This document shows, piece by piece, positions 1-32,985 of a DNA stretch of 32,985 nt. The translations under genes were made by a program, and so were the position numbers. The stretch spans positions 1 to 32,985 of the forward strand of contig JAAWBT010000027.1 in the NCBI GenBank assembly GCA_022792835.1, written 5' to 3'. How positions within the stretch are numbered: the stretch's first letter is position 1; the number at the start of each line of letters is the position of its first letter. Source of the DNA: Lachnospiraceae bacterium. GTDB taxonomy: Bacteria; Bacillota; Clostridia; Lachnospirales; Lachnospiraceae. Under the pieces are notes generated by a model that was not told the origin of the DNA, made no database searches, and worked only from the letters and a program-made list of their open reading frames with translations.

Positions 1-1
1 A

Positions 2-139
2 GGCTTCTACCGGACGCCGGGGAAAGGGGCGGACGAGGTTCGGATCGCCTATGTGTTAAAGGAAGAGGACCTTAAGAGGGCCATGGAGCTTCTGGGGAAG
101 GGGATTGAGACCTACCGCAGAGCGGTTATGCATAAATAA
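2..139 (+). CDS. Aminotransferase class I/II, C-terminal end (partial)
   Basis: The window opens inside a reading frame that runs to a TAA at 137-139 and gives the last 45 residues of a protein. The stretch GKGADEVRIAYVL followed by a helix (KEEDLKRAMELLGKGIETY) is the usual C-terminal end of PLP-dependent class I/II aminotransferases, where the Arg in 'VRIAY' binds the substrate carboxylate (family knowledge). The substrate cannot be told from this fragment. A perfect hairpin follows 9 bases after the stop, so this gene ends its own transcript before the hisS promoter. Confidence 0.7.
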   Translation, partial: GFYRTPGKGADEVRIAYVLKEEDLKRAMELLGKGIETYRRAVMHK

Positions 140-148
140 AAGTGACCT

Positions 149-192
149 GCTGCCTGCGGCCGCTTATGGAGCAGCCGCAGGCAGCTATTCTT
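149..192 (+). terminator. Hairpin terminator after the aminotransferase
   Basis: A perfect 12-bp stem (149-160 with 174-185) and a 13-base loop are followed by a short T-rich run (tattcttt). The T-tract is weak, but the position directly after the stop codon fits a Rho-independent terminator. Confidence 0.65.
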
Positions 193-264
193 TGAAATCT
201 TCGAACAATTCTAGGCTTATATGCCACAAATCGCCTTCAAATCCAACTCAAATGTAAAATATGG

Positions 265-293
265 TTGAAAACCGTGTCTGCTTCGTGTATGAT
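265..293 (+). promoter_or_regulatory. Sigma-A promoter for hisS-aspS-glyA
   Basis: TTGAAA (265-270) and TATGAT (288-293) are separated by exactly 17 bases. Transcription would start near 300. The leader holds a small 6-bp hairpin (303-308 with 316-321) and then the hisS ribosome binding site. No T-box specifier or antiterminator motif is visible in this short leader. Confidence 0.7.
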
Positions 294-339
294 AGACGGG
301 TAGTGCCCGGTAAATGGGCACAGACGAGGAGAAACAGAC

Positions 340-1593
340 ATGGCAATGACGAAAAAGCCGGTGACCGGCATGAAAGATATCCTGCCTGCAGAGATGCAGG
401 TGCGGGATTATGTGATCCATGAGATTCAGGAGACTTATAAAAGCTTCGGCTTTTCCCATATTGAGACGCCGTGTATGGAGAACATGGGGAATCTCTCCAG
501 CAAGCAGGGCGGAGAAAATGAAAAGCTGATTTTTAAAGTATTAAAACGGGGAGAGAAGCTTCACATCCCAGAGGCGAAAGAGGAAGCAGATGTGGTGGAC
601 TGTGGCATGCGTTATGACCTGACAGTGCCTTTGTCCCGGTATTTTGCCAATCATTCGGCAGAACTTCCGTCCCCTTTTAAGGCCCTTCAGATGGGGAATG
701 TGTGGCGGGCGGACAGGCCCCAGAGAGGGCGGTTCCGCCAGTTTATGCAGTGCGACATTGATATTTTAGGAGACGCTACCTGTCTGGCAGAGATTGAGCT
801 TATGTCAGCGACGACAACCCTTCTTGGAAAGCTGGGTTTTTCTGGTTTTACGGTCTGTTTCAATGACCGGAGAGTGTTAAAGGCCATGGCGGCCTGCAGC
901 GGTTTTGAAAAGAAGGATTACGACCAGGTGTTCATCATTCTGGACAAGATGGATAAGATCGGCATGGACGGCGTGTCGTCGGAGCTTTTAGAGAGCGGTT
1001 TCGCCAAGGAGGCTGTGGAAAACTATATGGCTCTCTTTGCTGCGGTGTCTGAGGCGGGGGGCAGTCTTTCCTGCCTGGAGGAGAAGCTTTCCGGTTTCAT
1101 TGACAGTGAGGTGCTTCCGTCCATGAAAACCATTATAGAGAGTGTGAAGGCGGCTGCTTCCTGTGAATTTTTCCTGGTCTTCGACCCGACTCTGGTCCGG
1201 GGCATGTCTTATTATACCGGGTCCATTTTTGAGATCAAAATGGAAGGGTTCGGCGGGTCTGTGGCCGGAGGAGGACGCTATGACGAGATGATCGGGAAGT
1301 TTACCGGCATGAATACGCCGGCCTGTGGATTCTCCATCGGATTTGAGCGGATCATTACTATTTTAATGGAGCAGGGATTTTCGGTGCCGGGAGAGCGGAA
1401 GAAAAAAGCCTATCTGTTGGAGAAAAACATGCCGGCAGAAGAGATGGTGAAGGTACTGGCAGAGGCCGGGAAAGAACGGGAAGCCGGCGTCCAGGTGCTT
1501 GTCGCCAATATGAATAAAAACAAAAAATTCCAGAAGGAGCAGCTTTCCAAAGAGGGCTACGGGGAATTTGTGGAATGTTATAGAGAGAAGTAA
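340..1593 (+). CDS. hisS: Histidyl-tRNA synthetase
   Basis: Charges tRNA-His with histidine in the cytoplasm. The 417 residues show class II core motifs: QGGENEKLIF after motif 1, RYDLTVPLSRY, motif 2 with RPQRGRFRQFMQCDIDILG, the histidine loop LVRGMSYYTGSIFEI, and motif 3 GGGRYDEM. The 'QCDIDI' motif 2 resembles the eukaryote/archaea-like HisRS lineage more than the E. coli type. The histidine loop reads RGMSYY rather than the common RGLDYY. The C-terminal anticodon-binding domain looks short, ending at EGYGEFVECYREK about 60 residues after the catalytic core. The start at 340 has GAGGAG at a good distance; a second ATG at 346 is possible. The catalytic residues argue against the HisZ paralogue. 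It shares a transcript with aspS, which follows after 11-23 bases. Confidence 0.95.
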   Translation: MAMTKKPVTGMKDILPAEMQVRDYVIHEIQETYKSFGFSHIETPCMENMGNLSSKQGGENEKLIFKVLKRGEKLHIPEAKEEADVVDCGMRYDLTVPLSRYFANHSAELPSPFKALQMGNVWRADRPQRGRFRQFMQCDIDILGDATCLAEIELMSATTTLLGKLGFSGFTVCFNDRRVLKAMAACSGFEKKDYDQVFIILDKMDKIGMDGVSSELLESGFAKEAVENYMALFAAVSEAGGSLSCLEEKLSGFIDSEVLPSMKTIIESVKAAASCEFFLVFDPTLVRGMSYYTGSIFEIKMEGFGGSVAGGGRYDEMIGKFTGMNTPACGFSIGFERIITILMEQGFSVPGERKKKAYLLEKNMPAEEMVKVLAEAGKEREAGVQVLVANMNKNKKFQKEQLSKEGYGEFVECYREK

Positions 1594-1598
1594 AAACA

Positions 1599-1604
1599 GA
1601 GGAG
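1599..1604 (+). promoter_or_regulatory. Ribosome binding site that decides the aspS start
   Basis: GAGGAG ends immediately before the ATG at 1605, leaving no spacer for that codon, but lies 12 bases before the in-frame ATG at 1617. The second ATG is therefore the likelier start. Confidence 0.5.
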
Positions 1605-1616
1605 ATGGATCAGACT

Positions 1617-3383
1617 ATGTTTCAGTCAAGGACACATACCTGTAATGATTTAAGGATCGAGCATGTGGGAGAGAAAGTGACCTTAGCCGGGTGGTATGAG
1701 AATTTGCGCCGGGTAAGCAAAAATCTGGGGTTTTTGATCCTCAGAGATTTTTACGGTGAGACTCAGGTGGTCATTGAATCGGAAGAGATGATGGAAAGGA
1801 TTTCTTCTCTGAACCGGGAATCGACTCTTTCTGTCACCGGGACGGTGCGGGAGCGTTCCAGCAAGAATGCCGCCCTTCCCACCGGGGAGGTTGAGGTGGT
1901 GCCGGAGTCAGTGGAGGTTCTGGGCAAATGCTATCACAATGCGCTGCCTTTTGAGGTCTCCCGCTCCAGGGAGGCCGACGAGAATGCCCGCTTAAAATAC
2001 CGCTATCTGGATCTTCGAAATCCTGAAGTGCGGGAGAAAATTCTCATGCGTTCCCGCATTGTGGCGGAGCTGAGGGCGCGGATGATGGAACTGGATTTTT
2101 ATGAGATCACGACGCCGATTTTAACCTGTTCTTCCCCGGAAGGGGCCAGAGATTATCTGGTGCCCTCCAGAAACCATCCCGGAAAATTTTATGCTTTGCC
2201 CCAGGCGCCCCAGCAGTTCAAACAGCTTTTGATGGCGTCCGGGTTTGACCGCTATTTTCAGATTGCCCCTTGTTTCCGGGATGAGGATGCCAGGGCGGAC
2301 CGTTCCCCCGGTGAGTTTTACCAGCTGGATAGGGAGATGGCTTTTGCCTCTCAGGAGGATGTCTTTGCGATCATCGAACAGGTGCTTCCGCCGGTATTTG
2401 AGAAATACGGAACCTATAGCCGGGCTTCTAAGGCGCCCTTTACCAGAATTTCTTTCCTGGAATCCATGGAGCGATTTGGCACGGACAAGCCGGATCTTCG
2501 GATCAAGCTAGAGGTTTCCGACGGGACAGAGGTTATGAGAGACTGCGGTTTTGAGCCTTTTGCCGGGGCTGAGGTGAAGGTGGTGGTCTGCCCTGAGTTT
2601 GCTAAGAGCCGCAAAGTGATCGACAAGATCTGTGCAGATGTGGAGATCCAGACAGGCAGGAAACTTTACTGGTGTAAGGCCGGAGCGGACGGGAGTCTGA
2701 CAGGCGGCATTTCTAAGTTCCTGACAGAGAAAAAAGAAGAAGTGTTTTCTGCCCTCTCCTTAAAAGGCGGTGAGCTTTTGCTTTTGGCGGCCGGCACGAA
2801 GGCCCAGGCCCAAAAGACAGCCGGGGCCGCGAGAAAGATTGTGGCGAATTACGAAGAATGTTATATGGATAAAGAATGTTATGAGTTCTGCTGGATTGTG
2901 GATTTTCCGATGTATGAGATCGGCGAGGAATCCGGTGAGCTGGAATTTTGCCACAATCCCTTTTCCATGCCTCAGGGCGGCATGAAGGCCCTGAAAGAGC
3001 AGGACCCGCTAAAGATCTGCGCCTACCAGTATGACCTGGTCTGCAACGGAATCGAGCTTTCCTCCGGTGCGGTGAGAAACCATGACCCGGAGATTATGAT
3101 TGAGGCGTTCGGGCTGGTTGGGCTTGGAGAGGAGGATGTGAAGGCCAAATTCCCGGCTATGTACAATGCGTTCTGTTATGGAGCGCCGCCCCATGCGGGG
3201 ATTGCGCCCGGTGTGGACCGGATGGTTATGCTCCTTGCAGGGGAGGACAGCATAAGAGAAGTCATTCCCTTCCCCATGAACAAAAATGCTCAGGACGTCA
3301 TGATGGGCGCGCCTTCCGAAGTGAACCAGAAGCAGCTGGAAGATGTGCATATTAAGCTGGCTCTCAAAGAAAAGGAATCATAA
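1617..3383 (+). CDS. aspS: Aspartyl-tRNA synthetase
   Basis: Charges tRNA-Asp. The 588 residues (592 if the ATG at 1605 were used) have the bacterial layout: an N-terminal OB-fold anticodon domain (about 1-105), a class IIb core, a GAD insertion domain inside it (about residues 300-410), and the C-terminal core ending with GVDRMVMLL. Motif 2 reads [19 protein letters not shown], about residues 218-236. That form, with an extra Gly and 'ARADRSPGE', is what I know from alphaproteobacterial AspRS; E. coli-type enzymes read FRDEDLRADRQPEFTQ. The OB-fold has Leu before the Gly of 'KNLGFL', as in discriminating E. coli AspRS; I infer but cannot prove tRNA-Asp specificity. Follows hisS closely and precedes glyA. 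Confidence 0.95.
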
Positions 3384-3408
3384 AAAGGATTAGAAAAGGA
3401 ATCATAAA
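3368..3408 (+). repeat. Short tandem duplication across the aspS stop codon
   Basis: A 17-base segment at 3368-3384, containing the last aspS codons and its TAA, is repeated exactly at 3392-3408, a period of 24 bases. It looks like a small local duplication in the aspS-glyA spacer. Confidence 0.8.
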
Positions 3409-3460
3409 GAAAAAGAACCATGATGGCAGCAAACAACTGCCAGGAGCAGGAGGAAGAACC

Positions 3461-4702
3461 ATGTATGCATTTGATGAAGTAACTGCCTATGACCCGGAGG
3501 TGGCGAAGGCCATTGAGGACGAGCTTGGGAGACAGAGAAGTCATCTGGAGCTGATCGCTTCCGAAAACCTTGTGAGCAAGGCCGTCATGTCAGCCATGGG
3601 AAGTGTGCTGACCAACAAATACGCGGAGGGCTATCCGGGAAAGCGTTATTATGGCGGCTGTGAGTATGTGGACGTGGTGGAAGAGCTGGCCAGGGAGCGG
3701 GCGAAAAAGCTTTTTGGCTGTGAGTATGCCAATGTGCAGCCCCATTCTGGCGCACAGGCCAATATGGCGGCATTCTTTGCCATGTTAAAGCCCGGCGATA
3801 CAGTCATGGGCATGAATCTGGCCCACGGCGGCCATTTGACCCACGGAAGTCCTGTGAACATGTCCGGCGCTTATTTTAAAATTGTCCCCTACGGTGTGAC
3901 GGACGAAGGTGTGATTGATTATGAAGAGGTCCGCCGTCTGGCCCATGAGTGTAAGCCGAGACTGATCGTGGCCGGGGCCAGCGCTTACGCGAGGGAGATC
4001 AATTTCAAGTTATTTAGGGAGATTGCCGATGAGGTGGGGGCTTATTTGATGGTAGATATGGCCCATATAGCAGGACTGGTGGCAGCAGGACTCCACATGA
4101 GTCCTATCCCTTACGCCCATGTGACGACCACTACCACCCACAAGACTCTGAGAGGTCCCAGGGGCGGCATGATCCTATGCAGCAATGAAGTCGAAGAGAA
4201 ATTCAATTTCAATAAGGCCGTATTCCCCGGAATCCAGGGAGGGCCGCTTATGCATGTGATCGCGGCCAAGGCGGTCTGCTTCAAGGAGGCCCTGGAGCCT
4301 GGCTTTAAGAAATATATGGCAGATACGAAGACCAATGCGGCAAGACTGGCCGCTGAGCTTAAAACCAGGGGCTTTGATATTGTCTCCGGCGGCACGGACA
4401 ACCATCTGATGTTGGTGGATCTGCGCCCCGCAGGCGTGACCGGAAAGGCGGCGGAGAAGCTTCTTGATGCGGCCAACATTACCTGCAACAAGAACGCCAT
4501 CCCCAATGATCCTGAGAAGCCTTTTGTGACCAGTGGAATCCGCCTGGGCGCCCAGGCCGTGACCAGCAGAGGGCTTGTGGAAGAGGATATGGCGACCATC
4601 GCGGAGGCCATCCGCCTGGTGATTACCCAGGATGCAGCGAATACGGAGAAGGCGAAAGCTTTCGTGAAGGAGCTGACCGACAAATATCCTCTCTATGAAT
4701 AA
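3461..4702 (+). CDS. glyA: Serine hydroxymethyltransferase
   Basis: Interconverts serine and glycine with transfer of a one-carbon unit to tetrahydrofolate, using PLP, in the cytoplasm. The 413 residues match the usual bacterial length. Visible landmarks are the start-proximal LIASENLVS, the [15 protein letters not shown] loop, VDMAHIAGL, the PLP lysine K228 in [15 protein letters not shown], and the C-terminal [13 protein letters not shown]. The ATG at 3461 is preceded by AGGAGG at good spacing. It is the last gene of the hisS-aspS-glyA string and is followed by a very strong hairpin terminator. Confidence 0.97.
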
Positions 4703-4750
4703 GCAGACAATGCGCAAGAAAACTGCTGCCTTTTAACATGCAGTCTGACG

Positions 4751-4810
4751 GAAACCGCCCGGCGCCTCCATCCCACAGATAGGATGGAGGCGCCGGGCGG
4801 TTTCTTGTTC
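4751..4810 (+). terminator. Strong hairpin terminator between glyA and the convergent yyaL-like gene
   Basis: A perfect 23-bp stem (4751-4773 with 4782-4804) and an 8-base loop are followed by ttcttgttcc on the plus strand. It ends the glyA transcript. It may also stop the opposing transcript, although no T-run follows the stem on the minus strand. Confidence 0.9.
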
Positions 4811-4868
4811 CAATTATTTACTTCATATAGCAGCCTGTATGGTTTCCTGTGAAAGTTTAGATTGAAGA

Positions 4869-6860
4869 TCAAAACAACCCCAGCTCTTCAAAATCCGTCA
4901 CCGGCGCATGGCAGGTGCCATTCTCGCATAGATAGTAGACCGTCTGTTCCGAAACCGGATAGGCGGCGGTAAAGGGGGCGACGGCAGAAAGGCGGCTTTC
5001 ATTTTCCGCGGATTTAAAGAGGACAGTCAGGTCATGGGACGAATGGTCTCTCAGGTAAGCGGCAAGTTCCAAAGGAACCTTGGCCCCGGTACATACCAGT
5101 TCTCTGTGCGGGTAGAGGAATCGGGCCATGGCCGACAGGGCGAAGCAGTGGGCGGCAGGATAGTTCTGTGCCTCTGCAGCCAGAAAGCGGTGCTGCCTGT
5201 GGGCCGCTTCCAGGAAAAAGGAGTCTCCGGTCAGGAAGGAAAGTTCTGTGAGTACCATGGCAGCGGCGCTGTTGCCGGATGGAATGGCTCCGTCGTAGGT
5301 TTCCTTTGGACGGAAAATCAGCTCTTTTGCATCATGGGCCGTCATAAAATAACCGTTGTTTTCCCGATCCTCAAACAGCTCCGTCATCTGTCTGGCCAGA
5401 AGGATGGCTTCCTCCAGATAAGAAACATCAAAGGTGGAATGATAAAGTTCCCTCAGGGCCAGGGCATAGACGGCATAATCATCTAATTGTCCGGGGAAGG
5501 AGGCTTCTTTCTGACAATAGCGAAGGTACAGGCGGCCTCTGGAATCCGTCATGTTTTCCTTCAGGAATTTCGAGGTGTTTTTGGCAGCTTCCAGGTAACG
5601 GGAATCATCAAGGGCCTGTCCGGCCTTTGCAAATGCCAGTATGGCCCAGCCGTTCCAGGATAAGAGGATTTTATGGTCAAGAGGAAGCGGCATTCTTGCT
5701 TTTCGATACCGGGAAAGGGCCTTCAGCCGGGGATCATCGGCCTTCCAGCCTTTTTCCGTCTGCCCGATCCGGTTCGGCACATTCTTTCCATCGAAATTTC
5801 CCTTTTCTGTAATATTGTACAGCCGGCAGAAATCTGCGCCCTCCTCTGGGCCAAGGAGACGGGTCACTTCCTCCTTTGTAAAAAGATAATAACTTCCCTC
5901 CGTCCCTTCACTGTCCGCATCCTGTCCGCAGAAGAATCCGCCTTTAGGGCCGGCAAGTTCGGTCAGCAGATAATCGGCAGTCCGTCTGGCGATATCCCTG
6001 TAAAAATCATTTTTTGTAAGGCGGAAGGCTTCTGAGTAAAGGGCGAGGAGAAGGACGTTATCATAAAGCATTTTTTCAAAATGAGGAATCAGCCAGGTTT
6101 CATCCGTCGAATAACGGGAAAAACCGCCTTCAATTTGGTCAAAGATCCCTCCGGCTGCCATGGCCTTCAATGTGATTTCTGTCATGGAAAGGGCATCCGG
6201 AAGCTGTTCCTTCTGATATAAATCCATCAGAAAGAGAAAATTGTGGGGCGTGGGAAACTTGGGCGCCGTGCCAAAGCCGCCGAAAGTCCTGTCAAAACTC
6301 TGGGCCAGCAGCCGGTATCCGTGCAGCAAGAGCGGCCGCTCCGGCTTTCCGAAAGCCCGTGGTTCCTGTTTTTGCAGATGTGCGGTAATCTGGTTTCCGG
6401 TTTCCAGAAGCTTCCCGCGGTCTGTACGCCACAGAAGAGCGACCTGCCTCACCAGCTCCATAAATCCGGTCTGTCCATATCGGCTGGTTTTGGGAAAGTA
6501 GGTTCCTGCAAAAAAAGGCTTTCCTTCTGGAGTTAAAAAGACAGACAGAGGCCAGCCTCCAGAACCAGTCATGGCCTGGCAGACAGCCATATAGACGGCA
6601 TCCACCTCCGGATGCTCCTCCCGGTCCACTTTGATGCAGACAAAATCCTCAAGGAGCCCGGCAATCTTTGGATCTTCAAAAGACTCGTGAGCCATAACAT
6701 GGCACCAGTGGCAGGTGGAATAGCCGATGCTTAAAAAAATCGGTTTTTCTTTCTCGCGGGCCTTTTGAAAAGCGGCTTCCCCCCAGGGAAACCAGTCCAC
6801 CGGATTGTCTTTGTGCTGCTGCAGATAAGGGGATTTTTCCTGTTGAAGCTGATTAGACAT
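4869..6860 (-). CDS. YyaL-type thioredoxin-domain protein (DUF255)
   Basis: The 663 residues begin with a DsbH-like thioredoxin domain (about 1-165) holding the hallmark run [17 protein letters not shown] and the active-site CHWC (C50, C53). The rest is a long (alpha/alpha)-barrel region typical of the YyaL/SSP411 family, with [15 protein letters not shown] and PSGNSAAA. The exact reaction is not established for the family; a redox or carbohydrate-linked role is guessed from the fold. An upstream GTG at 6863 is also in frame, but the ATG at 6860 lies 8 bases after AGGAGAGG and is preferred. The gene stands alone, convergent with glyA and divergent from the MATE gene. Confidence 0.92.
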
Positions 6861-6981
6861 CACACATACCTCTCCTGAATGATAAAGTTTCCAGATAAGT
6901 ATACCCTCAGACAGAGAATTTTACTAATCTATTTCCTTTTCAGTTCCTGTGCTGTTGCTTGGAAAATCCGGAAACTGGCGG

Positions 6982-7010
6982 TTGTAAATTCCCTTACGCA
7001 GTGCTACAAT
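6982..7010 (+). promoter_or_regulatory. Sigma-A promoter for the MATE gene
   Basis: TTGTAA (6982-6987) and TACAAT (7005-7010) are 17 bases apart and lie about 45 bases before the start codon. This is the only good promoter visible in the divergent spacer 6861-7056. Confidence 0.65.
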
Positions 7011-7056
7011 CAAAAGCGGATTTGATCGAATAGGACAGAAACGAAGGGGAAAGGAT

Positions 7057-8406
7057 ATGTTGTTTTCAAATCGTGATCTGAGAAAGCTCCTGGTTCCGCT
7101 GATCATTGAGCAATTTCTGGCAGTTCTGGTTGGAATGATTGATGTGGTGATGGTGGCAGAGGCGGGAGAAGCGGCTGTATCAGGCGTCTCTCTGGTGGAT
7201 GCCATCAACCTGCTTTTGATTCAGCTTTTGGCAGCCATGACAACGGGCGGAGCCGTGGTGGCAGGGCAGCTTCTCGGCTGCAGGAATGAGGAGAGGGCCT
7301 GCCATGCCGGAAATCAGCTCCTTTTGGTTACGACGGTGTTTTCCTGCATCATTACAGGGCTGTCCCTTTTGGGAAATCAGCTGATCCTCGGCGCCCTTTT
7401 TGGGAAGATCGAGGCAGATGTCATGTCCAATGCGAGACTGTATTTCTATATTACAGCTCTTTCTTTCCCGTTTCTGGCAGTTTATAATTCCTGTGCCGCT
7501 TTGTACCGGGTCATGGGGAATTCAAAGGTATCCATGGAAACCTCGTTGGTCATGAACGGGCTGAATATCGGAGGAAACGCCATCGGTGTCTACCTGCTTC
7601 GGGTGGGGGTTGCCGGAGTGGCTGTGCCGACTCTGATCTCTCGGGCTGTCGCTGCAGGTATCATGCTCTTTATTATCCGGAATGAAAAGAACGTGATCCA
7701 TATTGACCGTCATCTGCGGCTGGGCTATGAGCCTGCCATGATCCGGCAGATTTTAAGGATCGGGATCCCGGGCGGTATGGAAAACGGGATGTTCCAGTTT
7801 GGAAAGCTGATGGTGCAGAGTTTGGTTTCCACCCTGGGGACTACAGCCATCGCCGGATTTTCTGTGGCAGGAAACATGGCAACTTTGGAATACCTGCCCG
7901 GTACAGCCCTGGGGATGGGGATGGTGACAGTGGTCTCCCGGTGTGTGGGTGCGAAAGAGTTCGGCCAGGTGAAGCAGTATGTGAGGAAGCTTGTGCTGTT
8001 GAATTATGCAATTCTTTTTGTCATTGTTTTGTCGATGGGCCTGTTTCACGGGACCATCCTTGGGATGTATCATTTATCTTTGGAATCAGAGGCAGTGGCG
8101 GCAGAGCTGATTTTGTTCCATGGATTTGCCATGTTGGTCTGGCCGCCGGCTTTTTTGATCCCCCATGCACTGCGGGCGGCCTCGGACGTGACCTTTACTA
8201 TGGTCATTGCCGTGGCCTCCATGTGGATTTTCCGTATTGGAATGGCTTATCTGCTGGTGAAGGGATTTTGCCTGCCGGTTATCGGAGTATGGATAGCCAT
8301 GAGTGTTGACTGGATTTTCAGGGCAGTGGTATTTGTCTGTAGAATGGTAAGGGGGAAATGGATGCGTCATGGTTCTGATGAGGGGCCGAGACGGAGAGAA
8401 GCATGA
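7057..8406 (+). CDS. MATE family multidrug/metabolite efflux protein
   Basis: A 449-residue polytopic membrane protein with about twelve hydrophobic segments in two similar halves. The N-terminal run LLVPLIIEQFLAVLVGMIDVVMVA and the repeat-like GIPGGMENGMFQFGKLMVQSLV starting the second half are typical of the NorM/DinF MATE superfamily, which exports drugs or metabolites in exchange for Na+ or H+. The substrate is unknown. GGGGAAAGGAT precedes the ATG. The C-terminus is short and charged. It has its own promoter; the next gene has a separate promoter, so it is probably monocistronic. Confidence 0.92.
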   Translation: MLFSNRDLRKLLVPLIIEQFLAVLVGMIDVVMVAEAGEAAVSGVSLVDAINLLLIQLLAAMTTGGAVVAGQLLGCRNEERACHAGNQLLLVTTVFSCIITGLSLLGNQLILGALFGKIEADVMSNARLYFYITALSFPFLAVYNSCAALYRVMGNSKVSMETSLVMNGLNIGGNAIGVYLLRVGVAGVAVPTLISRAVAAGIMLFIIRNEKNVIHIDRHLRLGYEPAMIRQILRIGIPGGMENGMFQFGKLMVQSLVSTLGTTAIAGFSVAGNMATLEYLPGTALGMGMVTVVSRCVGAKEFGQVKQYVRKLVLLNYAILFVIVLSMGLFHGTILGMYHLSLESEAVAAELILFHGFAMLVWPPAFLIPHALRAASDVTFTMVIAVASMWIFRIGMAYLLVKGFCLPVIGVWIAMSVDWIFRAVVFVCRMVRGKWMRHGSDEGPRRREA

Positions 8407-8441
8407 GAAAAAACGGCCTCAACAGGAATCTGTTTCTGTCG

Positions 8442-8470
8442 TTGATTTTCAAACCCTGATGTGTTAGAAT
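8442..8470 (+). promoter_or_regulatory. Sigma-A promoter for the FGGY kinase-epimerase-M60 block
   Basis: TTGATT (8442-8447) and TAGAAT (8465-8470) are 17 bases apart, about 110 bases before the kinase start. It could drive the whole co-directional block to 17380, since no terminator was seen inside it. Confidence 0.65.
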
Positions 8471-8581
8471 AAAATAATCTCTCTGAAAGTCCAATTTATG
8501 GTTAAAGTAGGATGGATTTAAGAACGGTATATTTTGCCGGACATTATTATAGTAAAAACCAATAGAGGGGATGGAAGAAAT

Positions 8582-10096
8582 ATGAAATATCTGATGGGAA
8601 TCGACAACGGCGGGACCTTTGTGAAGGCCGGCGTTGTGGATGAAGAGGGGGGCCTTGTGGCAGTGGCCAGGGAGCCCATTGAGAACCAGACGCCAAAACC
8701 TGGCTTTACGGAGCGGGATATGGATGCCCTCTGGGAGCAGAATGCAAAAGTGGTGAAGGCTGCAGTGGAGAAAAGCGGCGTGAATCCGGCTGACATTGTG
8801 GGCGTGTCTTTTTCCGGCCACGGCAAGGGGCTTTATATGGTGGGGGAGGATGGACGCCCTTCTTATCCTGGGATCCTGTCCACCGATACCAGGGCCTGGG
8901 AGTATCCGAGACAGTGGAAAGAGGACGGTACGGCAAAAAAGGTTTACGAAAAGACCTTTCAGGATATTTTAGCCTGTCAGCCGGTGAGCCTTTTGGCCTG
9001 GATCCGCGACCACGAAGACGGTGTGCTGGAGCGGACAAAATATATTTTTTCCATCAATGATTATATCCGTTTTTGTCTGACAGGGACGGCCGATGGGGAA
9101 TATACCAATTTCTCCGGGGCGAACCTGGTCAACCTTGAGACGGCGGCCTATGACAGAGAGCTTCTTGGATACTTTGGCCTTGAAATGGTTTATGACAAGC
9201 TTCCGCCTCTTAAATTTTCTGCCGATATCTGCGGCTCGGTCACAGAAAAGGCGGCGAAGGAGACAGGGCTTATTCCGGGAACCCCGGTCATGGCCGGTAT
9301 GTTTGATGTGGATGCCTGCGGCATCGCCTCGGGCATTTATGACGAGGCGCCCATGTGCATGATCGCCGGAACCTGGAGCATCAATGAGTATATCACAAAG
9401 GCGCCCATCACCAACGGCACAGTGGCCTTAAATTCCATGTTCTGCATTCCCGGTTATTTCCTGGTCGAAGAGAGCAGCCCCACTTCCGCGGGAAATATGC
9501 AGTGGTTCATTGATGAGCTTCTCGGGGAGAAGAAAGCGCAGCTTAAGGCAGAGGGAAAAAGCATTTATGACTTTACCAACGAATCGGTGTCTTCTATCGA
9601 ACCAGGGGACAGCAATGTGATTTTCCTGCCCTTTTTGAATGGTTCCAATGAAGATGCCCTGGCGAGGGGAAGCTTTATCGGGCTGACGGATTTCCACGAC
9701 AGACGTCACATGCTGCGGGCTGTCTATGAGGGGATCGTCTTCTCTCATCTGACCCATGTGAGGCGGCTTTTAGCCAACAGGGAAGCGCCAAAGGCCATCC
9801 GATTGGCAGGAGGAGCTGCCAATTCGCCGGTTTGGGTGCAGATTTTTGCCGATGCGCTTCAGATTCCCATTGAGACAGTGGCCTGCGACGAGCAGGGTAT
9901 CATGGGGGCGGCCATGGCGGCCGGAATCGGAGCGGGAATTTTTGGAAGCTACAGAGAAGCGGCCGAAAGGCTGGTGCATGTGTCGAAGAAGGTCATGCCC
10001 CGGCCGGAATATGCGGCAGTCTACGAACGAAAATACGGCATGTATCGTAAGGTCATTGATTCCCTTTCCGGTGTGTGGGAAGCTTTGAATGAGTGA
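8582..10096 (+). CDS. lyxK: FGGY carbohydrate kinase, L-xylulose kinase-like
   Basis: Probably phosphorylates a keto-pentose such as L-xylulose with ATP in the cytoplasm. The 504 residues show the FGGY layout: an N-terminal GIDNGGTFVKAG phosphate loop, GVSFSGHGKGLYM, the putative catalytic Asp242 in GMFDVDACG, EESSPTSAGNMQWF, and the C-terminal LAGGAANSPVWVQIFADAL. Residue runs such as HGKGL, PVSLL, SPTSxGNxxWF and VFSHxTH match my memory of E. coli LyxK/YiaP better than XylB. An upstream in-frame ATG exists at 8534, but the one at 8582 follows GAGGGGATGGAAG and starts exactly at the fold. The next gene encodes an UlaE-like 3-epimerase, which would use L-xylulose 5-phosphate; this supports the substrate guess. 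Confidence 0.85.
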   Translation: MKYLMGIDNGGTFVKAGVVDEEGGLVAVAREPIENQTPKPGFTERDMDALWEQNAKVVKAAVEKSGVNPADIVGVSFSGHGKGLYMVGEDGRPSYPGILSTDTRAWEYPRQWKEDGTAKKVYEKTFQDILACQPVSLLAWIRDHEDGVLERTKYIFSINDYIRFCLTGTADGEYTNFSGANLVNLETAAYDRELLGYFGLEMVYDKLPPLKFSADICGSVTEKAAKETGLIPGTPVMAGMFDVDACGIASGIYDEAPMCMIAGTWSINEYITKAPITNGTVALNSMFCIPGYFLVEESSPTSAGNMQWFIDELLGEKKAQLKAEGKSIYDFTNESVSSIEPGDSNVIFLPFLNGSNEDALARGSFIGLTDFHDRRHMLRAVYEGIVFSHLTHVRRLLANREAPKAIRLAGGAANSPVWVQIFADALQIPIETVACDEQGIMGAAMAAGIGAGIFGSYREAAERLVHVSKKVMPRPEYAAVYERKYGMYRKVIDSLSGVWEALNE

Positions 10097-10112
10097 GATA
10101 TGGAGGATCAAT

Positions 10113-10979
10113 ATGTATAGTTTACATAAAACACCCATGGGGATTTATGAAAAAGCCCTTCCGAACGCCTTCACCTGGAAGGAAAAAATGCTGGCGGCAA
10201 AAGAGGCTGGGTTTGACTTCATTGAGATTTCTGTGGATGAGTCCGACGAACGTCTGGCAAGGCTTGACTGGGACCGGGAAACGATCAGACAGCTGAGAGA
10301 CCTGATGGAAGAAACGGGAATTACCTTTCCCAGCATGTGCTTGAGCGCCCACAGGCGTTTTCCCTTTGGCAGCAAAAATCCGAGAATCAGGGAAAAAGCC
10401 TATGAGGTCATGGAGAAGGGGATTCTTCTGGCCAGGGCTTTGGGGGTGGGCTGCATACAGCTCGCTACATATGATGTATATTATGAGGATTCTGATGAGG
10501 AGACCAAGGAACTGTTTTTGCAGGGCATGAAGGATTCTGTGGCCATGGCGGCCAGAGCGGGAGTCGTTCTTGCCATGGAGATCATGGATACGGCCTTTGT
10601 GGGCACCATTCTGCGGGCGACTCATTATTTGCGGGAGATTCCTTCCCCTTACTTTAAGATTTACCCTGATATGGGGAATTTGACTCAGTTTTCCGGCGAC
10701 CCGGAAAGCGAACTGGAACTGGGACTTCCGGAGATTGTGGCCATCCATGTGAAGGAGACAAAGCCGGGAATGTTTAAATGTGTGCCTTTTGGGACAGGGA
10801 CGGTCCGGTTTGCGGATTTGTTTCAAAAACTCCATGACATTGGCTATGAGGGACGGTTTATGGTGGAAATGTGGGCAGATACGAAACGCGCCTATACCAT
10901 GGAGGAAGCTGTGGCGGAGATTCGGGAAGCCAGAGAGTTTGTTCTGACTCAAATGGAAAAAGGCGGATATCAAATCTAA
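10113..10979 (+). CDS. ulaE: L-ribulose-5-phosphate/L-xylulose-5-phosphate 3-epimerase
   Basis: A 288-residue TIM-barrel protein of the xylose-isomerase-like family. It aligns by eye with E. coli UlaE from the start (PMGIYEKALP) through FDFIEISVDESDERLARLDW, PSMCLSAHRRFPFGS and HVKETKPGMFKCVPFG. The four metal ligands are present as E156, D186, H212 and E252, one residue off the E. coli numbering. It would convert L-xylulose 5-phosphate to L-ribulose 5-phosphate. The ATG at 10113 has GGAGG about 7 bases before it; an upstream in-frame ATG at 10089 overlaps the kinase gene and lacks a site. No 4-epimerase (UlaF/AraD) or dehydrogenase is in the window, so the last step to D-xylulose 5-phosphate must be encoded elsewhere. 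Confidence 0.9.
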   Translation: MYSLHKTPMGIYEKALPNAFTWKEKMLAAKEAGFDFIEISVDESDERLARLDWDRETIRQLRDLMEETGITFPSMCLSAHRRFPFGSKNPRIREKAYEVMEKGILLARALGVGCIQLATYDVYYEDSDEETKELFLQGMKDSVAMAARAGVVLAMEIMDTAFVGTILRATHYLREIPSPYFKIYPDMGNLTQFSGDPESELELGLPEIVAIHVKETKPGMFKCVPFGTGTVRFADLFQKLHDIGYEGRFMVEMWADTKRAYTMEEAVAEIREAREFVLTQMEKGGYQI

Positions 10980-11020
10980 AAAAATTTTGCATAAAACAAT
11001 AGCAGAGGAGGAATGAAGGT

Positions 11021-14000
11021 ATGAAACGGATTTTGGTGTGTCTGCTTTCTGCTGTTCTGATCCTTATGCCCTGTCTGATGGCCTACGGAACTGGGGCCCA
11101 GGGAGACGGGATGGGAGAGACAAAGCAAGAGGCAGAGAGCGCTGCTTTGGAAACGGAGAAGGCGGAGACGAAGGACACGGCTTCTGAGACAGAGAGCGCT
11201 GTTTCAGAGGCGGAGACAGAGAGCGCTGCTCCTGGGGCAGAGAAGCAGGAGACAGAAGGCGTCCCTTCGGATACGGAGGAGCAGGAGACAGAAGGCGCCC
11301 CTTCGGATACGGAAAAGCAGGAGACAGAGAGCGCCGTTTCGGAGATGGAGAAACAGGAAACACAGGGAGATGAGACGGAGAGCAAAGGAGAAAACAGCCA
11401 GGTCAGTGTTTCCATCCACAGCGGGCTGCTGCCCCAAAAGTCAGTGGAGTTTTCCGTTTCTCTGACAGACGAAAACGGGACAAAGTCGAAGACGATTATC
11501 CTTGACGAAAAGGCAGAGAGTGCCACAGAGGCTTTTGAGGGACTTCCGGTGGGAACCTACACCTTGGAGATCTCGGCCCCTGGTTTTGTGCCCCATAAAC
11601 AGGAAATTTCCCTGAGCGGCTGGGGGTGTTCCCTGGATTTTTATATTGGTTATCAGAATGGCTTTGACTATGAGGGAGGAAGTCATCCCGGTGTGCTTCT
11701 TGTGGGAGATGTGGACGGAGACGGTCTGCTGACTTCAGAAGATCAAAAGGTTATCATAGATGCCCTGGATGCAGTAAAATCCGGGAAGGCGACGGAGGAA
11801 AGCGCCGGGATTGATGTGAACGGGGACGGAAAAACGAATTTGGCGGATCTGGAGTATTTTGCGAAGTGTTATCTGCCAGAGGGGAACACAGAAGCCGGCC
11901 CGGGGGCACGTCTGGTGCCGGCGGCAGTCATTCAGGGGAAGGCAGGGAGCAGTACCCACCTTAAAGGGGAGCTTTCTGCCATGCTTACAGGGGAGGAGAC
12001 TGTGACTCTGGAGGCGGCAGTGGGAGAGATTTCCGGAAGCAATCCCGTCTCTATGGAGTTCGAATTCCCGGATGGAGGAGATTTCCCTGTGGGCGGGATC
12101 GTCGTTGGAGCGGTGAAGGAGAATCCCATCAGCCAGGCTGAGATCACCCTTGTCTATACAGAGGAGGGGACAGAGAAAACCTTGTCTGTGCCTGTGGCAG
12201 AGGGGATCCATTTTCTCCTTGAGTCAGATATGGTAGAGGTGAACCAGGAGTCGGACGGGACGATCTGTATCAATCTGGGAACGCAGATTGCCGTGAAAAA
12301 GGTCACCATAACCATCACAGGGATGAAGAATAACAACAATCTGGCGGAGATCTCCAAAGTTGAATTTGTAAATAATATGGGGGATCGAATCCCGGAGCCT
12401 AAGATGGATATTCCGGAAAATCTTTCTGCCAAGGCGGGAAATAAGTCCTTCACAGTCACCTGGGTTCCTTGCCTCAATGTGACGGGGTATGAGGTTTTCG
12501 TTGAGAGTGAGGGATTGGAGGATACACAGTATGTGCAGGGCAACAGCCTCACAGTGTCCTCTCTGGGCACGGAAGAAAAGCTGACCAATGGCCAGGAGTA
12601 CACGGTAAAAGTCCGGGCTGTGAACGGTTCCTGGAGGAGTCCCTACAGCGCTCCGGTGACAGTTATCCCGAAACCGTCTGGAAAGCCGGATGCTCCGGAC
12701 GGCGTCAGCGCCGTAGGAAAATATAAGAGCATCAATGTATCTTGGAAAAAGATGGAGGATACGGATACCTATAATCTGTATTACCGTCTCTCCGGCACAG
12801 AGGCATATGAAAAAATTGAGGGTCTTGAGGAGAACCGGGCCACTATTTCTGACCTGGAAGACAAGACAAAGTACGAGGTTTATGTGACTGGGGTCAATGA
12901 GTTTGGGGAGAGCAACCCGTCTCTGACAGCTGCCGCAGTGACAGAAGATCCGGATCCGGCCCATATGCCCAAGTTCGGATTGATCAATCAGGGAGAGGAA
13001 GGCGCAGTGGGAGCTCACATGGCAGGCGCCTCTATAAAACAGGGAGGCATGAAGGAGAGCCCGCTGGATACGGCCTCTGGCACTGCCTGGGGAACAGTGG
13101 ATAAAAACCCTGCTTCCTACTATTCCTGCGAGACATGGGATACCGGCGGTTATAATGCCATGGGCGCCAACCATGGATTGTTCTATGAGTTCGATCAAGA
13201 ATATAAGATTCAGTCTTTTGCTTTCCAGGAACCGGCAGTCCAGGCTGTAGGCTATGGTTATGTGAGAGTCCGGTGGTGGAATGGAGACGGGACAGTTTCA
13301 GAGACCGTAAGCGGTTCACTCCAGAGAAAGACTGATGAGGAGGGACGGGTCTATTACCGGGTCCGCCTGCCAGAAGCCGTGACGGCAAAGAAACTCCAGA
13401 TTGGTCTGGCCAGAGCCGTGGCAAGCGGGAGCGTCACAGTCTCAGAGATTTATTTCTACCATTATAATTCTCTGGAGGACGAGATCTTTGCCCTTTACAC
13501 GGATGATCTGCACACTGTGCTCAGAGAAGATGTGACCCAGGAGACCATTGACGCACTCCGAGTGCGCATCAATACGCCGGATCCGGACTGCGGGGAATAT
13601 CATCCGGACAAAGAGGCCCTGGAGCGGGAGTTAAAGACTGCGGAGGATATTTTAAACTCCAGCCTGACAGCGCCCACTGAGGTCCACAGCCAGATCAGTA
13701 CCAACGATGCAAGTCTCGGCTTTGGGGGCTTAAATGCATGGCAGCCTCTTGGCGTGACTGTGGCAGCCGGGGAAGAGATCACAGTCTATGTGGGGCATCC
13801 TTCCAAAAAGACAGGAGATTCTACCAATCTGCAGCTTGTGGCGACCCAGTACCATTCGGAGTCTGGCATGCCAGTCAAAGTGGTGAATCTGAAGATCGGA
13901 AGGAACGATATCACCATTCCGAAGCTGTGGTCAACGGACAAAGAATCCGGCGGCGCCCTCTATGTCCAGTATACGGGAAAGAATGTAAACGACCGATATG

Positions 14001-16393
14001 CAGTGCGGGTAAGCGGCGGTGCGGCGGTGCCTGTCCTTGATCTTTATAAAGTGACAGATGAGGCGGAGCGCAGACAGAGGGCAGAGGCCTATGTGACGGC
14101 CCTGGATTCTTATGTGGGATCCATGGAGGCCACTCATGAAACACTCCATAAGAACTCCAAGAACACGGCTGTTCAGTATAACTATGAGGTTGCAAACTGT
14201 ATTCTTGGCGCTTCCGACATTCTGTCGGATACCATGATGTTCTCCCTCCCTGCGCCTCAGATTCTTTCCGGGCTTGGAAGCGGGACTGTGTCAGAGCGGG
14301 CTCAGACTCTTCTGACTTCTGTGGGAGCCATGGAGTCCATGATGGATCTTTTCTATCAGCACAAGGGACTCAATGAAGCGGCGGAGAATGTGAAAAATCA
14401 GTATCCTTGCAGACATTTGAACATTCGGTATCAGCGGATGTTTGCAGGAGCTTTCATGTATGCCTCTGGCAACCATATCGGAATCGAATGGAATGAGACG
14501 AAGGGCATGGTAAACTGCAAGTCGCTTCAGGCGGATGCCAGTGGAAAATATATAAGCGGCAATTATTTTGGCTGGGGCATTGCCCATGAGATCGGCCACT
14601 GTATCAATCAGGGAGCCTATGCCGTTGCAGAGGTTACCAACAACTACTATGCGGTTCTGGCTCAGGCGAAGGACAAAAATGACAGCGTTCGTTTCCAGTA
14701 CAGCAAGGTTTATGAAAAGGTGACTTCCCAGACAAAGGGCCGGGCCTCAAACGTCTTTACTCAGCTTGGCATGTATTGGCAGCTCCATCTGGCCTATGAC
14801 GACGGATATAATTTCAAGACCTATGCGGACCCGGCGGAGCAGTTTAACAAGCTGTTCTTTGCCAGAGTGGATACCTATGCAAGAGGCGGGCAGACGGCTC
14901 CTGCGCCTAAAGGCGTGGCCTTAAGCCTGTCGGGAGACCGGGATCAGGATCTGATGCGCCTGGCCTGCGCGGCGGCGGAAAAGAATATCCTGGAATTCTT
15001 CGAGCGGTGGGGTATGACGCCAAACGACGATACAATCGCCTATGCAGAGCAGTTTGATAAAGAGCTTCGGGCTATTTACTATGTAAACGACGAGGCCCGC
15101 GTATACAGGCTGGAAAGCGGAGGAAAGAGCAGTCTGGATCCTTCCGGCTCCACATCCGGTGTGGGAGAGGGGACGACAGCGGCTGTCCATACAGGAATAC
15201 CCAATCAGGTGGATCTGACTCTGACAGCTTCCATTCCGGCAAATGACGTGCTGGGCTATGAGATTGTGCGGTGTATAACCTCTGGCGGAAAGACAGAGCG
15301 GCAGTTGGTAGGATTTTCCACGGAAGGGACTTTCCAGGATTCCGTGACGACCATGAACAACCGGGTAGTGACCTACGAGGTGACAGTGGTTGACAAATAT
15401 CTGAACCGCTCGGCGGTAAAGACCCTGGAACCCTTAAAGATTGAGCATAACGGAAGTATGGAGAAGACGGGCTGGACTCTGACCACAAATGATCTGACGG
15501 ATACGAATGTGGGAGATGTGGGAACGGGGAATGATTCGGATCCCTGCGGGCCTGTCGCAGAAGCGCCCATCATGAAGGCGGTGGACGGCAATACGGCCAC
15601 ATCCTATACGGGAAAGGCCGGGGCGGCTGCAGAGATTATTGTGGACTTCCATAAGACTCTGACTGTCGCTGGAATTCAGTATACAGCGGCAGAAGGGACA
15701 GCTATCAAAGACTACAGTGTATCCGTTCTTGGAACGGACGGCAAGTGGACTGAGGCTGCCGCCGGAACCTTTGGAGGAAAAGAGACGGAGACCGTTTACT
15801 TTGCGAGAGGCGGAAATGTCGCTTACCATGATGCTGTGGCGCTGAAGCTTTCCATCAAGAACCAGAGTGGGACGGAGATCACAGTCAGCGAGCTTGACGT
15901 GCTTGGCGTCACCGGGGATAATGTGGATTTCTACAGAACCGGCGACAACACACCTGCAATCGGAAAACTTGCAGGCGGTGATTATAAATTCGGGACAGGA
16001 GCAGATGACGTGATCCCGGAGGGTTCCATTCTCTTTAACGGGACCTATAAAGGAAATCCTGCCTACAATGTGGTGTTGCTCTACGACCAGGATGGAAACA
16101 TCGTGGGAGGTACCGATGAGGAAGGAAATCTGAAAGTGTACCAGACGATTCTGGCAGATGTGCCGGCTACAGGAAAGATTGAGGATGTGTCGGCCGGAAC
16201 CTGGATCTACTGGGTCGAGCCAGAGGACATAAGCGGCCTTTCTGGTGTGACGAAGGTTAGGGCGGAGCTCTACCGGGTGGATAATGCCGAGACCAATGAG
16301 GGTCAGCGGATGGTAAGTGACTCCTTCTTTGAGGAGATTCCGGCTGAACTTCCGGACATTAGGCTTACAGGAGGTTCGCCTGAAGGCAATTAA
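11021..16393 (+). CDS. Secreted dockerin-bearing M60-like metalloprotease (putative mucinase)
   Basis: A 1790-residue extracellular protein. Order: signal peptide (about 1-25); acidic Glu/Thr/Ser linker with 12-residue repeats (74-119); CnaB-like beta domain (about 130-210); type I dockerin with two calcium loops, DVDGDGLLTSED (230-241) and DVNGDGKTNLAD (265-276); beta region; two fibronectin III domains (about 460-552, 556-645); discoidin-like domain (about 660-830); M60-like peptidase region (about 890-1370); a C-terminal F5/8-type domain (about 1500-1630) and tail. The M60 call rests on LGVTVAAGEEITVYVGH and the zinc motif HEIGH (1189-1193) with a Glu at 1204 in EVTNN. M60-like enzymes of gut bacteria cleave mucin-type O-glycoproteins (family knowledge); the target here is inferred. 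There is no LPxTG or C-terminal membrane segment. AGGAGG precedes the ATG. It lies 41 bases after ulaE and 18 before the cohesin-like gene. Confidence 0.88.
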   Translation: MKRILVCLLSAVLILMPCLMAYGTGAQGDGMGETKQEAESAALETEKAETKDTASETESAVSEAETESAAPGAEKQETEGVPSDTEEQETEGAPSDTEKQETESAVSEMEKQETQGDETESKGENSQVSVSIHSGLLPQKSVEFSVSLTDENGTKSKTIILDEKAESATEAFEGLPVGTYTLEISAPGFVPHKQEISLSGWGCSLDFYIGYQNGFDYEGGSHPGVLLVGDVDGDGLLTSEDQKVIIDALDAVKSGKATEESAGIDVNGDGKTNLADLEYFAKCYLPEGNTEAGPGARLVPAAVIQGKAGSSTHLKGELSAMLTGEETVTLEAAVGEISGSNPVSMEFEFPDGGDFPVGGIVVGAVKENPISQAEITLVYTEEGTEKTLSVPVAEGIHFLLESDMVEVNQESDGTICINLGTQIAVKKVTITITGMKNNNNLAEISKVEFVNNMGDRIPEPKMDIPENLSAKAGNKSFTVTWVPCLNVTGYEVFVESEGLEDTQYVQGNSLTVSSLGTEEKLTNGQEYTVKVRAVNGSWRSPYSAPVTVIPKPSGKPDAPDGVSAVGKYKSINVSWKKMEDTDTYNLYYRLSGTEAYEKIEGLEENRATISDLEDKTKYEVYVTGVNEFGESNPSLTAAAVTEDPDPAHMPKFGLINQGEEGAVGAHMAGASIKQGGMKESPLDTASGTAWGTVDKNPASYYSCETWDTGGYNAMGANHGLFYEFDQEYKIQSFAFQEPAVQAVGYGYVRVRWWNGDGTVSETVSGSLQRKTDEEGRVYYRVRLPEAVTAKKLQIGLARAVASGSVTVSEIYFYHYNSLEDEIFALYTDDLHTVLREDVTQETIDALRVRINTPDPDCGEYHPDKEALERELKTAEDILNSSLTAPTEVHSQISTNDASLGFGGLNAWQPLGVTVAAGEEITVYVGHPSKKTGDSTNLQLVATQYHSESGMPVKVVNLKIGRNDITIPKLWSTDKESGGALYVQYTGKNVNDRYAVRVSGGAAVPVLDLYKVTDEAERRQRAEAYVTALDSYVGSMEATHETLHKNSKNTAVQYNYEVANCILGASDILSDTMMFSLPAPQILSGLGSGTVSERAQTLLTSVGAMESMMDLFYQHKGLNEAAENVKNQYPCRHLNIRYQRMFAGAFMYASGNHIGIEWNETKGMVNCKSLQADASGKYISGNYFGWGIAHEIGHCINQGAYAVAEVTNNYYAVLAQAKDKNDSVRFQYSKVYEKVTSQTKGRASNVFTQLGMYWQLHLAYDDGYNFKTYADPAEQFNKLFFARVDTYARGGQTAPAPKGVALSLSGDRDQDLMRLACAAAEKNILEFFERWGMTPNDDTIAYAEQFDKELRAIYYVNDEARVYRLESGGKSSLDPSGSTSGVGEGTTAAVHTGIPNQVDLTLTASIPANDVLGYEIVRCITSGGKTERQLVGFSTEGTFQDSVTTMNNRVVTYEVTVVDKYLNRSAVKTLEPLKIEHNGSMEKTGWTLTTNDLTDTNVGDVGTGNDSDPCGPVAEAPIMKAVDGNTATSYTGKAGAAAEIIVDFHKTLTVAGIQYTAAEGTAIKDYSVSVLGTDGKWTEAAAGTFGGKETETVYFARGGNVAYHDAVALKLSIKNQSGTEITVSELDVLGVTGDNVDFYRTGDNTPAIGKLAGGDYKFGTGADDVIPEGSILFNGTYKGNPAYNVVLLYDQDGNIVGGTDEEGNLKVYQTILADVPATGKIEDVSAGTWIYWVEPEDISGLSGVTKVRAELYRVDNAETNEGQRMVSDSFFEEIPAELPDIRLTGGSPEGN
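11240..11377 (+). repeat. 36-base tandem repeats encoding an acidic linker
   Basis: About 3.8 copies of a 36-base unit encode 12-residue repeats of the form EKQETEGxPSDT, degenerating toward the end. They form the Glu/Thr/Ser-rich spacer between the signal peptide and the first folded domain of the M60 protein. Confidence 0.85.
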
Positions 16394-16411
16394 GGCGCAA
16401 AGGAGCAGAAC

Positions 16412-17380
16412 ATGAAAAGATATTTACGAAAAAAAATAACAATGGCCGCAGCCCTGCTTGTGGCAGCGCTTATGTGTTTCGCAGCTGTGCCTATGGAAAG
16501 CTTTGCGGCGGAGGTTACGGTGGAGGAGGGCCAGGGCAGCGCCCCGGTATCCCTCCTGTTAGACAGAGAGGAAGGCGCCAGGAAAGGCGCCACCTCACTG
16601 GAGCTTGGTCTTAAAATCACTTCAGAGAATCCGGAAGGGATGCAGGTTTCTTTCGACTTTTCGGAAAGCTTAAAAACCGGGCGTGTGGCGGAATTCCGTT
16701 ATCATGCAGATACAGGGATCCTGAATTTATATGTTGCAGGAGAGACCCCGCTGTTTGCGGAGAGTGCGGAAACCCTTCTTCTGGGCCAGGTGGTTGCCGA
16801 GGGAAATGCCGTCCGGGTCAATGTGGTGGAAAATTCTTTGAAATTGTCCGGAAACGGAGTGGTGGAAGAGGAGATTTCCTTACAGACTCTGGCAGAAGAT
16901 GTGCCGATCACAGATGGAGATGTGCCGGGGCCGGTAGACCGCTCAAAGCTTCAGGAGATTCTTGTCAAAGTGGCAGAATATAAGGCAGATGATTATACGC
17001 CGGAGAGCTACGCTATTTTGGCAGAGGCAGTAAAGACGGCGGAGGCAGTCCTTGGAAAAGCCGATGCGACTCAGGAGGAGATCGACGAGGCAGTTCTTTT
17101 AGTGGAAAATGCCATCGGTTCCCTGGTGGAAAAACAGAATGTAATCGGGGGTAATCAGCCTCCTGCCAGCACAGACCAGAACGGGACGGGATCTGGCCCG
17201 TCCGGGTCACAAGGCCAGCAGAAGCCTGGAACAAACAGTACAGGAAAAGGGGCGGATACGGGGGATAAGACCACAATACTTCCCTATGTGATCCTGGCCA
17301 TGGCCAGTATAGCTGCCATCGGAGGAGTTCTCATCATGCAGAGACGAAAGTCCGGGAGAAAGGGCAGGCCAGAAAAATAG
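16412..17380 (+). CDS. Surface-anchored cohesin-like/FIVAR protein, putative partner of the M60 protease
   Basis: 322 residues: a signal peptide ending near AVPMESFAA (33), a beta-rich domain (about 34-160), a FIVAR helical domain (about 175-245, PVDRSKLQEILVKV to AIGSLVEK), a Gly/Ser/Pro/Gln linker, then a TGD motif at about 282, a membrane segment (about 287-307) and a basic tail RRKSGRKGRPEK. The beta domain, with VSFDFSESLK, FRYHADTGILNLYVAG and LLLGQVVAEG, resembles a cohesin; this is a remote match by eye. The TGD-membrane-RRK end looks like a non-canonical sortase signal without LPxTG, or else a plain membrane anchor. It lies 18 bases after the dockerin-bearing M60 gene with its own AAAGGAG site, so the two are very probably co-transcribed and may bind each other. 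No terminator is seen after it. Confidence 0.75.
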   Translation: MKRYLRKKITMAAALLVAALMCFAAVPMESFAAEVTVEEGQGSAPVSLLLDREEGARKGATSLELGLKITSENPEGMQVSFDFSESLKTGRVAEFRYHADTGILNLYVAGETPLFAESAETLLLGQVVAEGNAVRVNVVENSLKLSGNGVVEEEISLQTLAEDVPITDGDVPGPVDRSKLQEILVKVAEYKADDYTPESYAILAEAVKTAEAVLGKADATQEEIDEAVLLVENAIGSLVEKQNVIGGNQPPASTDQNGTGSGPSGSQGQQKPGTNSTGKGADTGDKTTILPYVILAMASIAAIGGVLIMQRRKSGRKGRPEK

Positions 17381-17382
17381 TC

Positions 17383-18222
17383 TCAATGGCTCTGAATCTG
17401 AACCAGCACGCCTTCTTTTAAAGACAGACAGTCGCTGCTGTAAGAGATGAGATACAGATAATATTCACCTTCTTCCTCTGCGGTATATCCATAGGTTCCA
17501 GCCGCAGAGGGGAAGGTTTCTCCTTGGTACATGACGCCATTTTTGACAAAACCGATGTGCAGTCGCTGATTGGAGCTGGTCTCAGAAGGGTATTTGTCAA
17601 AGGTGTAGGAGAGGCTTTCTCCTGGCTTTAAAGCCCAGCCAGAGCCGTCTGATTTTGTGAAAACGGCGGGGGAGGCATTTACCAGCATGATCTCTTGGCT
17701 GTACCATATGTTTTCTTCTGCCTGATCCACAGGAAATTCTGTCACAGGGGCAGAAAGCGGCTTCAGGTCGTCCATATTTTTGACGATTCTGCTCTGGGAA
17801 GGATCAAAATCCTGACTTTGGCATAAAGCTTCCATATCTACCGCAGTTCCGTATTTATCATAATACTTCCCATTTTCATAAATATAATAGGTGTCAGAAA
17901 CCGTCTCTGTTCCGATCAGATGCCGGTTGGAATCATCTATCTGCGTATTTTTCGTTATCCTGCCGGACAGAGAATACACGGTGACAGAGGATATCACAGC
18001 AAAAACCAAAAACAGGCCGGCAAGGCGATAAATCTGTACCAGTCTGCCATGGGATGGAAAAAGAGCAGTGCGGACCTTTCGCCAGATACAGAATTTTCGG
18101 CCGGGAAGCCGGCGGTATCCAGCCTGGGTAGTTTTTGAGATAGCAGTAGAAGAGACAGCCTCCCAGAAGTCCTCCTCCATGTCTTCCATCAGTTCATAAA
18201 AGGATATCTTTGTAATTTTCAT
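17383..18222 (-). CDS. Membrane anti-sigma factor for the adjacent ECF sigma factor
   Basis: 279 residues with an acidic N-terminal cytoplasmic part (about 1-62), one membrane segment (about 66-86, AGLFLVFAVISSVTVYSLSG) and an outside domain of about 190 residues. Its start overlaps the sigma factor gene by 29 bases, the typical sign of a translationally coupled sigma/anti-sigma pair. I see no zinc-binding HxxxCxxC motif, so it is not a ZAS-type anti-sigma. The last 100 residues (GESLSYTF, LHIGFVKNGVMYQG, GTYGYTAEEEGEYYLYLISYSS) look like a GOLD-type beta-sandwich that could sense an envelope signal. Function is inferred from position and topology. Its stop is only 2 bases from the stop of the convergent cohesin-like gene. 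Confidence 0.75.
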   Translation of the reverse strand: MKITKISFYELMEDMEEDFWEAVSSTAISKTTQAGYRRLPGRKFCIWRKVRTALFPSHGRLVQIYRLAGLFLVFAVISSVTVYSLSGRITKNTQIDDSNRHLIGTETVSDTYYIYENGKYYDKYGTAVDMEALCQSQDFDPSQSRIVKNMDDLKPLSAPVTEFPVDQAEENIWYSQEIMLVNASPAVFTKSDGSGWALKPGESLSYTFDKYPSETSSNQRLHIGFVKNGVMYQGETFPSAAGTYGYTAEEEGEYYLYLISYSSDCLSLKEGVLVQIQSH

Positions 18223-18781
18223 AGGAAATTCCCCTTTCTTCCAACAGCTTCCGCAGCTTTTTTCTTCCGCGGAACAGCTTTACTTTTACTGTCGATTCGG
18301 AAAGACCGCATTCTTCGGCAATCATCCGTATGGGCAGCTGATAATAGTAGTATTTGATAAAACAATTCTGCTCTTCCACACTCAGGGACAAGATTAGCTT
18401 TTTCAAGGTATTTTGCAGTTCTTTGCGGATCAAATCTTCACTCAGCTCCTCTCTGGAGCTGACCAGAATGGCCTCTTCCAGAGGAAGCGTAAAATTGCGG
18501 AGGTTTCCCTGTTTCCGGAGTGCGTTTTTGGTCTTATTGCGGGCGATCCTGCCAAGATAAGGCTTTATGGAGAGATAAGTTTCATCATCAATCTGCTCTG
18601 CCGACTGCCACAGGGTAATAAACACATCTGCCACGATTTCTTCCTTGTCCTGTGGACTCAGTATCCTTCCGGCGACTGCCTCAACCGTGAGGGCGACGCT
18701 TTTGTGATATTTGGAGATGTATTGTCGCAGGGCATGCTTTTGGCGGCGTTTTAAGGCAGAGATCAACTGTCTGTCGTTCAA
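18194..18781 (-). CDS. ECF-type RNA polymerase sigma factor
   Basis: 195 residues with sigma region 2 (about 15-85; DKEEIVADVFITLWQ, PYLGRIARNKTKNALRK) and region 4 (about 125-180; LSVEEQNCFIKYYYYQLPIRMIAEECGLSESTVKVKLFRGRKKLRKLL). Region 3 is absent, as in ECF factors. The start codon is TTG at 18779-18781; a TGA lies in frame just upstream, and the MNDRQLISALKRR beginning fits the family, so this is the only sensible start. AAAGGAG lies about 12 bases before it. Its targets are unknown; the neighbouring surface-protein operon is one candidate. Confidence 0.92.
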   Translation of the reverse strand: MNDRQLISALKRRQKHALRQYISKYHKSVALTVEAVAGRILSPQDKEEIVADVFITLWQSAEQIDDETYLSIKPYLGRIARNKTKNALRKQGNLRNFTLPLEEAILVSSREELSEDLIRKELQNTLKKLILSLSVEEQNCFIKYYYYQLPIRMIAEECGLSESTVKVKLFRGRKKLRKLLEERGISYENYKDILL

Positions 18782-18807
18782 GGTATTGTATCACTCCTTT
18801 GTCCTTT

Positions 18808-18835
18808 ATTATATATACACTTCTTGTTTTTGCAA
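18808..18835 (-). promoter_or_regulatory. Promoter of the sigma/anti-sigma pair
   Basis: On the minus strand TTGCAA (18830-18835) and TATAAT (18808-18813) are 16 bases apart, about 30 bases before the TTG start. It reads as a sigma-A promoter, so basal expression need not depend on autoregulation. Confidence 0.65.
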
Positions 18836-18960
18836 GGTTACAGAAATGAAAGAAATTGTTCTCAAAGTCTCATTTAGTTGAATTTAGACGTTTTTTATGA
18901 TAAATTAGTGTAAAGTATTTCCAAAATTTGGAAGATTCAGGCTAGTGTAGGTGAATTCAT

Positions 18961-20292
18961 ATGAGACGAGAATATTTGGAGCAGGATGTGTACGAGGCAC
19001 TGCAGGAGCGGCTGAACTATCTATTTGAGGAATTTGAAAATATATATCTTTCCTTTTCCGGGGGGAAAGACAGCGGACTGCTTTTGAATCTGGTGTTGGA
19101 TTTTCGGAGAAAACATTATCCGGACAGAAAAATCGGCGTGTTTCATCAGGATTTTGAGGCCCAGTATACAGTGACCACGGAGTATGTGGAGCGGACCTTT
19201 GAGCGGGTCAGGGACGAGGTGGAGCCTTACTGGGTATGTCTTCCTATGGCCACAAGGACTGCACTGAGCAGTTATGAGATGTACTGGTATCCTTGGGATG
19301 ACACAAAACAGGAAAGCTGGGTCAGACCCATGCCGGATAAGGAATATGTGATTAATCTGAAGCATAATCCCATGACAACTTACCATTACCGGATGCATCA
19401 GGAAGATTTGGCGAAACAGTTTGGCCGGTGGTACAGGGAGTCCCATGGGGATAAAAAGACCGTCTGTCTTTTGGGGATGCGGGCCGATGAATCCCTGCAG
19501 CGCTACAGCGGCTTTCTCAATAAAAAATACGGCTACAAGGGCCAATGCTGGATTGGCCAGCAGTTTAAAGGAGTTTGGTGTGCCTCGCCCATGTTCGACT
19601 GGTCTGCAGAAGATGTCTGGCACGCCAATTATCTGTTTGGTTACGACTATAATCGTCTGTATGACCTTTACTATATGGCGGGGCTCAAAGTTTCCCAGAT
19701 GCGGGTGGCTTCCCCGTTCAACGACTATTCTAAAGATTCTTTAAATCTTTACCGGGTTATTGACCCGGAAATCTGGGTTAAGCTGGTGGGCCGGGTCCAG
19801 GGGGCTAATTTTGCCTGTATCTATGGGAGGACCAAGGCCATGGGATATCGGAATGTGACCTTGCCGGAAGGCCATACCTGGAAATCTTACACAATGTTTC
19901 TGCTGGAAACCCTTCCGAAACGCCTGCGGGAAAATTATATGAAGAAATTTAATTCGTCCATCGAATTTTGGTACAGGACGGGAGGTGGACTGGACGAGGA
20001 GACGATTCAGGAGCTTCTGGAACACGGCTATAAAATCCGCAGAAACGGTGTATCTAATTATACCCTGAATAAAAAATCGAGAATTGTGTTCCGTCAGAGA
20101 ATACCGGATGACACAGATGACATCAAATCAACCAAGGACATTCCCAGCTGGAAGCGGATGTGTTACTGCATTTTAAAGAATGACCATATCTGCCGCTTTA
20201 TGGGATTTGGAATGACGAGGCAGCAGCAGAAACGGATTGATATGATCCGGCGTAAGTACAAAAGTGTGGAGGATATGAACTATGGAGTATAA
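18961..20292 (+). CDS. IbrA-like PAPS-reductase-fold protein (DUF3440)
   Basis: 443 residues. The N-terminal half has the adenine-nucleotide alpha-hydrolase/PAPS-reductase P-loop SFSGGKDSG (S31-G39) and later LGMRADESLQRY. The C-terminal half holds the long conserved region known as DUF3440. The next gene, overlapping by 11 bases, is ParB-like; this pairing matches IbrA/IbrB of E. coli, described as activators of immunoglobulin-binding surface proteins (established knowledge). Nothing nearby suggests sulfate assimilation, so a reductase role is unlikely. It starts at ATG 18961 after AGGTGAAT. A weak promoter, TTGAAT (18878) and TAAATT (18901), may serve it. The biochemical activity is unknown. 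Confidence 0.85.
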   Translation: MRREYLEQDVYEALQERLNYLFEEFENIYLSFSGGKDSGLLLNLVLDFRRKHYPDRKIGVFHQDFEAQYTVTTEYVERTFERVRDEVEPYWVCLPMATRTALSSYEMYWYPWDDTKQESWVRPMPDKEYVINLKHNPMTTYHYRMHQEDLAKQFGRWYRESHGDKKTVCLLGMRADESLQRYSGFLNKKYGYKGQCWIGQQFKGVWCASPMFDWSAEDVWHANYLFGYDYNRLYDLYYMAGLKVSQMRVASPFNDYSKDSLNLYRVIDPEIWVKLVGRVQGANFACIYGRTKAMGYRNVTLPEGHTWKSYTMFLLETLPKRLRENYMKKFNSSIEFWYRTGGGLDEETIQELLEHGYKIRRNGVSNYTLNKKSRIVFRQRIPDDTDDIKSTKDIPSWKRMCYCILKNDHICRFMGFGMTRQQQKRIDMIRRKYKSVEDMNYGV

Positions 20293-20839
20293 AAGTCCCG
20301 CATATCATGTGATTCCGGTGCCAATTGAACAGATCAGGCCAAATACTTATAATCCCAATGCAGTGGCTCCGCCGGAGATGAAGCTGCTCTATGACAGCAT
20401 CAAGGCAGACGGCTATACCATGCCGATTGTCTGTTATTATAACCAGATGGCAGAATCTTACATCATTGTTGACGGATTTCACCGCTACCGGATTATGCTG
20501 GAGCATCCGGATATCTATGAGCGGGAACAGGGGATGCTTCCGGTGTCTGTCATTGACAAGCCCATTGACCAGAGGATGGCCAGCACCATCCGCCACAACA
20601 GGGCCAGAGGAAACCACGATGTGGACCTGATGAGCAATATTGTAAAGGAACTCCATGAGCTGGGCCGTTCCGATGCCTGGATCTCAAAGCATCTGGGGAT
20701 GGATAAGGATGAGATTCTGCGGTTAAAGCAGATCACAGGCCTGGCGGCTCTGTTCAAGGATGTAAAATTTGGAAAGGCCTGGCGGCCGGTGGATGTCGGG
20801 AAAGAAGAAGCGGTACAGATAGAAGAATATGAAGAATAG
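20282..20839 (+). CDS. IbrB-like ParB/Srx-fold protein
   Basis: 185 residues with a ParB N-terminal fold: IEQIRPNTYNPN, LYDSIKADGYTMPIVCYY and DGFHRYRI (from D64), the motif that in ParB relatives binds nucleotide. In place of the GERRxRA box of chromosome-partition ParB it has DGFHRYR, which resembles the kinase-like ParB relatives. The middle (IRHNRARGNHDVDLMSNIVKELHELGRSDAWISKHLGMDKDEILRLKQ) has a ParB-type helix-turn-helix. Its ATG overlaps the end of the IbrA-like gene, so the two are translationally coupled. A classic terminator follows. Likely a partner protein or a DNA-binding regulator rather than a segregation protein, since no parA or parS is seen. Confidence 0.85.
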   Translation: MEYKSPAYHVIPVPIEQIRPNTYNPNAVAPPEMKLLYDSIKADGYTMPIVCYYNQMAESYIIVDGFHRYRIMLEHPDIYEREQGMLPVSVIDKPIDQRMASTIRHNRARGNHDVDLMSNIVKELHELGRSDAWISKHLGMDKDEILRLKQITGLAALFKDVKFGKAWRPVDVGKEEAVQIEEYEE

Positions 20840-20852
20840 AGGTTCATGGCAG

Positions 20853-20888
20853 GAAGACCAGACATGTATGTGTCTGGCTTCTTTTTTT
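20853..20888 (+). terminator. Rho-independent terminator after the IbrA/IbrB pair
   Basis: A 7-bp stem CCAGACA/TGTCTGG, extended by GAAG/CTTC across a one-base bulge, has a 6-base loop and is followed by seven T's (20882-20888). Confidence 0.92.
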
Positions 20889-20930
20889 GTCGTATAGAAA
20901 ACTTCGCTCCCTATTTTTTTCGAAATGGTA

Positions 20931-20959
20931 TTGACAAAAGATAGATCAAGTATTATTAT
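20931..20959 (+). promoter_or_regulatory. Sigma-A promoter of the sugar operon
   Basis: A perfect -35 TTGACA (20931-20936) is 17 bases from TATTAT (20954-20959). Transcription should begin near 20966, inside the repeat array listed separately, which would give a leader of about 90 bases before the first gene. Confidence 0.85.
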
Positions 20960-21010
20960 AACAATATAGAACAATATAGAACAAGCAAAGACAACAGAGA
21001 ACAATAAATG
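20951..21010 (+). promoter_or_regulatory. Helically phased operator array at the sugar operon start
   Basis: ACAA occurs at 20961, 20971, 20981, 20991 and 21001, exactly every 10 bases, mostly within a TATAgAACAA context. A near-palindrome TATTATTATAACAATA (20951-20966, 14 of 16 positions symmetric) covers the -10 box and start point. The phasing puts all copies on one face of the helix, which suits cooperative repressor binding. The likely binder is the GntR/UTRA protein encoded at 29807-30532 (inference). Confidence 0.6.
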
Positions 21011-21055
21011 CAGTCCAAAGAGAACCATAAAATTCATTATACAAGGAGGAACAAC

Positions 21056-22072
21056 ATGTTCAATTTCAATGTACCCAGGTATGAGAAGGTAGTCAGTGAC
21101 GCGATCGCGCTTCGTCCCCAGATTGAGGCGGCGGTAGACAAGATCTGTGAAGAGGGATATTCCAATATTTTCTTCATCGGTTGCGGCGGAACCTATGCCC
21201 ATTCTCTGCCGATCATGTACTGGCTGGACACAGAATCGAAAAAGATTGAGGCTCATTCTGTGATCGCGGCAGAGTTCATGGCCATGGGCCACAAAGCATT
21301 CTCCAAAGATTCTGTATGCGTATTTTCCACCCGCTCCGGCAATACGAAGGAGATTGTGGCCGCTGCGAAATTCTGCAAGGAAGCAGGCGCGCGTACTCTG
21401 GTTTATGTCTCCAATGACAACACTCCGGTATGTGAATACGCAGATTACAAGTTCTTCAGCTTTGCGGAGGATGACTGCCTGTGCGAAGCAATCTATACCT
21501 ATATGTACACGGTAGTGGGAAGATTCTTAAAGAATGCCGGCGAGTTTGAAGATTATGAGGCATTTATGGGCGAGTATGCAAAGATCGTGCCTTATCTGTT
21601 AAAGGGCAAGGAGCTCTACGAGGACAGATGCGCGAAGATTGCGGCAGACTTGAAGGATGTAGATTACCACATGGTGGTGGGCTCCGGTATGCTCTGGGGC
21701 GAGGCATATGACTATGCGATGTGCATTCTGGAGGAAATGCAGTGGATCAAGACCAAGTCCATTCACGCGGCAGAGTTCTTCCATGGAACCATCGAGCTCT
21801 GTGAGGAGGACACCTCCATCTTCCTGTTCTACGGAGAGGATGAGACCAGGCCCCTTATGGACCGGGTTGACAACTTTGTGACTAAGGTCTCCAAGGTGAT
21901 CAACAAATTTGACACAAAGGAAGTGGAACTTCCCTTCAGCAAGCCGCTGTATAGGAAGATCGTATCTCCCATGATTATGTACGTGATCACCGAGCGCCTT
22001 TCCTGTCACATTGAAAAGGAGCGTAACCATCCTTTGACGACCAGAAGATACTATCGTCAGATGGAGTATTAA
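21056..22072 (+). CDS. SIS-domain sugar-phosphate deglycase, FrlB-like
   Basis: 338 residues with two SIS domains (IFFIGCGGTYAHSLPI; VCVFSTRSGNTKEIV; second half HMVVGSGMLWGEAYDYA). By eye it follows E. coli FrlB, which splits fructoselysine 6-phosphate into glucose 6-phosphate and lysine, and it shares the RRYY...EY C-terminus. The segment AAEFFHGTIEL places E240 and H243 where the FrlB/FraB family has GEFRHGP; in Salmonella FraB a Glu and a His are catalytic. The kinase and epimerase partners follow, so deglycation of a phosphorylated Amadori-type compound is the best guess; the amine part is unknown. The ATG at 21056 has AAGGAGG 6 bases before it; an upstream in-frame ATG at 21008 lies within the operator array and lacks a site. 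Confidence 0.85.
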   Translation: MFNFNVPRYEKVVSDAIALRPQIEAAVDKICEEGYSNIFFIGCGGTYAHSLPIMYWLDTESKKIEAHSVIAAEFMAMGHKAFSKDSVCVFSTRSGNTKEIVAAAKFCKEAGARTLVYVSNDNTPVCEYADYKFFSFAEDDCLCEAIYTYMYTVVGRFLKNAGEFEDYEAFMGEYAKIVPYLLKGKELYEDRCAKIAADLKDVDYHMVVGSGMLWGEAYDYAMCILEEMQWIKTKSIHAAEFFHGTIELCEEDTSIFLFYGEDETRPLMDRVDNFVTKVSKVINKFDTKEVELPFSKPLYRKIVSPMIMYVITERLSCHIEKERNHPLTTRRYYRQMEY

Positions 22073-22095
22073 TTTTAGATTATGCGGGGTGACAT

Positions 22096-23013
22096 ATGGC
22101 AAGGCTAGTTGGAATTGGCGACAATGTCGTCGACCTGAATTACACGACCGGAATTGCATATCCGGGAGGGAACTGTGTGAATGTGGCGGTCTTCGGAAGA
22201 ATGTTACATCATGAGACCGCCTATGTGGGAAAAATCGCGAAGGACTGCTGGGGAAAAGTGATCCTTGAGGCGGTCAGGGAGATGGGAGTCGATGTTTCCC
22301 GCTGCGAGCTTGAAAAGGGCGAAACCGGACGATGCGGCATCCATTTGACGGATGGCGACCGGAAAATCGTGGAAGAAAATGATGCGGGTCTGGTGAAGGC
22401 GAAGCCCTTAAAGATCACAGAGGAGCTTCTTACATATATTCGGACCTTTGACGTTGCCCATTCCAGCTGCTACAGCCATATCGAAAGTGAGCTGAAAAAA
22501 ATAAAAGATGCGGGGATCCCCTTGCTTTACGATTTCTCCGATGAGTGGACGGAGGAAGTCCTGAAAGCAATCTGCCCGGACATCACGATGGCGTTCTTCT
22601 CCGGGAAAGACCTTCCGGAGAAGGAGCTTAAGAGGTATCTTGGGCAGTGTGTGGACGAGTACGGCTGCGAGCTTGCGGTTACGACCATCGGTGGACGGGG
22701 CGCGATCGTTTATAACGGAAGAAAATTTTATACGAAGCCGCCCTACAATTACGGCGGGCCTGTGGTGGATACGACCGGTGCGGGGGATTCCTGGATCACA
22801 GCATTTATCTGTACGTTTTTTGACAACAGAAACTATCTGGAGCTGCTAAAAGGCAACCTGGAAGATCCGTTTGTGAAAGAGGAGGACATTCACGACATGG
22901 AGGATTGCCTGCTTGAATACTGCATGTGCCAGGGGAACCTTCTGGCCAGGAAAAACTGCATGGTGAAAGGATCTTTCGGATACGGGGTGACATTTGCAGA
23001 ACCGGAAATGTAA
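22096..23013 (+). CDS. PfkB/ribokinase-family sugar kinase, FrlD-like
   Basis: 305 residues of the PfkB fold: N-terminal VGIGDNVVDLNYTTGIAYPGGNCVNVAVFG and the C-terminal anion hole VDTTGAGDSWITAF with catalytic Asp231. The beginning matches FrlD (fructoselysine 6-kinase; GDNxVD, GGNxVNVAV), and LLYDFSDEWTEEVL matches FrlD's FDFSDKWD. It would phosphorylate the imported substrate at C6 before the SIS deglycase acts. It is about 45 residues longer than E. coli FrlD as I recall it; the extra part is a Glu/Asp/Cys-containing insert after the GAGD helix (NLEDPFVKEEDIHDMEDC). Spacing to the SIS gene is 23 bases. Confidence 0.87.
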   Translation: MARLVGIGDNVVDLNYTTGIAYPGGNCVNVAVFGRMLHHETAYVGKIAKDCWGKVILEAVREMGVDVSRCELEKGETGRCGIHLTDGDRKIVEENDAGLVKAKPLKITEELLTYIRTFDVAHSSCYSHIESELKKIKDAGIPLLYDFSDEWTEEVLKAICPDITMAFFSGKDLPEKELKRYLGQCVDEYGCELAVTTIGGRGAIVYNGRKFYTKPPYNYGGPVVDTTGAGDSWITAFICTFFDNRNYLELLKGNLEDPFVKEEDIHDMEDCLLEYCMCQGNLLARKNCMVKGSFGYGVTFAEPEM

Positions 23014-23028
23014 GAGGGTGGTGGATAC

Positions 23029-24519
23029 ATGACAAAAACAATTCTGAAAATGCAGGGGATTTCAAAACAGTACGGCGGCATCAAAGCACTGAGCGATGTT
23101 TCGATGGAGCTTAGAGAAGGGGAAGTCCTCTGTCTTCTGGGAGAGAACGGCGCCGGTAAATCGACACTGATGAAGATCCTGTCTGGTGTGGTCATTCCCA
23201 GTACCGGTGAGATCTTTCTGAATGATCAGAAGATCGACATCAAGAATCCGCAAATCGCTCATGAATACGGCATTTCAACGGTGTATCAGGAATTGGTCCA
23301 GTTTCCGGATATGACGATCATGGAAAATATTTATGTGGGCCGTTATCCGAAAAAGCACGGACTGGTTGATTTTGAAGAATTAAAAAAGCGGACCTTAAAG
23401 CTTATGGACGAACTGGATATTCATTTTGAACCTACAGAATATATCCGGAATCTGAGCGTGGCCCAGAGGCAGCTGGTCGAGATCATGAAGGCCATTTCTT
23501 ATGATTCTAAGATCATTATTTTCGACGAGCCTACTTCCTCTCTGACCAACGACGAGACAGAGATCCTGTTTCGGATCATTCGCGATCTGAAGCAAAAGAA
23601 TATTTCCATGATTTATATTTCTCATCGTCTGACTGACATCTTTGCCATCGGAGACAGGGCGGCGGTCCTTCGGGATGGAAGGAATTCCGGTGAAGGGATG
23701 GTGAAAGATCTGAACGAGGATCAGATCATTGCCATGATGGTCGGACGGAATCTGGAGAATCAGTTCCCCAAAAAATCGGTTTCCATCGGTGAGGTGATCT
23801 TAAAGGCAGAGCATATCACCAACGAAAAAGTAAAAGATGCGTCCTTTGAGCTGCGAAGAGGCGAAGTCCTCGGCTTCGGCGGCCTGGTGGGCTCCGGAAG
23901 GACAGAGCTTATGAGGGCTGTTCTGGGCCTTGACAAGTGTAGCGGAACTGTGACCAAGGACGGGAAGGTGATCAGCAATAAAAGCCCGCAGGATGCCATC
24001 AAAAATAAATTCGCATTGGTCCCGGAAGACCGGAAGGACCAGGGCCTTGTCCTGATCCGCACCCTTCTCCAGAATATCGAGATGAGTTCTTTAAAGACGG
24101 TGAGCCGTGCAGGCTTCCTGAATTCCAAAAAGGAAAAGGAATGTGCCGAGAAATATATGAAACAGCTCAATGTGAAGGCTCCCTCCTACAATGTGAATGC
24201 AGGGGATTTAAGCGGAGGAAACCAGCAGAAGGTGGTTATCGCAAAGGGGCTTGCCACAAATCCGGACATTCTGATCTTGGATGAGCCGACCAGGGGCATC
24301 GATGTGGGCTCCAAGGCGGAGATTTATGAGATCATGAACGACCTGGTGGAAAAAGGCGTTTCGATCATTATGATCTCTTCCGAGCTTCCGGAGCTTATGA
24401 ATATGAGCGACCGCATCGTCATCATGAGAGAGGGCCGCATTACCGGGGTCGTGGATGCGGAAGAGATGGGGAGCGTGACGGAAGAGCAGATCATGAGTTT
24501 TGCGACGAAGGAGATTTGA
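23029..24519 (+). CDS. Sugar ABC transporter ATP-binding protein, RbsA/MglA type
   Basis: 496 residues with two fused ABC domains. The first has a full Walker A GENGAGKST (K44), a signature-like LSVAQRQLVEI and Walker B FDEPTSSLT with E167. The second has the degenerate P-loop GLVGSGRTEL usual in this subfamily, a canonical LSGGNQQKVVIAKGL (from about 394) and LDEPTRGIDVG. This asymmetric pair drives import by ribose-type (CUT2) systems at the inner face of the membrane. The permease gene begins one base after its stop codon. E. coli frl uses a permease (FrlA) instead of an ABC importer, so uptake differs here. Confidence 0.95.
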   Translation: MTKTILKMQGISKQYGGIKALSDVSMELREGEVLCLLGENGAGKSTLMKILSGVVIPSTGEIFLNDQKIDIKNPQIAHEYGISTVYQELVQFPDMTIMENIYVGRYPKKHGLVDFEELKKRTLKLMDELDIHFEPTEYIRNLSVAQRQLVEIMKAISYDSKIIIFDEPTSSLTNDETEILFRIIRDLKQKNISMIYISHRLTDIFAIGDRAAVLRDGRNSGEGMVKDLNEDQIIAMMVGRNLENQFPKKSVSIGEVILKAEHITNEKVKDASFELRRGEVLGFGGLVGSGRTELMRAVLGLDKCSGTVTKDGKVISNKSPQDAIKNKFALVPEDRKDQGLVLIRTLLQNIEMSSLKTVSRAGFLNSKKEKECAEKYMKQLNVKAPSYNVNAGDLSGGNQQKVVIAKGLATNPDILILDEPTRGIDVGSKAEIYEIMNDLVEKGVSIIMISSELPELMNMSDRIVIMREGRITGVVDAEEMGSVTEEQIMSFATKEI

Positions 24520-24520
24520 G

Positions 24521-25501
24521 ATGGGGACAAGTGAAAACAAAAAAGACAATCCAATCAAGAGGCTTTTGAATAATCCGAACTTTAGGTCTTATTCGGGAAT
24601 CATTCTGGTGATCATTGTGGTCTGCGTTTTTATGAGTTTCAGAAGCGCAAACTTTATGACACTGAACAACATCAAAAACATTTTAAGACAGATTTCTGTA
24701 TATGGAATCCTTGCCTGCGGTATGGCTTTTGCCATGATGACAGGAGGAATTGATTTGACGGTTGGCTCCACGGCAGGTGTTTCCGGCGCCATTGTCGCCA
24801 AGTTTGTCACAGAGATGGGGGTTCCTCTGGCGGTAGCCATCCTGATTGCTGTGATCATCGGCGGTCTCATTGGACTGGCAGACGGAACGGTGATCGCTTA
24901 TACGGGGATTCCGCCCTTTATCATGTCTCTCGGCGTCCAGATTATGCTCCGCGGTGTCTGCTATCTGATTACCGCAGGCAAACCCATTGGGAACCTGCCG
25001 GACAGCTTTCAGTTTTTGGGGCTGGGGAATATTCTGGGGGTCCCCACACCGATCTATTTTATGGTCATTACCTTTCTTATCGTGGCGGTTATCCTGGCGA
25101 AAACATCCTTTGGCCGTTCCGTGTACGCGGTCGGCGGAAACTATGAGGCGGCCCATCATTCCGGAATCAATGCAAAACGGGTTTTAATGTATTCCTATAT
25201 GATCAGCGGCCTGTGCGCGGCCCTGGCAGGAGTGATTCTCGCAGCCAGAAATGCGTCCGCACAGCCCACAGGCGGCAATACTTTTGAGACAGAGGCAATC
25301 GCAGCCTGTGCCATGGGCGGCGTATCCTTCAGCGGCGGCAAAGGAGCCGTACCCGGTATTTTCTTCGGAGCCCTGTTAATGGGTATCATCAACAATGCCA
25401 TGAACCTGATGTATATTGATTCTTACTGGCAGCAGGTGGTAAAAGGCATAATTATCGTAGGTTCCGTTCTCTATTCCATCTACAACGGACGGAAAAAATA
25501 A
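24521..25501 (+). CDS. Sugar ABC transporter permease, RbsC type
   Basis: 326 residues with about eight to ten membrane segments and the CUT2 permease signatures GMAFAMMTGGIDLTVGST, GxxxGxxNG-like GLADGTVIAYTGIPPFIMSLG, and the C-terminal EAIAACAMGGVSFSGGKGAVPG. The ATG at 24521 directly follows the ATPase TGA (24517-24519), with AAGGAG inside the preceding gene end; an upstream in-frame start at 24500 lies within the ATPase gene and is not needed. There is one permease gene, so the channel is presumably a homodimer. Confidence 0.95.
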   Translation: MGTSENKKDNPIKRLLNNPNFRSYSGIILVIIVVCVFMSFRSANFMTLNNIKNILRQISVYGILACGMAFAMMTGGIDLTVGSTAGVSGAIVAKFVTEMGVPLAVAILIAVIIGGLIGLADGTVIAYTGIPPFIMSLGVQIMLRGVCYLITAGKPIGNLPDSFQFLGLGNILGVPTPIYFMVITFLIVAVILAKTSFGRSVYAVGGNYEAAHHSGINAKRVLMYSYMISGLCAALAGVILAARNASAQPTGGNTFETEAIAACAMGGVSFSGGKGAVPGIFFGALLMGIINNAMNLMYIDSYWQQVVKGIIIVGSVLYSIYNGRKK

Positions 25502-25552
25502 TTGAGTCTCATGGCGCAAAGACGCTATGTAAATAAAAAGGAGGATTTTTTT

Positions 25553-26596
25553 ATGAAGAAAAGGATTTTGTGTGCACTGACAGCGATGGCTATGGCCGTC
25601 ACGCTCCTCGCAGGCTGCGGAGGTTCCGACGACAAGAAGACGGAAGCACAGACAAAGGAGCAGGCCAAGACAGAGGCGGCAGAAAAAGGGGCCGACGCGG
25701 TGACAGAGGCCGTCACGAAGGCGGATGAGGCTGGCGGCGACGGGAATTACACCATTGCCATGATCACCTACTCTCTGGCAGAGGAGTTCGGCGTTGATGT
25801 CATCGACGGCGCACAGGCAAAGGCCGACGAGCTTGGCGTGGAGCTGGTTTACATGGATCCTGCAGGTGACATGCAGAAAGACATTTCCATTATGGAAGAT
25901 TTGATCAGCCAGGGCGTGGATGCCATCTGCATCGCTCCTGTGGACGCAGACGCCATTGAGCCTTATATTGACCAGGCAAGAGCTGCCGGGATCGTGGTGG
26001 TCAACTGGGATATTGAGACTCAGGCTGAGGTGGATGCCAAGGTTTTAGACAACAACTCAGGCGGCGGAGCCATGGATGCAGATTACCTGGTGGAAAAAAT
26101 GGGCAAAGAAGGAAAGGTTCTGATCGTATCTGACCTGGAATCTGTGACCTCCACCTGGGAAAGAATCCTTGGTTTTGAAGACAGATTGAAAGAGATTGCT
26201 CCTGACATTGAGATCATCGAGCAGCTTTCCAGCGGCACCCGTGACACCCATCGTACAACTGTGGAGAACATGCTTCAGGCTCACACGGATATCACAGGCA
26301 TCTTCTGCCCGGATGGTGACCGTACTCTGGGCGCTTATGTGGCCTGTGAAGCCAATGACAGAAAGGATGTCCTGATTGTCGGCTATGATGCGACTCCTGA
26401 GCAGAAAGAGATCATGAAGAAAGACGGGGCGGAGTGCAACATGATCGCAGTGGTTGACCTCCATCCGAAGACTCTTGGCTCTGTATCCCTGGAGACGGCT
26501 TATAAAATCCTGGAAGGTGAGACTGTGGAAGCGGTACAGCAGTCTGAGATTTCTCTGATGACGGCAGAGGCAGTGGTAAACGGTACTTACGAATAA
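25553..26596 (+). CDS. Sugar-binding lipoprotein of the ABC importer, RbsB type
   Basis: 347 residues. A lipoprotein signal (MKKRILCALTAMAMAVTLLAGCGG) ends in the lipobox LAGC, so the mature protein would be tethered by its Cys to the outer face of the membrane. A Lys/Glu/Thr/Ala-rich linker follows, then a periplasmic-binding-protein type 1 domain: YTIAMITYSLAEEFGVDVIDGAQAKADELG, QGVDAICIAPVDADAIEPYIDQARAAGI, VVNWDIET, and VLIVGYDATPEQ. The pattern fits D-ribose/galactose-type binders; the ligand is unknown. The ATG at 25553 has AAAGGAGG before it; earlier in-frame starts would spoil the signal peptide. Confidence 0.93.
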   Translation: MKKRILCALTAMAMAVTLLAGCGGSDDKKTEAQTKEQAKTEAAEKGADAVTEAVTKADEAGGDGNYTIAMITYSLAEEFGVDVIDGAQAKADELGVELVYMDPAGDMQKDISIMEDLISQGVDAICIAPVDADAIEPYIDQARAAGIVVVNWDIETQAEVDAKVLDNNSGGGAMDADYLVEKMGKEGKVLIVSDLESVTSTWERILGFEDRLKEIAPDIEIIEQLSSGTRDTHRTTVENMLQAHTDITGIFCPDGDRTLGAYVACEANDRKDVLIVGYDATPEQKEIMKKDGAECNMIAVVDLHPKTLGSVSLETAYKILEGETVEAVQQSEISLMTAEAVVNGTYE

Positions 26597-26617
26597 AAGC
26601 CGGAGGCATATAAAAAG

Positions 26618-27472
26618 ATGAAGTTTTCTTTCCTGACGTATCAGTTTGCAAGATATCCTCTGGAATATTGTTTTCAGATGGCGAAGGAATATGGATTCGA
26701 CGGCGTGGAGGTCTGGGGAGCCAGACCCCACGCATATGCCTGGGACATGGATGAGGCCGCTGTCCGGGAAGTACTGGGATGGAAAAAACAGTATGGTGTG
26801 GAGATTTCCATGTTCACACCGGAGATTCTGGCCTACCCTTACAGCCTGACTTCCGCCAGCAAAAAGGAGCGGAAAGAAACGGCAGACTACCTGGTTCACA
26901 GTGTGGAGACGGCGGCTGCTCTTGGGACGGACAAAATGCAGATTACAGCCAAACATCCCGGTTACAGAAGAGACCGGGAGGAGGTCTGGGAAATCCTGAC
27001 AGAAGGCGTCGGGCTTCTCTGTAAACGGGCAGAAGCGGTGGGGGTAGACATTATCCTGGAGTCTCTGTCCCCCTCAGAGGGCAATACCATCACCTGTGCA
27101 GATGACATTGCAAGACTGCAGAAGCTTGTGGGAAGCAAGGCTCTCTGTACGATGATTGACGTGGTTCCGCCCTTCATCGCAAACGAACCCTATTCCGAGT
27201 ATTTTGACAAATTAAATGGGACGATGAAATACGTCCACATCTGCAACAGTGACGGGGCCACGGAGTTTCATTCTCAGCTGGATGATCCGGCCGGAGTGCT
27301 CCCCCTCGTGGATTTCATGAGGATTTTAAAGAGAAACAACTATGACGGCTGGTGCTCCACAGAGCTTCTGGCCCCTTATTTTAGAGACCCGGAGCTCTAC
27401 CTTTCTCAGTCCATGCGGGCCATTGAGAGGATTTGTGAGGAAGCCGGGATTGACAGAGAAACCTTTGCATAA
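26618..27472 (+). CDS. TIM-barrel sugar epimerase/isomerase, FrlC-like
   Basis: 284 residues of the xylose-isomerase-like TIM-barrel family. It follows E. coli FrlC, the fructoselysine/psicoselysine 3-epimerase, in YGFDGVEVWGARPHAYAWD, PEILAYPYS, IILESLSPSEGN, MIDVVPPFIANEP, YVHICNSDGATEFH and STELLAPYF. The metal ligands are E148, D181, H207 and E249. This is the third frl-like gene in the operon and is why I favour an Amadori-type substrate. GGAGG lies about 11 bases before the ATG. A 6-bp hairpin CGCAAC/GTTGCG (27476-27491) follows in the 50-base spacer before the aldolase gene. Confidence 0.87.
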   Translation: MKFSFLTYQFARYPLEYCFQMAKEYGFDGVEVWGARPHAYAWDMDEAAVREVLGWKKQYGVEISMFTPEILAYPYSLTSASKKERKETADYLVHSVETAAALGTDKMQITAKHPGYRRDREEVWEILTEGVGLLCKRAEAVGVDIILESLSPSEGNTITCADDIARLQKLVGSKALCTMIDVVPPFIANEPYSEYFDKLNGTMKYVHICNSDGATEFHSQLDDPAGVLPLVDFMRILKRNNYDGWCSTELLAPYFRDPELYLSQSMRAIERICEEAGIDRETFA

Positions 27473-27522
27473 TTACGCAACGATGGTTGCGCAAATTTGA
27501 ATTGTGCATATAGGAGGTATCT

Positions 27523-28209
27523 ATGAAAAAATTAACAGCAGAAACCTTTGCTCATATGGTTGACGGTGCGTGCATCGCAGCCACCATGTCATTTTCGTCC
27601 CAGCGGGATCTGGCAGAAGCGGCAAAGAAGTACGGATTCGCCCAGGTATACGGGTTTGCTTCTTACTATGATTATCTGCTGGAGGAACTGAAAGGAACAT
27701 CCACCGGCGTCGGCGGCGGGGTTGGTTCATCTCTCGGCGCAGGGACAGAGCGGACCGAAGTCAAGGTATTTGAGACAAAGACTTATATGGACCTTGGCTG
27801 TGACGAGATCGACATGTGGATGAACATTGCCGCACTGAAAAACAGTGAATTTGATTATGTTTTGAAAGACATTCAGGCCGTGCGGGCTGTGGTGCCAAAG
27901 GGCCATAACTTAAAAGTGATTATTGAGCCTGCAACCTTGACCGCAGAGCAGATTGAAACTGCCGTGAAGCTGGTGGCAGAGGGAGGCGCGGATTTTGTAA
28001 AGGCAGGGACAGGTTTTGTGGGACCTTGTACTCTGGAACATGCAAGACTTATGCTGCGGGCTGCGGACGGGAAAGTCAAGGTAAAAGTGTCCGGCGGCAT
28101 CAGAGAACTTTCCGTAGTCAAAGAAATGTATGATATGGGAGTTGACCGGTTTGGCATGGGTGTGGCCTCCTCAGAGAATATCATTCGTCTTTTAAAAGAA
28201 GAGGAGTAA
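27523..28209 (+). CDS. DeoC-family class I aldolase, divergent
   Basis: 228 residues of the deoxyribose-phosphate aldolase fold. The Schiff-base lysine is K160 in DFVKAGTGF, the second active-site lysine is K188 in VKVSGGIR, and the acid D97 is in DEIDMWMN. The phosphate loop GMGVASSENI is also conserved. However, the N-terminal IDHTLL-type motif is replaced by MVDGACIAATMSFSS, and the usual CVNP/VVGFPxG segments are changed to VYGFASYYDYL and VGSSLGAG. So the chemistry and phosphate binding look intact, while the pocket around the non-phosphate end has changed. It may cleave or make a different aldol than deoxyribose 5-phosphate (inference). A good site AGGAGG precedes the ATG. Confidence 0.88.
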   Translation: MKKLTAETFAHMVDGACIAATMSFSSQRDLAEAAKKYGFAQVYGFASYYDYLLEELKGTSTGVGGGVGSSLGAGTERTEVKVFETKTYMDLGCDEIDMWMNIAALKNSEFDYVLKDIQAVRAVVPKGHNLKVIIEPATLTAEQIETAVKLVAEGGADFVKAGTGFVGPCTLEHARLMLRAADGKVKVKVSGGIRELSVVKEMYDMGVDRFGMGVASSENIIRLLKEEE

Positions 28210-28218
28210 GCGGAAACT

Positions 28219-29733
28219 ATGATACCATGCATTCTAGCCCATGATCTTGGGACTTCCGGTAATAAGGCTTCTCTGTTTGGGACAGACGGAAGACTGGTAG
28301 ACAGTGCAGTTGTGTCCTACTCCCCCATATACCCGAAGAGGGGATGGGCGGAGGAAGATGCGGGGCAGTGGTGGTATGCAGTCTGCGAGGCGACGAAGGC
28401 AGTACTTAAAAGAAACCCAGAGGTTTCGGTGGAAGCAGTGGCAGTGTCCGGCCAGATGATGGGCTGCCTGCCCCTTGACAGGAACGGAAACCCTTTGGGA
28501 AACAGTCTGATCTGGTCTGATGCAAGGGCAGAGGCGGAATGTGAACGGATCACCGGGCGGGTGACCAGGGAGCGGTATAACCGAATCACCGGTCAGCCGC
28601 CCAGTGCATCTTACAGCCTTCCAAAGATCCTGTGGCAGAAAGAACATACGCCGGAGATCTATGAAAAAGCTTACAAGTATGTGCAGGCCAAAGATTTTAT
28701 CAATTTTATGTTGACAGGAAGGATTGTCACGGATCCGACGGATGCCGCCTACACCATTGCCTATGATATTGCAGAACAGGACTGGTCCGGTGAGATTCTG
28801 GAGTGCGCGGGCATTCCGAAATCCCTCTTCCCCGAGGTGGTTCCCTGTGAGACGATCGTCGGGAAGGTGACAAAAGAGGCATCCCTGTCCTGTGGGATCC
28901 CAGAAGGGACTCCTGTGGCAGCGGGAGCCGGAGACGGTTCTGCGGCCCATCTGGGAGCGGCCTGTGTGGAACCGGGAGACAGCTATCTGTGCCTTGGCAG
29001 TTCCACCTGGCTTGTGACACAGACGGACCGACTGATTCTGGATGGTGGGGGAAGACTGCAGTCAGAGCCTCATGTGATACCAAAACAGTACGTGTACCTG
29101 GGGACTATGCAGACAGGAGGACTGGCTCATTCCTGGGCAAAACATCATTTGTCCTCCCCGCCGCTTTCTTATTCGGAGATAGAGGACATGGTTTCAGAGA
29201 GCGGACCGGGGGCAGGAGGAATCTTATTTCTTCCTTATCTGATGGGAGAGCGCTCTCCCTGGTATGATCTGCGGGCCAGAGGAGCTTTTCTTGGCATTCA
29301 CCAGGAAACTTCTCAGGGAGATTTTTACCGGGCAGTCATGGAAGGGGTCGCTTTCAATCTAAAACTTTTGCTGAATGTGATTGAGCAGGATACAAAGGTG
29401 GAGGAGATTGTGCTGATCGGCGGAGGTGGAAAGAGCAGGGGATGGAGACAGATCCTTTCAGATGTGTTCCAGAAAAAGATATGCCTTCCGGCCAATGTGG
29501 AAGAGGGGACCAGCATAGGAGGCGCTCTGATTGCCGGTGTCGGGGTGGGAATCTTTCCGGATTATTCAGTGGCGAAGGAGTTTATGACCATTGAGGAGAC
29601 AGTCGATCCAAGCCCGGAGACAGGGGCATACTATGAAGAAATGGGCCGTATTTTTGAAGACTCTTACCATTCGTTAAAAGAGATCAGTCACAGGCTCAGC
29701 ACTTTGCCGGATGTCTGGCAGGGCCAGACGTAA
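28219..29733 (+). CDS. FGGY carbohydrate kinase, XylB-like
   Basis: 504 residues: N-terminal AHDLGTSGNKASLF, VSGQMMGCLPLD, WSDARAEAE, the putative catalytic Asp in AGAGDGSAAHLG, the FGGY signature region YLMGERSPWYDLRARGAFLGI, and LIGGGGKSRGWRQILSDVF. Closest to xylulokinases by memory, but substrate specificity in this family cannot be read by eye. It follows the DeoC-like gene by 9 bases and ends the operon, so it probably phosphorylates a ketose or polyol used by the same pathway. GAGGAG lies about 12 bases before the ATG, somewhat far. It differs clearly from the other FGGY kinase in the window (8582-10096). Confidence 0.9.
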   Translation: MIPCILAHDLGTSGNKASLFGTDGRLVDSAVVSYSPIYPKRGWAEEDAGQWWYAVCEATKAVLKRNPEVSVEAVAVSGQMMGCLPLDRNGNPLGNSLIWSDARAEAECERITGRVTRERYNRITGQPPSASYSLPKILWQKEHTPEIYEKAYKYVQAKDFINFMLTGRIVTDPTDAAYTIAYDIAEQDWSGEILECAGIPKSLFPEVVPCETIVGKVTKEASLSCGIPEGTPVAAGAGDGSAAHLGAACVEPGDSYLCLGSSTWLVTQTDRLILDGGGRLQSEPHVIPKQYVYLGTMQTGGLAHSWAKHHLSSPPLSYSEIEDMVSESGPGAGGILFLPYLMGERSPWYDLRARGAFLGIHQETSQGDFYRAVMEGVAFNLKLLLNVIEQDTKVEEIVLIGGGGKSRGWRQILSDVFQKKICLPANVEEGTSIGGALIAGVGVGIFPDYSVAKEFMTIEETVDPSPETGAYYEEMGRIFEDSYHSLKEISHRLSTLPDVWQGQT

Positions 29734-29757
29734 GAATGAATGAAAGAATAGAGAAAG

Positions 29758-29794
29758 CGGGGCTTTTGCATAATCTGCGGAAGCCCCGTTTGTG
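29758..29794. terminator. Bidirectional terminator between the sugar operon and gntR-type gene
   Basis: An 8-bp stem CGGGGCTT (29758-29765) / AAGCCCCG (29781-29788) is followed by tttgtg on the plus strand. On the minus strand it is followed by a pyrimidine-rich run (ctttctctattcttt), so it may serve both convergent transcripts. Confidence 0.7.
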
Positions 29795-29806
29795 ATGGAA
29801 TAGAAA

Positions 29807-30532
29807 TCAAAAATAAAACTTCATATTCTGCGTGTTGTAGAGCTGACTGGAGAGGAAGGACGGCGCACCGTCCAGGGCAGCATGGGAATCCCGGAACAGA
29901 AGAAGCGGAGTGCCGGATTTGATGTTCAATAGCTGGCACTCATGGGTACTGGGAAAGCAGGTCTCCAGAGTCCGTTCTGTCACTGTGAACTGGAAATTGT
30001 GTTTTTTTAAAATAACAAAAAGGGAGGCATTGAGATCCTCCTCGAATAGATAGGCAAAACTGGGCGGATAGTGGTTGGTCTCGATCATGGTAGGATTTCC
30101 GTCGACACTGCGCAGCCGTTTGGAACGGATGATCTTGGTCTGGGGATCAATCTGGAAATATTTTGCCTGCTTGTCAGTGGGAAAGACCCATTCAATGGAC
30201 AAAAGCTGGGTGAAAGGGGTTTTCCCCGCAAGGATGCAAGAGCGGTTGAAACCGATGGCATCATTGGCAGGCTGGGAAATGGAGGGCTGTGCGACAAAAG
30301 TGCCTTTTCCCTGAGAGCGGACAAGAAGTCCGTCGTCCACCATTTCTGCAATCGCTGTGCGGACGGTGATCCGGCTGACGCCGAATTCATGCATCAGGGT
30401 CAATTCAGAGGGAAGACGATCTCCTTCCTGAAGCTTTCCGCTGGTGATTTGTTCTTTTAAAATGTTTAATACCTGTTTGTACATTGGTATATTACTGTTT
30501 GGATTAATGAGAGCTGCATTGTTGCTGGCCAT
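29807..30532 (-). CDS. GntR-family (HutC/UTRA) transcriptional regulator, FrlR-like
   Basis: 241 residues: an N-terminal winged helix (about 15-85; IPMYKQVLNILKEQITSGKLQEGDRLPSE, SRITVRTAIAEMVDDGLLVRSQGKGTFV) and a C-terminal UTRA ligand domain (about 100-240) of the HutC/FrlR type, which binds sugar-phosphate-like effectors. A longer frame begins at 30574, but the promoter -10 box lies at 30576-30581, so transcription starts inside that extension. The ATG at 30532 with GAAAGGAAAAGA before it is therefore the start. It is convergent with the eight-gene sugar operon and probably its repressor, by position and family analogy with E. coli frlR. A palindrome inside its own promoter spacer suggests autoregulation. 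Confidence 0.92.
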   Translation of the reverse strand: MASNNAALINPNSNIPMYKQVLNILKEQITSGKLQEGDRLPSELTLMHEFGVSRITVRTAIAEMVDDGLLVRSQGKGTFVAQPSISQPANDAIGFNRSCILAGKTPFTQLLSIEWVFPTDKQAKYFQIDPQTKIIRSKRLRSVDGNPTMIETNHYPPSFAYLFEEDLNASLFVILKKHNFQFTVTERTLETCFPSTHECQLLNIKSGTPLLLFRDSHAALDGAPSFLSSQLYNTQNMKFYF

Positions 30533-30575
30533 GATTCTTTTCCTTTCTTTACCCTTAAGGGGTATCATTGTCAAT

Positions 30576-30604
30576 ATTATATCATCTTAGAACATTCTAT
30601 TCAA
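30576..30604 (-). promoter_or_regulatory. Promoter of the GntR regulator with an operator-like palindrome in its spacer
   Basis: On the minus strand TTGAAT (30599-30604) and TATAAT (30576-30581) are 17 bases apart. The spacer contains the inverted repeat TAGAA-CA-TTCTA (plus-strand reading, 30588-30599). Its core TAGAACA also occurs in the array at the sugar operon promoter, which supports one shared regulator. Confidence 0.7.
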
Positions 30605-30618
30605 GCGACAAAAGCCCT

Positions 30619-31467
30619 TTAATTCTGCCTCATGATCGCGTACATGGAGAGGAAGACGAAAAGGATTCCCAGAAAGGAGACCGGGGAAAAGGTATCGTGG
30701 TAAACCAAAATGCTTAAAATCAGGCTGGCTACCGGTTCCATGGTTGCGGCAAAAGCAGTTTTTGAGGCGCCGATCACCTGCAAGCCATGCATGATGCCCA
30801 TATAACCGAAACAGTTCATCAATCCGATGGTCAGAGTGAGAAATATGTCCAGTGGAGCAACTGGCAGGAGAGGGATCTGAAGAATGAGACAAAGGAACCC
30901 GAACAGCACGACAACTCCAAGAGAAAGAAACGTCATTTTGGTATACGGAGGAAGCTTGGCGAACCGGCTTTTCTCGTTGGAGATATCGTAAAAGGCATAA
31001 GTCGCAGCGGAGAGGAACGCCAGTAGGTATCCGGGAAGACGGCCTGCGAAGGTAAAGTTGGTGATACAAAGCATTCCCAAGAGGGAAAGTATACAGGCAG
31101 CCATCTTGCTTTTTGTGAAGGGCTGGCGAAAGAGGACACTCATGCAGACCACCACCAGGATCGGATAGGTAAAGTGGATCAGTGTGGCGGTACTGGTCTG
31201 AATGTAATGGTAGGAGAGGGTAAGCAACAGAGTGGTGAAGCCCATCCCCACTGCGCCGGTGAGGAACATGGAGGCTCTGAGAGAATATGAGGATTTCACA
31301 TGTTCTTTCCGGGCTGCCTGAAACATATAAACAACCAGACTGACAAGGAACAGCCAGAAGACGATATAAAAGGAAGAATATCCCTTTGTCTGCAGATATT
31401 TGATCATGACCGGTTCCAGACCAAACAGAAAGGAACCGAATAATACGGTAAAAAGCGCGAACGACAT
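30619..31467 (-). CDS. EamA/DMT family transporter
   Basis: 282 residues with about ten hydrophobic segments in two EamA repeats (LFGSFLFGLEPVMIKYLQTKGYSSFYIVFWLFLV; PGYLLAFLSAATYAFYDISNEKSRF), ending in the typical EPVASLILSILVYHDTFSPVSFLGILFVFLSMYAI. Members of this drug/metabolite family export amino acids, sugars or nucleobases; the substrate is unknown. AAGGAGC precedes the ATG. It follows the HAD phosphatase gene by 40 bases and shares its promoter. In this operon context it might export a by-product such as a dephosphorylated sugar or a released amine (speculative). No terminator lies before the GntR promoter. Confidence 0.9.
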   Translation of the reverse strand: MSFALFTVLFGSFLFGLEPVMIKYLQTKGYSSFYIVFWLFLVSLVVYMFQAARKEHVKSSYSLRASMFLTGAVGMGFTTLLLTLSYHYIQTSTATLIHFTYPILVVVCMSVLFRQPFTKSKMAACILSLLGMLCITNFTFAGRLPGYLLAFLSAATYAFYDISNEKSRFAKLPPYTKMTFLSLGVVVLFGFLCLILQIPLLPVAPLDIFLTLTIGLMNCFGYMGIMHGLQVIGASKTAFAATMEPVASLILSILVYHDTFSPVSFLGILFVFLSMYAIMRQN

Positions 31468-31507
31468 AAAAGCTCCTTATTCGTCAAGTAGTCAGATGGT
31501 CAGTACA

Positions 31508-32338
31508 CTAGGGCCCAGTGCCCCAAAGACGTTCAATGGCATGTGCAATCCCGTTTTCGTCGCAGCTTCCGGTGACAAGGTCTGCGTCGGCTTTTAGGGC
31601 CGGCGCGCCGTTTTCCATGGCGATACCCACGGCGGCATAATCGAGCATCGGTTTATCGTTCATGCCGTCGCCAAAGGCAGCCAGGTTTTCTCGGGAGAGA
31701 CCTAAAACGGTGAGCAGCTTTTCCAGGCCGAAAGCTTTGTCGATTCCTTCCGGCATGATTTCAAGAAAGTAGGGGGCGGACTGGGAGACGGTGCATAGTC
31801 CCTTTACCGCATCCCGGAGGCCGGATTCGCCCTCTGCTGCAATCTGTTCCGGTTCTCCGACCACAAGCACTTTGTTTACAGGAAAGGAAACTTCTTTGCG
31901 GAAGGAAGAAATCTGACGGACAGGAAGACGGCTTAATCCCGCTTCAAACAGGACATATTCGTTGGTGTCATCCAGGCATAAAATCTCCGATTCCGTATAC
32001 GTTACCGGGGAGAGGCCCAGGGAGAGTGCAGCGTCGGCGACAGCCCAGGCAGTTTCCTGCTTCATGGGCTGATCAAAGATGCGTCTGCCGTTTTTTAAGG
32101 AGACAATGGCCCCGCCGTTGAAGCCGAGCAGGTAACTGTCTGTCCCAGTGAGCGCAAGACTTTCGGCAACATGCCAGATTCCGTGGGGATGGCGTCCGGA
32201 GGCCAGGACGATGTGTACGCCGACCTGCTTCAGATGTTGGATGGCCAGGATTGTGGAGGGAAGCAGTTCCTTTTTGGAGTTTAAAAGTGTTCCGTCCAGG
32301 TCAAATGCAGATACATGGAGTTTACCGGTGTATTTCAT
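31508..32338 (-). CDS. Cof-type HAD-superfamily sugar phosphatase
   Basis: 276 residues of the HAD class IIB (Cof) family: motif I SAFDLDGTLLNSKKEL, motif II LASGRHPHG, the Lys of motif III in GIDKAFGLEKLL, and motif IV AAFGDGMNDKPMLDYAAVGIAMENG. The large C2B cap lies between motifs II and III. Such enzymes remove phosphate from sugar phosphates and other small molecules and often relieve sugar-phosphate stress. It heads a two-gene minus-strand unit with the EamA transporter. Its promoter shares the -10-plus-repeat layout of the sugar operon, so it is probably expressed with it. TTTGAGGAGATTCT precedes the ATG. Confidence 0.92.
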   Translation of the reverse strand: MKYTGKLHVSAFDLDGTLLNSKKELLPSTILAIQHLKQVGVHIVLASGRHPHGIWHVAESLALTGTDSYLLGFNGGAIVSLKNGRRIFDQPMKQETAWAVADAALSLGLSPVTYTESEILCLDDTNEYVLFEAGLSRLPVRQISSFRKEVSFPVNKVLVVGEPEQIAAEGESGLRDAVKGLCTVSQSAPYFLEIMPEGIDKAFGLEKLLTVLGLSRENLAAFGDGMNDKPMLDYAAVGIAMENGAPALKADADLVTGSCDENGIAHAIERLWGTGP

Positions 32339-32364
32339 AGAATCTCCTCAAATTCAAATCAAAT

Positions 32365-32394
32365 TGTTATAATATGTTATATAATGTTATAATA
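32365..32394 (-). promoter_or_regulatory. Phased operator-like repeats at the HAD phosphatase promoter
   Basis: Three 10-base repeats TGTTATAATA, TGTTATATAA and TGTTATAATA lie back to back (plus-strand reading). On the minus strand they read TATTATAACA / TTATATAACA / TATTATAACA beginning at the -10 box, the same arrangement as TATTATAACA / ATATAGAACA at the sugar operon. Confidence 0.65.
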
Positions 32395-32417
32395 TCATTC
32401 TGAGGAAGATTTGTAAA
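32389..32417 (-). promoter_or_regulatory. Promoter of the HAD-EamA unit
   Basis: On the minus strand TTTACA (32412-32417) and TATTAT (32389-32394) are 17 bases apart, about 50 bases before the HAD start. The -10 hexamer is identical to that of the sugar operon. Confidence 0.75.
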
Positions 32418-32496
32418 TAAGAATTTCGTAAAATTCGAAAAGTGCAGGAAGAACGGAAATCGTGAGTAGGGGATAGCAAATGAGATAATTTATTCA

Positions 32497-32540
32497 TAGG
32501 CGGCAGGAGGCACTTCCATGGTGTATAGGGGTGCCGCCTA
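32497..32540. repeat. Isolated inverted repeat, possible structured RNA or small mobile remnant
   Basis: A perfect 9-bp inverted repeat TAGGCGGCA (32497-32505) / TGCCGCCTA (32532-32540) encloses 26 bases. No T-run follows on either side, so it is not a standard terminator. Its G+C-rich stem stands out in A+T-rich surroundings. Function unknown. Confidence 0.6.
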
Positions 32541-32566
32541 AGTCTAAATAAGAGAAGTTAGGGAAA

Positions 32567-32595
32567 TTGAAAAAGCGTATGCGTTTATGTATAAT
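32567..32595 (+). promoter_or_regulatory. Sigma-A promoter of the GNAT remnant
   Basis: TTGAAA (32567-32572) and a perfect TATAAT (32590-32595) are 17 bases apart, about 65 bases before the ATG at 32662, which also has a GGAGG site. The promoter looks intact although the gene is broken. Confidence 0.75.
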
Positions 32596-32661
32596 TAAAG
32601 CTGAAAAGTAGACAGGGAAATTATTACAGAAGTTGTAAATCAAAGTTTGGAGGATATTAAG

Positions 32662-32985
32662 ATGGTGCATATAAGGAAAGCAAAAGAAACAGACCGTAAC
32701 GATATAGCTTTATGTATTGCAGAAGGATTTGAAAAGGATTTTTCATAGTATGTAAAGATAATCAAAAAGTGGCAGATGCTATCAAAGCGGGATTGGATAT
32801 GGAAAGATTGGTACTTTTGTTTTGAAAGAAGAATTTGAAAAGCAACTTGAGTATCCTATTACAACTGGATACATAGAATTTGTAGCAGTACGAAAAAAAT
32901 ACCGCAAACAAGGTATTGCTACAACTATGCTTCAAGAAAGTATGTTGCTTACAAATTATCAAGATTTTGTGCTTGATGTTACTGA
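32662..32985 (+). pseudogene. GNAT acetyltransferase, frameshifted and truncated by the window end
   Basis: The first frame reads MVHIRKAKETDRNDIALCIA and stops at TAG 32746-32748 after 28 residues. Coding continues in another frame from about 32751 (CKDNQKVADAIKAGLDME). A third frame takes over at about 32807 (IGTFVLKEEFEKQ, then GYIEFVAVRKKYRKQGIATTML) and runs off the end. The last part is the GNAT acetyl-CoA-binding motif (RKKYRKQGIA). Two frame changes and the loss of the region expected between the N-terminal helices and the beta-4 strand show a decayed gene rather than one sequencing slip, though assembly error cannot be excluded. Base composition is more A+T-rich than the neighbours, suggesting a foreign origin. 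Confidence 0.8.

Follow-up and report, generated by a model that had tools for sequence, protein, structure and literature searches.

The gene pair and its domain layout

A secreted M60 metallopeptidase carrying a dockerin raises the question of whether it remains at the surface of the cell that makes it and, if so, whether its partner is the small protein encoded by the next gene. The window is a stretch of 32,985 nucleotides of Lachnospiraceae DNA, and two ORFs of 1790 and 322 residues were found in it, both on the forward strand and spaced 18 bases apart, which confirms the gene order given in an earlier note on this DNA (Table 1). The AAGGAG motif sits 6 bases 5' of the ATG of the second gene, and no terminator-like site is listed within the 18-base gap. 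From this layout, the second gene is probably read from the same transcript as the M60 gene.

Table 1. Features of the protease gene and its downstream neighbour, in positions of the window
Feature	Positions	Strand	Basis
M60 (PF13402) zinc metallopeptidase with N-terminal X-module-dockerin (XDoc) dyad, 1790 aa	11021..16393	+	ORF; Pfam
Signal peptide	11021..11095	+	By eye
X module, predicted beta-sandwich, residues about 128-215, first half of XDoc	11402..11665	+	CarboxypepD_reg; AF2; Foldseek
Dockerin, residues 229-278; calcium loops 11708-11743 and 11813-11848	11705..11854	+	Pfam; loops read directly; PDB sequence profile
Two fibronectin III domains (best stretch 558-636; first boundary by eye)	12431..12928	+	Pfam
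M60 catalytic domain, HEIGH at 14585-14599	14351..15013	+	Pfam
F5/8 type C (CBM32-like) domain	15566..15802	+	Pfam
C-terminal region, unnamed, residues 1641-1785	15941..16375	+	Sequence
Intergenic gap, 18 bases, containing AAGGAG at 16400-16405	16394..16411	+	Sequence
Putative anchor protein with predicted cohesin, 322 aa	16412..17380	+	ORF
Predicted cohesin domain, residues about 34-148 (modelled stretch 16493-16927)	16511..16855	+	AF2; Foldseek
Candidate FIVAR spacer domain	16967..17125	+	Pfam, 27.6 bits, just below the cut-off of 29.2
C-terminal sorting-like signal: TGD (17258-17266), hydrophobic stretch, basic tail	17252..17377	+	Sequence

The protease matches Peptidase_M60 (PF13402) with 43.1 bits against a cut-off of 25.8, and the match includes the HExxH motif of the family. 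The zinc motif had been seen directly in the earlier note, and it is present as HEIGH at residues 1189-1193. His1189, Glu1190, His1193, and Glu1204 are invariant across 21 sequences, and Glu1204 is presumably the third zinc ligand. Relatives in the PDB are 5kdj (residues 1181-1463 of the protease, E 4.5e-14) and BcM60C, 9pl8 (residues 1132-1339, E 1.4e-7). By analogy with solved M60 relatives, such as the O-glycopeptidase BcM60C, the present enzyme may cleave mucins or other O-glycosylated proteins. A Glu/Thr/Ser-rich linker follows the signal peptide and extends to about residue 127. No membrane or sorting signal was seen by eye after residues 1641-1785, in agreement with the view that the protease has no anchor of its own.

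The X-module-dockerin dyad

The dockerin features two calcium loops, DVDGDGLLTSED (residues 230-241) and DVNGDGKTNLAD (residues 265-276), exactly where they had been placed before. Its Dockerin_1 score depends on the search: 20.1 bits on the whole protease (cut-off 22.9), 25.2 bits on the isolated region, and 28.9 bits in the per-genome search. Among 70 members of the clade at E 0.01, Pfam matched the dockerin in 50 and CarboxypepD_reg matched the X module in 67. The AF2 model of the dyad (pLDDT 92.4, pTM 0.87) has a dockerin with two long helices, and its ten best PDB matches by Foldseek are type II XDoc chains that align across both modules, from the entries 5k39, 4wi0, 4u3s, 4fl4, 5g5d, 5m0y, 2b59, and 3kcp. 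The sequence profile of the region also reaches 4wi0, 4u3s, and 2b59 in the PDB. The X module and the dockerin are thus predicted to be one dyad resembling type II XDoc, and the former assignment as a plain type I dockerin is given up on account of the structural matches.

The dockerin region is present in all 106 N-terminal ORFs, 103 of them distinct, when alignment and a looser loop pattern are used; the 103 are the N-termini that lie on their contig. A strict pattern finds paired loops in 78 of 111 M60 ORFs (solely C-terminal in 1 of the 78) and in 75 of the 103 distinct N-termini. The first loop is degenerate in some members, e.g. L054. In the genome of the window, a draft that is 84.5% complete, the XDoc dockerin is the only one over the Pfam cut-off.

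The predicted cohesin fold of the small protein

The first domain of the small protein was modelled with AF2 from 67 sequences (pLDDT 82.8, pTM 0.78), and the model is predicted to have a cohesin fold. The 50 PDB matches listed by Foldseek comprise 41 titled cohesin or Coh, 8 chains of 4fl4, 3kcp, and 2o4e, which we take to be cohesin-carrying, and 1 that is not a cohesin, so that 49 are cohesins or cohesin-bearing chains. Cohesin chains of 4wi0, 4u3s, 5k39, 2b59, and 5g5d are among these listed matches. The scores of the 49 are moderate (TMq 0.47-0.58, rmsd 4.8-7.0 Å), and identity to cohesins in the listed structural alignments is 7-18%. The earlier suggestion of a cohesin at residues 34-160, made from remote resemblance, is upheld by this prediction. 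The best-conserved strands of the domain match, by strand order and not by superposition, the 8-3-6-5 face, which the part of PMC5934362 consulted describes as the dockerin-binding face of a cohesin.

The cohesin is so diverged that every sequence method used here misses the call. Pfam finds no cohesin in the 322-residue protein, PF00963 matches none of 90 small proteins at E 0.001, and no Pfam cohesin was found in 13 domains; for 67 domains searched at E 1, the 25 families listed out of 38 include no cohesin. PDB sequence profiles of the first domain reached no cohesin. When the domain was aligned by hhalign to 36 Pfam-matched cohesins, p was 0.0072 (local) and 0.0024 (global), and the true profile outscored 60 column-permuted controls as well as one reversed control. 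This comparison was rejected as sequence proof since a decoy domain, residues 300-470 of the enzyme, scores alike (p 0.013 local, 0.0015 global).

The proposed FIVAR domain of the small protein recurs as a Pfam match in 28 of the 90 small proteins at E 0.001, and its score in the present protein falls below the curated cut-off. At the C-terminus, where a membrane or cell-wall anchor had been described before, a TGD motif, a hydrophobic stretch, and a basic tail form a putative sorting signal, with the TGD pattern repeated in L062, L064, and L065; the NCBIfam sorting-signal scores are sub-threshold (16 against 21.35 and 11.5 against 15.9 bits). The genome has 8 sortase matches.

Co-occurrence of protease and cohesin

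Of 299 genomes sampled from the family Lachnospiraceae, 29 contain the M60 clade. A profile built on the cohesin matches 25 of the 299, all within the 29 M60 genomes and in 0 of the 270 others (Fisher p 1.3e-32). Among 107 distinct related M60 genes, the cohesin gene lies directly downstream on the same strand, at a gap of at most 296 bases, in 88 and is fused to the enzyme in 6, and because it recurs in this way the arrangement is beyond chance. The expected recurrence of the gene pair in relatives is therefore borne out. The remaining genes have a weak or by-eye candidate only (4), a locus ended by a contig edge (7), or no downstream cohesin despite room (2, L102 and L123).

The genome of the window contains one profile-detected cohesin domain and no Pfam cohesin; at 84.5% completeness a further one could be missing. 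No multi-cohesin scaffoldin that would serve many dockerin enzymes was found in this draft, and the contrast that the earlier note drew with many-enzyme cellulosomes is retained on the basis of one dockerin over the cut-off and one profile-detected cohesin. The idea of a minimal dedicated pair suits genomes in which a single M60 is matched by a single cohesin. Acetatifactor muris DSM 23669 and Mediterraneibacter agrestimuris DSM 111629 are of this kind, with one M60 and one cohesin profile hit apiece. The idea does not extend to four of the seven MAGs or strains searched, which carry 3-5 M60 genes and 1-3 profile-detected cohesin domains; three of the four are labelled Ruminococcus and one Clostridia, and one anchor has two cohesin domains. 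The best reading is that there is often one M60 per genome with interchangeable anchors.

Proposed surface display and alternative readings

The two proteins very probably form one surface-display unit, in which a divergent type-II-like cohesin-XDoc pair tethers the M60 protease to the cell. The cohesin of the small protein would be held outside the cell by the C-terminal sorting or membrane signal, with FIVAR as a spacer, and the N-terminal XDoc of the secreted peptidase would dock on it in a calcium-dependent manner. The protease, attached in this way to the surface of the present strain, would then cut O-glycosylated host proteins such as mucins beside the producing cell.

The pair might instead assemble mainly for adhesion or for polymerisation of the enzyme, e.g. 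into chains or rings when fused, which we consider improbable. The six distinct fused genes have the cohesin on the C-terminal side, and in five of the six the N-terminal XDoc is also on the contig, which would allow cis closure or head-to-tail chains. Against this, the cohesin protein encoded by a separate gene usually ends in a membrane or sorting-like tail or in wall-binding repeats (35 + 24 + 5 of 90 by a crude script), which points to tethering.

In a somewhat less probable reading, the small protein accompanies the protease, but its cohesin-fold domain makes contact with a different region of the enzyme, e.g. residues 1641-1785, or with the substrate, while XDoc binds something else or merely stabilises the chain. 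The cohesin comes after region 1641-1785 in the six fused genes, and the divergence of this region also correlates with that of the cohesin (partial r 0.148, subsample range 0.088-0.213). However, given all other enzyme parts, the cohesin correlates most with the dockerin (partial r 0.206) and then with the X module (0.179), even though these are encoded at the opposite end of the gene, at a distance of some 4 kb. The dockerin and X module together take the top rank in 187 of 200 subsamples; they also exceed all 300 permutations, which region 1641-1785 does not; the subsample ranges of the three overlap. Controlling for the catalytic core alone gives 0.377 for the dockerin, 0.411 for the X module, and 0.370 for fn3. 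The signal is small and suggests that the cohesin tracks XDoc a little more closely than it does the rest of the enzyme. The companion reading is also at odds with the lack of another visible dockerin partner in the draft genome of the window and with the fact that the solved partners of this XDoc fold are type II cohesins.

That XDoc docks on an ordinary cohesin elsewhere in the genome, the neighbour being an unrelated surface stalk, is very unlikely: the draft state of the present genome and Pfam cohesins over the cut-off elsewhere in 15 of the 29 M60 genomes leave room for it, but the 29 Pfam cohesin matches in these genomes all lie away from the M60 neighbour, 14 of the 29 genomes have none over the cut-off, the cohesin profile finds nothing in the 270 genomes without M60, and enzyme-cohesin fusions exist.

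Surface display by tethering may, more speculatively, belong to a hidden and widespread one-enzyme cohesin-dockerin class, in which a Pfam-invisible cohesin lineage is locked to one host-glycoprotein protease in Lachnospiraceae and Ruminococcus-type bacteria. Its anchor would be freely swapped among a sorting signal, wall-binding repeats, fn3/Big stalks, or enzyme fusion together with an additional dockerin. Where enzyme and cohesin are fused, the N-terminal XDoc would clasp the C-terminal cohesin of the same chain, forming a ring of roughly 1700 residues plugged into a larger dockerin complex of the cell. We regard this wider proposal, taken as a whole, as tentative and rather doubtful.

Comparison with known systems

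In Clostridium thermocellum and Acetivibrio cellulolyticus, type II cohesin-XDoc pairs join a multi-enzyme scaffoldin to the cell. Pairs from these species (2b59, 5k39, 4wi0, 4u3s) provide the best structural matches of the present XDoc and are among the cohesin matches too; in contrast to them, one enzyme is proposed to be joined directly here. In the consulted parts of PMC5934362 and PMC4266597, the XDoc of CttA from Ruminococcus flavefaciens docks on the ScaE cohesin, which a sortase motif at its C-terminus keeps on the cell wall, and the present locus is similar in pairing an X-module-dockerin dyad with a predicted cohesin that may be wall-held. CttA is described as a cellulose-binding scaffold with CBMs at its N-terminus within a multi-scaffoldin cellulosome (PMC4266597), whereas the present dyad is N-terminal on a protease and has the only dockerin over the cut-off in its genome. 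The CttA dyad is described as five-helix (PMC5934362), while the present dockerin model has two long helices.

The sections of PMC12997984 consulted describe the mucinolysome of Limousia, in which gut bacteria display mucin-acting enzymes through cohesin-dockerin pairs; it includes dockerin-bearing peptidases and a sortase-anchored cohesin. The present pair resembles it as a cohesin-dockerin display of a probably mucin-acting enzyme in gut bacteria. The two differ in that strain ET540 has five scaffoldins and 21 dockerin CAZymes detected with Pfam models (same sections), whereas the present cohesins are invisible to Pfam and mostly serve one M60; the words M60 and Lachnospiraceae are absent from the main text of that paper as consulted. 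The present case suggests that partner cohesins can escape Pfam, and therefore that Pfam-based cohesin surveys such as this one can undercount such systems; 'orphan' dockerins may have partners, since a cohesin can adjoin them and yet be missed. The same paper, in the part consulted, describes non-cellulosomal glycoside hydrolases of Clostridium perfringens with single cohesins and pairwise assembly. Entries 2jh2, 2vo8, 2w1n, and 2o4e of that species are among the listed matches of the small protein, but its cohesin proteins each have a catalytic domain and Pfam finds none in the present small protein.

M60-like peptidases were described in the consulted part of a 2012 survey as secreted PF13402 proteins with CBM32 and fn3 accessory domains (PMC3267712), and the present enzyme shares PF13402, CBM32-like, and fn3 domains with them. 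A dockerin was reported there in 2 of 415 proteins, and Clostridium and Bacillus sequences, which lacked an evident anchor, were marked '?-anchor'. Whether such M60 mucinases act privately, bound to the cell, or as shared secreted enzymes would be decided for the present clade by a dedicated, hidden cohesin.

The gene pair and its domains

The gene pair most likely works as a surface-docked protease. Re-reading the sequence returned both ORFs, their 18-base spacing, both calcium loops and the zinc motif, all exactly as given in the earlier note. Pfam assigns Peptidase_M60, F5/8 type C, two fn3 stretches and a marginal Dockerin_1 to the first protein. The FIVAR domain claimed for the small protein is present as a marginal Pfam match, whereas the cohesin is absent from the Pfam results and is supported by the predicted fold. 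Lachnospiraceae are a gut-dwelling family. Among the best 80 of 567 M60 relatives, those nearest to the window come from MAGs under the label Lachnospiraceae or Lachnotalea, with 80-81% core identity. A further ORF adjoins the pair and features a membrane-like stretch by eye; a Pfam search of this ORF gave no match.

Coordinates of the gene pair and of additional features
Feature	Position	Strand	Detail
M60 protease	window 11021-16393	+	1790 aa
Small, cohesin-bearing protein	window 16412-17380	+	322 aa
Unnamed domain just after the dockerin	window 11918-12430		protease residues 300-470
ORF adjoining the pair	window 17383-18222	-	279 residues
Weak half-dockerin, source genome (L002)	G000:C34:3781-3849		13.7 bits
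Second M60 of genome G281	L038:2946-8294		HVIGH
Gene after an unpaired M60	L102:6282-8531
Anchor with two cohesin domains	L138:12395-14002		LPKTG-type tail

Recurrence of the pair in relatives

The family survey covered 299 genomes from 298 genera, of which 29 contain the M60 core, at 30 loci. The cohesin-domain profile matches in 25 genomes (26 places), all within the 29 M60 genomes, and in none of the 270 family genomes without M60 (Fisher p 1.3e-32 over the 299 genomes), so the gene pair does recur in relatives. The profile was built from M60 neighbours, and the strength of the test therefore lies in its silence elsewhere. Four M60 genomes are missed by the profile. In G280 and G111 the domain was found downstream by an earlier model (5e-7 and 7.7e-6, respectively), and downstream in G242 and G179 lies an ORF for a secreted protein whose leading domain is similar by eye only. 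In G042 the pair is split over two contigs, with the cohesin after the M60 end on the second contig.

A scan of 84,980 species genomes matched 567 relatives, of which the best 80 entered the analysis as named loci. They come mostly from MAGs under the labels Lachnospiraceae, Dorea, Ruminococcus, Roseburia or Oscillospiraceae and include two DSM strains, Acetatifactor muris DSM 23669 and Mediterraneibacter agrestimuris DSM 111629. Together with the window and 29 family loci fetched they make up 110 loci, referred to here as the extended set. Once contigs present twice (L091=L034, L083=L037, L111=L036) are removed and the split L121 is treated as a single gene, 107 distinct M60 genes remain. A cohesin gene lies directly downstream on the same strand in 88 of the 107, with a median gap of 18 bases (largest 296; at most 100 in 79 of the 88 pairs), and the cohesin is fused at the C-terminal side in six. 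The iterated cohesin model has no match at the other 13 genes: seven end less than 400 bases from a contig edge, including L047 of G042, resolved on the second contig; at four (L054, L060, L061, L126) the earlier model or inspection by eye points to a candidate downstream; and at two, L102 and L123, cohesin is absent downstream despite ample room. The latter two may share the cohesin of other M60 genes in the same MAG, because the MAG of L102 also holds the paired M60 gene L135 and that of L123 holds a profile-detected pair on another contig, as well as L126, paired by eye.

The gene after the M60 of L102 encodes a secreted enzyme that is glycoside-hydrolase-like by eye, with a dockerin-like C-terminus. 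The M60 paralogue at L038 has HVIGH in place of the HEIGH of the other aligned members, and thus the catalytic glutamate has probably been lost, judging from the motif; the dockerin and the paired cohesin gene are retained. L106 features an LPQTG-type anchor and an M60 that resembles those of Ruminococcus-labelled MAGs; its contig is labelled as an Alistipes senegalensis MAG, and the record is probably mis-binned or mis-labelled.

The X-module-dockerin dyad of the protease

Residues 128-215 of the protease make up a beta module with matches to CarboxypepD_reg in 67 of 70 members and to PEGA in 59 of 70, and the stretch that follows matches Dockerin_1 in 50 of 70 (E 0.01). A PDB search with a profile of the region matched dockerins and also reached the X-module-dockerin (XDoc) dyads of scaffoldins, 4wi0 and 4u3s, where the alignments span part of each module. 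For residues 122-300, AF2 gave a confident model (70 sequences; pLDDT 92.4, pTM 0.87). In structural comparison with the PDB its ten best matches, chains of 4fl4 and 3kcp among them, are all type II XDoc chains, with alignments of 175-191 columns, and the eleventh is an unrelated protein. Because of these ten matches, the type I dockerin of the earlier note is corrected to an XDoc dyad resembling type II. Every one of the 106 M60 ORFs (103 distinct) of the extended set with an N-terminus on the contig includes the dockerin region, and the strict two-loop pattern matches 75 of the 103 distinct N-termini.

The predicted cohesin fold of the small protein

Pfam cohesin matched none of the 90 whole small proteins of the extended set at E 0.001 and none of 13 domains at E 1; when 67 domains were searched at the same threshold, it was not among the 25 of 38 families listed. 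PDB profile searches with the domain found no cohesin. Profile-profile comparison was rejected as evidence of a cohesin, as true cohesins scored no better against the small-protein domain than a decoy did; this decoy was the unnamed domain just after the protease dockerin.

The predicted fold agrees with the proposed cohesin. For residues 28-172, AF2 gave a model of fair quality (67 sequences; pLDDT 82.8, pTM 0.78), and Foldseek matched it to 60 PDB entries with E values up to 0.001. Of the 50 matches listed, 41 bear cohesin or Coh in their titles and include type I, type II and C. perfringens cohesins, eight are cohesin-carrying chains of 4fl4, 3kcp and 2o4e, and one is an adhesin domain (7lgr). 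TM-scores for the 49 cohesin-type matches are moderate (TMq 0.47-0.58, rmsd 4.8-7.0 Å). By prediction, the small protein carries a cohesin fold. Strands equated by order with cohesin strands 3, 5, 6 and 8 have a mean conservation of 0.494 versus 0.318 for the other strands (p 1.9e-5), and of the 25 most conserved positions 17 fall within these 36 of 145 residues. In solved complexes, as described in PMC5934362, strands 3, 5, 6 and 8 form the dockerin-binding face.

Coevolution

Pairwise distances were compared over the 88 cohesin-M60 pairs of the extended set. The cohesin distances correlate with every enzyme part, as expected from shared descent. When controlled for the catalytic core alone (87 genes), the correlations are similar for X (0.411), Doc (0.377) and fn3 (0.370). 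Partial correlations given all other parts are largest for Doc (0.206) and X (0.179), followed by residues 1641-1785 (0.148), with values of at most 0.102 elsewhere. In 187 of 200 subsamples the top rank goes to Doc or X, and the ranges of Doc, X and 1641-1785 overlap. In 300 label permutations no permuted value reached the observed one for Doc (maximum 0.167) or for X (maximum 0.145), while for 1641-1785 the permuted maximum of 0.155 did. Physical proximity would favour the C-terminal region and not the far N-terminus. The XDoc-cohesin coevolution effect is small.

One enzyme or many

The dedicated pair proposed earlier is common but no rule. The source genome, a draft of 2.59 Mb that is 84.5% complete, has one dockerin over the cut-off, that of the M60 protease, and one cohesin domain found by the cohesin profile; no Pfam cohesin was found in this draft. 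A weak half-dockerin below the cut-off lies on a small contig shared with a sortase match. A search of seven further genomes gave a single M60 and a single cohesin match in each of A. muris, M. agrestimuris and the L117 MAG. The other four are MAGs, three with the label Ruminococcus and one with the label Clostridia, and show 3-5 M60 and 1-3 cohesin matches. Dockerin matches at E 0.01 number one in 17 of the 29 M60 family genomes, 2-39 in 11 and none in G280; among the matches listed, 10 of the 17 single dockerins are at the M60 gene and one is elsewhere (G284), the other six lying outside those listed. Pfam cohesin is over the cut-off somewhere in 15 of the 29, and none of the 29 Pfam cohesin matches in these genomes is at an M60 neighbour.

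Fusions and anchors

In each of the six distinct fused genes in the extended set (L036, L043, L044, L107, L113, L124) the cohesin is followed, near the C-terminus, by a second dockerin-like stretch. Such a chain could close into a ring or be drawn into a larger complex. The latter could hold for G098, G158 and G220, since these fused-gene genomes have 25-39 dockerin matches each at E 0.01. In the separate form the tails of the 90 small proteins of the extended set vary. A crude script, which misplaces a few and includes four proteins cut by contig ends, assigned a TG motif, hydrophobic stretch and basic tail to 35, a hydrophobic stretch and basic tail outside the TG class to 24, wall-binding repeats to 5 and other tails to 26. 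Pfam found FIVAR in 28, Choline_bind_3 in 8, fn3 in 7 and Big_2 in 4 of the 90. The cohesin is the common part and the anchor is exchangeable. The L138 anchor with two cohesin domains is from a genome with four M60 matches.

Proposed mechanism and known systems

The 18-base gap and AAGGAG suggest that both proteins are made from one message, and both would be secreted. The small protein may be attached by its TGD/hydrophobic/basic tail; the source genome has eight sortase matches. The protease XDoc would dock, presumably in a calcium-dependent manner, on the cohesin of the small protein, and the protease, with its CBM32-like and fn3 domains, would cut O-glycosylated host proteins beside the cell, so that the cleavage products would be kept near the producer.

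The working principle is the same as in known cohesin-dockerin systems. R. flavefaciens CttA-ScaE features XDoc-cohesin anchoring to a sortase-held cohesin (PMC5934362 and PMC4266597), and PMC12997984 describes non-cellulosomal cohesin-dockerin pairs of C. perfringens as well as the mucin complex of Limousia, which brings together many enzymes. A 2012 M60 survey gives dockerin-bearing proteins as 2 of 415 (PMC3267712). No prior account of an M60 XDoc paired with a neighbouring cohesin was found in the open-licence literature searched. The M60 pair differs from the known systems in that its cohesin lineage lies outside the Pfam model, its XDoc sits N-terminally on an enzyme, and its scale is that of one enzyme.
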